The notes under the pieces were generated by a model. That model saw only the letters and a list, made by a program, of their open reading frames with translations. It did no database searches and was not told the DNA's origin. A DNA stretch of 64,000 nt. It comes from Flavobacterium sp. GTDB lineage: Bacteria; Bacteroidota; Bacteroidia; Flavobacteriales; Flavobacteriaceae. The position numbers were made by a program, and so were the translations under genes. The first letter of the stretch is position 1. Each line of letters begins with the position of its first letter. Positions 1-64,000 of this stretch are shown one piece after another. The stretch spans positions 78,249 to 142,248 of the forward strand of contig JADBYA010000023.1 of assembly GCA_020403245.1 (NCBI GenBank). Direction: 5' to 3'.

Positions 1-1330
1 GAATTTGTGGTTGGTATTTTTGGATTAAGTCTTCTAATGGTTTTACAGCGTCTAGTTGCATTTTGTACTCATCATCTGAAGCATCGTCTAACAATTCAAA
101 ACCTGTTTCTGTAAAAAACCATTCTAGAATTTTAGCATACGGACTGGCATCGATATCTTTTTCTAATTTCTCAATTTTTGGAAAATACGCTGGGAAGAAC
201 GTATGAATGGCATCTCCTATCAAATGTTGCGCTACTTCTGCTGCGCCTTCTTGTTCGCCTTCATAGACCAATTCGACTTTTCCTGTAATAGCTGGAATAA
301 TTCCCATAAAATCGGATAAACGAACTGATGTTTTGTCTTCACCAGACTTTAACGCACGTCTTTCGGCGGTACTTAATAAATTCTCATAGGCAGTAATGGT
401 CATTCTAGCACTTACCCCACTTTTATTGTCAATAAACTCACTTTCTCGAGCTTCAAAGGCAATTTGCTCTAGCAAATCTTTGGCTAATGAAGGCACGTAA
501 ACAGAATCTGATTGCTCTTTGTCTAATTTAGCTTCTTGATGCGTAATGGTTCTGGCAACAGCAATGTTTTCGGGATAGTGTGTTAGGATTTGAGAACCTA
601 TTCTATCTTTCAAAGGAGTTACAATGCTACCACGGTTGGTATAATCTTCGGGGTTTGCTGTAAATACAAATTGCATATCTAGTGGCATTCGCAACTTAAA
701 TCCACGAATTTGAATATCGCCTTCTTGCAAAATATTAAAAAGTGCCACCTGAATTCGAGCTTGCAAATCGGGCAACTCATTAATCACAAAAATACAACGG
801 TTCGCACGTGGAATCATTCCAAAATGAATTACTCTGTCATCTGCATAAGATAGCTTCAAATTAGCCGCTTTGATTGGGTCGACATCGCCTATTAAGTCGG
901 CAACAGTTACATCCGGTGTGGCGAGTTTTTCGGAAAAACGTTCGCTACGGTGCAACCAAGAAATTGGAGTATTATCGCCTTTTTCTGCTATCAAATTTTT
1001 GGCAAAGCGAGAAATGGGATTAAACGGGTCATCATTTATTTCTGAACCTTCTACCACTGGAATGTATTCGTCTAACAATTCAATCATCTTTCGTGCTAAT
1101 CGTGTTTTGGCTTGACCACGAAGTCCTAACAAATTAATGTTATGTCGCGATAATATGGCACGCTCTAATTCGGGTATGACCGTATTTTCAAAACCGTGTA
1201 CCCCTTCAAAAGTGGGTTTTCCTGATTTTATTTTTTTTCGAAGATTATCTCTCAACTCGTCTTTGATACTTCTTGAAATGTAACCTGATTGTTTTAATCC
1301 ACCTAATGTTGTTATGTTTTCTGTTTTCAT
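1..1330 (-). CDS. MoxR/magnesium-chelatase-subunit-I-like AAA+ ATPase (C-terminus runs off the window)
   Basis: Reverse-strand reading from CAT at 1328-1330 gives MKTENITTLGGLKQSGYISRSIKDELRDNLRKKIKSGKPTFEGVHGFENTVIPELERAILSRHNINLLGLRGQAKTRLARKMIELL..., a Walker A-like AAA+ core; open to the window edge; not in the ORF track. Confidence 0.85.
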   Translation of the reverse strand, partial: MKTENITTLGGLKQSGYISRSIKDELRDNLRKKIKSGKPTFEGVHGFENTVIPELERAILSRHNINLLGLRGQAKTRLARKMIELLDEYIPVVEGSEINDDPFNPISRFAKNLIAEKGDNTPISWLHRSERFSEKLATPDVTVADLIGDVDPIKAANLKLSYADDRVIHFGMIPRANRCIFVINELPDLQARIQVALFNILQEGDIQIRGFKLRMPLDMQFVFTANPEDYTNRGSIVTPLKDRIGSQILTHYPENIAVARTITHQEAKLDKEQSDSVYVPSLAKDLLEQIAFEARESEFIDNKSGVSARMTITAYENLLSTAERRALKSGEDKTSVRLSDFMGIIPAITGKVELVYEGEQEGAAEVAQHLIGDAIHTFFPAYFPKIEKLEKDIDASPYAKILEWFFTETGFELLDDASDDEYKMQLDAVKPLEDLIQKYQPQI

Positions 1331-1519
1331 TTTACTTATTTTTGGAGCACGATGTTTACAATGTTTTTTCACAAAACTTCCTGCCACCAAGCAGGGTTCA
1401 GAAAGTTATTTTTTTCTATTTTACTTCGTACTTCGTATTTTGTTCATCGTACTTTCTATTTTCTTTTCTCTATTCTCTATTTTCTTTTTTCTTTTTTCTA
1501 TTTTCTATTTTCTTTTCTC

Positions 1520-2638
1520 TTATTTAATCTTCTTCTTCCTATTCGTTTCATAATCCTCAAAAATCATTTCGCCTAATCCTTTGAGTCCTGTATAAAATGC
1601 TTTTCCCTGATTGGCTTCCGTAAAACGGTTGACAAATTTTTGCAGATATGTATCATTGGCAATCATGAAGGTGGTGATTGGAATGTGCAACTTCCTAGCT
1701 TGTGCCGCTTGATTGTAGCATTGCTCCACGATATATTGGTCTAATCCGTTACTGTTCATATAATATTCGCCATTTTTTTCACGAATGCAACTCGGTTTTC
1801 CATCGGTAATCATAAAAATTTGTTTGTTGGTATTGCGTTTTCTGCGCAGCATATCCATCGCCAATTGTAATCCGGCAACGGTGTTGGTATGATATGGACC
1901 TACTTTTAAATAAGGCAAATCTTTAATAGCTATGGGCCATGCATCGTTTCCAAAAACTAAAATATCAATGGTATCTTTGGGATAGCGAGTAGTGATTAGT
2001 TCTGCCAATGCCATGGCTACTTTTTTGGCTGGAGTAATTCGGTCTTCGCCATATAAAATCATGCTATGGCTGATGTCAATCATCAACACCGTACTCATTT
2101 GGGCTTTGAATTTTGATTCTTCTACTACCAAATCATTTTCGGTTAATCGAAATTCATCTGCACCATTATTGATTTGAGCATTTTTCAAACTTTCGGTCAA
2201 TGAAATGCTTTCCAAACTATCGCCAAAATGATATTCTCTGAATTCACCCGTTTGTTCATCGCCATTTCCAGAATGTTTTGTTTTGTGATTTCCTGTTCCT
2301 GAGCGTTTGAGATTACCAAAAATTTGGTCTAATGCTTGTTGTCGAATAGCTCGTTCTGTTTTAGCAGTAATTCCAGTCCCCGATGTTCCATCGTCTTTTA
2401 GTTCCTCACGGATATAGCCTTTTTTCTTTAAATCTTCAATAAAGTCGTCGATGGTATAACTGGAATCGGTGAGTTTATATTCAACATCCAATTGCCGTAA
2501 CCAATCAATAGCTTCATCAAAATCCCCCGAAGTATGCGTAATTAACTCTTTAAAAATTTCAAATAGTTTATCAAAGGGAGATTGAAAAGGTGCTTCGTAT
2601 TTTTTGAATAAAAATCCTTTTTTGATACTTTTTTCCAT
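1520..2638 (-). CDS. VWA-domain protein, partner of the MoxR ATPase
   Basis: MIDAS-type motif DISHSM, ...TDGKPS; transcribed just upstream of the AAA+ gene on the same strand. Confidence 0.85.
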   Translation of the reverse strand: MEKSIKKGFLFKKYEAPFQSPFDKLFEIFKELITHTSGDFDEAIDWLRQLDVEYKLTDSSYTIDDFIEDLKKKGYIREELKDDGTSGTGITAKTERAIRQQALDQIFGNLKRSGTGNHKTKHSGNGDEQTGEFREYHFGDSLESISLTESLKNAQINNGADEFRLTENDLVVEESKFKAQMSTVLMIDISHSMILYGEDRITPAKKVAMALAELITTRYPKDTIDILVFGNDAWPIAIKDLPYLKVGPYHTNTVAGLQLAMDMLRRKRNTNKQIFMITDGKPSCIREKNGEYYMNSNGLDQYIVEQCYNQAAQARKLHIPITTFMIANDTYLQKFVNRFTEANQGKAFYTGLKGLGEMIFEDYETNRKKKIK

Positions 2639-2816
2639 AGTGTATAAAATTAGTATATAAACTTTATAATCGTGTTGAAACGACTATTAATTTTTAGTTA
2701 AAGTCTAATATAAGTAGTGTTGGGTATAGTGATTTAAAAAAAACAACCTAAACTCTTTCTATTACTTTAGGGCTAACCAAATAAATTATTTAGTTTTACC
2801 AACTATAAAAAAGCTT

Positions 2817-3389
2817 ATGTCCTCCGATTACATCAACGATGAAAAATTCACAGCTATCGCCTTTTTAGAAGCTGATATCAAATACAAAGAGTATGAAAAT
2901 TGTAGTTTTTACAATTGTGATTTCACCAATTGTATTTTTCAAACCGTAACTTTTATCGATTGTAATTTTTTTGATTGCAACTTTAAGGATACTAAAATCA
3001 ATTATGTATCGTTACGCGGAGTACAATTTACCAAATGCGATTTTACCGCTGTTAATTTTGCCATGACTGACCAAGTAATTTATGAATTTCACTTTAAAGA
3101 TTGTTTGTTAGATTATGCCAAATTCTATGCCTTGAAGCTAAAGAAAATGCAGTTTATCAATTGCAGTATGATTTCAGTTGATTTTATGGCAAGTGATTTA
3201 ACCGAAGCCGTTTTTGATAATTGCAATCTAAGACGAGCTGTATTTATTGATACGATTGCTAATAAAACTGATTTTTATACCAGTTATGATTATACGATTG
3301 ACCCAGAAAAAAACAAACTTAAAAAAGCTATTTTCTCAACCGATGGTTTAAAGGGGTTATTGGAAAAATATGATTTAGTAATTAAATAA
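2817..3389 (+). CDS. Pentapeptide-repeat protein
   Basis: Tandem (C/F)xNC(D/N)F pentapeptides: NCSFYNCDFTNCIFQTVTFIDCNFFDCNF... Confidence 0.85.
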   Translation: MSSDYINDEKFTAIAFLEADIKYKEYENCSFYNCDFTNCIFQTVTFIDCNFFDCNFKDTKINYVSLRGVQFTKCDFTAVNFAMTDQVIYEFHFKDCLLDYAKFYALKLKKMQFINCSMISVDFMASDLTEAVFDNCNLRRAVFIDTIANKTDFYTSYDYTIDPEKNKLKKAIFSTDGLKGLLEKYDLVIK

Positions 3390-4056
3390 TTCTGCCATCT
3401 TCCATCGTTATTATTCTATTGGTTCTTTTAGCAAAATCATTATCATGCGTAACGATGAGCATAGTTTGATTGTGTTCTAAAGTCAATTTTTTGAAAATAT
3501 CAAAAACCAAATCGCTGTTCTTTTTATCTAAATTTCCTGTTGGTTCATCACCCATTATAATTAATGGATTGTTAATCAATGCTCTGGCAATAGCAACACG
3601 TTGTTTTTGCCCACCACTCAACTGATTGGGCATCTTTAGGGCTTGATCTTCCATATCTAATGTTCGCAAATGTTCTATGGCATCGTGTTCAATTTCTTTT
3701 TCAGAGCGAATTCCTAGTTTCATTCCGGGTAGCATGACATTTTTTAGCACGCTGTATTCCGATAGTAAATAGTGAAACTGAAACACAAAGCCAATTTTTT
3801 CATTTCTGAGTTGGGCCAATTCTTTATCGGGTTTTCCTGTAATGCGTTCTTCATGGATATATAACTCGCCTTCATAATCGGTATCCATAGTAGAAAGCAA
3901 ATACAACAGGGTCGATTTCCCGCAACCTGATTTTCCAACAATAGAAACAAATTCACCATGATTTATATTCATATCTATTTCTTTCAACACCTTAAATTTT
4001 ATGGGGTCGTAAAAGTATTTGGTTAACTTTTTAGTTTCTAGGACACTGTTGCTCAT
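3382..4056 (-). CDS. ABC transporter ATP-binding protein (MacB/LolD type)
   Basis: Walker A GKSGCGKST, signature LSGGQKQRVAIARAL, Walker B IIMGDEPTGNLD. Confidence 0.93.
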   Translation of the reverse strand: MSNSVLETKKLTKYFYDPIKFKVLKEIDMNINHGEFVSIVGKSGCGKSTLLYLLSTMDTDYEGELYIHEERITGKPDKELAQLRNEKIGFVFQFHYLLSEYSVLKNVMLPGMKLGIRSEKEIEHDAIEHLRTLDMEDQALKMPNQLSGGQKQRVAIARALINNPLIIMGDEPTGNLDKKNSDLVFDIFKKLTLEHNQTMLIVTHDNDFAKRTNRIITMEDGRII

Positions 4057-4060
4057 TTTT

Positions 4061-5317
4061 TTATTTACCTCGAATAATATCTACTGGATCAACTTTACTA
4101 GCTTTAAGCGCTGGGAATAAACCTGCAATAAATGTTGTTACTAATGCAAATGAAATTCCAATTATATAAAACATTGGATTATAATTTATGGGATAAGTAG
4201 TTATTGTTGGTAGCGCTGCCGTATTAAAAGGAATGTTGTCTATGATTGTGGTGAAAAAAAATCCGAAAAGTAAACCAAAAACACCACCAGTAATACCAAT
4301 AATCATAGAAAGGGAAATGAATATCCACTTCACATCATTTCCCGAAAATCCGGTAGCTTTAAGAATGGCAATACTATCCATCTTTTCAAAAATCATCATA
4401 TTTAAGATGTTATAAATTCCAAATCCGGCCACAATTAATAATACAATGCCAACAGCATAAGAAATAATGCTCCTAACAGAACTACCTGTTTCAAACTGAG
4501 AATTGGCTGTTTGATAATCAATGGCATCTAATTCAAATTTATTATGAAACTCCTTTGCTAAAGCTGGTGCCGAGGTGATATCGAATAATTTTATTTGAAT
4601 ATCTGTAATATAATTTGTGGCTTCGCCTAATAGTTTTTGGGCTGTAGCTAAAGAGGTATAACTACTGATATCGTCAATTTCTGCAATGCCAATTTGGGAA
4701 ATACCAACAATTTTTAAGGAAGCTAAATTTCCTTTGGCAGTTGTGATTTTTATAATATCGCCTTTAACCAAAAGCATTTTATCGGCCAATCCTTTTCCAA
4801 TAATGATACTGTTGTTTTGAACTAAGTCGGCTATTTTACCTTCTATAATATAATCGCTTAGAGTGAATAATTTTTCTTCTGCTGGAACATCAATTCCGTT
4901 AATTATTCCAGAAATTTCTATGGTCCCAGAATTAAAAAAAACGGGTGTAGTTATTTTTGGAGCTACATCAATGATACGATTATCTTGTTTTAAATTATGA
5001 ATGATTGTCTTGCTGTTGTAAATAGATTTACCTCTATCTTTTGGCTTTATAGACGCGATAAAGTTAATGTCATTTTTATATTTACTAGACAGAGTTACAG
5101 GCTGATTTTCAGAAGGTTTGATTTCGTTATATAAACGAACATGTGGTGTTCTGTTGAGCATTAATCCATCGAGTAAATCATTCAATCCATTCATAAAACT
5201 TACTAATGAAATAAACATGGCGATACCAAAAGTGACTCCGACTGCGGCAACAATTGTTTGTTTCAATCGGGCACGAAGCAAATGAATAGCTATGTTTAAA
5301 ATAAGTTTAAAGTTCAT
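4061..5317 (-). CDS. ABC transporter permease (MacB/FtsX-like)
   Basis: N-terminal TM, periplasmic domain, C-terminal TM cluster ending ALKASKVDPVDIIRGK; operonic with the ATPase. Confidence 0.9.
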   Translation of the reverse strand: MNFKLILNIAIHLLRARLKQTIVAAVGVTFGIAMFISLVSFMNGLNDLLDGLMLNRTPHVRLYNEIKPSENQPVTLSSKYKNDINFIASIKPKDRGKSIYNSKTIIHNLKQDNRIIDVAPKITTPVFFNSGTIEISGIINGIDVPAEEKLFTLSDYIIEGKIADLVQNNSIIIGKGLADKMLLVKGDIIKITTAKGNLASLKIVGISQIGIAEIDDISSYTSLATAQKLLGEATNYITDIQIKLFDITSAPALAKEFHNKFELDAIDYQTANSQFETGSSVRSIISYAVGIVLLIVAGFGIYNILNMMIFEKMDSIAILKATGFSGNDVKWIFISLSMIIGITGGVFGLLFGFFFTTIIDNIPFNTAALPTITTYPINYNPMFYIIGISFALVTTFIAGLFPALKASKVDPVDIIRGK

Positions 5318-6411
5318 TATCTCGGTTTGTAAATGGTTTCCTCTGAACTTAATCCACTCAAAATTTCAACATTCTGATAATCGTTTAAACCAATTTTTAC
5401 TTTGCGTTTTTCATCTTCATTAACCAAAACATACTCATCGTTTATGAGATAACTTCTAGGAATGGTCAAAACATTCTTTTTGGTTTGTATAATGATATTG
5501 GCTTCAGCTGTAAGATTGGGATATAATTTTAAGGGTGGAGTATCAAAATGAGCTTCTATTTTAAAAGTTCTAGAACGTTCGTCCATAATGGGATAAATTT
5601 TATCTACTGTCGCGTCAAAAGCTTTTCCTTTGTAACTGTCCAAAGTAACCACTATTTTTTGACCTAAAATGACGCTAACCATATCATATTCATCAACATA
5701 CAATTCTAATACATAGGCATTCTTCTTTCCGATAACTGCTAAAGGCAATTGTGGTGTTATTAAAGTTCCTTCTTTTACTAAAACATCAAACAACTCTCCA
5801 GAAAATGCACTTTTAACCTCAAAGTCGCTTTGTGATTTTTCGTTGATTTTTAGGTTATTACTATTTCGATATTGATCATTTTTTAGTTGAATTCTCAATT
5901 GTGATAATTGTTTTAAAGCAGCATCATAATTGGATTTTGAGTTCTTATAGGCGAGTTCTACTCGTTCGTACTCTACTTCCGAAATAATATTATATTGTTT
6001 GATGTTTTTATTGCGATTATACACTGATTGATCAAGTGCTAATTTGTCTTTGGCTGCCTGAACCTTCGTTTCCATTTCAGCAATTTTATCTTGAACATAA
6101 CGACTATTTTCGTTACTCAATTGGTAGGTTAAACGAGCATTCGCGGTAGTAAGCGATGCTTTATCACTTTCTATTTGAAATAGTGATTGTCCTTTAGTAA
6201 TAGTTTGCCCTGCGGTTACATTGATTTTCTGTAAAACACCATTGACACTCGAATAAACAGTATATTGATTTTCTGATTTTACAATACCTGAAGCATAAAC
6301 ACTTTGGGTTATAGTACCTATGGTAGGTTTTAATTCGTCTTTGTCTTTTTTAGAACAAGAAACTATAAGTAGTAAAGAGAAATAGAATAGAATTTTAAAA
6401 CATTTCATCAA
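5317..6411 (-). CDS. HlyD/MacA-like periplasmic adaptor (lipoprotein)
   Basis: Lipobox-like LLIVSCSKK, lipoyl half-motifs and coiled coil; overlaps the permease start. Confidence 0.88.
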   Translation of the reverse strand: MMKCFKILFYFSLLLIVSCSKKDKDELKPTIGTITQSVYASGIVKSENQYTVYSSVNGVLQKINVTAGQTITKGQSLFQIESDKASLTTANARLTYQLSNENSRYVQDKIAEMETKVQAAKDKLALDQSVYNRNKNIKQYNIISEVEYERVELAYKNSKSNYDAALKQLSQLRIQLKNDQYRNSNNLKINEKSQSDFEVKSAFSGELFDVLVKEGTLITPQLPLAVIGKKNAYVLELYVDEYDMVSVILGQKIVVTLDSYKGKAFDATVDKIYPIMDERSRTFKIEAHFDTPPLKLYPNLTAEANIIIQTKKNVLTIPRSYLINDEYVLVNEDEKRKVKIGLNDYQNVEILSGLSSEETIYKPR

Positions 6412-6485
6412 GTTGGCATTTATTGATTTTTGACTCTCAAATTTACAACAATTCCATCAGTAAAAATGAAACATTTATCATATAA

Positions 6486-6516
6486 AAAAGCCCTCAAAGG
6501 AATTTTTGAAGGCTTA
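6486..6516 (-). terminator. Rho-independent terminator of glyA
   Basis: Inverted repeat AAGCCcTCAAA...TTTGAaGGCTT with A-run (U-run on minus strand). Confidence 0.7.
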
Positions 6517-6538
6517 CATATTCTTTATAAACAATTCA

Positions 6539-7813
6539 CTAATAAACAAAAATCGCTCTTTCGCTCATCATTTCGTTTACTTCATCAGCTACTTGTTCGA
6601 TAACCGCTTCATTAGTATGATTAAGCAATACTCTATCAATCATATCAACAATGGTTTCCATATCTTTTTCTACTAAGCCACGAGTAGTAATAGCAGGAGT
6701 TCCAATACGAATTCCCGAAGTGATGAATGGCGATTTATCATCAAATGGCACCATATTCTTGTTTACTGTAATCTCTGCTTTTACCAATGCATTTTCGGCT
6801 TCTTTACCAGTGATGTTTTTATTTCTTAAATCAATGAGCATCATGTGATTGTCTGTTCCTCCCGAAATTAAATGATAACCTCTATTTATAAAGGCAGCAG
6901 CCATAGCTTTTGCATTTTTTTGTACTTGCATGGAATAATGGAAAAACTCATCGGTCAGTGCTTCTCCAAATGCTATCGCTTTTGCCGCAATAATGTGCAT
7001 TAACGGTCCACCTTGATTTCCTGGAAAAACAGCTAAATCTAATAAAGTAGACATCATTCTGATTTCTCCTTTTGGTGTAGTCAATCCCCAAGGATTTTCA
7101 AAATCTTTCCCCATCATAATCAATCCACCACGTGGTCCGCGCAATGTTTTATGAGTTGTAGTGGTTACAATATGACAATGCGGAATTGGATCATTCATTA
7201 ATCCTTTGGCAATCAAACCGGCTGGGTGAGAAATATCGGCTAATAAAAGTGCGCCAACACTATCGGCAATCACTCTAAATCGCTCAAAATCCATATCACG
7301 ACAATAAGCTGAAGCACCAGCAATAATCATTTTTGGTTTTTCACGAGTTGCAATTTCTTGAATTTTATCATAGTCAAAACGACCAGTTGCTGCTTCTACA
7401 CCATAAAAAGAAGGTGTATATAATTTTCCTGAAAAATTAACTGGAGAACCATGCGTTAAATGGCCACCATGAGATAAGTCAAAACCAAGAATTTTATCAC
7501 CCGGTTGTAAACATGCTGAAAAAACAGCAGTATTCGCTTGAGAACCAGAATGCGGTTGCACGTTAGCGTAAGCTGCACCAAACAACGCTTTGGCTCTATC
7601 AATAGCAATTTGTTCGACTATATCTACTACTTCACAACCACCATAATAACGTTTACCCGGATAGCCCTCGGCATATTTATTTGTTAAAACAGAACCTGCA
7701 GCTTCCATCACTTCATCACTCACAAAGTTCTCTGATGCAATTAGTTCAATTCCGTGAATTTGTCTGTCTTGTTCCTCAAGAATAAGGTCAAAAATTTGTT
7801 TGTCGCGTTGCAT
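6539..7813 (-). CDS. glyA: Serine hydroxymethyltransferase
   Basis: Typical GlyA sequence: [41 protein letters not shown]. Confidence 0.97.
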
Positions 7814-7856
7814 TTGAAATTATTTCGATTAATTGTGTTCAAAATTACAAAAATGG

Positions 7857-7887
7857 TTTGGTAAATTAATAGGAAATGATATATTTG
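7857..7887 (+). promoter_or_regulatory. Predicted promoter of fahA (TTTG-N19-TATATTTG)
   Basis: Matches Bacteroidota consensus TTTG/TAnnTTTG; about 33 bp before ATG. Confidence 0.6.
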
Positions 7888-7920
7888 ATTACTTAATTTT
7901 TCAACAAACATAAAGAACGA

Positions 7921-9207
7921 ATGATGCCTATAAATACTAACAATCCGAAACGAAAATCATGGATTACTGTTCCTAATAACAGTGACTTCCCCATACAAAA
8001 CATTCCTTTTGGAGTTTTTTTAACCAAAGAAGATGTGATCACTATTGGGACTCGAATAGGTGATTATGCGATTGATTTAGGAGCTTTACAGCAATTAAAT
8101 TATTTCGAAGGCATCGAATTGACCGATGATATGTTCATGCAAGATACTTTGAATGATTTTATCTCTGATGGCAAGAAAACCTGGCGATTAGTTAGAAATC
8201 GAATTGGAGACATTTTCGATAGCAACAATCCTAAACTTAGAGATAATAAAGAACACCGAGATATTGTAATCTTCAAAATGGAAGATGTAGAAATGCAGCT
8301 TCCGGTTTTAATTGGAGATTACACCGATTTTTATTCGAGTAAAGAACACGCTACCAATGTTGGAAAAATGTTCCGTGATCCCGAAAATGCTTTATTGCCT
8401 AATTGGCTTCATATTCCTGTTGGCTATCACGGAAGAAGCTCAACCATTGTGCCGTCTGGAATTCCGGTACATCGTCCGATGGGACAAACGTTACCTACCG
8501 GCGAAAGCACACCCGTATTTGGACCATCACGTTCTATCGACTTTGAACTTGAAACTGCTTTCATCACAACAGATGCCAACGTAATGGGCGAAAATATTCC
8601 AATTAACGAAGCGGAAGATTATATTTTTGGAATGGTATTATTAAACGATTGGAGTGCAAGAGATATTCAAAAATGGGAATATGTGCCCCTTGGACCATTC
8701 TTGGCTAAAAACTTTGCTTCCTCTATTTCACCATGGATTGTTACTATGGATGCTTTAGAACCTTTTAGAACCAAAGGTCCTAATCAAGAACCAATGCCAC
8801 TTCCCTATTTACAACAAAAGGGGAAACATACCTATGACATTAATTTAGAAGTGTATATCGAGCCTGAAAACGTTGCTCCTACTTTAGTTTCTAAATCTAA
8901 TTTCAAATATATGTATTGGTCAATGTCGCAACAATTAGCGCATCACACTTCAAATGGTTGTCGCGTAAATTCTGGTGACATGATGGGTTCTGGAACTATT
9001 TCTGGTCCTACACAAGATAGCTTTGGCTCTATGCTCGAATTAACTTGGGGTGGAAAAAATCCGATTAAAATGAATGACGGTTCCGAACGTAAGTTCATCA
9101 ATGATAACGATACTGTAATTATGAAAGGATATTGTCAAAATAGTTCTGTGCGTATTGGCTTTGGCGAAGTTTCAAGTAAATTATTGCCACCCTTCGTTAG
9201 AAAATAA
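7921..9207 (+). CDS. fahA: Fumarylacetoacetase
   Basis: YTDFYSSKEHATNVG, LPNWLHIPVGYHGRSSTIVPSG, NGCRVNSGDMMGSGTISG. Confidence 0.95.
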   Translation: MMPINTNNPKRKSWITVPNNSDFPIQNIPFGVFLTKEDVITIGTRIGDYAIDLGALQQLNYFEGIELTDDMFMQDTLNDFISDGKKTWRLVRNRIGDIFDSNNPKLRDNKEHRDIVIFKMEDVEMQLPVLIGDYTDFYSSKEHATNVGKMFRDPENALLPNWLHIPVGYHGRSSTIVPSGIPVHRPMGQTLPTGESTPVFGPSRSIDFELETAFITTDANVMGENIPINEAEDYIFGMVLLNDWSARDIQKWEYVPLGPFLAKNFASSISPWIVTMDALEPFRTKGPNQEPMPLPYLQQKGKHTYDINLEVYIEPENVAPTLVSKSNFKYMYWSMSQQLAHHTSNGCRVNSGDMMGSGTISGPTQDSFGSMLELTWGGKNPIKMNDGSERKFINDNDTVIMKGYCQNSSVRIGFGEVSSKLLPPFVRK

Positions 9208-9265
9208 ACTTACTAAATTCCAAATTAAAAAATCCAAATTCCAAGTTTAAAACCATACAATTGAA

Positions 9266-10348
9266 ATGAAAAATACAGCGTTAACACACGTACACGAAAG
9301 TTTAGGAGCTAAAATGGTTCCGTTTGCAGGATTTAATATGCCTGTTCAGTATGAAGGCGTAAATGCCGAACACGAAATAGTTAGAAATGGCGTTGGCGTT
9401 TTTGATGTTTCACACATGGGCGAATTTTTACTATCGGGTGAGAACGCTTTGGCATTAATCCAAAAAGTCACTTCCAATGATGCATCGGTGTTAGCAATTG
9501 GTAGAGCTCAATATTCTTGTTTGCCCAATAATGATGGCGGAATTGTAGACGATTTAATTGTTTACCGAATGAAAGAAAACCAATATTTATTGGTCGTAAA
9601 CGCTTCAAATATTGACAAAGATTGGAATTGGATTTCGTCTCACAATGATTTGGGAGTTGATATGAAGAATATTTCTGATGATTATTCTTTGCTTGCTATT
9701 CAGGGTCCAAAAGCAGTTGAAGCCATGCAATCTTTAACTTCTATTGATTTATCAGCGATTAAATATTATCACTTTGAAGTGGCTGATTTTGCCGGAATAG
9801 AGCATGTCATCATTTCGGCAACAGGTTATACTGGCTCTGGTGGATTTGAAATTTATTGTAAAAACTCCGATGTGGAGCAAGTTTGGAATAAAGTGTTTGA
9901 AGCGGGTAAATCGTTTGGCATAAGACCAATTGGTTTGGCAGCTCGTGATACGTTACGTTTGGAAATGGGTTTCTGTTTGTATGGCAATGATATTAATGAT
10001 ACTACCTCTCCGTTAGAAGCTGGTTTGGGTTGGATTACCAAATTTAACAAAGACTTTACCAATTCTGAAAACCTTAAAAAACAAAAAGAAGCGGGCGTTT
10101 CAAAAAAATTAGTTGGTTTTGAAATGATTGATAGAGGAATTCCCCGTCATGACTACGAAATTGTTGATGCTGATGGAAATAATATTGGGATTGTAACTTC
10201 TGGGACGCAATCACCATCAATGGGAATTGCCATTGGTATGGGTTATGTAAAAACTGAATTTGCAGCTGTTGATTCTGACATTTTCATTGTGATTAGAGAT
10301 AAAAAGATTGCTGCAAAAGTGGTAAAAATGCCTTTTTATAAAAAATAA
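9266..10348 (+). CDS. gcvT: Glycine cleavage system T protein (aminomethyltransferase)
   Basis: [24 protein letters not shown]..., [27 protein letters not shown]. Confidence 0.96.
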
Positions 10349-10369
10349 TATTCCCTGACTAATGTAGCT

Positions 10370-12388
10370 TTGAGAAAGATATACTTATTAATTGCTTTAC
10401 TTCCTGTTTTTGTTTTTGCACAAAGCGATAAAAATCCGTGTGAAACATTGTCAAAAATTAATGCGTTAATTCAAGAACAACATTACAAACCCAAAGCTGT
10501 AGATGATAGTTTATCGGTGTATGTTTTTGATTCTTTTTTAAAAACAATTGACGATGGCAATAGTATTTTTATTGCACCGGAAATTTCAGTTTTAAAGAAA
10601 CACAAATTTAAAATTGACGATTACATTATTAGTAAGAATTGCGCATTTTTAGAAGAGATATACAATTCTTATACTACTGCAATGGACCGTTACGACAAAA
10701 TTATTTTGTCAATTAAGTCTGAACCATTCGGGTTTTCTAGTTCAGAAGTGATTCGTTTTTCCAAAAAATCTTTTTCTTTTGTTAAAGATGAAAAAGAATT
10801 GAAAAGTTTATGCAAAAAAAAAATACTTTTTGATGTCTTAAAAGATGTTGCAGGGAAAAGTAAAAACAGAGATTCTTTGGTTGCTAATTTTGATAAAATA
10901 GCTGCAATTTCAAAAGCTAAGATTTTTGAAACATACGCTTGCAAAACTTCAAGTCATCGACTATCTAGAGCTGAATTCAACTCCAAATTCTTTTCAGTAT
11001 TTTGTTCCTATTTTGATCCACATACCGAGTATTTTTCAGAGAGTGAAAAATCGTCGTTTTTATCTTTGGTGAGCGCTGACAACATGACTTTTGGATTGAA
11101 TCTTTCTTTAAATGAAAAAGAAGAACTGACTGTAGATGAAATTATCCCTGGAAGTTCCGCCTATTTTACTGAGAAAGTTGATGCTGGTGATTTAATATTG
11201 AAAATAAAATCCAAAAATGAGGAATTTGATATTGCATGCTCCTCAATGAATAAAGTATCAGAAGTAATTAGTTCCACTGATTATAAGACAGCAAATTTTA
11301 CTTTGAAGAAGAAAAGTGGAGAAATCTACACTATCGATTTGGTAAAAAAGGTCATGAAAGATTACCAAAATAATGTGTATAGTTTTATTGTTGAAAAAGA
11401 CGGGAAAAAGACAGGTTATATCAGAATTCCGAGTTTCTACGCAACATTTGAAAACGGCAAAACTAATGTTAGTGATGATGTTGCTAAAGAAGTTTACAAA
11501 CTTCAAAAAGACAATGTCAACGGACTTATTATCGATTTAGAAAATAATGGCGGTGGTTCGATGGAAGAAGCCATGCGACTTACAGGTTTATTTATCGATA
11601 TTGGTCCTATAGCTATTATGGATGATAATAAAGGAAACAAGCAAACTTTAAAAGACACTAATCGCGGTACAATTTATAACGGTCCGATGGTAGTATTAAT
11701 AAATGCATTTTCGGCTTCTGCAAGTGAATTTTTTTGTAATGCAATGCAAGATTATAATCGTGCTGTTATTGTTGGAAATCAGTCATTAGGCAAAGCATCA
11801 ATGCAGCTTATATTGCCCTTAAATGAAAGTCCGAATCCTACAGAATTTATAAAATTAACCATTGACAAATTCTATCGAATTACCGGAAAAAGCAACCAAA
11901 CTATTGGCATTACTCCAGATGTCCAAATTCCTTCCTTATTTGATAAACAAATGCCAAGAGAAAATAGTTATCCAACAGCTTTGCAAAATGATGTTATTTC
12001 ATCAAATTTACGATACAATTTGGTAATAAACGATAATGCAACTGCCATTCAAAAAAGCGAAAAAAGAGTTTCTGAAAATGAATCAGTAATGGCAATAAAA
12101 AAATTAAATGAAAAAATAAATGAATTATTTGATGAGGATTTTCCTCCTATTACACTACAATTTAATAAGGTTTTCGATGAAACCAATAGAATAAATTCAC
12201 TCTGGAAAGAAATTGAGATGATTAATGAGACGGAATACGATTTAGAGGTTGAGCGCAATTCTGTTGATATTGAATACCAACAATTTGATGAATATTTGAA
12301 GGCAAGTAATAAAGAAAAGATTGAAGCCATAAAAGGCAATATTCATATAGTAGAAGCATTAAATATTATTAATGATTTAAAAAAATAA
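10370..12388 (+). CDS. S41-family (C-terminal processing-like) peptidase, TTG start
   Basis: Signal peptide MRKIYLLIALLPVFVFAQ; DPHTEYFSESE, NGGGSMEEAMRLTGLF, SASASEFFCNAMQDYNRAVIVGNQSLGKASMQ (candidate Ser/Lys dyad). Confidence 0.85.
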   Translation: MRKIYLLIALLPVFVFAQSDKNPCETLSKINALIQEQHYKPKAVDDSLSVYVFDSFLKTIDDGNSIFIAPEISVLKKHKFKIDDYIISKNCAFLEEIYNSYTTAMDRYDKIILSIKSEPFGFSSSEVIRFSKKSFSFVKDEKELKSLCKKKILFDVLKDVAGKSKNRDSLVANFDKIAAISKAKIFETYACKTSSHRLSRAEFNSKFFSVFCSYFDPHTEYFSESEKSSFLSLVSADNMTFGLNLSLNEKEELTVDEIIPGSSAYFTEKVDAGDLILKIKSKNEEFDIACSSMNKVSEVISSTDYKTANFTLKKKSGEIYTIDLVKKVMKDYQNNVYSFIVEKDGKKTGYIRIPSFYATFENGKTNVSDDVAKEVYKLQKDNVNGLIIDLENNGGGSMEEAMRLTGLFIDIGPIAIMDDNKGNKQTLKDTNRGTIYNGPMVVLINAFSASASEFFCNAMQDYNRAVIVGNQSLGKASMQLILPLNESPNPTEFIKLTIDKFYRITGKSNQTIGITPDVQIPSLFDKQMPRENSYPTALQNDVISSNLRYNLVINDNATAIQKSEKRVSENESVMAIKKLNEKINELFDEDFPPITLQFNKVFDETNRINSLWKEIEMINETEYDLEVERNSVDIEYQQFDEYLKASNKEKIEAIKGNIHIVEALNIINDLKK

Positions 12389-12391
12389 ATT

Positions 12392-12480
12392 ATGAAATCG
12401 CCATTAACAAGAAGTTTGCAAAAGCAAACACCAATGAAGATTTAGCGATACCATATGACCTTAAAAAAAACAAATATTAA
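12392..12480 (+). pseudogene. Possible residual C-terminal coding fragment
   Basis: Stop-free frame ending TAA at 12478-12480: ...NYEIAINKKFAKANTNEDLAIPYDLKKNKY*, no start of its own. Confidence 0.3.
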
Positions 12481-12486
12481 ATACAT

Positions 12487-13521
12487 ATGAAACTAAAATT
12501 ACTTTCCGTTTTCCTATTTCTATCAAATTTAAGCTTACATGCTCAAGAATTTAAAACTCCTGTTGATTATTTGACCTTTATTAATAATGAACAACTTCAA
12601 ATTTCAAAAAGCACATGGAAATATACACAAGCAGTGGCACATTCCAAAAGTGCGCGTCGGATTGATGCTACCCGAAAACAATTAATAAAAAGCATCGAGG
12701 TTTCAAGTAAAAAAATTGAAAATTTAACAAATGGCTATAAAGGTGATGTTGAATACAGAGATCAAACCGTTCACTTTTTTGACATCAGAAAAAAAAGCTT
12801 AAATGAAGAATATGAAAAACTGATTGACATGCAAGAAGTTGCCGAACAATCCTATGATGCTATGGAAGCTTATTTATTAACTCGAGATTTAGTCAATAAA
12901 AAGTTAGATGCCGAAAACGAAAATATGGAAAAAGCATTTAATGCATTTGCAAATAAATACAACATTACTGTTAATAATGAAGAATCCGATTTAAGTAAAA
13001 AAATGCAATTATCAAATGATGTCTTTGATTATCATACCGTTTTGTATTTAATTTTCTTTAAAGTTAATTTTACTGATAACAACCTGTCAAAAGCTATTGA
13101 AGCAAAAGATTTAGGAAAAATTCAACAAAATGCTAGCAGTTTACTTCTTTTTGCTAATGAAGGTTTAGAAAAAATAAAAACGATTGCTCCTTTTCAAAAA
13201 GACGCTTCGCTTTTAAATGCAACCAAAGATGCTTTAGAATATTATAAAAAAGAGGCGGAGCAATTTGTACCAACTGTGGTAAGTTTCTTTATGTTTAATG
13301 ATAAGTTTGAAAATGCAAAAAATTCTTTAGAAGGAAAATCTGCTAAAGACAGAACCAAAGAAGAAATAGATAATTACAATACAATGGTCAAACAATACAA
13401 TAAAGAAGTTGATAATTTCAACAAAGCCAACAATGCTAATTTTCAAGAAAAAAATAAGAATATAAACACTATAAACTCAATAGGAGATAATTTTATTTCA
13501 AGACATATTCCAAACGACTAA
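12487..13521 (+). CDS. DUF3829/YiiG-like secreted protein
   Basis: Signal peptide MKLKLLSVFLFLSNLSLHAQ; helical body. Confidence 0.6.
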   Translation: MKLKLLSVFLFLSNLSLHAQEFKTPVDYLTFINNEQLQISKSTWKYTQAVAHSKSARRIDATRKQLIKSIEVSSKKIENLTNGYKGDVEYRDQTVHFFDIRKKSLNEEYEKLIDMQEVAEQSYDAMEAYLLTRDLVNKKLDAENENMEKAFNAFANKYNITVNNEESDLSKKMQLSNDVFDYHTVLYLIFFKVNFTDNNLSKAIEAKDLGKIQQNASSLLLFANEGLEKIKTIAPFQKDASLLNATKDALEYYKKEAEQFVPTVVSFFMFNDKFENAKNSLEGKSAKDRTKEEIDNYNTMVKQYNKEVDNFNKANNANFQEKNKNINTINSIGDNFISRHIPND

Positions 13522-13538
13522 ACTGATTTTTAATTAGA

Positions 13539-13569
13539 TTTGTAAAAATAGAAATATCGCTTAATTTTG
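13539..13569 (+). promoter_or_regulatory. Predicted promoter of yebC-family gene (TTTG-N19-TAATTTTG)
   Basis: Consensus match, about 60 bp before ATG. Confidence 0.55.
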
Positions 13570-13631
13570 CAGCATTATAGTAATAGAAAAACAATTAATA
13601 AAATCTGATTTTTTTCAGGTTATAAATAGTA

Positions 13632-14342
13632 ATGGGAAGAGCATTTGAATTTAGAAAAGGAAGAAAAATGAAACGTTGGTCAGCCATGGCTAAAGCGTTT
13701 ACTCGTATTGGAAAAGATATTGTAATGGCGGTGAAAGAAGGCGGACCAAATCCTGAAGCCAACTCACGATTAAGAGCCGTTATACAGAATGCAAAATCGG
13801 CCAATATGCCGAAAGAGAATGTAGAACGAGCTATTAAAAAAGCTACCGACAAAGATACTGCCAACTATAAAGAACAACTTTTTGAGGGCTATGCTCCACA
13901 TGGTATTGCTTTGTTGATTGAAACCGCAACCGATAATAACAATAGAACAGTAGCCAACATTAGAAGTTATTTTAACAAATGCAACGGAACATTAGGAACA
14001 CAAGGTTCGGTAGAATTTATGTTTGATCATACGTGTAATTTCCGGATTCCAAATAACAATATCGATATTGAAGAAATGGAATTAGAATTCATTGATTTTG
14101 GTGCTGAAGAAATTTTTGCCGATGAAGATGGAATTTTGATCTATGCTCCTTTTGAGAGTTTTGGTGCTATTCAAAAGGAATTAGAAAGTCGTGGCATTGA
14201 AATTTTATCCTCAGGATTTGAAAGAATTCCACAAATAACCAAAAAACTAGATGAAGCCGAAATGGCTGATGTTGAAAAACTAATTGAAAAAATTGAAGAA
14301 GACGATGACGTGATGAACGTATATCATACTATGGAAGAATAG
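13632..14342 (+). CDS. YebC/PmpR family protein
   Basis: MGRAFEFRKGRKMKRWSAMAKAFTRIGKDI, AKSANMPKENVERAIKKA. Confidence 0.95.
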   Translation: MGRAFEFRKGRKMKRWSAMAKAFTRIGKDIVMAVKEGGPNPEANSRLRAVIQNAKSANMPKENVERAIKKATDKDTANYKEQLFEGYAPHGIALLIETATDNNNRTVANIRSYFNKCNGTLGTQGSVEFMFDHTCNFRIPNNNIDIEEMELEFIDFGAEEIFADEDGILIYAPFESFGAIQKELESRGIEILSSGFERIPQITKKLDEAEMADVEKLIEKIEEDDDVMNVYHTMEE

Positions 14343-14365
14343 AAACATATTTTTATAAAACTAAA

Positions 14366-14395
14366 AAACTCCAAAGCAATTTGGAGTTTTTTTTA
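14366..14395 (+). terminator. Rho-independent terminator after yebC
   Basis: AAACTCCAAAgcaaTTTGGAGTTTTTTTT. Confidence 0.85.
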
Positions 14396-14666
14396 TCTTT
14401 TTGTTTAGCTCAAAGTGGTTATTGAACAGTGACTATTAATTTAAGTTATGTTATTATGTATATAGCTCCCAAATACGAAAAGTTACGTTTCGAAATAGAC
14501 AAAGTCACCGTCATCACAAATACTTGAGTGATTAATCAAATTTTGATTATCCAGAAATATTTTTTAAACACTGAACTACAGCTTTTTAACAAATCGTTAT
14601 GCACTAAAGTCACTAAAATTTTCTATCCAATGTGAAGAAGAAATAACTTTTTTTTTTAAAATTTGA

Positions 14667-16169
14667 TTATTTTATTTCCTCAATATCTTCCAATTGCCAA
14701 GTCTTATCAAAGTAAGCTTCAGTTGGTCCGTAAAAACGGAAGTATGGAAACCAACCTTTGCCTGGTAGTGTTTTAATATAATTTTTATTAGCGCCTTTAG
14801 GTTTTGTAGGACCAAAGTAAATATCAACAGAGCCATCAGCATTTTTCTCAATATCTTTTCTGGAAGACATGTCTGCAGAACCTTGATCTGTTACCAATGG
14901 ACCTCTTGTAACATTATCATACAAGGTAATAGACCAAAATTGTTTAACCGGTGCATTTGCCGGTACATGAAAATGATAACTCTTTGCACCCACAAGCCAT
15001 TTGCCTGCTTTATCTTTTGAAGTTTCCAGATAAACCTGACCAAATCCTAATATTCTTCCCTGCATTCCTGTGCTGTTTCCAATGGCTTCATAAAACCATG
15101 AAGCTCTTTGATCCAGTTGGGTATAATTGCTATCTTCCTGATTTAATTCAACCATGTTAGCATACTCCCAGTGCTTGTCCTTCCAAACAATTGAACCGGC
15201 AAATCTTTTCTCATAAGCATTGGCCCGAGCGGTCAATTCGCCCACCATGGCTGCCTGATTCAGAATTTTGGTCAAGCGCTCATCCGGTTGAAACGGTTTA
15301 CCTTTTTCCATACCAAGTGAAGCCATCATGCCATAAATAACCCTGTCACGGGTTTGTACAGGTTCTGGTTCAATCGCCTCAGCCACCATTTTAAAATAGT
15401 TCGCATCAGTTGGTTGTGCGGATGTCCATGCTTTACCATTTACAGGAACAAAATTGGTTACAGTGGCCTTAGATCTGTCGTTCCAACTGTAAATTTTAAA
15501 TTTCCTAATAGTTTCCTCAGCAATTTTTGGGTCTGGATCTAATGCTCTGGTACCAAACCATACTTGTACGGTTGGAGATATATAAACCCTGTAACCTGGA
15601 GCAGCTATCATTTTAGAACCGGGAGGAAGAAATAGATATTTTCCTCCTGCACCTTTGTCGGGTCCTGTTTGACCAATATCTGTAATGGGTTGCTGCCAAA
15701 GATCAAGCAGACCGCCTGCTATTAAACCTGCAGGCGCATCTATTACAAATGCACCTTGCTTGCTGAAGTTCCAAAAACTAAACGCATACAACGTTGTAAT
15801 ATTAGGTGTCAGCATGCCACTTTTATCTTTAAGGTCAAAAAACATCGATATCTCCCCGTCTTTTATACCAAGTTGATCCCGTTGTGCAAGGTGTAAACCA
15901 TGAAAACCTACCATGGGTAAAGCCCAAGTGTGTATTTGGCATGCCCTTTGAAAATCCCTTTCATCATAGAGTTTTGTAATAGCATCTTCAGAAGGATAAC
16001 CACTTTCTAATTTTAAATCACCTAAGCGGGTAACAATATTGTCACCTGTTTGTGTTTGCTCAGTATTATCTGAGTTGGATGTTACCCCTTTTTGTTTCTG
16101 ATTGCAGCTGATAGTAATTGTTACTATTAATAAAGATAGTAACCCTATAATTTTAGTTTTGTGTTTCAT
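14667..16169 (-). CDS. DUF1254/DUF1214 domain lipoprotein
   Basis: Lipobox TISCNQ; SKDKAGKWLVGAKSYHFHVPANAPVKQFWSITLYD typical of DUF1214. Confidence 0.8.
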   Translation of the reverse strand: MKHKTKIIGLLSLLIVTITISCNQKQKGVTSNSDNTEQTQTGDNIVTRLGDLKLESGYPSEDAITKLYDERDFQRACQIHTWALPMVGFHGLHLAQRDQLGIKDGEISMFFDLKDKSGMLTPNITTLYAFSFWNFSKQGAFVIDAPAGLIAGGLLDLWQQPITDIGQTGPDKGAGGKYLFLPPGSKMIAAPGYRVYISPTVQVWFGTRALDPDPKIAEETIRKFKIYSWNDRSKATVTNFVPVNGKAWTSAQPTDANYFKMVAEAIEPEPVQTRDRVIYGMMASLGMEKGKPFQPDERLTKILNQAAMVGELTARANAYEKRFAGSIVWKDKHWEYANMVELNQEDSNYTQLDQRASWFYEAIGNSTGMQGRILGFGQVYLETSKDKAGKWLVGAKSYHFHVPANAPVKQFWSITLYDNVTRGPLVTDQGSADMSSRKDIEKNADGSVDIYFGPTKPKGANKNYIKTLPGKGWFPYFRFYGPTEAYFDKTWQLEDIEEIK

Positions 16170-16262
16170 TTAATTGTTATTAAGTTAATGTTTTCCAAAA
16201 AATAGTATAAATCAAACTACATAAATAAATTAAATGATGTTTTGACCAAGCATGACGCCAAA

Positions 16263-17303
16263 CTACTTAATAAACTCAACCTTCTGAACTTCTTCTTCAT
16301 TAATGCTATCAAAGAAACCTTGTTCGTTCATCCAATCATCGCTAAATACTTTGCTCATGTAACGTGAACCATGATCTGGAAAAATCGCAATTACATTACT
16401 GTTTTCATCAAACTCACCTTCTTCGGCATATTGCTTGATGGCTTGCATGACAGCACCCGAAGTGTATCCCACAAACAATCCTTCTTTTTTAACAATTTCT
16501 CTGGTAGTGTGGGCACTTTCTTCATCAGTAACTTTCATAAAATGATCTATTACATCAAAGTCGGTAGCTGTAGGAATTAAGTTTTTACCTAATCCTTCTA
16601 TTCTATAAGGATAAATTTCATCAGCGTCAAACTCCTTGGTTTCGTGGTATTTTTTCAAAACCGAACCAAAAGCATCAACGCCAAGAATTCTGATATTTGG
16701 ATTTTTCTCTTTTAAGTATTTTGCAGCGCCTGATATAGTTCCACCAGTTCCACTACAAGCAATTAAATGGGTAATTTGTCCGTTGGTTTGCTCCCAAATT
16801 TCTGGACCTGTAGATTTGTAATGGGCGTCAATATTCAATTGATTGAAATATTGATTAATATAAACAGAACCTTTTGTTTCTTCGTGTAAACGTTTGGCAA
16901 CATTATAGTAAGAACGCTCATCATCAGCAGAAACATGTGCAGGGCAAACATACACTTTTGCACCTAAGCTACGGAGCATGTCAATTTTATCTAAAGAGGA
17001 TTTAGAACTTACCGCTAAAATACAATTATACCCTTTAATAATACTAACCATAGCTAAACTAAAGCCAGTATTCCCCGAAGTAGTCTCAATAATAGTGTCT
17101 CCTGGAGAAAGAATACCTTGTTTTTCAGCTTCTTCTATAATATATAATGCAATTCTGTCTTTAGTAGAATGACCAGGGTTGAAGGCTTCAACCTTTGCAT
17201 AAAAATTTCCTTGTAAAGATTCGGTGATTTTATTAAGTCTAATAAGCGGAGTATTCCCTATTAAACCTAATACATTATCGTAAGCTTTTATATTTTCTTT
17301 CAT
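16263..17303 (-). CDS. PLP-dependent cysteine synthase/cystathionine beta-synthase family protein
   Basis: [54 protein letters not shown]. Confidence 0.93.
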
Positions 17304-17383
17304 AAAATAAATTAGTCAAGGCATGGTTTAAAGACTTTTTATAGCCATATAAACTTTGCAAATTTAATAAAAAATATTTTAAA

Positions 17384-19513
17384 CTATCTTTTTATTCCTT
17401 CTAAATCTAATAAAAAACTGTATTCTTTCGCGATTTCCTTAATGGCCTCAAACCTTCCCGAGGCACCACCGTGACCAGCATCCATATTGGTATCCAAATA
17501 TAATTGATTATTATCGGTTTTCAAAACTCTTAATTTGGCAACCCATTTTGCTGGTTCCCAGTACTGTACCTGTGAATCGTGCAATCCAGTTGCAATATAC
17601 ATATTGGGATAGCTTTGTGCCTTTACATTGTCATAGGGAGAATAGGAAAGCATATAATCATAATATTTTTTAACATTTGGATTTCCCCATTCGTCATATT
17701 CACCAGTGGTCAATGGAATGGTTTCGTCTAACATTGTCGTTACCACATCTACGAAGGGTACTTGTGCAATCACGCCATGGTATAATTCTGGGGAAATATT
17801 TACAATAGCTCCCATTAATAATCCTCCAGCCGAACCGCCTTCGGCATACAAATGGTTAGGTGAAGTATATTTTTCGGATATTAAAAACTTAGAACAATCA
17901 ATAAAATCGGTAAATGTGTTTTTCTTTTTCAATAATTTTCCATCATCATACCATTGTCGTCCTAAATCTTCACCACCTCGAATGTGAGCAATGGCAAAAA
18001 TAAATCCCCTATCCAAAAGCGATAATCGAACAGAAGAAAAATGACAATCCATCGTCACTCCATAAGATCCATAGCCATATAGTAAAGTTGGTGTTGCTCC
18101 CTCCTTTTTCATTCCTTTTCGATAAACCATAGAAATGGGCACTTTCGTACCATCAGTTGCGGTAGCCCAAATTCTTTCTTCTTGATAATTATTCTTATCA
18201 AATTTACTCTCGAAATCTAGGGACAAAACTTCTTGTTCTTTCAGTATGGTTTTTTCTTTGTTTTTCATATTAAAATCAATAACCGTAGGTGGTGTGGCTA
18301 ATGATTGGTAACCATAACGAAGAATTTCGGTATCAAAATCGAGATTGGTGGTCGTATACGCCATATAGGTTTCACTGTCAAAAGGCAAATAGTATTCTCC
18401 TTCTTCATCCCAAGGCATAATTCTGATTTTATTCAAACCGTCAGCACGTTCAGAAACCACTAAATAATCCTTGAATATATCAATATCTTCCAACAAAACA
18501 TGTTCTCTGTGAGCGATTACATCCACCCAATTTCCCTTTGATGTTGCATTTTCAGGAGTTTTCATTAGCTTAAAATTGGTCGCTTTGTCTTTGTTAGTAA
18601 CAATATAAAAGTGATTACCAAAGTGCGAAATCGAATATTCTAACCCACGAGTTCTCTTTTGAAAAACTTTGAATTTAGCATCTGGCGTTTCCGCTAAAAC
18701 CGTTTGGTATTCGGTAGTTAGCGTACTGCTAGAATTGATAATTATGTATTTTTTTGATTTCGATTTATAGACAGAAACATCAAAAGTGTCGTCTTTTTCA
18801 AAATAAACTAAGGTATCATCTTCAACAGTTGTACCAATTTTATGTTTATAAATTTTATCAGCACGAAGCGTAACTTCATCTTTTCGAGAATAAAATAAGG
18901 TTTTGTTATCACTTGCCCATGTGGATCCACCAGTAGTATTTTCGAGCTTTATAGGAAGAATTTCACCCGTAACTAAATTTTTGATTTGAATGGTATATTG
19001 GCGTCTTGATACTGTATCAATACCAAAACTTGCCCAAATATTGTCTTCGCTTATGCTCAATCCCGATAAGTTAAAATAGGCATGTCCTTTTGCCATTTCG
19101 TTGCAATCAAAAAGGATTTCTTCCTTAGCTTGTAAATTTCCTTTTTTTCTAGAATGAATAGGATAATCTTTTCCTTTTTCAAATCGGGTGATATAGTAAT
19201 AACCGTTATAGAAATAGGGAACCGACTCGTCATCTTCCTTAATACGGGCTTTCATCTCTTCAAACAAATCTTTTTGAAAATCCTTTGTATGAGCAGTTGA
19301 TTGGTGGTAGTATACGTTTTCTTGATTTAGATACTCTATAACATCAGGATTTTCCCGATTGTTGAGCCAATAATAATTGTCGTTACGAATATGACCGTGT
19401 TTCTCTAACGAATGAGGAATAATTGTAGCATTTGGTGGCTGTAAAATATCTGACATTTGGATTTCTATGTTTACACAACAAAAGTAACCATAGATTAAAG
19501 ATAACAACAACAA
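17384..19513 (-). CDS. ptrB: Prolyl oligopeptidase family protein (oligopeptidase B-like); start likely internal (MSDILQPPNA...)
   Basis: GGSAGGLLMGAIVN catalytic Ser region, ATGLHDSQVQYWEPAKW, DAGHGGASGRF. Confidence 0.9.
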   Translation of the reverse strand: MLLLSLIYGYFCCVNIEIQMSDILQPPNATIIPHSLEKHGHIRNDNYYWLNNRENPDVIEYLNQENVYYHQSTAHTKDFQKDLFEEMKARIKEDDESVPYFYNGYYYITRFEKGKDYPIHSRKKGNLQAKEEILFDCNEMAKGHAYFNLSGLSISEDNIWASFGIDTVSRRQYTIQIKNLVTGEILPIKLENTTGGSTWASDNKTLFYSRKDEVTLRADKIYKHKIGTTVEDDTLVYFEKDDTFDVSVYKSKSKKYIIINSSSTLTTEYQTVLAETPDAKFKVFQKRTRGLEYSISHFGNHFYIVTNKDKATNFKLMKTPENATSKGNWVDVIAHREHVLLEDIDIFKDYLVVSERADGLNKIRIMPWDEEGEYYLPFDSETYMAYTTTNLDFDTEILRYGYQSLATPPTVIDFNMKNKEKTILKEQEVLSLDFESKFDKNNYQEERIWATATDGTKVPISMVYRKGMKKEGATPTLLYGYGSYGVTMDCHFSSVRLSLLDRGFIFAIAHIRGGEDLGRQWYDDGKLLKKKNTFTDFIDCSKFLISEKYTSPNHLYAEGGSAGGLLMGAIVNISPELYHGVIAQVPFVDVVTTMLDETIPLTTGEYDEWGNPNVKKYYDYMLSYSPYDNVKAQSYPNMYIATGLHDSQVQYWEPAKWVAKLRVLKTDNNQLYLDTNMDAGHGGASGRFEAIKEIAKEYSFLLDLEGIKR

Positions 19514-19555
19514 ATAGAGAGGAAGTTATGCACTTAGAAATTAACAGTTTTATGC

Positions 19556-20581
19556 TTATAACTTTATCTTTTCTATCACCTCCAAAACATATTCATGCAT
19601 TACTTGTCTGTAATCCAAATGGGTTACTATTCTTAGTTTTCCTTTGGCTAGCATACTTATTGAAATCCCTTTTTGTTTTAACTTTTCAATCACTAGTTGA
19701 TCCTGTATATGAGGTTGTGCCGAGAACACCACAATATTTGTTTCTACTGGTTCTACTTTGGCAACCCAATCGCATTGTTCGAGTTGCATTCCCAATTCTT
19801 TCGCTCTGCGATGGTCGTCTTCTAATCGATTAATATTATTTTGCAGCGCATAAATTCCGGCTGCCGCCAAATAACCCGACTGACGCATATTGCCTCCAAA
19901 TATTTTTCGGATACGTAAAGCACGATGCATTGTTTCAGAATCTGAAAGTAAAACGGAACCAATGGGACATCCTAATCCTTTGGAAAAACAAACCGAAATG
20001 GTGTCAAATAAATCACCGAATTGTTTTGGTTGCTGCTTTTTGGCAATCAAAGCATTCCATAAACGGGCACCGTCTAAATGGTATTTCAAATTATTAGCGG
20101 TGCAAACTTGTCTTATTTTTTGGAGTTCTTCTATTTCGTAACAAGCACCACCTCCTTTATTGGTCGTGTTTTCTATTCCCACCATTTTTGACATAGGTGT
20201 ATGATAAAACTCGGGATCGTTAATCCCTTCTTTCACTTGCTCGGCGGTTATGATTCCACGAATACCATCCAATAAATTGAAATTCACGCCACTGTTAGAA
20301 GAGGCACCACCCGATTCATACAAATGAATATGCGACCATTTATCGCAAATGATTTGGTCTCCTGGATTGGTGTTCAACTTAATCGCTGTTTGGTTAGCCA
20401 TTGTTCCTGTTGGAAAGAACAACGCGGCTTCCATACCGAATAAATCGGCTACAATGCGCTCAAATTCATTTACCGTTGGATCTTGCTTGAATACATCATC
20501 ACCTACTTTGGCATTGAACATGGCCTGAAGCATTTCGGAAGATGGCTTGGTAACGGTATCGCTAATTAAATTTATTTCCAT
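19556..20581 (-). CDS. ltaE: Low-specificity threonine aldolase-like beta-eliminating lyase
   Basis: INLISDTVTKPSSEMLQAM, VGDDVFKQDPTVNEFE, LDGARLWNA, SVCFSKGLGCPIGSVLL. Confidence 0.93.
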   Translation of the reverse strand: MEINLISDTVTKPSSEMLQAMFNAKVGDDVFKQDPTVNEFERIVADLFGMEAALFFPTGTMANQTAIKLNTNPGDQIICDKWSHIHLYESGGASSNSGVNFNLLDGIRGIITAEQVKEGINDPEFYHTPMSKMVGIENTTNKGGGACYEIEELQKIRQVCTANNLKYHLDGARLWNALIAKKQQPKQFGDLFDTISVCFSKGLGCPIGSVLLSDSETMHRALRIRKIFGGNMRQSGYLAAAGIYALQNNINRLEDDHRRAKELGMQLEQCDWVAKVEPVETNIVVFSAQPHIQDQLVIEKLKQKGISISMLAKGKLRIVTHLDYRQVMHEYVLEVIEKIKL

Positions 20582-20615
20582 TTAAAGAATATTAGTCTAT
20601 TTTTGTGGGCGATTC

Positions 20616-20728
20616 TAGCCCCGACCTGCCTGCCGGCAGGCAGGTAGTAGCGGTATCATTTTGTTTTGTCATGCTGAGCCTGTCGAAGAACAAAACAAAA
20701 GATACAGTGGACAGCGGGAATAGCTCCT
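20616..20728 (+). repeat. REP-like dispersed element, copy A (with nested palindrome and ATGCTGAGCCTGTCGAAG repeat)
   Basis: Ends TAGCCCCGA and GGACAGCGGGAATAGCTCCT shared with the copy at 40769-40822; long internal hairpin. Confidence 0.75.
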
Positions 20729-20779
20729 GAAATAAATTCAGAATAAATCAAATAATAAAACACAAAATTACATTATTTT

Positions 20780-21875
20780 ATGACAAATACCGAACAAATA
20801 AAAGGTATTGTGGAGCGTCTTGGTGCGTTGAGGAGGTATCTTTGACATTGATGCCAAACTTATAGAGATTACTAACGAGGAAGAAAAGACATTTGCACCT
20901 AACTTTTGGAACAATCCAAAGGAAGCCGAAATCATTGTTCAAAACTTACGCTCCAAGAAAAAATGGGTCGAAGATTTTGAAAAAGGTATTGCTATGGCCG
21001 AGGAACTTCAAATTATTTACGAATTTTTTAGAGAAGGCGATGCTACCGTAGAAGAACTCGATGAACAGTATGAATTAACCAATACCCATATCGAAAATCT
21101 AGAATTTCGAAATATGCTTTCTGATGAAGGCGATAAATTAAGCGCTGTTGTTCAGATTACTGCAGGCGCAGGCGGGACAGAAAGTTGCGATTGGGCTTCC
21201 ATGCTTATGAGGATGTATATGATGTGGGGCGAAAAAGAGGGCTATAAAATAAAAGAACTGAACTTTCAGGAAGGTGAGGTTGCCGGAATAAAAACGGTAA
21301 CTTTAGAATTTGAAGGCGACTATTCCTTTGGGTATTTGAAAGGTGAAAATGGGGTGCATCGATTGGTACGAATTTCTCCATTTGATAGCAACGCAAAGCG
21401 TCATACCTCGTTTGCTTCGGTTTATGTGTATCCTTTAGTGGATGATAGCATTGAGATTGACATCAATCCAGCCGATATTGAAATTACGACTTCACGCTCA
21501 AGCGGTGCTGGAGGACAAAATGTAAATAAGGTAGAAACCAAAGTTCAATTATTTCACAAACCAACAGGGATACAAATTCAGTGTTCGGAAACGCGTTCGC
21601 AACAAGACAATAGACAAAGAGCGATGCAAATGTTACGTTCGCAGTTGTATGAAATTGAACTCAAAAAACAGCAAGCCCAACGTGCCGATATCGAAGCAGG
21701 TAAAATGAAAATTGAATGGGGTTCCCAAATCAGAAACTATGTGATGCAACCTTATAAATTGGTGAAAGACGTACGTACTGGCTATGAAACTAGTGATGTT
21801 GATGGTGTAATGAACGGAAACATTGATAAATTTTTAAAAGCATATTTGATGATGATGGGGCAGAAAGAGGAGTAA
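20780..21875 (+). CDS. prfB: Peptide chain release factor 2, programmed +1 frameshift (join 20780..20842, 20844..21875)
   Basis: Frame 1 [21 protein letters not shown] then in-frame TGA in AGGAGGTATCTTTGAC; +1 frame continues [17 protein letters not shown]...; [16 protein letters not shown] catalytic loop. Confidence 0.97.
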
Positions 21876-21993
21876 TCAGTCAGCAGTCTCAGTGTTCAGT
21901 CCCAGTCGCAGTTGACAGTTTCAAGGTTAATATTGTTGGATATTCAATTTCAATTGCTTTAATTTGAGAAATATTCAAAATTAATAACTTAAT

Positions 21994-22992
21994 ATGAAAA
22001 CATTCTCAATACAGGAAATCAATGACGTACTTGGTGGTGAAATTGTTGGTTCTACTGCAACAAAAATTACAGCTCCGGAACAATTAGAAGCTGCAACTGA
22101 AACCGAAATTTCATTTATTGGAAGTAAAAAATATGAAAAGTTTTGGCAGAATTCTAAAGCCTGTGTTGCTGTAGTTAATCAAGATATTTCTATTGAACCC
22201 GGAGAAAATCGTGCTTTTATAAAAGTTAAAAATGCCGATTTGGCCATGTCTCAAGTACTGGAACTCTTTGCTCCTGCTCCACCCGTTTTTGATATTGACA
22301 TTCATCCAACTGCTATCATCGATACAACTGCTGTAATAGGCAAGGGAACTAAAATTGGCGCTGGAAGTTATATTGGACCTAATGTTTCTATTGGTGACAA
22401 TGTTACGATTTATCCCAATGTCACAATTTTAGATGAGTGCAGTATTGGGCAACATACCATTATATGGTCTGGAACAGTAATAAGGGAACGTTGTCTTATT
22501 GGTGCCTATTGCATATTACATCCCAATTGTACCATTGGTGCTGATGGTTTTGGATTTAGACCTTGTCCTGAAAGAGGCTTGGTTAAAATTCCACAAATCG
22601 GAAATGTAATTATTGGAAATAATGTTGAAATTGGTGCCAATTCTTGTGTTGATAGAGGGAAGTTTAGTTCTACGATACTTGGCGATGGCTGTAAAATTGA
22701 TAATTTAGTTCAAATTGGACACAATTCTAAGCTTGGGAAATTTTGTATTATGGCTGGAAACTCTGGTTTGGCAGGTTCAGTTACGTTAGGCAACGGAGTA
22801 ATTATTGGCGGTAGCGCCTCCATTAAAGATCATACTACTATTGGTGAAGGCGCAATTGTTGGCGCTGGTTCAGGTGTAGCTGCCGATGTTGAAGCTGGAA
22901 AAACAGTATTGGGTTATCCTGCTGTGGAGGCAAGAGATGCTTTAAAACAATGGGCCATTTTAAAAAGATTAGTTAGAGATTCAAATAAATAA
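21994..22992 (+). CDS. lpxD: UDP-3-O-acylglucosamine N-acyltransferase
   Basis: Left-handed beta-helix hexapeptides; GADGFGFRP, QIGHNSKLGKFCIMAGNSGLAGS. Confidence 0.95.
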   Translation: MKTFSIQEINDVLGGEIVGSTATKITAPEQLEAATETEISFIGSKKYEKFWQNSKACVAVVNQDISIEPGENRAFIKVKNADLAMSQVLELFAPAPPVFDIDIHPTAIIDTTAVIGKGTKIGAGSYIGPNVSIGDNVTIYPNVTILDECSIGQHTIIWSGTVIRERCLIGAYCILHPNCTIGADGFGFRPCPERGLVKIPQIGNVIIGNNVEIGANSCVDRGKFSSTILGDGCKIDNLVQIGHNSKLGKFCIMAGNSGLAGSVTLGNGVIIGGSASIKDHTTIGEGAIVGAGSGVAADVEAGKTVLGYPAVEARDALKQWAILKRLVRDSNK

Positions 22993-22993
22993 A

Positions 22994-23023
22994 TTTTCGT
23001 TTCAAATAAAAGCTATATATTTG
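22994..23023 (+). promoter_or_regulatory. Putative promoter of the small RNA candidate (-7 box TATATTTG at 23016-23023, weak -33)
   Basis: Match to TAnnTTTG; upstream TTTTCG is only a weak -33. Confidence 0.5.
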
Positions 23024-23027
23024 CATC

Positions 23028-23088
23028 GAGGATTCCGAAAGGAAGTTACACCTCACCGCACTAGTCGATCGCTCCAGATCGACTTTTG
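23028..23088 (+). ncRNA. Candidate ~60-nt structured small RNA
   Basis: GAGG-A-UUCC-GAAA-GGAA-GUUACA-CCUC hairpin with GNRA tetraloop, then perfect 8-bp terminator stem AGUCGAUC/GAUCGACU with UUUU. Confidence 0.6.
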
Positions 23089-23105
23089 TATTTTATATAG
23101 AAAGC

Positions 23106-23142
23106 AAAAGCCCAAAATAGTTGACTGTTTTGGGCTTTTTTA
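23106..23142. terminator. Rho-independent terminator (also serves the minus-strand gene)
   Basis: AAAAGCCCAAAA...TTTTGGGCTTTTTT. Confidence 0.8.
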
Positions 23143-23158
23143 ATAGATATAAAATGGA

Positions 23159-23923
23159 TTATAAAACTTCTTTTAAGAAATCTAATAAGGCTATCCAAGA
23201 ACGTTTATCTGCTTTTTCGTTATAAGCTGCACCTTTTGAATTATCGTCTCCAGCATCTTTATGTGTAAATGCATGAACAGAATTAGAATAATAAACCATT
23301 TGCCAATCGGCACCCGATGATGTCATTTCGTTTTGAAAACTATCCACTTCGTCCTTTGAAACATAAGGATCATCAGCACCGTGCAACACTAATACTTTAG
23401 GATTTATTTTATCATTTGGTCTGGTTATATCTTTGCCTAAACCTCCATGAAAAGAAACAACTCCCTGCACTTTCAATTTAGCTCTAGCAGCTTCAATAGC
23501 ACCAGTACCACCAAAACAATAACCCATGACAACAATCTTATCTGGGTTGGCTCCTAGCTTTACCAATTCGTTCAAAGCCAGTTGAATTCGTTTTTGGTAT
23601 TCGGCATAATTCTTTTTGTAATAGCCTGCTTTTGTTCCCGCTTCTGAGGGATTTTTAGGTCTGCTATCTTTTCCATAAATATCAGCAACAAAAGAGTAAT
23701 AGCCTAGTTCAGCAAGTTTTGTAGCACTTTCTTTAGAATGAGAATCAACACCTAACCAAGCTGGCAATATTAAAACACCTGGTTTGTCTTTCAATTCATT
23801 TTTTGGTTTGATACCAAAACCACTGAGTATTTGTTCGCCATCTTTATAATCTAAAGCTTTGAGCTGAGAAAATGCAGTACTTGACAGTAAGAGGAAAGTA
23901 AGGGTAAGAATAAAGTGTTTCAT
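23159..23923 (-). CDS. Dienelactone hydrolase family protein, secreted
   Basis: Signal peptide; VMGYCFGGTGAIEAAR nucleophile (Cys) elbow, HGADDPYVS, SVHAFTH. Confidence 0.9.
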   Translation of the reverse strand: MKHFILTLTFLLLSSTAFSQLKALDYKDGEQILSGFGIKPKNELKDKPGVLILPAWLGVDSHSKESATKLAELGYYSFVADIYGKDSRPKNPSEAGTKAGYYKKNYAEYQKRIQLALNELVKLGANPDKIVVMGYCFGGTGAIEAARAKLKVQGVVSFHGGLGKDITRPNDKINPKVLVLHGADDPYVSKDEVDSFQNEMTSSGADWQMVYYSNSVHAFTHKDAGDDNSKGAAYNEKADKRSWIALLDFLKEVL

Positions 23924-24016
23924 TATATTTATTAAATTTAAGCAAAACTAACTATTTACATATAAAACAAAGGTTAAAAGAGTATTAAATAGTTAAACAC
24001 TTCAACTTTCTTAAAT

Positions 24017-25240
24017 TTATATTCCAATTTCAACTTGGAAGCGTAAATACCAAAGATTTTTGGAACTACCATCATAATATTGCAAAGTATCATAATTAAG
24101 TTCGGCTTGTAATTTAAAAGTGTGTTCCCAAATGTACTTAGTGGCTCCAATGGAATATTGTTTGGTATTGGGAGTTAAAGTTTCAATATCATTACCTACA
24201 TTTTGTAGAGAATATCTAGCTATAAATTCATAATTTGATTTAGTAATATAACTAGCTTGATAATCAAAACCATTTCCCACAAACACATAATTAAACTCAG
24301 TAACATCATCGGGGTTAAAAGTTATAGCACTTTCAGGAGTTGTTCTAGACATATAGCTCATCATAGCTGCCCAACCTTTGTATTTGAACATAGCATCAAG
24401 TAAAACCGATTTCATTGTTCTTTTTTCATATAAATCCTCTCCCAACTGACCTTGAGTTCGCTGTGCATGATTATTTTGTTGAAAAGCACCAGATAACATT
24501 AGCTTTGGTTTTTTTTCTCGCATAATATCTCCTTCAAAATAGGTTCCGTCTTTTGTAAACGCACCAAATGGAAATAACTCCACTTTTCCGGTTAAGGCAA
24601 TTCCATCATCAGCATTTCCGGTTTGGTTTCTTCCTTCACCACCAGAAATTGCGGTTTTTAAATTATAGGAAAATTTATCCTTGAATTCATTCATATTGTG
24701 TACTTGAAACCCAAAATCTCTATCAATAGTAAATCTAGCGTTATTGATAGTTCTATCGGTTAACTGCAAAGCCCCCGACGAATTTACACGCTGTCTATTT
24801 CCTGGTAATTTAGTTTGACCAAAACTAATATTCCAATTTTTATTAGGACGATAAAAAACAACAGCATCTCTAATGATGTTAATATTCTCACCTTCTTTTA
24901 CTTCGCCTACATCGCCTGGAGCAAAGGACAATTGAATGGCATATAGAAATTTAGGATTACCAACATAACCATCTAAACGCAAACGCAAACGACGAACTTG
25001 ACCTTGATAGGCACCATTTTCATCTTCTTCTTGAATGTAGGAAACTCTGTTTTGCATTCGGAAACGAATATTTAATTGAAATAAACTATCCGGTGAAGTC
25101 ATGCCTATTCCTTTTCCGAAACTATAGTATGGCAAGGCTGATAATTTAATATCGTTGTCATGTTTAGTTTGCTCTATAGAAACCTGAGAATAATTAGAAA
25201 TTGAAAACAGTAATAGTATTAGTAATAAAGCCTTTTTCAT
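24017..25240 (-). CDS. Phosphate-selective porin O/P family outer-membrane protein
   Basis: Signal peptide, beta-barrel with RLRLRLDGYVGNPKFLYAIQLSF and C-terminal WYLRFQVEIGI; next to PiT genes. Confidence 0.82.
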   Translation of the reverse strand: MKKALLLILLLFSISNYSQVSIEQTKHDNDIKLSALPYYSFGKGIGMTSPDSLFQLNIRFRMQNRVSYIQEEDENGAYQGQVRRLRLRLDGYVGNPKFLYAIQLSFAPGDVGEVKEGENINIIRDAVVFYRPNKNWNISFGQTKLPGNRQRVNSSGALQLTDRTINNARFTIDRDFGFQVHNMNEFKDKFSYNLKTAISGGEGRNQTGNADDGIALTGKVELFPFGAFTKDGTYFEGDIMREKKPKLMLSGAFQQNNHAQRTQGQLGEDLYEKRTMKSVLLDAMFKYKGWAAMMSYMSRTTPESAITFNPDDVTEFNYVFVGNGFDYQASYITKSNYEFIARYSLQNVGNDIETLTPNTKQYSIGATKYIWEHTFKLQAELNYDTLQYYDGSSKNLWYLRFQVEIGI

Positions 25241-25296
25241 TGTGTGTGTTGTAGTTAGTTATGTAGTTTAATAAATTTACTATAAATTGATGTTAA

Positions 25297-25319
25297 CTAA
25301 ACAATTTGATAACATTTAA
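25297..25319 (-). promoter_or_regulatory. Candidate Pho-box-like site upstream of the porin gene
   Basis: CTAAACA-ATTT-GATAACA; 19-mer ACAATTTGATAACATTTAA differs by 1 nt from the site at 27456-27474. Confidence 0.45.
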
Positions 25320-25335
25320 GAATAAATTATAAAAA

Positions 25336-25359
25336 AAAGCCAACCATCACAGTTGGCTT
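25336..25359 (-). terminator. Terminator of the PiT operon
   Basis: AAGCCAACcatcacaGTTGGCTT with A-run. Confidence 0.75.
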
Positions 25360-25375
25360 CTAAATATTAGAAAAA

Positions 25376-26710
25376 TTAAATAAATAATTTCAAAAAATAA
25401 TATATTAAAGCTGCTAAAACAGCAGAAACTGGTATGGTTAAAACCCAAGCCCACAACAATTTCACAGTTACACCCCAACGAACAGCGGAAACTCTCTTGG
25501 TAACTCCTACTCCAATAATTGAACCCGTAATCGTATGAGTAGTGGATACAGGAATTTTAAAATGTTCTGTAGTGAATAAAGTTAATGCACCAGCAGATTC
25601 GGCTACAACACCTTCAAAAGCGGTTACTTTAGTAATTTTTGAGCCCATTGTTTTCACAATTTTCCATCCGCCACTCAATGTTCCTAATGCAATAACAGAA
25701 TAACAGGTTAAGGGAATCCAACCTGGCATATGAGCTTTAATGCCTTTATCATCATCGGGAAGTACAACATTTAAATCGAGCCAACCTGATGATAAATCTA
25801 CGTGATGTGGATTCATTTTTATATAAACAGCAACAGCAGCAGCAATAATACCCATAACTTTTTGCGAATCATTTCCACCATGTCCTAAACTGAAAGCTGC
25901 AGAAGACAATAATTGCATTTTCTTTAAAACTTTCTCCGCTTTAGCAGTAGAAAAACTACTGAACAGCAAGTTAAAAATTGCAAGACTATAAAATATTATT
26001 CCAACTAAAAACCATTTAATATTAGCTGGTTCCGTCATAAAACTCCAAAAATGACTTTCAAATCGTGGCTTTTTAATATCTTCATAAGGAACTAAAACTG
26101 AAGCTAAAAACCATGCTACTAGTAACATTAAAACTACCGTAACAATTTTTGGCCAAACATTTTTCTTAGAAGAATACATTAACCATAAAGAAATGAAATA
26201 TGAAATAATCATTCCAAGCAATGGCGCAAAAACAATAAAAAGAATTACTATCATTACACCTGAAGGCAATAATTCACCTTCTTTGGCAGCTTTTAACCAA
26301 TTGACTATTTTAAAACCAGCATGTTCTGGATCTGTTACATCACGAAAACCATGTGCAATTGCAGCTCCAGCAAATCCTCCAATTAAAGTGTGTGATGATG
26401 ATGATGGAATTCCTTTCCACCAAGTCAGAAGATTCCATACAATAGCAGCAATTACTCCGGCTAATATCACAATCAGGTCTATACTACTCGTGTGAGCTGT
26501 TTTGGCTACCGTATCGGCCACACCAAAACCAAAAACCCAATACGCCAGAAAGTTGAAAAGTGCAGCCCAAAGCACCGCTTGAAAAGGTGTTAAAACCTTT
26601 GTGGCAACTATAGTCGCTATAGAGTTAGCAGCATCGTGAAAACCATTGATATAATCAAATACCAAGGCAAGAAGAATAATTATTATTAATAAAGTAAAAT
26701 CCATAAACAA
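25376..26710 (-). CDS. Inorganic phosphate transporter, PiT family
   Basis: DYINGFHDAANSIATIVATKVLTPFQAV; GGNDSQKVMG; VSTTHTITGSIIGVG. Confidence 0.96.
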   Translation of the reverse strand: MFMDFTLLIIIILLALVFDYINGFHDAANSIATIVATKVLTPFQAVLWAALFNFLAYWVFGFGVADTVAKTAHTSSIDLIVILAGVIAAIVWNLLTWWKGIPSSSSHTLIGGFAGAAIAHGFRDVTDPEHAGFKIVNWLKAAKEGELLPSGVMIVILFIVFAPLLGMIISYFISLWLMYSSKKNVWPKIVTVVLMLLVAWFLASVLVPYEDIKKPRFESHFWSFMTEPANIKWFLVGIIFYSLAIFNLLFSSFSTAKAEKVLKKMQLLSSAAFSLGHGGNDSQKVMGIIAAAVAVYIKMNPHHVDLSSGWLDLNVVLPDDDKGIKAHMPGWIPLTCYSVIALGTLSGGWKIVKTMGSKITKVTAFEGVVAESAGALTLFTTEHFKIPVSTTHTITGSIIGVGVTKRVSAVRWGVTVKLLWAWVLTIPVSAVLAALIYYFLKLFI

Positions 26711-26730
26711 TGTTATTGGTTAAAAACTAT

Positions 26731-27375
26731 TTATGAATGTTTTACTGAAATTTGCTCCATTACATTGGAAACACTTTTACATTTATCAGAAGCTGATTCT
26801 AAAGCAGAAAGTACTTCTTTGTATTTGATAATATTTTTAACATCCGTTTCGTTTTCAAAAATATCAGCTACTGCTTTGTCAAAAACAGAATCGGCTTTGC
26901 TTTCTAGTTTATTGATTTTTTTACAAGTTTCTTTAATGGCTTTGTGATCTTTCATATCCTTAAGCTCTTTGATACCAACATTAATCAATTGGCAGGCTTC
27001 AAGATTAATTTCAGTTAGCTTACGTATAGATTTTGTTATTTTTTCTACTTGATACATTCTCATTCTACTAGCAGCACCATGCATATAATCGGCTACGTTA
27101 TCAATAGATTTTATTAAAGAATGTATATCTTCTCTGTCAAATGGAGTAATGAAATTTCTACTTAATTCTAGATGCGTTCTATGAGTAATCTCCTCTATAG
27201 CTGCTTCTAAATCTTCAATTTTTCTAAAATACTCTTCACGTTCCGTTTTTGGAGCGTTAACTGCTTCATGTAGAGTTTCTGCAAGTAATACTAAATTAGC
27301 TGCTGCTTGTTCAAAAAGAGGAAAGAATTTTTTATCTTTTGGAACTAAAAACTGGAAAATACTGTTTAATGACAT
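26731..27375 (-). CDS. DUF47/PhoU-like phosphate transport regulator
   Basis: Helical; FITPFDREDIHSLIKSIDNVADYM typical of the DUF47 family; operonic with PiT. Confidence 0.93.
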   Translation of the reverse strand: MSLNSIFQFLVPKDKKFFPLFEQAAANLVLLAETLHEAVNAPKTEREEYFRKIEDLEAAIEEITHRTHLELSRNFITPFDREDIHSLIKSIDNVADYMHGAASRMRMYQVEKITKSIRKLTEINLEACQLINVGIKELKDMKDHKAIKETCKKINKLESKADSVFDKAVADIFENETDVKNIIKYKEVLSALESASDKCKSVSNVMEQISVKHS

Positions 27376-27392
27376 AGTGTTGAATTTTGGTG

Positions 27393-27400
27393 CAAATGTA
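27393..27400 (-). promoter_or_regulatory. -7 box TACATTTG upstream of the DUF47-PiT operon
   Basis: TAnnTTTG match about 18 bp upstream of the start codon. Confidence 0.5.
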
Positions 27401-27452
27401 AATCACTAATGTTAAGTGAATATTAAATATATGATTACTATTAAAACAAAAG

Positions 27453-27474
27453 TTTACAATTTGTTAACATTTAA
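27453..27474 (-). promoter_or_regulatory. Candidate Pho-box-like site upstream of DUF47-PiT
   Basis: TTTACA-N5-TTAACA; near identical to the site upstream of the phosphate porin. Confidence 0.45.
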
Positions 27475-27564
27475 TTTTTCTCCTTAATTTAGTCAAATTT
27501 CTCATATTGAAAACGTTTTCGTAGCTTAGCAACCAAATAAAAACAACTATACATATTCTTCACT

Positions 27565-29193
27565 ATGGATATCAACTTCAATAAAAACGAAGATCACAAC
27601 AAACTTTTACTAACCGATTTAAAACAACATTTTGCCAAAGTAAAACTTGGCGGTGGCGAAAAGCGCATAGAAAAACTTCATGCCGAAGGTAAAATGACGG
27701 CACGTGAACGCATTAATTATTTGCTTGATGCTAAAGCGAATAGTATCGAAATTGGTGCCTTTGTTGGCGATGGAATGTATGCTGAACATGGTGGTTGTCC
27801 ATCTGGAGGTGTAGTAGTAAAAATGGGATACATCAAAGGAAAACAATGCATTGTTGTGGCCAATGATGCTACAGTAAAAGCGGGTGCCTGGTTTCCGATT
27901 ACTGGAAAAAAGAATTTAAGAGCACAGGAGATTGCGATGGAGAATCGATTGCCAATTATCTATTTAGTTGATTCTGCTGGCGTTTATTTGCCAATGCAGG
28001 ATGAAATTTTTCCCGATAAAGAACACTTCGGACGCATATTCAGAAACAATGCCATCATGAGTAGTATGGGAATTACCCAAATTGCGGCTGTGATGGGAAG
28101 TTGTGTGGCTGGTGGTGCCTACTTACCTATTATGAGTGACGAGGCGATGATTGTAGATAAAACCGGAAGTATTTTCCTTGCCGGAAGTTATTTAGTAAAA
28201 GCTGCTATAGGTGAAAACATCGATAATGAAACCCTTGGTGGTGCCACAACACACTGTGAAATCTCGGGCGTTACCGATTATAAAGCCAAAGACGATAAAG
28301 ACGCATTGGATAGAATAAAAAGTATCGTTGGCAAAATTGGCGATTATGAAAAAGCCGGTTTTAATAGAGAAACTCCTAAAAAGCCCGCTTTAGAGGAGGC
28401 AGCCATTTATGGCATTATTCCAAAATTGCGAACGGATCAATATGATATGATGGAAATCATCAAACGCTTGGTGGACAACTCTGAAATGGATCTGTACAAA
28501 GACGGTTATGGTCAATCTATTATTACTTGCTACGCCAGAATTGACGGTTGGGCTGTGGGAATTGTAGCCAATCAGAGAACAGTTTCCAAAACGAAAAAAG
28601 GTGAAATCCAGTTTGGAGGTGTTATCTATTCGGATTCTGCCGACAAAGCCACGCGTTTTATTGCCAATTGCAACCAAAAGAAAATTCCATTAGTGTTTAT
28701 TCAAGATGTTACCGGATTTATGGTAGGAAGTAAATCGGAACATGGTGGTATCATAAAAGATGGTGCCAAAATGGTAAATGCGGTTGCCAATTCGGTGGTG
28801 CCAAAGTTTACAGTTATTGTGGGCAACTCTTATGGTGCAGGAAATTATGCCATGTGTGGCAAAGCGTATGACCCAAGATTAATAGTTGCCTGGCCATCTG
28901 CCGAATTGGCGGTTATGGGTGGCACTCAAGCGGCTAAAGTGTTAGCACAAATAGAGGCATCTTCTCTTAAAGCAAAAGGCGAAATAGTAGATGAAAAAGT
29001 AGAAAAAGATTTATTTGACAAAATCAAAGCAAGATACGATGCCCAAGTTTCTCCTTATTATGCTGCTGCTCGATTGTGGACAGACGCCATCATTGACCCA
29101 CTAGAAACTCGCACTTGGATTTCTATGGGAATTGAAGCGGCCAACCACGCGCCGATAGAAAAGAAATTTAATTTGGGAGTGATACAAGTGTAA
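27565..29193 (+). CDS. Acyl-CoA carboxylase carboxyltransferase (beta) subunit (propionyl/methylcrotonyl-CoA carboxylase family)
   Basis: MTARERINYLLD, GGCPSGGVVVKMGYIKGKQCIVVANDATVKAGAW, VTGFMVGSKSEHGGIIKDGAKM. Confidence 0.95.
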   Translation: MDINFNKNEDHNKLLLTDLKQHFAKVKLGGGEKRIEKLHAEGKMTARERINYLLDAKANSIEIGAFVGDGMYAEHGGCPSGGVVVKMGYIKGKQCIVVANDATVKAGAWFPITGKKNLRAQEIAMENRLPIIYLVDSAGVYLPMQDEIFPDKEHFGRIFRNNAIMSSMGITQIAAVMGSCVAGGAYLPIMSDEAMIVDKTGSIFLAGSYLVKAAIGENIDNETLGGATTHCEISGVTDYKAKDDKDALDRIKSIVGKIGDYEKAGFNRETPKKPALEEAAIYGIIPKLRTDQYDMMEIIKRLVDNSEMDLYKDGYGQSIITCYARIDGWAVGIVANQRTVSKTKKGEIQFGGVIYSDSADKATRFIANCNQKKIPLVFIQDVTGFMVGSKSEHGGIIKDGAKMVNAVANSVVPKFTVIVGNSYGAGNYAMCGKAYDPRLIVAWPSAELAVMGGTQAAKVLAQIEASSLKAKGEIVDEKVEKDLFDKIKARYDAQVSPYYAAARLWTDAIIDPLETRTWISMGIEAANHAPIEKKFNLGVIQV

Positions 29194-29226
29194 TTTTAGA
29201 TTTTAGATATTAGATATTTGATTTTT

Positions 29227-29280
29227 GAATTTGAAATTGAATTTGAAATTGAATTTGAAATTGAATTTGAAATTGAATTT
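29227..29280. repeat. Tandem 12-bp repeat (GAATTTGAAATT)x4.5
   Basis: Four perfect 12-mer copies plus a half, in the spacer. Confidence 0.97.
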
Positions 29281-29522
29281 GATTTTTGAATTTGATTTTT
29301 GATTTTTATTTTTGAATAAGTAGTTCCAACAGCGCTTCAATTATACAAATCTGAGATTTTCTGGATAGCTAATTTGAAACTTTTGTTGAAAAAATAATAA
29401 TCAAAGTTATTTACTTCAAAAAGTACAAATATAAAAAATCGGTTTCCCGAAGATTTTTATTTTCTAAATTTACTCAGTATTGATGTTGATTAACACATTA
29501 ACCAATCCTAAACTCATTTCTT

Positions 29523-31985
29523 TTGAATATACTACCAAAAGCAAAATCAATTGGCACCAAAATTCTTAAAGTTTTTGGAATATTAGTTTTAGTAATCTTC
29601 GTAATATATTGCACTCTTGGTCTTTATATTTCTTCACACCACAAAGTGATTGTTGCCGATATCAACAAAGTGACTAAAGAAAAATTCTCTGGCGATATCA
29701 AAATTGGCGATGTTGAAATTCTATTTTTTAAACATTTTCCCAATATTACCATAAAAGTAAAAGATGTTGTTGTTAAAGACAGTTTGTGGAACCAACATAA
29801 AAAAACATTTATAGATACTAAAAGTATGTATGTTAAAATACAACCATGGTCAATCATTTTGACCGATATAGAAATAAATACCATTATATTAGAAAATGCC
29901 AAGTTTGATATTTTTGTTGATAAAAACGGCTACAGTAACGCATCAGCTTTAAATCCAAAAAAAACATCAAAAAATGGGATTAAATCGAAATCTATGATAA
30001 GTGTAGCAATTGACGAAGTAAAATTAAAGAACGTAAGCATCATTTCGGAAAACATAATAAAACACAAACGATTTGCTTTTGAAACTGAAAACTTAAATAT
30101 TAAAATTAAAACCAACGATATGGGATGGAATGCAAAAGTGAGCGTAAAAACGATGGTCAAAAGTTTGGCTTTTAATACCCAACGTGGAAGTTTTGCAAAA
30201 GATAAATTAATTGAAGGTGAAATAAATGCAGATTATAGTAAAGAAAAACAAGAAGTCATAGTTCATTCAGACAAATTAGCCATTGGTAAAACCAATTTTC
30301 AAGTGGATGCAGCACTAGGTGTTTCTTCAAAAAACAGCAAATTTGGCATTCACCTTTTTAGTAAATCCATTTATTGGAGAGATGCTGCGGCTTTGGTGTC
30401 TAAAAACATTAGTGATAAGTTATATAAATTTGATTTTAAAGATGCTTTTGATGTCAAGTGTGATATAATTGGTGATTTTAAAGTTCAAGGCGATCCATTC
30501 ATTCATGTCGTGACACACATGAAAAATAATACTCTAACTGCTGTAGATCACAAAATTACAAATTGTAGTATGACTGGTGTATTCACCAATGATTATGCTA
30601 AAAACGGTATTTTTAGTGACTCAAATTCTGCCATACTTCTGAATGATTATAAAGGCAGTTATAGAGAAATCCCTTTTATTACAAAAAATTTACGAATCTT
30701 AGATTTAACAAAGCCTGTAGCTTCAGGTTCAGTAGAATCAGATTTTGATATTGTTAAATTAAACGCTCTTGCTACTAAAAATAAATTTGTGTTCAAAAAA
30801 GGAAAAGCAAAAGTCAATGTTAAATTTAAAGCTGATATTGTAGCACTAAAAGTAACTAAACCCTTTATTTTGGGAACTGTTGATGTTATAAATAGCGATT
30901 TTAGTTATGTTCCTGGAAAGGTGAATTTTACAAATAATTCTATACAATTTCAATTTAATTCAGATAGACTTATAGTTAAAAATATTACAGTAAATACTGA
31001 AAGAAGTTCCTTTAAAATGTCGGGATATTCAGAAAATTTTATGAACTTATTTTATGATAGTCCTGAAAAAATTGTAATGAACTGGAATATTGTAGGTGAG
31101 AAAATAGATTTAGGCAATTTTCTATATCTTATGAATTCTCAAAAAAAGAAAACAGGTAAAAAACAAAAAAATGAATCTGATGCCTTAGTACATAAAGTAT
31201 TGCAAAATAGTAGTATTGTAACTAATGTAAATGTAAAACAAATTATTTACAAAAAATTTATTGGAAAAGATGTCCAAGCGAAAATTTCTCTTCTCAACAG
31301 TACAATTTCTTTGCAAGAGATTTCAATTAAAAATGAAAATGCCAACTATTTTATTACGGGTTCCATAACCGATTATGGCCAAAAAAAAGGTTTTAACATA
31401 AATGCAATGGCTAAGAATACTGATATTCAAAAATTATTAAACTCTTTTGAAAATTTTGGTTCAACGACAGTAACTTCAAAAACTGTAAAAGGAACTATAA
31501 ATTTAAATACTAACATAAAAGGATTTCTTATTAAAGATGGCGGTTTAGACAAAAAATCTTTATCGGGTAATCTAAAATTTACACTATCAAATGCTGCACT
31601 TATTAATTTTGAACCTGTTCAAAAAGTGGGAAATATTGTTTTTCCAAATAGGGATTTTAAAAACGTAACTATCGATAAAATGAATTGCGAAGGTTCAATG
31701 AAAAATGGAATTGTATCCATTAAACCAATGGAAATAAAAACAAGTGTTATGCAGGTTGATGTGGCGGGTAATTATGGTTTCGCTGGTGGTACCAATATGC
31801 AAGTAGATGTCCATTTGAGAAATCCAAAAAAAGATGAAGTTGCTAAAAATAATGGAGCACATATTACTAAGAAAAATAAAGGAATAATTATACATTTAAA
31901 AGCTCTTGATGATAAAAATGGAAAAACAAAAATTAGTTTAGGAAGTAAAAAAGAAAAACTAAAAGAAACCAACATTTTAAAATAA
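29523..31985 (+). CDS. AsmA family protein
   Basis: Single N-terminal TM, long beta-rich body, AsmA-like C-terminal VDVAGNYGFAGGTNMQVDVHLRNPK. Confidence 0.8.
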   Translation: MNILPKAKSIGTKILKVFGILVLVIFVIYCTLGLYISSHHKVIVADINKVTKEKFSGDIKIGDVEILFFKHFPNITIKVKDVVVKDSLWNQHKKTFIDTKSMYVKIQPWSIILTDIEINTIILENAKFDIFVDKNGYSNASALNPKKTSKNGIKSKSMISVAIDEVKLKNVSIISENIIKHKRFAFETENLNIKIKTNDMGWNAKVSVKTMVKSLAFNTQRGSFAKDKLIEGEINADYSKEKQEVIVHSDKLAIGKTNFQVDAALGVSSKNSKFGIHLFSKSIYWRDAAALVSKNISDKLYKFDFKDAFDVKCDIIGDFKVQGDPFIHVVTHMKNNTLTAVDHKITNCSMTGVFTNDYAKNGIFSDSNSAILLNDYKGSYREIPFITKNLRILDLTKPVASGSVESDFDIVKLNALATKNKFVFKKGKAKVNVKFKADIVALKVTKPFILGTVDVINSDFSYVPGKVNFTNNSIQFQFNSDRLIVKNITVNTERSSFKMSGYSENFMNLFYDSPEKIVMNWNIVGEKIDLGNFLYLMNSQKKKTGKKQKNESDALVHKVLQNSSIVTNVNVKQIIYKKFIGKDVQAKISLLNSTISLQEISIKNENANYFITGSITDYGQKKGFNINAMAKNTDIQKLLNSFENFGSTTVTSKTVKGTINLNTNIKGFLIKDGGLDKKSLSGNLKFTLSNAALINFEPVQKVGNIVFPNRDFKNVTIDKMNCEGSMKNGIVSIKPMEIKTSVMQVDVAGNYGFAGGTNMQVDVHLRNPKKDEVAKNNGAHITKKNKGIIIHLKALDDKNGKTKISLGSKKEKLKETNILK

Positions 31986-32025
31986 TAAAATACTATAATC
32001 ATCTTTAGTAGTCTATATTTGTTGC

Positions 32026-33660
32026 ATGTCTTGCCACCTTTTTCAAGTATTTACAACCGATATCTCAGGAATTTCTTTACCTGATAAATTCACGTTTCCG
32101 TTTTATTACGAGCCACATCCATTGAGTGTAATAGCGGCTAAAGCATTGCAAAACTATCTTGAAACGCAAAACGATTTTCAACACAACTTTGGTCTAAATA
32201 AAAACCAAGAAGGATTGGTTATAGGCAAAATGTTTGGCGTTCTAGTGGTGCAAAATCAAAAAAATGAGTTGGGTTTTCTTTGGGCTTTTTCAGGAAAATT
32301 GGCTGAAAGCAATCAACATCCATTATTTGTACCCACGGTTTTTGATATGTTAACAGAAAATAGTTTTTTTAAAAGAGAAGAAACCATTCTTAATCAGTAT
32401 AACAAAAAAATAGAGAAACTTGAAAACGATGAAAATCACCTTGCAGCTGTAAAACATTTGGAGAAAATTAAACAACAAGCAGCCGTTGAAATCAAAGAAC
32501 AAAAAGAAAAAATCAAAAGCAACAAAAAACTTCGTGCCGAGAAAAGAAAAACAATAACTGCAGAAGCTATAGAACAACTGAATAAAGAAAGTCAAGACGA
32601 AGGCATTTTGCTCAAGAAAATGACTCAATATTGGAGATATCATATTCAAGCAGCTACTGAATTGGTTGACGTCTTTACTCAACAAATCAATCAACTCAAA
32701 GAAGAACGCAAGCAAAAATCATCAACACTGCAACAACAATTATTTACCGAATATGTCTTTTTAAATCAATACCAAGAACTAAAAAGTTTGGAAGACATAT
32801 TTATGGGAAATCCACCCGCTGGTGCTGGCGAATGTGCAGCGCCAAAACTATTGCACTATGCTTTTACTTATCAGTTGAAACCTATTGCTATGGCGGAATT
32901 TTGGTGGGGACAATCGCCCAAAGGTGAAATGAGAAAACACCAACAATTCTATCCTGCATGCACCGGGAAATGTGAACCTATTTTAAAACACATGTTACAA
33001 GGAATTCCATTAGAAGAAAATCCTTTTGAAAAAAATACTGCCAAAGGAAAAGAATTGGAAATTGTTTTTGAAGATGACTATATACTCTTGGTCAATAAAC
33101 CAGCAGAATTTCTTTCCGTTCCTGGAAAACAAATCACCGAATCGGTCCAAACCAGAATAAAAGCAAGCTATCCCAATGCTATGATAGTGCATCGGTTAGA
33201 CATGTCCACTTCGGGTTTGCTGTTAATTGGAAAAACTCCTGAAATCTATAAAAAACTGCAAGCTCAGTTTATTAAACGATACGTAAAAAAGCGCTACGTC
33301 GCCTTGTTAGATGGATTGTTGTCCGAAGATAGAGGCATTATCGATTTGCCATTGCGGGGTGATTTACACAACCGTCCCAATCAAATAGTGTGCTTCGAGC
33401 ATGGCAAACCTGCCGTTACCCATTGGGAAGTTATAGAACGAAAAGACAACAAAACCCTAGTATACTTCTACCCTATCACAGGACGAACACACCAACTCCG
33501 TGTGCATGCTGCGCATCCATTAGGACTAAATACACCCATCGTTGGCGATGATTTATATGGTACCAAAGCCAACCGTTTGCATTTGCACGCCGAGAGCATT
33601 ACTTTTATTCATTCCATTTCAAAAGAAATAGTCACTTTTACTCGTGAATTTTTTTTCTAA
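32026..33660 (+). CDS. RluA-family pseudouridine synthase with long N-terminal extension
   Basis: HRLDMSTSGLLLIGK catalytic motif, PITGRTHQLRVHAAHPLG; N-terminal ~350 aa with coiled coil and Cys motifs. Confidence 0.92.
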   Translation: MSCHLFQVFTTDISGISLPDKFTFPFYYEPHPLSVIAAKALQNYLETQNDFQHNFGLNKNQEGLVIGKMFGVLVVQNQKNELGFLWAFSGKLAESNQHPLFVPTVFDMLTENSFFKREETILNQYNKKIEKLENDENHLAAVKHLEKIKQQAAVEIKEQKEKIKSNKKLRAEKRKTITAEAIEQLNKESQDEGILLKKMTQYWRYHIQAATELVDVFTQQINQLKEERKQKSSTLQQQLFTEYVFLNQYQELKSLEDIFMGNPPAGAGECAAPKLLHYAFTYQLKPIAMAEFWWGQSPKGEMRKHQQFYPACTGKCEPILKHMLQGIPLEENPFEKNTAKGKELEIVFEDDYILLVNKPAEFLSVPGKQITESVQTRIKASYPNAMIVHRLDMSTSGLLLIGKTPEIYKKLQAQFIKRYVKKRYVALLDGLLSEDRGIIDLPLRGDLHNRPNQIVCFEHGKPAVTHWEVIERKDNKTLVYFYPITGRTHQLRVHAAHPLGLNTPIVGDDLYGTKANRLHLHAESITFIHSISKEIVTFTREFFF

Positions 33661-33711
33661 ATTCGTTTTCAATAAAAAGTTATTTTTACTTATTACTAAA
33701 TCCTTTCCATT

Positions 33712-35331
33712 ATGAATAAAATTATAAGTTACTCTTTTGTTATAATTGCTTTTCAAACACTAACGGCACAAGAAACTTTCACTCGAAAAGATACTCTACA
33801 AGGAGGATTGCGACCAGAACGAACTTGCTTCGATGTGATGCACTATGGTTTGGATATTAAAATAAATCCAACAGACAAATCGATTGTTGGTTTTAATGAA
33901 ATTGAGTTTAAAGTTGTAACCAATACCAATAAAATCCAATTGGATTTGTTTGAAAATATGAAAGTAGATAGTATTATTTTCAATGCCAAAAAACTCAACT
34001 ATACAAGAGAGTTTAATGCTGTATTTATAAAATTTGAAACCCCTTTGACTACAGAATTACCCGTTCAAAAAATACAATTTTATTATTCAGGAAAACCCAT
34101 AATTGCCAAAAATGCTCCTTGGGATGGTGGTTTTGTGTTTACATACGATACTAATACAAAAAATTGGATTGGTGTTGCTGTTCAAGGCACTGGAGCCAGT
34201 TTGTGGTATCCTGTAAAAGACACTCAAACAGATGAACCCGATAATGGTGCTACCATAAAAGTGGCGGTTCCCAATGGTTTAATGAATGTTTCTAACGGGA
34301 GATTTATGGGAAATATAGATTTGAACAATGGCTATACCCGTTGGGATTGGGAAGTAAAAAATCCTATTAATAATTATGATATAACCATAAATATTGCCGA
34401 TTATGTCCATATTCATGATAATTACAAAGGATTGGATTTAGACTATTATGTTTTGCGCGTAAATGAGGCCAAAGCCAAAAAGCATTTTGAAGAAGTAAAA
34501 CCGATGATGGATTGTTTCCAAAGCAAATTCGGCGAATATCCATTCAAAGAGGATGGCTATAAATTGGTGGAAACTCCTTATTTAGGTATGGAACATCAAA
34601 GTGCTATAGCTTATGGAAATAAATTCCTAAAAGGTTACCAAGGTTTTGATTTATCGATGACGGGCATTGGGCTGACTTTTGATTATATCACGATACATGA
34701 AAGCGGTCACGAATGGTTTGGGAACAGCATCACTTCAAAAGATATAGCCGATATGTGGATTCACGAAGGTTTCACTCAATATACAGAAGTGGTTTATGTG
34801 GAATGTACTTTGGGTTATGACAAAGCCATGCAATATGCAAATGGTTTGAAAAATGGGATTGAAAATGATAAACCAATAATTGGCAGTTATGGCGTTAATA
34901 AGGAAGGTTCGGGTGATATGTATCCAAAAGGAGCTTTGTTGTTAAATACTTTGCGGCATATAATTAACGATGATGCAAAATGGTGGAAATTACTCTTAGA
35001 TTATTCGAATACATTTAAACATAAAATTATTGATACCGAAACCGTTATTGCGTTTTTCAACAAAGAAAGTGGAATTGATTTGACTACTGTTTTCAATCAG
35101 TATTTGCGTTATACTACTATCCCAAAACTGGAATTTAAAATTGTCAAAGGAAAATTAGATTGCCGTTGGTCCAATGTTGCTTCTGATTTCAATATGCCTA
35201 TTGACGTTGTCATTAACAATAAAACCTTCAGAATTTACCCAAAAACCGAATGGAGTGCTACACAAATTAAAATTAAAGATGTCAATGAAGTAAAAGTAGT
35301 GACGGATAAATTTTATGTAATGCCAAATTAA
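33712..35331 (+). CDS. M1 family metallopeptidase
   Basis: HESGHEWFGNSITSKDIADMWIHEGFTQYTE = HExxH-x18-E zinc site; GMEHQSAIAYG. Confidence 0.95.
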   Translation: MNKIISYSFVIIAFQTLTAQETFTRKDTLQGGLRPERTCFDVMHYGLDIKINPTDKSIVGFNEIEFKVVTNTNKIQLDLFENMKVDSIIFNAKKLNYTREFNAVFIKFETPLTTELPVQKIQFYYSGKPIIAKNAPWDGGFVFTYDTNTKNWIGVAVQGTGASLWYPVKDTQTDEPDNGATIKVAVPNGLMNVSNGRFMGNIDLNNGYTRWDWEVKNPINNYDITINIADYVHIHDNYKGLDLDYYVLRVNEAKAKKHFEEVKPMMDCFQSKFGEYPFKEDGYKLVETPYLGMEHQSAIAYGNKFLKGYQGFDLSMTGIGLTFDYITIHESGHEWFGNSITSKDIADMWIHEGFTQYTEVVYVECTLGYDKAMQYANGLKNGIENDKPIIGSYGVNKEGSGDMYPKGALLLNTLRHIINDDAKWWKLLLDYSNTFKHKIIDTETVIAFFNKESGIDLTTVFNQYLRYTTIPKLEFKIVKGKLDCRWSNVASDFNMPIDVVINNKTFRIYPKTEWSATQIKIKDVNEVKVVTDKFYVMPN

Positions 35332-35479
35332 AAAAAACCAAATTTCACCAATTCACAAAGATTTTATTGGCTTTAAATTACGCAAATAATTTTGTGTGAT
35401 TTGCTCCATTTACTCTCAGAGAATTTCATGATTTGTGAAAATTAGTAAAATCTGTGTTAATTTTTTTGAACTTATAAAT

Positions 35480-36520
35480 TTAGACTAACGTCTCTTTCCT
35501 CATTATTTTTCCTGTTGCGGTTTCTTTAAACTTAGAAATAAAAAGTATTTCCTTTGGTTTTTCATATTTATCTAAATCCTCATAAATAGAATGGTCAAAT
35601 TCAACTTTATCCCCTTCAATAACAAGTACCAACTTTTCCCCTAATTCATTGTCTGGTTTTGAAGCAATAAAAAAACGTTGTTGAATTTTACTCATCAATT
35701 TATTCTCAATTTGTTCTGGAATTAGTTTAATTCCACCACTATTAATCATATTATCAATTCTTCCTAGGAAGATAAATTGGTTTTCATTGACCAATTCTAC
35801 AATATCATTTGTAATAATAACTTCATCCGAAATTTTTGGCGCATGAATAACCAAACAATTTCTATCATCATAACTTACTGTTACATCCGGCAAAACGGTA
35901 AATGCTTTTTCGCCTAATTTACGAGCAGCAATATGAGTTATCGTTTCCGTCATTCCATAGGTTTCAAAGACTTCTGTTTTTAGTTTTAACAGTTGCTTTT
36001 CCAAAGTTTTATTAACAGCAGCACCACCAATTATCAATTTCTTCACTTTTTTTAACTCTTGAATTGAATTTTGAGCTTGTAACGGAACCATAGCCACAAA
36101 ATCAAAATCGATTTCATTATTGCGCATTGGGTGTGAACTTGGTGCAACAAACTCCAAATCAAGACCTAAAATCATGGCGCGAACCAGCATCATTTTTCCT
36201 GCTACATATTTCACTGGCAAACACTGCAAAGCACTGTTTCCGGGTTTCAAATCAAAAAAATCACCCGTAGCTATAGCCGAATTAACCATAGCTTGTTTTT
36301 TAACAACTACCGTTTTAGGTTTTCCAGTTGATCCAGAAGTAAACATTTCGATATAATCTTTACTATCAAACCAGTCCAATAGAAAATCGCCTACTGGCTT
36401 TTCAAAATCTTCACCCTCTTTTATAAAACTATAAGCAACACGACATAAATCTTCTCTATCAAGGTGAAATCCATTGAGCTTAAATTGATTGTGCACATTT
36501 TCGTAGGTTGGAGTATTCAT
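35480..36520 (-). CDS. menE: O-succinylbenzoate-CoA ligase-like AMP-binding enzyme
   Basis: TSGSTGKPKTV P-loop, ETYGMTETITHIA, ATGKIMRKETL. Confidence 0.85.
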   Translation of the reverse strand: MNTPTYENVHNQFKLNGFHLDREDLCRVAYSFIKEGEDFEKPVGDFLLDWFDSKDYIEMFTSGSTGKPKTVVVKKQAMVNSAIATGDFFDLKPGNSALQCLPVKYVAGKMMLVRAMILGLDLEFVAPSSHPMRNNEIDFDFVAMVPLQAQNSIQELKKVKKLIIGGAAVNKTLEKQLLKLKTEVFETYGMTETITHIAARKLGEKAFTVLPDVTVSYDDRNCLVIHAPKISDEVIITNDIVELVNENQFIFLGRIDNMINSGGIKLIPEQIENKLMSKIQQRFFIASKPDNELGEKLVLVIEGDKVEFDHSIYEDLDKYEKPKEILFISKFKETATGKIMRKETLV

Positions 36521-36530
36521 TCTTCTATTT

Positions 36531-37469
36531 TTAGTGTAGTTGATTTTCGTTTTTCATTTCAATTGTTCCAGTTAGTTTCTCTTGCCAATTGGTCCAATTG
36601 TATTTTTTACTAAAGATAAATAATAGGATTGGAAATATAATAAAGATTGGAACCAAAATTTCAAATCCAACTGATGGCAATGAGTTGTCTTTTAAAATGG
36701 AATGCGTTTGAAAAGCAGACCAATCGGAAGTAATTAATAAGGCACCAATTAAATTATTAGCAGCATGAAAACCAAGAGCCAATTCCATTCCTTCATCCAT
36801 TAATGTAATAATTCCAAGAAAAAATCCAGTTCCAATGTAATACACTAAAATAATATAACCCATTTTTTCTACCTCGGGATTAGCAATATGCATGCCACCA
36901 AAAATAACAGAGGTCATGACTAATGGAAACCATCTATTCTTTGCTAGCAATGCAAATCCTTGCATCAAATAACCTCTAAAAACATATTCTTCAGTGCTGG
37001 TTTGTATTGGAATTAATAAAATTCCAATGATTGCTAAAATTAAAAACGGAATGGGTTTAAAATTGACAACAAAACTTTCAGGACTCGAGTAATACATAAT
37101 CAATGTCGATACGACAGTAAAAACACTCCAAATACCGAATGAAAAAAAGAACCTTTTCCAATCCACTTTTTCTCTTGAAGTGGTAACTGATAGTAAGGTT
37201 TGCTTGTGAAAATTCCTAACCACCAATACAATTGCAAAAAAAGCAAAAACAAAAGATAGTAAAATCAGAAATAGTGTAGCGTTGGGTTCCAAAAAAGTCA
37301 TAATCGCACTTTCATCTGCTGGAAAGTGTTTTCCAGAACTAAAAGATTTTACAAAAATGGCAATCATCAAAGGTATCTGTCCTATTGTGGAAGCAAGAAT
37401 AATCAATACGGAACCTAAAATATATTTCCAAAATTTATTTTCGGGTAAAAATCCATTTTCTATAAACAT
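36531..37469 (-). CDS. CPBP family intramembrane glutamic endopeptidase (CAAX protease-like)
   Basis: STEEYVFRGYLMQ, FGGMHIANPE; multi-TM. Confidence 0.9.
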   Translation of the reverse strand: MFIENGFLPENKFWKYILGSVLIILASTIGQIPLMIAIFVKSFSSGKHFPADESAIMTFLEPNATLFLILLSFVFAFFAIVLVVRNFHKQTLLSVTTSREKVDWKRFFFSFGIWSVFTVVSTLIMYYSSPESFVVNFKPIPFLILAIIGILLIPIQTSTEEYVFRGYLMQGFALLAKNRWFPLVMTSVIFGGMHIANPEVEKMGYIILVYYIGTGFFLGIITLMDEGMELALGFHAANNLIGALLITSDWSAFQTHSILKDNSLPSVGFEILVPIFIIFPILLFIFSKKYNWTNWQEKLTGTIEMKNENQLH

Positions 37470-37543
37470 ATAATCCTATAATTTTGTTTCGACTAAATTA
37501 ACTTATTTCTTCAAATATCAATTACTTTGTAAAAAAAATAACT

Positions 37544-37885
37544 ATGTTACAAATGCTTCATAATCCTAGATGCGGAAAATCAAGAAATTGTTTGGCTTTT
37601 TTAAAAGAAAATGACGTTCCATTTGAAGTAATCAACTATTTAGAAAATCCACTTTCTAAAAATGAATTAGAAACACTAATAAACAAGTTAGCCATTAAAC
37701 CTCTTGATTTGGTTCGTCAAAAAGAAACTATTTGGAAAGATAGCTTTAAAGGTAAATCGCTTTCAGATGAAGATATTATAAAAGCACTAGCAAAGTTTCC
37801 AATTCTCATAGAGAGACCAATAGCAATAAAAAACGGAAAAGCTATTATTGCACGAGAAATGGAAAAATTGAAGAACTTTATATAG
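37544..37885 (+). CDS. ArsC/Spx/YffB-like thioredoxin-fold protein
   Basis: HNPRCGKSRNCLAFL, RPIAIKNGKAIIAR. Confidence 0.88.
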   Translation: MLQMLHNPRCGKSRNCLAFLKENDVPFEVINYLENPLSKNELETLINKLAIKPLDLVRQKETIWKDSFKGKSLSDEDIIKALAKFPILIERPIAIKNGKAIIAREMEKLKNFI

Positions 37886-37976
37886 TTCCTTAAACATTAT
37901 TTAACATACATTTGGGATTTTAAACTTAAACCTATATGTACTTTTGCACACTCTTTGAAAAATTAATTATATCCAG

Positions 37977-40430
37977 ATGAAAAATAATCGAATCATTGCC
38001 ACGATACTATTCCTTTGCCATTCATTATTGGTTTTCTCTCAACAAAAACCAGCACTTCCAAAAATTGTTATTACAGGTACTATTGTTGAAGCTGTGAGCA
38101 AAAAACCTCTGGAATATGCTACTATCACGCTTAAAAATACCACAAATCCGAAAATGATTTATGGTGGAATAACAGATAGTAAAGGTAATTTTTCAATCGA
38201 AGCATCGGCTGGAACTTTTAACATCGTATTTGAATTCATTTCATTCGTACCTTTAGAGTTAAAAGAAAAACAATTGACTTCCAATACTAATTTAGGCAAA
38301 ATAAGTTTAGAGGAAGATATTACTCAATTAAACGAAGTAGTTGTTCGTGCCGAAAAAACCACTGTAGAAATAAAATTGGACAAAAAAGTATACAACGTCG
38401 GTAAAGATTTGATGGTGAAAGGGGGAACTGTAAGCGATATCTTGGATAACATTCCTTCAGTTTCAGTAGATGTTGAAGGTAATGTTAGTTTGCGCGGTAA
38501 CGAAAATGTTAGAATATTGATAGATGGAAGACCATCTAATGCAATCAATATTACAGAAGCATTACGATTAATTCCAGCAGATGCCATTGATAAAGTGGAA
38601 GTAATCACGAATCCTTCAGCAAGATACGATGCAGAAGGTGGCGGTGGTATATTGAATATTGTGCTCAAAAAAGGAAAAAATCAAGGATTAAACGGCACAA
38701 TCATTGGCACAACAGGTTATCCGGAGAACAATGGAATAAGCGCAAATATTAATTATAAATCAAAAAACTTCAATTTATTCACCACTCAAGGATATAACAA
38801 TAGAAATAGTCCAGGAAATGCAATTACCAATTCCAGATATCTTAACCCTGACAATTCAACAAAAAACTATATGAACGAAAAAAGAGAAAACGATCGTTTC
38901 AGCAATAGTTACAACAATGTGATTGGTATAGAATTGTATTTAAATGAAAGTACCAATTGGACAAATGCAATAAATTATAGAAATAGCAATGGAAACAATC
39001 GTGATGATGTGGACCAATTGTATTATGATGTAAATAATGTGTTTGAATATACTAGAAATCGTCTTAATGAAGAAGATAGTAATAGTGAAAATATCGAGTT
39101 TACATCTAACTTTATTAAGGATTTCAATAAAAATGGCCATAAATTAACCATTGATGCTTCATATTCAAAAAACAATGATGAGAACAATGCGCTTATTACA
39201 GATACTAATACTAATTCAACAACAGTAATAACAGATATAACTTTCAATAATCAAGAACAAAAAAGAATTCTGCTTCAATCAGATTATGTTTTACCATTTG
39301 GTGATGGACAGCAGTTTGAAGCTGGTTATCGTGGTAACTTTTTAGAAACTGTATCTGACTTTAGTGCAAATCGAGATGGAAACCCTATTAGTGAATTTAC
39401 AAATATTTTAGAATACAACGAAAAAGTTAATGCACTTTATACTCAATATGGATTTAAAGTAAGTAAAACATCGGTATTATTTGGACTTCGTTTTGAAGAC
39501 TCTAATATTGATGTAAACCAATTAGGAACAAATGAGTATAACAATAAAAAATACAGTGACTTTTTTCCTAGTGCTTTTTTTACGTATGAGTTATCAAAAG
39601 AAAGCAGTGCTTCAGCTAGCTACAGCAGAAGAATTCAAAGACCAAGAGGAAGACAATTAAATCCATTTAACAGTTTATCTAGTAATGTAAATATTTTTGT
39701 TGGAAACCCCGATTTAGATCCTGCCTATACTGATGCTCTAGATTTTGGATACATAAAAAGATGGTCAAAATTAACTTTCAATACTTCAATGTACCTCAAT
39801 AGAACATCTGGTGTATTTCAGTGGGTAAGAAAAGAAACTGCTTCAGAGGATAATGGAATTCCAATCATTTTAACAACACCTATCAACTTAGCAACCGAAT
39901 ACAGAGCAGGATTTGAGTTTACGCTCAACTATTCGCCCTACAAATGGTGGAAGCTAAATGGAAATTTTAATTTCTTTTACAATGAAACTGACGGTGACTA
40001 TACCTACGAAAACAACAATGGTGTCGAAGTTTATCAAAACTTCGATTTTAAAGCCACTTCATGGTTTGCGAGGATAAATTCAAAAGTGACTTTACCTAAC
40101 AAAATAGATTGGCAAACCAACATGACTTATAATGGTGAACAAAAAAATGCACAAGGTAAAAACTTAGGTATTTTTGGTATGAACTTAGCATTTAGTAAGG
40201 ATGTCCTGAAAGATAAAGGAACTATAGCTTTTAATATCAGCGATGTTTTCAATTCAAGAAAAAGAATTGTAGAAAACTATTTGGCTGGTGTTGTTGATGC
40301 CTACAGCGAAATGCAATGGCGCGTAAGACAATTTACCCTTTCCTTCACCTATCGTTTTAACAAACAGAAAAACGAAAAAGAGAAAAGACCAAGAGGTCAG
40401 CAAGAAGATGGTGGAGATTTTCCTGGATAA
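37977..40430 (+). CDS. TonB-dependent receptor-like outer-membrane beta-barrel protein with CarboxypepD_reg-like N-terminus
   Basis: Signal peptide; GTIVEAVSKKPLEYATITLKN, plug-like RGNENVRILIDGRPS, C-terminal VRQFTLSFTYRF. Confidence 0.92.
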   Translation: MKNNRIIATILFLCHSLLVFSQQKPALPKIVITGTIVEAVSKKPLEYATITLKNTTNPKMIYGGITDSKGNFSIEASAGTFNIVFEFISFVPLELKEKQLTSNTNLGKISLEEDITQLNEVVVRAEKTTVEIKLDKKVYNVGKDLMVKGGTVSDILDNIPSVSVDVEGNVSLRGNENVRILIDGRPSNAINITEALRLIPADAIDKVEVITNPSARYDAEGGGGILNIVLKKGKNQGLNGTIIGTTGYPENNGISANINYKSKNFNLFTTQGYNNRNSPGNAITNSRYLNPDNSTKNYMNEKRENDRFSNSYNNVIGIELYLNESTNWTNAINYRNSNGNNRDDVDQLYYDVNNVFEYTRNRLNEEDSNSENIEFTSNFIKDFNKNGHKLTIDASYSKNNDENNALITDTNTNSTTVITDITFNNQEQKRILLQSDYVLPFGDGQQFEAGYRGNFLETVSDFSANRDGNPISEFTNILEYNEKVNALYTQYGFKVSKTSVLFGLRFEDSNIDVNQLGTNEYNNKKYSDFFPSAFFTYELSKESSASASYSRRIQRPRGRQLNPFNSLSSNVNIFVGNPDLDPAYTDALDFGYIKRWSKLTFNTSMYLNRTSGVFQWVRKETASEDNGIPIILTTPINLATEYRAGFEFTLNYSPYKWWKLNGNFNFFYNETDGDYTYENNNGVEVYQNFDFKATSWFARINSKVTLPNKIDWQTNMTYNGEQKNAQGKNLGIFGMNLAFSKDVLKDKGTIAFNISDVFNSRKRIVENYLAGVVDAYSEMQWRVRQFTLSFTYRFNKQKNEKEKRPRGQQEDGGDFPG

Positions 40431-40434
40431 TAAA

Positions 40435-40460
40435 AAAAGCCCTGAAATTTCGGGGCTTTC
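40435..40460. terminator. Terminator between convergent genes
   Basis: AAAGCCCTGAAATTTCGGGGCTTT. Confidence 0.75.
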
Positions 40461-40480
40461 TTATAATATATAGTTTGTAA

Positions 40481-40654
40481 CTATACTGTTTGTTCGGCTT
40501 CCTTTTTAGCTCTTCTTTCTCGGAGTAATTCTCTAACACCACCAAAAACCCAATAGGGAACAATGAAAGTGATCAAAAACATCATCAACCAAAAACCAAT
40601 AGTTAAAATGGTTAAGAACGCTAAGAAACCTAAATACTGTTGAAATTCAAACAT
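40481..40654 (-). CDS. Small membrane protein (start revised from 40684 to 40654)
   Basis: MFEFQQYLGFLAFLTILTIGFWLMMFLITFIVPYWVFGGVRELLRERRAKKEAEQTV; -7 box overlaps the longer start. Confidence 0.6.
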   Translation of the reverse strand: MFEFQQYLGFLAFLTILTIGFWLMMFLITFIVPYWVFGGVRELLRERRAKKEAEQTV

Positions 40655-40681
40655 GTTTTCCGGAATTTTTTGAATTATACG

Positions 40682-40712
40682 CAAATGTAAGTCGAAAATT
40701 AATCCTATCCAA
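40682..40712 (-). promoter_or_regulatory. Promoter TTTTTGG-N~20-TACATTTG for the small membrane protein
   Basis: Consensus match on the minus strand. Confidence 0.55.
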
Positions 40713-40768
40713 AAACAAAATCAATTTTTATTAAATAGTTTTTATGTGTAATTTTGTCGAACTTTTTT

Positions 40769-40822
40769 AGGAGCCATTTCCCGCTGTCCGCGCTACACGG
40801 TAGCTCGCTCCCATCGGGGCTA
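40769..40822 (-). repeat. REP-like dispersed element, copy B (short form)
   Basis: Reverse complement TAGCCCCGATGGGAGCGAGCTACCGTGTAGCGCGGACAGCGGGAAATGGCTCCT; ends match copy A at 20616-20728. Confidence 0.75.
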
Positions 40823-40860
40823 AAAACGTAAAGCTACTTATTAACATATATAAATACAAA

Positions 40861-42258
40861 ATGGAATTTAGAATAGAGAAAGATACCATGGGGGAAGTTA
40901 AAGTTCCTGCCAACAACTATTGGGGAGCACAAACAGAGCGTTCCAGAAATAATTTTAAAATTGGCCCATCTGCCTCAATGCCCAATGAAATCATTGAAGG
41001 ATTTGCCTATCTCAAAAAAGCGGCTGCTTATGCCAATTGTGATTTAGGCGTGCTTTCAACAGAAAAACGTGACGCCATTGCCGCTGTTTGCGATGAAATC
41101 CTTGCCGGAAAATTAGCTGACGAATTTCCATTGGTAATTTGGCAAACCGGTTCTGGTACGCAAAGCAACATGAATGTGAATGAAGTGATTGCAAATCGCG
41201 CTCAAGTACTTGCTGGTTTTAAAATTGGCGAAGGCGAACCAGTTGTAAAAGCCAATGATGATGTAAACAAATCACAATCATCCAACGATACATTTCCAAC
41301 CGGAATGCACATTGCATGTTATAAAGCGGTTGTTGAAACTACCATTCCCGGAGTTGAAAAACTTCGTGATACTCTGGATGCAAAATCAAAAGAATTCATG
41401 AGTGTCGTCAAAATTGGTAGAACACATCTTATGGACGCAACACCTATAACATTAGGTCAAGAGCTTTCGGGTTATGTTGCTCAATTAAATTATGGTTTAA
41501 AAGCACTAAAAAATACTTTATCCCATTTATCCGAAGTGGCACTTGGCGGAACAGCTGTTGGAACAGGATTAAATACGCCCGATGGGTATGATGTAAAAGT
41601 AGCCCAATATATTGCCCAATTTACAGGTCATCCATTTGTAACTGCCCCTAATAAATTTGAAGCATTAGCATCACATGATGCCATAGTTGAAAGTCATGGC
41701 GCATTAAAACAATTAGCTGTTTCATTAAATAAAATTGCAAACGATATTAGAATGCTAGCTTCTGGTCCACGTTCCGGAATTGGTGAAATATTAATTCCAG
41801 AAAATGAACCCGGTTCATCAATTATGCCAGGAAAAGTAAACCCCACGCAATGCGAAGCACTAACAATGGTTTGTGCCCAAGTTATGGGAAATGATGTAGC
41901 TATTGCTGTTGGTGGTATGCAAGGTCACTATGAATTAAACGTTTTCAAACCCGTAATGGCTGCCAATTTCTTGCAATCTGCTCGATTACTTGGTGACGCT
42001 TGTGTATCTTTTGAAGAACATTGTGCTAGTGGCATTGAACCAAATTATAGTCGTATAAATGAATTAGTGAATAACTCACTTATGTTGGTTACGGCATTAA
42101 ATACTAAAATAGGGTATTACAAATCGGCTGAAATTGCACAAACTGCTCATAAAAATGGAACTACATTAAAAGAAGAAGCCGTTAGATTAGGTTATGTTTC
42201 TGCAGAAGATTTTGATGCTTGGGTAAAACCTGAAGATATGGTTGGTAGTTTTAAATAA
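40861..42258 (+). CDS. fumC: Fumarate hydratase class II
   Basis: [34 protein letters not shown] signature. Confidence 0.97.
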
Positions 42259-42282
42259 CTAAATTTATCATAGTAATAAATA

Positions 42283-42312
42283 AAAAATCCCGACAATGAG
42301 TCGGGATTTTTC
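42283..42312. terminator. Rho-independent terminator after fumC
   Basis: AAAAATCCCGAcaatgagTCGGGATTTTT. Confidence 0.85.
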
Positions 42313-42369
42313 GATCTGTCAAAATCAAACAAAACAATAATCAAACTATTTTATGGTTACTCATGTTTA

Positions 42370-42867
42370 TTATTTTTTGATAAACATGTTAGTGTAGTAT
42401 TTTCTACCTGTTTGAGTGTCGGTGGTCACTGATATTCCAAAGTGAGTGTAATCTCCTTCGATGTTGGCTTTGTGAGCAGGACTATTCATCCAGGCACTGA
42501 AAGCACTTTCGGGCATTTGATAATTATAAGCAATATTCTCGCCTACTCTTTCTGCACCTAAAACTTGAATAAGATTGTCTGAGCGTTGTTGAAAAAAATC
42601 GTGGTTTACCACTTTATTGTCAATCATGTAGGTATTGTGCTCTTCTGATTTATAGGAGATGTGATTCACAACTTCCAAAGAATTTAAGCCAATGCTTTGA
42701 CGGTAATTGTTAATTAGTATAACTAATCTTAATTCCGTTTCGTTGTAATTATAGGTAGTTACAACTCTTTTGTCTTCAACTGTTCCTGATGTTTCATCAG
42801 AGGAACAAGATACCATAGTGAGAACGATTGCTAACGGCAACAATGCTCTAAACATTTTTGCTTTCAT
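42370..42867 (-). CDS. CAP/SCP-domain lipoprotein
   Basis: Lipobox VSCSS; INNYRQSIGLNSL...SEEHNTYM...VGENIAYNY...WMNSPAHKANIEGDYTHFGI. Confidence 0.93.
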   Translation of the reverse strand: MKAKMFRALLPLAIVLTMVSCSSDETSGTVEDKRVVTTYNYNETELRLVILINNYRQSIGLNSLEVVNHISYKSEEHNTYMIDNKVVNHDFFQQRSDNLIQVLGAERVGENIAYNYQMPESAFSAWMNSPAHKANIEGDYTHFGISVTTDTQTGRKYYTNMFIKK

Positions 42868-42890
42868 AGTAGTAGGTTAAGTTTTTTAAA

Positions 42891-43010
42891 GTAGATGTGG
42901 GGCAAACACTTTAAGGTTAAAAATTTTGACAGAACATATTATTTAAATTGGTAGATGTGGGGCAAATACTTTATTTAATTAATATTGAAAGAACGTATTA
43001 TTTTATTTCA
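42891..43010. repeat. Two diverged copies of a 60-bp tandem duplication
   Basis: Both start GTAGATGTGGGGCAAA[C/T]ACTTTA and share GA[C/A]AGAAC[A/G]TATTATTT. Confidence 0.85.
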
Positions 43011-43144
43011 TGGGCAATGATACTAATTTTATCGTTTAAACAACAAATAAAATCGATGAAATACATTATAATGGTATTATAATAAAATTAAATCTTACAA
43101 TTATATAAAATTTAAAATGTTTTTTCTATTTCATTAAATAAAAA

Positions 43145-43164
43145 AAACCACTCTAGTGAGTGGT
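43145..43164 (-). terminator. Terminator of pdxH
   Basis: AACCACTCtagtGAGTGGTT with flanking A-run. Confidence 0.75.
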
Positions 43165-43185
43165 TCATACTTTTACTTTAATGTT

Positions 43186-43830
43186 CTATGGAGATAATCT
43201 ATCTATTTTCCAATTAAAATCTGTTTGCAATTGATATCTTATTCTATCGTGTAATCTATTTGGTCTTCCTTGCCAGAATTCCACTTCTATTGGACGAACC
43301 AAAAAACCACCCCAAAATTTTGGTCTTGGAATAGTTTTTCCTTCATATTGTTTTTCAAGTTCTTTTAGTTTGTTATCTAAATAATCTCTAGACGGAATAA
43401 TTTCGCTTTGTGACGAAACTATGGCACCTAGTTTACTCCCGTCAGGTCTTGAGTCAAAATAATTATCGGAAATAATATCCGACGTTTTTTCGGCAATTCC
43501 TTTTATAATAACTTGTCGTTCCATACTGTGCCAAAAAAATGAGAGACAGATATTTGGGTTATTAATGATTGCTTTTCCTTTTTCAGAATTGTAATTGGTA
43601 TAAAAAATAAAACCTTCTTCATTGAATTTTTTCAACAGCACTACCCTACTTTTTGGAAATCCATCCATACCAAATGTAGCAACCGTCATGGCATTTACTT
43701 CTTCGATATCGCTATATTGTTCGGTTTCATAAAACCATCTATGGAATAAATTAATCGGATCTTCTGGAATTGTAGTTTCCAAAAGTTGGCTCTTTTCATA
43801 AGATTTTCTATAGTCGCTTAAGTCTTCCAT
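43186..43830 (-). CDS. pdxH: Pyridoxamine 5'-phosphate oxidase
   Basis: NAMTVATFGMDGFPKSRVVLLK, FYTNYNSEKGKAI, C-terminal EFWQGRPNRLHDRIRY...WKIDRLSP. Confidence 0.97.
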   Translation of the reverse strand: MEDLSDYRKSYEKSQLLETTIPEDPINLFHRWFYETEQYSDIEEVNAMTVATFGMDGFPKSRVVLLKKFNEEGFIFYTNYNSEKGKAIINNPNICLSFFWHSMERQVIIKGIAEKTSDIISDNYFDSRPDGSKLGAIVSSQSEIIPSRDYLDNKLKELEKQYEGKTIPRPKFWGGFLVRPIEVEFWQGRPNRLHDRIRYQLQTDFNWKIDRLSP

Positions 43831-43897
43831 TTATTAAATAGATATGATTAATGATTGTAAATTTACTAAGAAATAGCAACTTTGAATTACTCTACTC

Positions 43898-44806
43898 CTA
43901 TTCAAATTCAAAAACTTTTCCATCATCTGCTAAAAGTATATTAGGAAATATTACTTCTGCTTCTTGCTGAAACAAATCAATGTTTGCATAACGTGTGCTG
44001 TAATGACCTAAAATTAATTGTTTCACATTTGCCCCTTTAGCAATTAAAGCAGCTTGTTTAGCAGTACTATGCATTGTTTTTTCTGCTTTATCAACTTCAG
44101 TTTCCAAAAAAGTGGTTTCGTGATATAATATATCAACATTTTGAATTGAAGGAATAATGGTTTCATCAAATGCCGTATCGCTGCAGAAAGCATAACTTTT
44201 TGGTTGGATTGGGTCAAAAGTCAATTCCTCATTAGGGATTATTGTTCCATCATCTAGCGTTATATCGCTACCGTTTTTTATTTTTTGAAAATAGCAGGTT
44301 TCTATCTTGTTTTTATTGACGGCATCAACATTCAATTTTCTGTCACCTATTTTTTCTTCAAAAAGAAACCCATTGGTATAAATTCTGTGTTTTAAAGGAA
44401 TGGTTTTTACCAATACTTTTTCGTCTTCATAAATCACTTCACTTTCGGTGGAAGTTAATTCATGAAAATATAAATTATAGCCAGTGAAAGAATTGGAATA
44501 GCGCAATTGAAGCAATACAATTTCTTTTATCCCTTTTGGACCATAAACATGCAAATCGGTTTGACGACTCAACAACATAAATGTGGATATCAAACCCACC
44601 AATCCATAAAAGTGATCCCCATGCAAATGAGAAATAAAAATATGATTGATTTTGGAAAACTTTAGTTTGTTTTTACGCAACTGCACTTGGGTTCCCTCAC
44701 CACAATCAATCAAAAACATTCTATTTCGAATTTCTAATATTTGGGCTGTAGGATTAGTTATCGTTCGTGGTGTGGCTGCATAGCAACCTAGAATTGTTAA
44801 TTTCAT
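43898..44806 (-). CDS. rnz: Ribonuclease Z
   Basis: FLIDCGEGTQVQL, HIFISHLHGDHFYGL, AFCSDTAFDE, LGHYSTRY. Confidence 0.96.
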   Translation of the reverse strand: MKLTILGCYAATPRTITNPTAQILEIRNRMFLIDCGEGTQVQLRKNKLKFSKINHIFISHLHGDHFYGLVGLISTFMLLSRQTDLHVYGPKGIKEIVLLQLRYSNSFTGYNLYFHELTSTESEVIYEDEKVLVKTIPLKHRIYTNGFLFEEKIGDRKLNVDAVNKNKIETCYFQKIKNGSDITLDDGTIIPNEELTFDPIQPKSYAFCSDTAFDETIIPSIQNVDILYHETTFLETEVDKAEKTMHSTAKQAALIAKGANVKQLILGHYSTRYANIDLFQQEAEVIFPNILLADDGKVFEFE

Positions 44807-44812
44807 AATAGT

Positions 44813-45145
44813 TTAGAATCCTAAATCCCGCTCAATTTCTTCCATTTCAATAATATCATGTGCTTCTAGAATGGTAGGAACTACTATTATATTCCTTGGT
44901 ACCGAATTATAATTGATGCTTTGCGCAACAAGAACAATCGATTTTTTCTCAATTTTGTGCAACTTAATCAATTCAGAAAAAGATTTTACATCTTCCAAAC
45001 TTAAATTTTTATCATGTGACACATCTAGTATAAGATTATCCTTTTTAAAAGTATTGTGTTCATGAGTTACTTTCATCAAAAAATCAGCTGTTTGTCCTTT
45101 TGTATCTTTAATTATTGTGGTATGTCCTTTGTGTTCTACTTTCAT
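44813..45145 (-). CDS. Small protein linked to rnz (STAS-like fold suspected)
   Basis: Complete ORF 7 bp upstream of rnz, same strand; alternating beta/alpha pattern. Confidence 0.7.
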   Translation of the reverse strand: MKVEHKGHTTIIKDTKGQTADFLMKVTHEHNTFKKDNLILDVSHDKNLSLEDVKSFSELIKLHKIEKKSIVLVAQSINYNSVPRNIIVVPTILEAHDIIEMEEIERDLGF

Positions 45146-45248
45146 TTGGTCTGAATTTTTAACTTGTTGCTAATTTACTAACATTTTACAATTAATTATC
45201 ATTTGAGTCACTATTTATCATATCCATAATGTCGTTTATAGAAAATTA

Positions 45249-45272
45249 AGGTATTTCATCGATGAAATACCT
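45249..45272. promoter_or_regulatory. Perfect 24-bp palindrome AGGTATTTCATCGATGAAATACCT
   Basis: Read directly; lies in a divergent intergenic region. Confidence 0.9.
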
Positions 45273-45445
45273 GTTTTTTTAACATTTTATAGATTAACTG
45301 CACGATAAAAACGCTTAAAACCCCTGAATTCATTGATTTTGTGCTTTAAACGAGTTTTGAGGTTAGTTATCGAAAATATTTTTAGAACAAGAACAGTTGA
45401 TGTAGTTTTGGTTAAGAAATAAGAACGAAACTAATAACAACAATT

Positions 45446-45820
45446 ATGACAACAACAAATAACTCAGTAGCTCAAAAAAATGTAACAAACGTTAGATTAT
45501 TTGTTTTATTCGTTTTATTAGTTATTGCAAATACAGGGGTTTTTGGTCAAAACAAATCAGAAGTTTTAACATTGACTACTGCAACAGAGGTTATAGTTTC
45601 TAAAGATGCTACAATTGTTACTACAACTGATAACACTATTGCTTCAACATCAATGGATTTTGCAGTATGGTTTACAGGAACAAAAAACACAAAATCTGAT
45701 AATCAATCAAATAGCGGTTTTAGCAAAAAACAATTAATCAATTCTGGTGTGAATACAAATAATGTTTTAATTAGATCCATTTTGAAAAAAGTTAGCTATC
45801 AAGGAAACGATGTAGCATAA
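45446..45820 (+). CDS. Short secreted orphan protein
   Basis: Signal peptide VRLFVLFVLLVIANTGVFGQ; Thr-rich middle; MDFAVWFTGTKN...KKQLINSGVNTNNVLIRSILKKV. Confidence 0.65.
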   Translation: MTTTNNSVAQKNVTNVRLFVLFVLLVIANTGVFGQNKSEVLTLTTATEVIVSKDATIVTTTDNTIASTSMDFAVWFTGTKNTKSDNQSNSGFSKKQLINSGVNTNNVLIRSILKKVSYQGNDVA

Positions 45821-45862
45821 TAAAAATAAAGTTTTATAAATAATTTGGTTAGTTTTAAAAAG

Positions 45863-45892
45863 AGAAATCCCGATGTTAGTATCGGGATTTCT
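45863..45892. terminator. Bidirectional terminator
   Basis: GAAATCCCGATgttagtATCGGGATTTC. Confidence 0.8.
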
Positions 45893-46434
45893 TATTTTAT
45901 GTTTTGTTTGAAATAAATTTCGGTAGCACCCAGACCGTACTTCTGATAATTGGCATCTTGAAAACTAATATTATCGTATCGCCCTAACATAAAGTCGAGT
46001 TCCGATTTTAAAACTCCTTCTCCAACTCCATGAATAAAAACAATTTTAGGAATTCTGTTTCTAATCGCAAATTCAATATGCCTTTTGGCAGTTTCTATTT
46101 GCAATGTTAAAATATCATAGTTGCTCATTGCTTTATAATTTTTCACTAATTTTTCAATGTGCAAATCAAACTCCGGCGGAGGAATTTCTTTTTTTGATTT
46201 CCTTTCTTTATTCTGATAATTGGGCTTAGCAACTTCTTTTTCGCTAATCACCTGACTTTTATTGAAACTAAAATTCATGTCATTGGAACTCCCCATTTTG
46301 ATTAACTCACTGCTTTTAAAAGTTAAAGTAAAACCATCACTAGTTTCGATAGTAATTTCGTTGCCATTTATATCAAGTACAACTCCATCAATAGCATCAT
46401 CCAAAACGGAAACTTTATCGCCTTTAGTTATCAT
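45892..46434 (-). CDS. Smr-domain protein (start revised to MITKGDKV)
   Basis: FDLHIEKLVKNY...IVFIHGVGEGVLKSEL; Smr motif HGVGEG; alternative start 46482. Confidence 0.85.
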   Translation of the reverse strand: MITKGDKVSVLDDAIDGVVLDINGNEITIETSDGFTLTFKSSELIKMGSSNDMNFSFNKSQVISEKEVAKPNYQNKERKSKKEIPPPEFDLHIEKLVKNYKAMSNYDILTLQIETAKRHIEFAIRNRIPKIVFIHGVGEGVLKSELDFMLGRYDNISFQDANYQKYGLGATEIYFKQNIK

Positions 46435-46615
46435 TGTCTTGTTCTTCTTCGGTTTCAGAATATTTACTTGGAGTTTTAGCACTTAAATGTATCATTCCGT
46501 ATATAAAAATGACAACGGCAATTGCAAGAATAAAAACATTGGGTTTTTCTTTTGTTTGTTCATATAAACCAACTATGATGGCCACAATCATAACTGGTAA
46601 AATTATTTTTTTCAT
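46424..46615 (-). CDS. Small membrane protein overlapping the Smr gene start
   Basis: Two predicted TM segments; 11-bp overlap with the downstream gene. Confidence 0.6.
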   Translation of the reverse strand: MKKIILPVMIVAIIVGLYEQTKEKPNVFILAIAVVIFIYGMIHLSAKTPSKYSETEEEQDNDN

Positions 46616-46718
46616 GGTATATAATTTACTTCAAAAATAATAAACTCTATTGGCAAACCGAATAAAAAAAAACACCTTCTATTGAAGATGCTTTTCATTC
46701 AATTAATTGGGTTTTGCA

Positions 46719-47153
46719 TTAATGCATTGCGCTAAATCCAATGACCATAACTATTGCTCCTAAAATATATAAAGCAATAATAATTATAGCAGCAATTCCC
46801 AAAAATTTATGATGAGACTTCAAATTACTAAAAGCGTTGGTTAACAATTGTGTATTGCCAGAATTGAGTGCTTTCTTTGTGCTATCGGCATATTTGTATA
46901 AATAATAAATAGGAAATAGATAAATGATAGCAAATACTAAATAAATAATTGATACAAATCCTTTAATCGCACCAAATGGACTAGGGGTTTCAGGTGCCAT
47001 CGACATAACTGAAGTCATTATAATGGCTAATAAAGCTAAAAAGCCAATGCCAATAAATCCCAAAATAGCTAAGAACATGGACCATTTAGCACTTTCTCTT
47101 AAATAATCTTTGGCTACTTCTTCTAATTGCATTCCGTTGTTTTGGTTTTCCAT
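46719..47153 (-). CDS. DUF5362-like membrane protein
   Basis: Four TM; YADSTKKALNSGNTQLLTNAFSNLKSHHKFLGI. Confidence 0.7.
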   Translation of the reverse strand: MENQNNGMQLEEVAKDYLRESAKWSMFLAILGFIGIGFLALLAIIMTSVMSMAPETPSPFGAIKGFVSIIYLVFAIIYLFPIYYLYKYADSTKKALNSGNTQLLTNAFSNLKSHHKFLGIAAIIIIALYILGAIVMVIGFSAMH

Positions 47154-47189
47154 AATAAGTAAAGTTTTGTTGGTTAGTGAATTAATTTT

Positions 47190-48500
47190 CTATTTTTCAA
47201 ATTGTTTTAAGGTCCTTATAATAATGGATACACAATCTAACAATTGCTCCTCATCCATCACTAATGGAGGCGCAAAACGAATAATATTACCATGTGTTGG
47301 CTTGGCTAACAATCCATTTTCTGCTAATTTCATACAAATATTCCATGCCGTATCACTTTCTTCAGTATCGTTGATTACAATAGCGTTCAACAGTCCTTTC
47401 CCACGAACCAAAGAGGCAATATTTGATGTCTTAACATATTCGCCTATTTTCTGTCTGAATATTTTCCCTAAACGACGAGCATTTTGAATTAAATGCTCCT
47501 CGTTAACAACATCTAAAGCAGCCATTGCTACTACAGCAGCAATAGGGTTTCCGCCAAAAGTGGAACCATGTTGTCCAGGTTTAATAACATTCATGATAGC
47601 ATCATTAGCTAAAACTGCCGATACAGGATAGGCACCACCAGAAATGGCTTTTCCTAAGATTAAAATATCTGGGGCAACATAAGTAGCTTGCTTTTCACAA
47701 CTGTTTTCACAGGTGCAATTTCCGCAAACTGCCAGTATAGAACCTGTTCGAGCAATTCCGGTTTGCACTTCATCGGCAATAAATAACACATTATTAGCTT
47801 TACACAATGCTTTGGCTTTCGCCAAGTAATCAGCTGCTGGAACATAAACACCCGCTTCCCCTTGAATAGGTTCTACTAAGAAACCGGCAATGTTTTTTGA
47901 TGAGGCAATCGCTTTTTCAAGTGCATCAACGTCGTCGTATGGAATTTTGATAAATCCTGCGGTATAGGGACCAAAGTTTTTACGTGCGTTTTCGTCGTTT
48001 GAAAACGAAATAATAGTGGTTGTTCTACCGTGAAAGTTTCCGTCACATACAATAATTTGTGCTTCATTTTCATGAATTCCTTTTTTTTCATAAGCCCATT
48101 TTCTACACAATTTTAAAGCAGTTTCAACCGCTTCGGCACCTGTATTCATGGGTAACACTTTATCAAAACCAAAATACTTAGTGATGTATTCTTCGTAAAC
48201 TCCTAATTTATCATTGTAAAAAGCTCTCGAGGTAAGGGTTAACGTTTGCGCTTGTTCTATCATAGCGCCAATTATCTTTGGGTGACAATGACCTTGGTTG
48301 ACTGCAGAATATGCCGAAAGAAAATCATAATACTTTTTTCCTTCTACATCCCAAACATATACGCCTTCTCCTCTATTCAACACAACAGGCAATGGATGAT
48401 AATTGTGTGCGCCATATTTGTCTTCCAAAGCGATAGCATCTGGAGAAGTTAATTTTTCTAAGACTGACATTTTATTGTAATTTAAATTTTTTACTATCAA
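47190..48500 (-). CDS. rocD: Ornithine aminotransferase; start likely MSVLEKL (48467)
   Basis: [76 protein letters not shown]. Confidence 0.96.
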
Positions 48501-48670
48501 CCTGACTTTTGACAGGCAAGTTTCCTTCTTTTTGGAGAGAAATCATCCATAAGTTGAACAAAAGTATAATTAAATTATGAATTACGAATTAGAAATTACG
48601 AATTACGAGCTATAAAATAAGAAGTATAGAAAAAAATCAATTACTATCTATTCAAATCCTTAATCCTAAA

Positions 48671-49921
48671 TCAAAACTGAAGATACAATAAAGTCACTGC
48701 AGCCACAGTCATTATAAGTAAAGCTCCAAATCCTAAAATATTAGAAAACCTACTATTCGTAAAATCACCCATAACTTTTTTGTTATTGGATATGTGTAGA
48801 ATTATGGCAATTAAAACAGGTGCTGTTAGTCCGTAAAGAATGGCAGTGTATAGTAGTGCTTTCACGGGAGAGATTCCAATATAATTTAATAATAAACCCA
48901 ATAGTAAGGAGATAGCAATTACAATATAAAAAGCTTTAGCTTCATGGAATTTTTTGTCTAAGCCCTGCTCCCATCCAAAAGTTTCGGTAATAATATACGA
49001 TATAGAGCCACTTAATACAGGAATGGCTATCAGCCCAGTACCAATAATTCCAATAGCAAAAAGTAGGTAGGCAAAATTCCCTGCTAAAGGTTTTAAAGCG
49101 GCTGCAGCTTGTTCTACGGTGTCTATTTGATGAACGCCTCCGTTATACAGTACGGTTCCAGTAGTCAAAATAATAAAATACATGACAAAACCCGAGAACG
49201 ACATCCCAAAATCGACATCTTGCTTCATGTCGTGGATGATTTTTTTGTTGACTACTAAATGCCGTTTCTTGTTTTTCATCTCTTCTACTTCGACTGAAGC
49301 TTGCCAAAAGAAAAGATAAGGTGAAATTGTTGTTCCTAATATTCCAACCAAAATAGCCATAAATTCTTTATCAAATGTTATGGTGGGGATAAAAGTAGCT
49401 TTGGCAATAGCACCAAAATCTTGCTTGTATAAAAACGGAACAATAAAGTAAACTAACATTACTATGCATAAATATTTAAGTACCGAAGCTATCTTAACAT
49501 AGGGTAAATAGATAATTAGTCCTAAAAGTAAGACAGTAAAAAATACGCTAAAGAAAGAAGCGTGAATAGACGGGAAAAGTAAGTTTCCAACAGCCCCCAT
49601 TCCGGCAATATCAGCGCCTATATTCATTATGATAGCTGGAAAACTAAACAGCAACATGAGATACAAAATAGGTTTTGGATAATGTGATTTTAGCGCACCA
49701 GTCAAACCTTGGGAAGTAACTAATCCTATCTTGGCACACATTTGTTGAATAGCTGCCATCAGCGGAAAAGCTATCAAAGCTGTCCATAAAGTAGACAAAC
49801 CAAATGCAGCTCCAGCTTGTGAGTAGGTAGCAATTCCCGATGGATCATCATCACTAGCACCCGTTATTAAACCAGGACCAAGTATTTTCCAAAAACGCTT
49901 TAACTTATTTGGCCGATTCAT
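48671..49921 (-). CDS. NRAMP-family (SLC11-like) divalent metal transporter, non-canonical motif subgroup
   Basis: GPGLITGASDDDPSGIATYSQAGAAFG in TM1; GTTISPYLFFWQASVEVEE in TM6. Confidence 0.88.
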   Translation of the reverse strand: MNRPNKLKRFWKILGPGLITGASDDDPSGIATYSQAGAAFGLSTLWTALIAFPLMAAIQQMCAKIGLVTSQGLTGALKSHYPKPILYLMLLFSFPAIIMNIGADIAGMGAVGNLLFPSIHASFFSVFFTVLLLGLIIYLPYVKIASVLKYLCIVMLVYFIVPFLYKQDFGAIAKATFIPTITFDKEFMAILVGILGTTISPYLFFWQASVEVEEMKNKKRHLVVNKKIIHDMKQDVDFGMSFSGFVMYFIILTTGTVLYNGGVHQIDTVEQAAAALKPLAGNFAYLLFAIGIIGTGLIAIPVLSGSISYIITETFGWEQGLDKKFHEAKAFYIVIAISLLLGLLLNYIGISPVKALLYTAILYGLTAPVLIAIILHISNNKKVMGDFTNSRFSNILGFGALLIMTVAAVTLLYLQF

Positions 49922-49942
49922 AAATGAGTATTTACTGCTAAT

Positions 49943-50497
49943 TTATAACAATTTTCGCTCTTGAAACATTTTTAACAAAGTATTCACTGTATTCCAATTG
50001 CGTGTGGTAGAAACTACATTCATACTTTTTTCTATCCATTTGTTGTCCAACCTGGTTTTGGCTGGTGAAGTGTCGTATTTTAAGTATATTCGTTTGCCGT
50101 CCAATTGAATTTCGTCGGGTTTGATAAAGTTCAAATTGAGTTGGGTTATCATATTATTGGGTAACTCGGAAGAAATAAACGAAACGTATAATTTCTTTAA
50201 ATCGATTTCAGTTTCATTCAAAAATAAGTTTCGGTCTAAACACGCCTGCAAATCCTCTTTGCCAATAACAATCACGGGCACATCATGTCCAAACTGTTTA
50301 AAAATTTCCTGCTTAATCAAAAAACCAACCTTAGCCGGACTGTCTTCATCGGTATCTACAAACACATTCCCCGATTGGATATACGTCACCACATTGGTAA
50401 ACCCAATGCCTTCCAGTGCTTTTTTCAAAGCGACCATGTTAATCATTTTGTGACCGGAGACGTTGATGCCTCTTAATAATGCTAAATGAGTATACAC
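49943..50497 (-). CDS. DUF1697 family protein
   Basis: HLALLRGINVSGHKMINMVALKKALEGIGFTNVVTYIQSGNVFVD. Confidence 0.93.
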   Translation of the reverse strand: MYTHLALLRGINVSGHKMINMVALKKALEGIGFTNVVTYIQSGNVFVDTDEDSPAKVGFLIKQEIFKQFGHDVPVIVIGKEDLQACLDRNLFLNETEIDLKKLYVSFISSELPNNMITQLNLNFIKPDEIQLDGKRIYLKYDTSPAKTRLDNKWIEKSMNVVSTTRNWNTVNTLLKMFQERKLL

Positions 50498-50572
50498 TTA
50501 TAAATTTTCCTCTAATTTATATTTTTTTCTTAAATAATTACCAAGTTTTAATCAATAGTTTATTTTTGCCTC

Positions 50573-52027
50573 ATGGGAAGAAAACAAACCAACAAAGTCA
50601 TTTTTGAAAATATAACCATTCTTGATGCTGGTGCCAAAGGCGTATCGGTAGCCAAAGCACCCGAAGGCCAAGTCATTTTTATACCTAATGTCGTACCGGG
50701 TGACGTGGTAGATGTGCAAACTTTAAAAAAGAGAAAGTCTTATTTTGAAGGCAAAGCCATAAAATTCCACTCCTATTCAGAAAATAGAATTGAGCCGGTG
50801 TGTCAACATTTTGGCGCTTGTGGCGGTTGCAAATGGCAGAATATGAAATACGCCCAACAGTTGTTTTACAAAAATCAAGAAGTCTATAATAACTTAAAAC
50901 GTATTGGTAAAATTGAATTGCCAGCATTTGAACCGATATTGGGTTCCGCTAAGCAGTTTTTTTATAGAAACAAAATGGAATTTGGTTTTTCGGATACCCG
51001 TTGGTTAAACGAAACCGAAATCAAATCAGAAGACCAATCATTGAGCAAAAAACCGGCTTTGGGTTTCCATATTCCGAGAATGTGGGATAAGATTTTAGAC
51101 ATTGAGAAATGCCATCTGCAGGAAGATCCATCGAATGAAATCCGCAATGCCATTCGCGAATTTGCGGTTCATAATAATATGACGTTTTTCAATGCCCGAA
51201 ACCACGAGGGCTTATTGCGTACGCTCATGATTAGAACGGCATCTACCGGAGAAATCATGGTGCTTATCCAGTTCTTTAAGGAAGATAAAAAACAGCGTGA
51301 GTTGTTGTTGGATTATATTCATGCAACTTTTCCAGAAATTACTTCGCTTCAATACGTAATCAATAGCAAAGCCAATGACACATTGTACGATCAAGATATT
51401 AAATTGTATAAAGGCAGAGAGTATATCTTGGAAGAAATGGAAGGATTGCATTTTAGCATTAATGCCAAATCGTTTTATCAAACCAACTCGGAACAAGCTT
51501 ATGAACTCTACAAAATTACCAGAGAATTTGCAGGTCTAACCGGAAATGAAATTGTTTATGATTTATATACGGGTACTGGAACGATTGCGCAATTCGTAGC
51601 TAAACTAGCCAAAAAAGTTATTGGTGTAGAAGCTGTTCCCGAAGCTATTGTTGATGCTAAAGAAAATGCCAAACGCAATAACATCACCAATTGTGAATTT
51701 TATGTAGGCGATATGAAAAACGTATTCAATGACGATTTCATTTTACAACACGGCAAACCCGATGTGATTATCACCGACCCACCAAGAGATGGAATGCATA
51801 AGGATGTGGTGGAACAATTGCTAAAAATTGGTGCCGAAAAGATAGTATATGTTAGTTGCAACTCGGCAACACAAGCCAGAGATTTAGCTTTGATGGATGA
51901 GAATTACAAAGTAATCCGCGTGCGACCTGTAGATATGTTTCCGCAAACGCATCATGTAGAAAATGTTGTACTTTTGGAAAAAAGAAGTGATCAGTTTGCA
52001 GAAATTAGTGTTCAGAAAGAATTATAA
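50573..52027 (+). CDS. rlmD: 23S rRNA (uracil-5-)-methyltransferase RlmD/RumA family
   Basis: TRAM domain N-terminus, CQHFGACGGCKWQ Fe-S cysteines, YDLYTGTGTIAQFVA, ITDPPRDGMH, VYVSCNSAT. Confidence 0.93.
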   Translation: MGRKQTNKVIFENITILDAGAKGVSVAKAPEGQVIFIPNVVPGDVVDVQTLKKRKSYFEGKAIKFHSYSENRIEPVCQHFGACGGCKWQNMKYAQQLFYKNQEVYNNLKRIGKIELPAFEPILGSAKQFFYRNKMEFGFSDTRWLNETEIKSEDQSLSKKPALGFHIPRMWDKILDIEKCHLQEDPSNEIRNAIREFAVHNNMTFFNARNHEGLLRTLMIRTASTGEIMVLIQFFKEDKKQRELLLDYIHATFPEITSLQYVINSKANDTLYDQDIKLYKGREYILEEMEGLHFSINAKSFYQTNSEQAYELYKITREFAGLTGNEIVYDLYTGTGTIAQFVAKLAKKVIGVEAVPEAIVDAKENAKRNNITNCEFYVGDMKNVFNDDFILQHGKPDVIITDPPRDGMHKDVVEQLLKIGAEKIVYVSCNSATQARDLALMDENYKVIRVRPVDMFPQTHHVENVVLLEKRSDQFAEISVQKEL

Positions 52028-52079
52028 ACTGAACACTTATTATTAAATCCTGAACACTAAAAACTGAACCCTGAACACT

Positions 52080-52592
52080 ATGAAAAGAATACTTGCTCTC
52101 CTACTAATTACAATATGCTTCTCCAGTTGCGAAAAAGATGATATTTGTGCTGAGGAAACCACACCTCGATTGGTATTGGAGTTTTATGACGTAACCAATC
52201 CAACGGTTAAAAAAAATGTAACCAGTTTAAAAGTAACAGGTTATATTTCTGATACTGTGCTAAATCCAATTACATTAGCAACGTTTAATGCTGTAAATAA
52301 GATTGAATTACCGCTGCGAATTACAGAAGATGTTACCAAATACAGTTTGATTTTAAACAGCACCAGCACGAGTGTCACACCAAACACTGACATACTTCAA
52401 TTTAATTACACACGTCAAAACGTATATGTATCCCGTGCTTGTGGCTATAAAACCATTTTCACTTTGAACTCTCCGATCGGAGTTACTAGAACAGATAACG
52501 CAACACCTGATCTATTTTGGATGCAAAATATAAACATACAAACTACAAACATCACCACCGAAAATGAAGTACATATCAAAGTTTTCTTTTAG
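52080..52592 (+). CDS. DUF6452-like lipoprotein
   Basis: Lipobox ICFSSCEK; next to rlmD and a DUF6048-like gene. Confidence 0.7.
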   Translation: MKRILALLLITICFSSCEKDDICAEETTPRLVLEFYDVTNPTVKKNVTSLKVTGYISDTVLNPITLATFNAVNKIELPLRITEDVTKYSLILNSTSTSVTPNTDILQFNYTRQNVYVSRACGYKTIFTLNSPIGVTRTDNATPDLFWMQNINIQTTNITTENEVHIKVFF

Positions 52593-53325
52593 TATATGCA
52601 TGATATTGCTTTCATTAATAGGCAATGCACAAAAAGTAACCGAAACAAAAAAAGACAGTATTCCTTTAAAAAAGGAACGTTATGGCTTACGTTTGGGTGT
52701 TGACTTGTTTAAACTAACTCGCATGTTGTATGAGGAAGATTATCGTGGTATAGAACTCGTGGGCGATTACCGATTGACACGAAAACATTATTTAGCAGCA
52801 GAAATAGGAAATGAAGAAAAAACCGTCGACGATGATCAACTCAACTTTACTACAAACGGCACCTATCTGAAAGTAGGTTTTGATTACAATACTTATGAAA
52901 ACTGGCTCAATATGGAAAATATTGTTTCCATCGGACTGCGTTATGGCGTGAGTAGTTTTAGTCAAACTTTGAATAATTTTGAAATATACAATCCTAATAA
53001 CTATTTTGAGGAAATACTCCTTTTACCAGGAGAAAAATATGATGGATTAACAGCCCAATGGATAGAAGTCATTGCAGGAACCAAAGTCAAAGTAATAAAT
53101 AATGTATTTGTTGGTTTTAACTTTTCGCTAAAATATTTGGTATCGCAAAAAGTACCTGATAGTTTCGATAATTTATACATTCCAGGTTTCAATCGAACTT
53201 ATGATGGTAAATTTGGTGTTGGCTTCAACTATACGATATCCTACTTTATTCCTTTGTATAAGTCAACGGTTAATGCCAAGGCAAAATCAGAGGAAAAAGC
53301 AAAAAAAGAAAAAAAGAAACAATAG
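52564..53325 (+). CDS. DUF6048-like outer-membrane protein
   Basis: Signal peptide, beta-barrel pattern; overlaps the upstream gene by 29 bp. Confidence 0.7.
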   Translation: MKYISKFSFSICMILLSLIGNAQKVTETKKDSIPLKKERYGLRLGVDLFKLTRMLYEEDYRGIELVGDYRLTRKHYLAAEIGNEEKTVDDDQLNFTTNGTYLKVGFDYNTYENWLNMENIVSIGLRYGVSSFSQTLNNFEIYNPNNYFEEILLLPGEKYDGLTAQWIEVIAGTKVKVINNVFVGFNFSLKYLVSQKVPDSFDNLYIPGFNRTYDGKFGVGFNYTISYFIPLYKSTVNAKAKSEEKAKKEKKKQ

Positions 53326-53334
53326 GAAGTTTAT

Positions 53335-53565
53335 CTAGAACTGTTTTGTTCCTTTAATAAACATCCATCTCATAAAAATCTTCTCACCATCTCTTGTGGT
53401 AACTGCTTGAAATTTTGGTGCTAAAATAGTGCTTAGAATAAATGCCGTTAGCGGTAACCAAAATCCGTACAAACCTGAATATACCCCCAAAAGTACCCGA
53501 ACCAGTACAAAGATAAGAGCAAAAGAAAAAAGATTATACAGCAACGCTTTTGTTTTGTTTGACAT
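53335..53565 (-). CDS. Small membrane protein
   Basis: Two TM; complete ORF. Confidence 0.6.
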   Translation of the reverse strand: MSNKTKALLYNLFSFALIFVLVRVLLGVYSGLYGFWLPLTAFILSTILAPKFQAVTTRDGEKIFMRWMFIKGTKQF

Positions 53566-53758
53566 AACAATAATTAGATGAATAGTATATTATGATGTAA
53601 AAATACGCTTTAATATTTATAATGAAAAGTATAAAAAGCTTGAAACTTCTTAACAAAAGATGTATTTCATCGAAAAAACAACCAAAAAATGTTAATTATA
53701 ATTTTTTTACACAAAACAATTAATATTTTTGAATACCCAAGTTTACTAATAAATTTAA

Positions 53759-54097
53759 ATGTTATTTATGGATAATGGATTTGATTACAAAATTATTCTT
53801 GAAAATGAAGATACAGACACAACATTCGTAGTGCTAAAAAAAATATTTAAAAAAAATGGCCAAACGAAACTTTTTAAGTTTCCTATTGAAAATATCGACA
53901 CTGTAATAAGTTTACTACACCTTACAAAAGAGTCTTTAACGGTAGCCAATGATATAGAAGCTCCAATTCTTGATACCATGGTGAGCTTGTTTCTTTCTGG
54001 TATTTCGTTAGAAGATTTATCCAAAGAATACAATTATCCCCAAAAGAAAATTAGATTAGATTTAGAAAAAAAAGGTATAATTCTCTTTGACAGTTAA
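53759..54097 (+). CDS. Hypothetical protein with HTH-like C-terminus (start may be 53768)
   Basis: ISLEDLSKEYNYPQKKIRLDLEKKGI resembles a recognition helix-turn-helix. Confidence 0.55.
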   Translation: MLFMDNGFDYKIILENEDTDTTFVVLKKIFKKNGQTKLFKFPIENIDTVISLLHLTKESLTVANDIEAPILDTMVSLFLSGISLEDLSKEYNYPQKKIRLDLEKKGIILFDS

Positions 54098-54255
54098 GGT
54101 TTCTTGTTTTTAGTTCAGAATAGTTCCTGCTAAATTTGAAAGCATCGCCTTTATGGAGTGCTTTTCTATTTTAAGAAAACTTTAAAAAATTAGAGTATTT
54201 GTATATTTCTAAAATAGATTATTTTTGATTTTTTGAAAAACTATTAAAAAATAAA

Positions 54256-55773
54256 TTGTTTATGAAGAAAATACTAATTGCTTTAGTTCTTTGTTTCGTT
54301 TCATTTCATACCATGGCCCAATCGGGTTATGAAATCACCATCAATTTAAAAAATTGTAATGATAGTCTAGCTTATCTTACCTATTATCGTTTTGATAAAA
54401 CGTTAATTAAAGACACTTGTACCACCATTAAAAATGGAAAAATAGTTTTTAAAGGCAAAGAAAAACTAGATAAAGGAATTTATTCATTGGTAAGCCAACA
54501 GAAAGCAATTCTCTTCGATTTCTTTATTGATGATGATACTCAAAAACTCGAATTATCAACCGAACTAGGAGTTAACATTACCAAAGAACTGAAAGCAATT
54601 AACTCCAAAAGAGAAAATGATTTTTTTTCATATCTTAATTATATAGCACAGCAAAACAAGGATTTTTTAGATTTAAAACAAAAAACGGTAGTAAAAAATA
54701 AAAAAGATACCCTTGCACTTGTTGAAAAACAAAATGAATTCGAAAGACGTATAATGGATTATGAAGAAGATTTTATTAACAGAAACAAAGGTTCTCTCAT
54801 TGCCGATGTGTTAAATTTAAAAACTGAAAAGGTTTTGAAAAACGTGCCTAAAGCTTCAAATGGCAGACCCGATAGTTTAATGGTTTACAACTATTACAAA
54901 ACACATTATTGGGATAATGTTGATTTTAAAGATGATGCTATCATGAGAAATCCTTTCTTTTCCAATAAGTTAAATAAGTATTTTGACAAAGTAGTAGTTA
55001 AGCATCCAGACTCTATCTGTGTGGAAATAGATCGATTGATGGCCAAAACAGTTCAAGGAAGTTTACTCTACAAATTGATGTTGGCTCACTTTACCTATAC
55101 TTATGAAACCTCCAAAATTATGAGTTTTGATAAAGTATTTGTTCACATCTCCGACAAATATTTTAAAACCGGCAAAGCCAATGGTATTTATGATAACGAA
55201 GAGGTCGTACAAAAAATTATTAAACGTGCTGATAAACTTAAACCACTATTGGTTGGCGCAACTGCTCAAGATTTATTCATGATTAAGGCAGAAGACTTTA
55301 GCAAAATGAAAGCAATGGGTTTTGAAAACGCAAAGAATAGCGAAGAAATGACCAAGGTTTTTTATGCCAACGTGAATGAAGTTAATAAATTGTGGGTAAA
55401 GCTAAGCGATGTCAAAGCAGATTATACCATTCTCGTTTTTTGGGATGTGGATTGTGGTCATTGTCAAAAAGAAATTCCAAAACTTTTGGATGCTTATAAC
55501 GAATTGCTAAAAGAGAAAGTAAATGTAAAAGTCTTCAGTGTATACATGCAACATGAAGGTGAAAAATATCTAAAATACATTGCAGAACATAAACTTCCTT
55601 GGATAAACGTTTATGATGGTGCGCATTACAACAATTCCATCGAAAAATATGACGTCTATTCTACTCCAGTAATTTATATTTTAGATAAAAATAAAGTGAT
55701 TAAAGCCAAACGTATTGACGCGGATAAAGTTACCACAATTATAAAAGCAATTGAAACCGAAACCAAAAAGTAA
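54256..55773 (+). CDS. Thioredoxin-like protein with DUF4369/DUF5106-like N-terminus
   Basis: VFWDVDCGHCQKEIPKLLDAY redox CxxC; signal peptide MKKILIALVLCFVSFHTMAQ. Confidence 0.87.
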   Translation: MFMKKILIALVLCFVSFHTMAQSGYEITINLKNCNDSLAYLTYYRFDKTLIKDTCTTIKNGKIVFKGKEKLDKGIYSLVSQQKAILFDFFIDDDTQKLELSTELGVNITKELKAINSKRENDFFSYLNYIAQQNKDFLDLKQKTVVKNKKDTLALVEKQNEFERRIMDYEEDFINRNKGSLIADVLNLKTEKVLKNVPKASNGRPDSLMVYNYYKTHYWDNVDFKDDAIMRNPFFSNKLNKYFDKVVVKHPDSICVEIDRLMAKTVQGSLLYKLMLAHFTYTYETSKIMSFDKVFVHISDKYFKTGKANGIYDNEEVVQKIIKRADKLKPLLVGATAQDLFMIKAEDFSKMKAMGFENAKNSEEMTKVFYANVNEVNKLWVKLSDVKADYTILVFWDVDCGHCQKEIPKLLDAYNELLKEKVNVKVFSVYMQHEGEKYLKYIAEHKLPWINVYDGAHYNNSIEKYDVYSTPVIYILDKNKVIKAKRIDADKVTTIIKAIETETKK

Positions 55774-55774
55774 T

Positions 55775-56950
55775 TTACTCTTTTTTTGTTGTTTGAAACT
55801 TAGTTCGTTTACTGCCTTCATACATTTCATATTTTACTAATCGTGCTTCAATGCTTCCGTTGAAGAGTTTGATTTTTCGTGAAGGACGAAGCCCAACAAA
55901 CTTGAGTGCTTCTAAATTACCAGTAATAAACCAGGCATTGGTATTGGAATAGTTATTCTTTAATGTATCGCCTATTTCTCTATAAAAACGTTCCAATTCA
56001 ATATCCAATCGTTCTCCATAAGGTGGATTGAATACCATGTGCAATGGTCCAACAATTTCCTTTTTGGTATCAAAGAAATTAGCTTGTGAGATAGTTACGT
56101 ATTCATCAAGATTGGCATTTTGTATGTTGTCTTTGGCTTTCTGAACGGCACTTGGTGCTTTGTCGTAGCCAACGATAGTATGATGGAATTCTTTAGTGCG
56201 TTTCATTAATGCATCAATAATTTGGTCAAACAAATCGTTATCCCAATCGTTCCATTTTTCAAAAGCAAATTCTTTTCTATTAATATTGGCCGGAATGTTA
56301 CAAGCAATCATAGCGGCTTCCGCCAAAATAGTTCCTGAACCACACATTGGATCAAGAAAATCAGAACTTCCATCCCAACCCGAAAGCAATAACATTCCTG
56401 CTGCCAAAACTTCGTTAATTGGAGCAATATTCGTGGCAGTTCTATATCCTCTATGATGCAATGAAGCCCCAGAAGTATCCAATGCTACCGAAACTTGGTC
56501 TCTATCGATATGAATATTAATTCTTAAATCGGGGAAATCTTTATCAACACTTGGACGCTGTCCAGCTTTATCTCTGAATTGGTCAACAATTGCATCTTTG
56601 GCTTTTTGAGAAACAAATTGTGAGTGCTTAAAATTATCAGAGTGAATGGTAGTATCAATCACAAAAGACTGATTTGCATTCATATACTTTCTCCAATCAA
56701 TCCCTTGAATGCCTTTGTATAAATTCAAATCATTTGTAGCACGGAAATAATAAATTGGTTTTAGGATTTTCAGCGCTGTACGCAGGGACAAATTAGCTTT
56801 ATACATAAATCCTTTATCACCTTTGAAACTAACAGCACGCGTGCCAATTTCGACTTCTTGTGCGCCAAGTTGCTGCAATTCTTTACCTAATATTTCTTCA
56901 AAACCAAAAAAGGTTTTGGCTACCATTTTAAAATTCTCCATAAAATACAT
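55775..56950 (-). CDS. THUMP-domain class I methyltransferase (RlmL/TrmN family)
   Basis: FLDPMCGSGTILAEAAMIA, MVFNPPYGERL, SLHHRGYR. Confidence 0.93.
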   Translation of the reverse strand: MYFMENFKMVAKTFFGFEEILGKELQQLGAQEVEIGTRAVSFKGDKGFMYKANLSLRTALKILKPIYYFRATNDLNLYKGIQGIDWRKYMNANQSFVIDTTIHSDNFKHSQFVSQKAKDAIVDQFRDKAGQRPSVDKDFPDLRINIHIDRDQVSVALDTSGASLHHRGYRTATNIAPINEVLAAGMLLLSGWDGSSDFLDPMCGSGTILAEAAMIACNIPANINRKEFAFEKWNDWDNDLFDQIIDALMKRTKEFHHTIVGYDKAPSAVQKAKDNIQNANLDEYVTISQANFFDTKKEIVGPLHMVFNPPYGERLDIELERFYREIGDTLKNNYSNTNAWFITGNLEALKFVGLRPSRKIKLFNGSIEARLVKYEMYEGSKRTKFQTTKKE

Positions 56951-57087
56951 TTTATCACCCTAAGAGAAGTCGGAGGGCCAATATAAAATTCCAAATTTCA
57001 AAACATAAATTTCAAATTTCAAACTTGGATATTCTTCGGTAAAAATACATTAATTTTGCGGTTGAAGAATTCATTAGAAAAGATTAA

Positions 57088-57849
57088 ATGTCAAAAATCT
57101 TAAATCAACAATCTCAAATCAACAATCTCAAATCAACTTGGTATGCCTCATGGTTTGACACACCATATTATCATATCCTTTACAAAGACAGAAACTATCG
57201 TGAAGCGCAAATCTTCATGGACAATCTTACCCATTATTTAAATTTACCCGAAAAAGCCAAAGTCCTTGATCTAGCTTGTGGAAAAGGCCGTCACTCCATT
57301 TATTTAAATCAATTAGGGTACAACGTTATTGGTGCTGATTTATCTGAAAATAGCATAGCAGAAGCCAATAAAAATGCTAATGAAACATTACATTTTGTGG
57401 TACACGATAAACGCGAACCCTTTCAAGAAAAGTTTGATGCTATTTTTAATCTGTTCACCAGTTTTGGCTACTTTGAAAAGGAGAAAGACAATATAAAAAC
57501 ACTCATAGCTATCAAAGATAGTCTTTCGGAATACGGTTTCGCTGTAATCGACTTTATGAATGTTTATACGGTTCTTGAAAATCTAATTCCAAATGAAATT
57601 AAAGAAGTTGATGGCATCACATTTCATATTAAACGCTACCTTTTAGATGGTTTTGTTACTAAAGAAATTGATTTTGAAACCGAAGGAAAAAAATTCCATT
57701 TTACCGAAAAAGTGAGAGCTTATACATTAGAAGATTTTCAATCGATGATGAATGAAGCTGGAATATATTTACTAGACACTTTTGGAGATTACAAGCTAAA
57801 GAAATTCCATAAGAATACGAGTGAAAGATTAATAATGATATTTAAGTAG
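57088..57849 (+). CDS. Class I SAM-dependent methyltransferase
   Basis: VLDLACGKGRHSIYLNQLGYNVIGADLSENSI. Confidence 0.92.
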   Translation: MSKILNQQSQINNLKSTWYASWFDTPYYHILYKDRNYREAQIFMDNLTHYLNLPEKAKVLDLACGKGRHSIYLNQLGYNVIGADLSENSIAEANKNANETLHFVVHDKREPFQEKFDAIFNLFTSFGYFEKEKDNIKTLIAIKDSLSEYGFAVIDFMNVYTVLENLIPNEIKEVDGITFHIKRYLLDGFVTKEIDFETEGKKFHFTEKVRAYTLEDFQSMMNEAGIYLLDTFGDYKLKKFHKNTSERLIMIFK

Positions 57850-57865
57850 GAAGAGAGAAGATGGA

Positions 57866-57887
57866 ACCTGCCTGCCGTCAGGCATGG
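57866..57887. repeat. Imperfect copy of the ACCTGCCTGCCGGCAGGCAGGT palindrome
   Basis: ACCTGCCTGCCGTCAGGCATGG vs perfect 22-bp palindrome at 20624-20645. Confidence 0.75.
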
Positions 57888-57967
57888 GATGGAAGCTGGG
57901 AGAGGGATAATGGAAGATGGAAGAATTTCGTAAATGAACTTTCAAACATAAAACTATAATTTTAAAA

Positions 57968-58636
57968 ATGAATTACATACTTCCTTTATTATCAGTTATT
58001 TTGGGCTATGCAATTGCATTGTTTATTAAACCAAAAAAGAAAAACAATCTCAAACTATTATTAGCATTCAGTGGTTCGTTTTTACTGTCTATAACGGTAA
58101 TGCATTTGTTGCCAGAAGTATATGAAAGTCATAATCTCTCCGTTGGAATTTTTATTATGCTTGGAATATTATTTCAAATTGTTTTAGAGTTTTTCTCCAA
58201 AGGCGCAGAACACGGTCACGTTCACGGACATGATAAAATGACACAAATGCCTTGGCTATTGTTTATTAGTTTGTGTATTCATGCTTTTTTAGAAGGTTTT
58301 CCAGTTGGGCATCATCACGATTTGGCATACGGAATTGCCATTCACCACTTACCCATTGCCATTATCCTAACGACCTTTTTTTTGAACGCTCAGTTGAATA
58401 AAACCGCTTTGTTTTTATTTATGGTTTCTTTTGCTATCATGACACCTTTAGGCACATTTATTTCTGACTATTTTCCTATTCTTAATCAATACTATACACA
58501 GATTACCGCTATCGTTATTGGAATTCTGTTTCATATTTCCTCTACCATAATCTTTGAAAGTAGCGAAGGTCACAAGTTTAATATTGCCAAAATTTCGGTT
58601 ATAATTTTAGGTATTTTATTGGCGTGTTATTTATAG
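57968..58636 (+). CDS. ZIP family metal transporter
   Basis: SITVMHLLPEVYE, His-rich HGHVHGHDK, CIHAFLEGFPVGHHHD, IAIHHLPIAI. Confidence 0.92.
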   Translation: MNYILPLLSVILGYAIALFIKPKKKNNLKLLLAFSGSFLLSITVMHLLPEVYESHNLSVGIFIMLGILFQIVLEFFSKGAEHGHVHGHDKMTQMPWLLFISLCIHAFLEGFPVGHHHDLAYGIAIHHLPIAIILTTFFLNAQLNKTALFLFMVSFAIMTPLGTFISDYFPILNQYYTQITAIVIGILFHISSTIIFESSEGHKFNIAKISVIILGILLACYL

Positions 58637-58762
58637 TTACGAAGACACAAAGTCACCAAGTTTATTACAATTAAATACTTTTTCATAAAATTATATTTCC
58701 TAAATTTGTGACATATCAAAAATCGCTTTGCGCCCTTTTGGCTCAGTAGCAAAATCAACTCA

Positions 58763-59575
58763 ATGAACTTCACCAAAACCACCGAACAATCCTCACACTA
58801 CGAACATTTAGAACAAATGTCGGTATTTGATTTGTTAACCAATATCAATAACGAAGATAAAACCGTTCCGTTTGCTGTAGAAAAAGCATTGCCTCAAATT
58901 GAAACTTTGGTTAGTAAAATAGTTGAGAAAATGAAACTTGGTGGAAGATTATTTTATATTGGCGCTGGAACTTCAGGAAGATTAGGTATTGTAGATGCTT
59001 CGGAATGTCCGCCGACATTTGGTGTTTCATTTGATTTAGTCAATGGAATTATTGCTGGCGGTGACAAAGCCATTCGTCGTGCTGTTGAAAATGCCGAAGA
59101 CAATACAAAACAAGCTTGGATAGATTTACAAGAAAACAACATTACAGCAAATGATGTCGTGATTGGTATTGCCGCTTCAGGAACAACGCCTTATGTGATT
59201 GGTGGTATAGAAAAATGTAATAACAATAATATCATCACAGGTTGCATAACATGTAACGAAGGAAGTCCCTTAGCATCAACTGCTCAATTTCCTGTGGTTG
59301 TAGTAGTTGGCCCCGAATTCGTAACCGGAAGTTCGAGAATGAAAGCTGGGACAGCTCAAAAGTTGGTATTGAATATGATTTCGACTACAACGATGATTCA
59401 ACTCGGAAAAGTGAAAGGCAACAAAATGGTCGATATGCAATTGAGTAATGACAAACTTGTTGACCGTGGCATAAAAATGATAATGAGTGAAATTTCAGTT
59501 AACTATGAAGAAGCTGCTACTTTATTAAAAAAAAATGGAAGTGTTAGAAAAGCCGTTGATAATTACAACAAATAA
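58763..59575 (+). CDS. murQ: N-acetylmuramic acid 6-phosphate etherase
   Basis: GGRLFYIGAGTSGRLGIVDASECPPTFG; GSSRMKAGTAQKLVLNM. Confidence 0.97.
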   Translation: MNFTKTTEQSSHYEHLEQMSVFDLLTNINNEDKTVPFAVEKALPQIETLVSKIVEKMKLGGRLFYIGAGTSGRLGIVDASECPPTFGVSFDLVNGIIAGGDKAIRRAVENAEDNTKQAWIDLQENNITANDVVIGIAASGTTPYVIGGIEKCNNNNIITGCITCNEGSPLASTAQFPVVVVVGPEFVTGSSRMKAGTAQKLVLNMISTTTMIQLGKVKGNKMVDMQLSNDKLVDRGIKMIMSEISVNYEEAATLLKKNGSVRKAVDNYNK

Positions 59576-59580
59576 TTAAA

Positions 59581-59808
59581 ATGTCCGCTAAAAAAGAACT
59601 GCTCAACAAAGGAATTAAATACATGTTATATGCATTACCATTAATGTTTATTGGGCCAAGTGTAATTTATAATGCGTTCATCAATAAGAAAAATGTGTGG
59701 CATTATTTGGTTTTAGCTGTTGGTGTTTTTCTGTGTTTTTTTGCAGTATATTTTTTATTTAAAGGAATAAAAAATGTAACTGACTCATTTTTTAATAATG
59801 AAAGATAG
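59581..59808 (+). CDS. DUF6095-like small membrane protein
   Basis: Two TM, KGIKYMLYALPLMFIGPSVIYNAFINK. Confidence 0.75.
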   Translation: MSAKKELLNKGIKYMLYALPLMFIGPSVIYNAFINKKNVWHYLVLAVGVFLCFFAVYFLFKGIKNVTDSFFNNER

Positions 59809-59831
59809 TACCTATTTAAAGAAATAAAATA

Positions 59832-60197
59832 ATGAAAACAACACTACTCCTACTTTTTATTTTCCTTATTTCATGTTCTGAAAAAGAAAGAAAATGCCAA
59901 GATTTCAAAACTGGAACTTTTGAATTTACGCAAGAAATTGAAGGCAAAAAACAAACGTCGACATTTATAAGAACTGAAAACTTGCAAATAGAAACATTTA
60001 ACGGAAAAACTGATTCGGCTTCTGTTCGCTGGGTAAACGATTGCGAATTTATATTGCAAAAACTACATCCGAAAACCATGAACGAACAAAAAGCTATTAG
60101 TATGACAATTTTGGCAACAGACAAGAATAGTTATACTTTTGAGTATTCATTTGTGGGAGATGCCATAAAACAACGTGGTATTGTAACAAAAAAATAA
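59832..60197 (+). CDS. Small lipoprotein
   Basis: LLFIFLISCSEKERKC lipobox. Confidence 0.75.
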   Translation: MKTTLLLLFIFLISCSEKERKCQDFKTGTFEFTQEIEGKKQTSTFIRTENLQIETFNGKTDSASVRWVNDCEFILQKLHPKTMNEQKAISMTILATDKNSYTFEYSFVGDAIKQRGIVTKK

Positions 60198-60230
60198 TAA
60201 CTACTTTTAATCGCTAAACTCTACCCTATA

Positions 60231-61091
60231 ATGATGGAAATTTTATTTACACCAAATGCCTTAATTGCACTTCTTACACTTACTTTTTTAGAAATCATTC
60301 TCGGAATTGATAACATCGTTTTTTTATCTATAGTTTCAGGGAAATTAAAAGCTGAAGACCAACCCAAAGCGAGAAGAATTGGTTTATTACTGGCAATGCT
60401 ATTTAGAATAATATTATTGTTCGGAATTACTTGGGTTTTGAGTTTGCAGGACACCATTTTAAGTATTGAATGGGGATTTTTTGAAGCTCATATTACAGGA
60501 CAAAGTTTGATTATTTTTGGTGGAGGTTTATTTCTTTTGTATAAATCGGTGTCCGAAATTCACCATAAACTAGAAGGCGAAGAAGAAGGAACTAGAGGAA
60601 AAGCGAGTAATAGTTTATCACAAGCGATTGTTCAAATTGCCTTGTTAAATATTGTTTTCTCTTTTGATAGTATTCTGACTGCAGTAGGAATGGTTAGTAT
60701 GAAAGAACCTATCGCTGGAGGGTTTGGCTATGAAGGCGCTTTATTTATTATGATTTTATCGGTTGTCATTTCCATTGTAATCATGATGATTTTTGCCGGA
60801 CCAGTTTCAAAATTTGTCAATGAACATCCAACAATTCAAATTCTTGGTTTGTCATTTTTAATCTTAATTGGTGTAATGCTTTTAGCCGAAGGTTCCCATT
60901 TGGCTCATTTCCGTTTTGGTAATGATGTAGAAGTAACTAGTATTCCAAAAGGATATTTATATTTCTCTATTTTCTTCTCCTTGTTTGTAGAATTCTTGAA
61001 TTTGAGAATGAAGAAATCTAGAAATACTGTTAAATTACACAACAATCAAATTACCGATAAAAAATTAACAGATACTGATGTTACGAATTAA
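60231..61091 (+). CDS. TerC/Alx family membrane protein
   Basis: LTFLEIILGIDNIVFLSIVSGKL; NIVFSFDSILTAVGM. Confidence 0.95.
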   Translation: MMEILFTPNALIALLTLTFLEIILGIDNIVFLSIVSGKLKAEDQPKARRIGLLLAMLFRIILLFGITWVLSLQDTILSIEWGFFEAHITGQSLIIFGGGLFLLYKSVSEIHHKLEGEEEGTRGKASNSLSQAIVQIALLNIVFSFDSILTAVGMVSMKEPIAGGFGYEGALFIMILSVVISIVIMMIFAGPVSKFVNEHPTIQILGLSFLILIGVMLLAEGSHLAHFRFGNDVEVTSIPKGYLYFSIFFSLFVEFLNLRMKKSRNTVKLHNNQITDKKLTDTDVTN

Positions 61092-61099
61092 ATAGTTTT

Positions 61100-61130
61100 A
61101 AAAAATCCCGTTTAAAAGCGGGATTTTTTA
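61100..61130. terminator. Bidirectional terminator between terC-like gene and parC
   Basis: AAAAATCCCGtttaaaagCGGGATTTTTT. Confidence 0.85.
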
Positions 61131-61131
61131 T

Positions 61132-63846
61132 TTATTCTAAAGACAATGTTATCTGACCATCTTCATCGGTTTCCGTTTGAATATCATCAGAAACATTGAT
61201 TTCATCAGAAACTTCCATTTCTTCTGGTTGTTCTTCCTCAGGTGCCGAAAAAGGCAATGGCTCTAATAAATTAACTTGTTTTAGTTTATCTGTCGTCAAT
61301 TGATTTCCTATAGCTTTGATCCCTTTTACCGCTATAAATTGTTCCAAATCAACTGTGATTGTGTCTTTTTGAATTCCTTTTACTTTAGCAAATACAATTT
61401 CGGCCATTGGTCGCCAATCGGTAGAAACAATTTCCAATTGAGATTTTTCATGTTCGCTGATAAAAATTTCTTCTTTGTTTTCATTCTCCACTAAGAAACG
61501 TTTGATAAAATAACGTTCTTTTTCACCATCATAATAAATCGCAGAAATTGGTTTGTTGGGTTGCCATTTTTCCATCACTACAATATCATCATCAAAATGG
61601 GTAGTTAATTCAGGAATAATCGTTTTTAATTTCCCCGATTGATTGATAAGCAACAATCGGTCATTGGGTCTAAATTCACCTAACAACTCCCCTCTTCCAT
61701 CTACATTTAACCGTTGCACCGTATCATCAAACCAAACCTTTCTTGGACGCAAAGTGGATATTCCTTTTTCTTTCAATTCAATTTTCTTGATAGGATATTT
61801 AGTAACCGTGTTTCCTCTAGAAGCTCTTCCTTTGATGGCTATATCGGTAAAATCTAAATCCCATTTCAGTTTCTTTATGCTTCCCACTTGACGCAATAAA
61901 ACGGTAACGACTTCCGCTTCTCCATTTGGATTGGCAGAGAAATACAACACTTGTGAACCTGCTTTTTCTTGTGTTAAATCGTAAAATTTATCACGTGTAA
62001 CTCCAGAAACATTGAAACGTTTGATAAACGTGGAACCATTTTTACCATCACGATATATCATATTGTAAATGGTTCGTTTGTCATTTTTATCAAAAACGGC
62101 AATGTGAATAATGTCTTTGCCTACGAATTTTTTATCATCGACTTTGGATATCATTATCTTTCCGTCTCTAAGGAAAATAATAACATCATCAATATCGGAA
62201 CAATCGGCAACGTATTCGTCTTTCTTCAAACCCGTTCCAAAAAAACCTTCTTCACGGTTGACATATAATTTTGTATTGCGCAAAGCTACTTTTGTAGCTT
62301 CAATATTATCAAAACTACGAAGTTCTGTTTGGCGGTCTCTCCCCTTTCCATATTTGTCTTTTAACTTTTGGAAAAAGTCAATGGCAAAATCAATGATATG
62401 ATCCAAATGATGTTTTACTTCTTCCATTTCGGCTTCCAATTTGGCAATCGCATCATCTGCTTTATCGGAGTCGAAACGCGTGATACGTATCATTGGTATT
62501 TGTGTCAGTTTTTGCAAATCGTCATCGTTGATTTCTCGAACAAATGATTTAGAAAACGGTTTAAAACTGTCGTACATATAAACGTAAAGCGATTCTCTAT
62601 CGGAATACAATTTGAAATCGATGTACATTTCTTCACGAATAAAGATTTTTTCCAAAGTTGCAAAATGCCATTTGTTTTCCAATTCATCCAACTGAATTTC
62701 CAATTCGCGTTTCAACAAATCAACGGTTCTATGGGTTGAAATTTTCAACATTTCAGAAACACCAATAAACAACGGTTTGTGGTTTTCGATAACACAACCC
62801 AAAGGAGCAACCGACGTTTCGCAAGCGGTAAACGCATACAACGCATCAATCGTTTTATCCGGAGAAACTCCTGGAGGAAGATGGATAAGAATCTCCACTT
62901 CGGCAGCGGTATTGTCTTCTATTTTTTTTAATTTTATTTTTCCTTTTTCGTTGGCTTTCAATATACTATCAATCAGTGTTGACGTATTGGTTGAAAACGG
63001 AATTTGGGTAATCACTAAAGTCTGTTTGTCTAATTGAGCTATTTTAGCACGCACACGCACACGTCCGCCACGCACTCCATCGTTGTAATTGGAAACATCC
63101 GCAATACCTGCCGTTGGAAAATCGGGTAACAATGTAAATGGTTTTCCTTTTAAGACTTTAATCGAACAATCGATTAATTCATTGAAATTGTGTGGCAATA
63201 TTTTGGTTGACAAACCTACTGCAATACCTTCCGCACCTTGAGCTAACAACAACGGAAACTTAACCGGAAGATTAATTGGTTCCGCTCGACGACCATCATA
63301 AGACATTCCCCATTCGGTGATTTTTGGAGAATACAACACATCGTGACCAAATTTTGAAATACGCGCTTCAATATAACGGGAAGCCGCAGCACTATCTCCA
63401 GTCAGGATATTTCCCCAGTTTCCTTGCATGTCGATGATCAAATCCTTCTGCCCTATTTGCACCATCGCATCACCAATACTCGCATCTCCGTGAGGATGAT
63501 ACTGCATCGTGTGTCCAACGATATTTGCTACTTTATTATATCGACCATCATCCAACTCTTTCATGGAATGCATGATACGACGTTGCACGGGTTTAAAACC
63601 ATCTTCAATAGCTGGAACGGCACGTTCGAGAATTACATAGGAAGCATAATCCAAAAACCAATCTTTGTACATTCCTGTAACTTTGGTAATGGTATCTTCT
63701 GGATTTTCGTCGTTTTCGTAGAAATGATTCCCTGAAGATTTGAGGTCTTCAAAACCTTCTTCGGTAGTTTCTTCATTTGTAGAGTCGTTCAACTCGTCGT
63801 GAGTTTCGTCTTCGTTCGGGATGATATCGTCTTCTTCGTCTTTCAT
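61132..63846 (-). CDS. parC: DNA topoisomerase IV subunit A (GyrA/ParC family)
   Basis: DYASYVILERAVPAIEDGFKPVQRRIMHSM; HPHGDASIGDAMVQIGQ; AAASRYIEARISK active-site region. Confidence 0.95.
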   Translation of the reverse strand: MKDEEDDIIPNEDETHDELNDSTNEETTEEGFEDLKSSGNHFYENDENPEDTITKVTGMYKDWFLDYASYVILERAVPAIEDGFKPVQRRIMHSMKELDDGRYNKVANIVGHTMQYHPHGDASIGDAMVQIGQKDLIIDMQGNWGNILTGDSAAASRYIEARISKFGHDVLYSPKITEWGMSYDGRRAEPINLPVKFPLLLAQGAEGIAVGLSTKILPHNFNELIDCSIKVLKGKPFTLLPDFPTAGIADVSNYNDGVRGGRVRVRAKIAQLDKQTLVITQIPFSTNTSTLIDSILKANEKGKIKLKKIEDNTAAEVEILIHLPPGVSPDKTIDALYAFTACETSVAPLGCVIENHKPLFIGVSEMLKISTHRTVDLLKRELEIQLDELENKWHFATLEKIFIREEMYIDFKLYSDRESLYVYMYDSFKPFSKSFVREINDDDLQKLTQIPMIRITRFDSDKADDAIAKLEAEMEEVKHHLDHIIDFAIDFFQKLKDKYGKGRDRQTELRSFDNIEATKVALRNTKLYVNREEGFFGTGLKKDEYVADCSDIDDVIIFLRDGKIMISKVDDKKFVGKDIIHIAVFDKNDKRTIYNMIYRDGKNGSTFIKRFNVSGVTRDKFYDLTQEKAGSQVLYFSANPNGEAEVVTVLLRQVGSIKKLKWDLDFTDIAIKGRASRGNTVTKYPIKKIELKEKGISTLRPRKVWFDDTVQRLNVDGRGELLGEFRPNDRLLLINQSGKLKTIIPELTTHFDDDIVVMEKWQPNKPISAIYYDGEKERYFIKRFLVENENKEEIFISEHEKSQLEIVSTDWRPMAEIVFAKVKGIQKDTITVDLEQFIAVKGIKAIGNQLTTDKLKQVNLLEPLPFSAPEEEQPEEMEVSDEINVSDDIQTETDEDGQITLSLE

Positions 63847-63881
63847 TTATGCTGAATTTATTTCAGTATCTTTTTATTTTG

Positions 63882-64000
63882 TAGCACAATGTTACACTAA
63901 GTTTTACACTATGTTTAGCAATGTTTTATTTTCTTTCTTTGTGTGACTTTGTGCTTTACATTGTGATACATTTAATAGCACAATGTTACACTAAGTTTTA
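63882..64000. repeat. Direct repeat TAGCACAATGTTACACTAAGTTTTA (63882-63906 and 63976-64000)
   Basis: 25-bp identical copies with 94-bp period upstream of parC. Confidence 0.95.

Follow-up and report, generated by a model that had tools for sequence, protein, structure and literature searches.

A conserved, predicted two-hairpin small RNA of Flavobacterium with two invariant unpaired motifs

To our knowledge, few small RNAs have been described in Flavobacterium. Small RNAs that use a C-rich loop as the seed, for example RsaE, typically mask Shine-Dalgarno sequences. The mRNAs of Flavobacterium naturally lack Shine-Dalgarno sequences (PMC6847099). In our literature search, Rfp18 of F. psychrophilum was the one sRNA of the genus for which a deletion had been studied; it occurs in F. 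psychrophilum and F. columnare, is conserved in the genus, contains at least three stem-loops and has a stem-loop as its predicted pairing region (PMC9723704). In the transcriptome of F. psychrophilum, the sigma-A box, TAnnTTTG, is located at -12 to -5 of the mapped starts (PMC9723704).

The locus analyzed here is a spacer of 166 bp in a Flavobacterium genome, located within the window (the whole analyzed stretch of 64,000 nucleotides) between the second lpxD-like gene (21994-22992) and a convergent gene of the dienelactone-hydrolase family (23159-23923, minus strand). An earlier note, made from the sequence alone, had proposed that this spacer, described as lying between lpxD and a convergent dienelactone-hydrolase gene, holds a structured RNA that stands alone, with a promoter and a terminator of its own. 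Both neighbors were assigned to the right families, the upstream gene being an LpxD-family acyltransferase, but the plain name lpxD is less safe. The gene is one of two LpxD-like paralogues; copies of it with 73-87% identity are present in about two thirds of 30 genomes, and the other, more distant paralogue (about 35% identical) is present in all 30 genomes tested, which makes 'second lpxD-like gene' the safer name. The predicted RNA, of ~60-61 nt, is encoded on the plus strand at 23028-23087, and the parts of the locus are the following (evidence in brackets).

23016..23023, plus strand: -7 promoter box TATATTTG, TAnnTTTG type (sequence; fixed-distance box in relatives)
23028..23087, plus strand: predicted RNA, ~60-61 nt, with the inferred start at 23028 and the end in the T-run (covariance models R1, R2 and R3; fold)
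23028..23031, plus strand: 5' strand of P1, GAGG, pairing with CCTC at 23051-23054 (compensatory GC/AU changes)
23032..23032, plus strand: single A opposite the bulge, missing in some members (alignment)
23033..23044, plus strand: P2, TTCC (23033-23036) with GGAA (23041-23044), and the GAAA (GNRA) tetraloop at 23037-23040 (covariation, 4 of 4 pairs)
23045..23050, plus strand: bulge GTTACA, with GUUAC invariant and then A, or G in 2 of 51 (51 distinct sequences)
23051..23054, plus strand: 3' strand of P1, CCTC (covariation)
23055..23063, plus strand: single-stranded linker ACCGCACTA, partly conserved, its last base able to pair with 23084 (sequence, alignment)
23064..23083, plus strand: P3 terminator hairpin, GTCGATC (23064-23070), GCTCCA, GATCGAC (23077-23083) (covariation; terminator scan)
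23071..23076, plus strand: invariant hexaloop GCTCCA of P3 (alignment)
23084..23087, plus strand: TTTT, the T-run of the intrinsic terminator (TTTT in 51 of 51 distinct sequences)
23106..23142, no strand assigned: second, bidirectional terminator of the neighboring genes, outside the RNA (sequence, fold)

The 5' hairpin consists of 4+4 bp with a GNRA tetraloop and an A facing the GUUACA bulge, and the 3' hairpin consists of a 7 bp stem (with an optional eighth pair, A 23063 with T 23084) and the loop GCUCCA, followed by U4. Folding of the region 23016-23092 yields exactly these two hairpins at -21.9 kcal/mol (z -3.4), a value matched by 1 of 200 shuffles, and a terminator scan recovered P3. 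The hairpin, the -7 box and the terminator are located where the earlier note had placed them, except that the spacing between the two hairpins, given there as 4 nt, is in reality a linker of 8-9 nt. The elevated GC content was noted correctly, with 0.508 in the RNA versus 0.248 in the remaining spacer and 34% in the window, and so was the separate second terminator at 23106-23142, which could act in both directions and shows no conservation alongside the RNA.

A search of the window against Rfam 15 (4227 families) found no match at the gathering scores, and when six diverse members of the family described below were compared with Rfam together with their flanks, only a separate Flavo-1 passed the gathering score. 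Permissive thresholds produced only chance matches to Rfam, mostly to the second terminator, and there was no Rfam match for SRP RNA. Membership in Flavo-1 (RF01705, gathering score 42 bits), which had been suggested for this locus, has to be rejected because the region 22994-23150 shows no match to this model at E up to 10, although the model works in the genus: a real Flavo-1 is located 2.3 kb from the new RNA in one of the relatives. The other option that had been raised, a new motif class, agrees with the lack of a matching Rfam 15 family, and the RNA appears to represent a previously unlisted, new small RNA family. In the genome under study, Flavo-1 is dispersed, with 25 copies over the gathering score and 38 matches altogether; the matches within the window, at 20613-20725 (plus strand) and 40773-40825 (minus strand), are both below the cut-off. 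Flavo-1 behaves more like a repeat family than like a single sRNA gene.

A DNA search of 60 relatives identified six clear homologues, all from the same genus, which align as two sub-types: the stems differ between them, and the promoter box, GAAA, GUUACAC and the loop GCUCCA are common to both. The covariance model built from five type-1 sequences (R1) recovers the type-2 sequences and many more; conversely, the model built from type 2 and a third variant, without any type-1 member (R2), recovers the type-1 sequences at 53-70 bits, with the next match at 33 bits. R2 detects the RNA in 70 of the 400 sampled Flavobacterium genomes, always as a single copy, although in one genome it appears on two contigs. 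Among 400 genomes of the family (237 genera), only four weak matches were found outside Flavobacterium, all of which proved on reading to be plain terminators. The order and phylum samples contained no convincing match outside the genus, with two weak matches (32-34 bits) in other families of the phylum; the weak matches of R2 and R3 in other genera are those at 32-36 bits.

A pattern scan of a species-level genome collection returned 93 stretches, 91 of which are true members according to the covariance model. The named carriers among these matches include Flavobacterium aquatile, cucumis, saliperosum, cauense, enshiense, gelidilacus, suncheonense, limnosediminis, sasangense, cheniae and others; further matches come from uncultured Flavobacteriaceae and from MAGs with foreign names. 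F. psychrophilum, F. columnare and F. johnsoniae are absent from the 93 matches of this exact-pattern scan. Two 'Bacillota' matches are chance occurrences in coding sequence. MAG contigs labeled Bifidobacterium breve (CALPIE020000093) and Candidatus Nitrotoga (CALQCV020000099) also carry the RNA; given the Flavobacterium gene neighbors around it, these contigs probably are mis-binned. A BLAST search against phages and plasmids and a pattern scan of IMG/VR gave no match, so we see no link of the RNA to phages or plasmids. As far as sampled, the RNA family is confined to part of Flavobacterium. Two weak matches of 30-32 bits (L089:3010-3062, minus strand, and L088:2991-3057, plus strand) resemble decayed copies of the RNA. 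One decayed-looking copy is located 1.4 kb from the intact copy in genome G063, and the other lies directly after a prfB-like end in genome G028, where the intact copy is on another contig. These observations hint that the RNA gene might move or duplicate, and then decay.

The structure is maintained by covariation in both hairpins. In the alignment of 51 distinct sequences, 99.9% of the pair cells are paired, with standard pairs, and changes on both sides are present at 11 of the 16 pairs; these cells represent sequences rather than independent events, and the counts therefore do not equal a number of independent compensations. All five covariation measures exceed every one of 500 shuffles (0/500), and in the control with the partner slid by 1-3 columns, pairing falls to 24-45%. 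A second set, of 64 distinct sequences, led to the same outcome, and RNAalifold applied to the alignment alone gives the same structure. In type 1, P1 has 4 bp; type 2 has 5 bp there, and the extra pair, found in half of the members, covaries too. Both-side changes occur in all four pairs of P2 and in five of the seven pairs of P3, where 99.7% of the cells are paired and one pair occurs in five forms (AU, GU, UA, CG and GC). Because the P3 stem is gapless in every sequence around the fixed loop, its covariation is independent of the structural alignment. The stems vary, and the invariant bases are mostly unpaired, namely G, A and A of the tetraloop, GUUAC and GCUCCA. In the 64-sequence set, which was picked by a pattern containing GTTACAC and GCTCCA, this invariance is partly by construction; the 51-sequence set came from the covariance models and is free of that constraint. 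The earlier note had named a lack of conservation outside this locus and a lack of compensatory changes as grounds for giving up the RNA; both homologues and compensatory changes were found. The observation exceeds chance by a wide margin and, considering that the two-hairpin shape is kept by paired mutations in ~70 Flavobacterium genomes, we conclude that the RNA is real and under selection. The locus almost certainly encodes a conserved structured transcript unit, as judged by comparative sequence analysis.

Upstream of the first paired base, TAnnTTTG is present at -12 to -5 (+-1) in 97 of the 98 distinct contexts, 11-13 bases before that base and exactly 12 in 77 contexts, at a background rate of 0.00076 per position. 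The covariance models start after the promoter box, which is therefore outside the models. By analogy with the position of the box relative to the mapped starts (PMC9723704), the predicted transcription start is 23028, the first base of P1. The relatives commonly show A-rich tracts at about 42 and 52 bases upstream; these tracts, which are not claimed for the window, would fit a strong promoter.

Type 1 is usually found after prfB or the lpxD-like gene, facing the dienelactone-hydrolase gene, and type 2 usually stands divergent to a gene of the aminotransferase family and is followed by rdgB or unrelated genes. In 73 of the 98 scorable contexts, the strand of the next gene is opposite to that of the RNA; this gene comes from many families. 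Duplex energies between the loop and the start regions of the neighboring genes were no better than those for shuffled sequence. Since the neighbors vary and the next gene mostly points toward the RNA, a role in cis is unlikely; one RNA per genome, at differing positions and with differing neighbors, is what makes a trans-acting RNA gene, rather than a leader, likely. A stand-alone sRNA is expected to have its own promoter and its own intrinsic terminator, and not to lead into a fixed downstream gene. Here, the predicted box stands at a fixed distance, the predicted P3 hairpin with its TTTT is found by the terminator scan, and the downstream family varies, which, together with the covariation, supports the stand-alone RNA with promoter and terminator that was originally proposed. 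With high probability, then, the RNA would act in trans.

Several other explanations have to be weighed against this one. A leader in cis, with the 5' hairpin sensing a ligand or a protein and the 3' hairpin attenuating the gene that follows (rdgB in type 2, for instance), would account for the part of the type-2 loci that have a co-directional Ham1/RdgB-family gene about 45 nt downstream. It is improbable given the opposite orientation of the next gene in the window and in most scorable contexts and the change of the family of that gene while the RNA stays the same; furthermore, an invariant terminator loop would be unusual for an expression platform. An ordinary terminator or a dispersed DNA repeat resembling an RNA gene is hardly credible: the spacer is convergent and holds a perfect terminator hairpin, and Flavobacterium genomes do contain dispersed repeats such as Flavo-1, but there is one copy per genome with a predicted promoter box of its own, and the covarying 5' hairpin would be superfluous to a terminator; for this hairpin the covariation refutes the explanation. 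Identity with Rfp18, or a diverged relationship to it, is suggested by the conservation in the genus and the predicted stem-loop pairing region of that sRNA (PMC9723704), and is very improbable considering its three or more stem-loops and the absence of F. psychrophilum and F. columnare from the 93 exact-pattern matches, the comparison with Rfp18 being one of descriptions.

The reading that we prefer, with a probability of roughly 0.5, is that of an independent ~61-nt sRNA that acts in trans, with the terminator loop as the pairing seed and the 5' hairpin as a protein handle. Transcription from the first paired base, 23028, to the T-run would produce a compact RNA whose 5' end is paired and in which the freely varying stems would present two single-stranded invariant motifs, GUUACA in the bulge and GCUCCA in the terminator loop. 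The retention of the shape and of two short unpaired motifs, with the stems free to change, suggests that GUUACA and GCUCCA are read by a partner, which could be RNAs or a protein. In the likeliest working model, GCUCCA would serve as the seed that pairs with target RNAs, and the 5' GNRA hairpin with the bulge would be the handle for a protein; an RRM-domain protein is a candidate, Hfq being absent. No match to Hfq was found in 18 of 18 genomes (control genomes were positive), and an RRM protein is encoded in 17 of 18, equally commonly with or without the RNA.

The seed role of the terminator loop, taken by itself, is tentative, with a chance somewhat under even. In 2.4 Mb of a carrier genome (G223), the loop complement UGGAGC occurs near starts 5 times versus 5.4 expected; individual candidate sites exist there, one of them 36 nt before a cobA-like start, with no enrichment and with many inside reading frames. 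The complement in 16S rRNA (GGUGGAGC) extends beyond 6 nt in type 2 only and was judged to be due to chance. For an antisense RNA, a seed of 6 nt between varying flanks is short, which counts against the seed model, and, as mRNAs of the genus are naturally without Shine-Dalgarno sequences (PMC6847099), the CUCC loop would have no general site to mask. Given this and the missing enrichment of UGGAGC, a protein partner is nearly as likely as the seed. In G223, rpsU (bS21), on the minus strand, has a strong Shine-Dalgarno sequence, GAGGAGGTG, the mRNAs of the genus being otherwise without one. A purely protein-binding RNA, in which one or two proteins, titrated or modulated by it, would recognize the GCUCCA loop and GUUACA together with the GNRA hairpin, and which has no pairing target, is conceivable at less than an even chance: both invariant elements are short, structure-presented and flank-independent, a pairing target was not evident in the G223 search, and an RRM protein is encoded; however, each motif occurs once, versus the repeated sites typical of titrating RNAs, and the presence of the RRM protein does not follow that of the RNA. 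A binding motif of RbpB that could be the source of GUUACA was not found in the literature searched. In a more specific and likewise doubtful form, the RNA might belong to an undescribed RNA-protein module of Flavobacterium, with the GNRA hairpin and the GUUACA bulge as a specific site for a protein of this lineage without Hfq (RRM candidate) and the GCUCCA loop as a second contact or seed; if true, this would be a distinct sRNA design, not a classical antisense sRNA.

Returning to the preferred trans-acting sRNA, a single-copy, two-hairpin, two-motif RNA with a clear species range offers a compact handle on trans-acting RNAs in Flavobacterium, where, given the absence of Hfq in every genome tested and of Shine-Dalgarno sequences in mRNAs (PMC6847099), the usual sRNA rules would not apply. 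The alignment and the covariance model are ready for submission to Rfam. Which bases to mutate follows directly from the invariant motifs.

Among the known systems, Flavo-1 (RF01705) resembles the new RNA in being non-coding, in its occurrence in Bacteroidota and in its similar length (76 positions), and differs in forming one long interrupted hairpin, UAGCCCCGAU...AGCGGGA, with dozens of dispersed copies per genome. The Rfp sRNAs (PMC9723704) are stand-alone Flavobacterium sRNAs, and the predicted pairing region of Rfp18 is a stem-loop; Rfp18 is set apart by its larger number of stem-loops and its other species range, that is, by description, not by sequence. RsaE-type sRNAs share a C-rich hairpin loop as a possible seed, to be compared with GCUCCA, but they typically mask Shine-Dalgarno sequences, which Flavobacterium mRNAs naturally lack (PMC6847099). 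FopS and GibS of Bacteroides (PMC11697453) are similar in that they are short, lie between genes, have a promoter of the sigma-AB type, end in a terminator hairpin and come from a phylum with RRM proteins such as RbpB; whereas the seed of FopS is a single-stranded 5' region and 14 paralogues exist (PMC11697453), the new RNA has a structured 5' end and a single copy.
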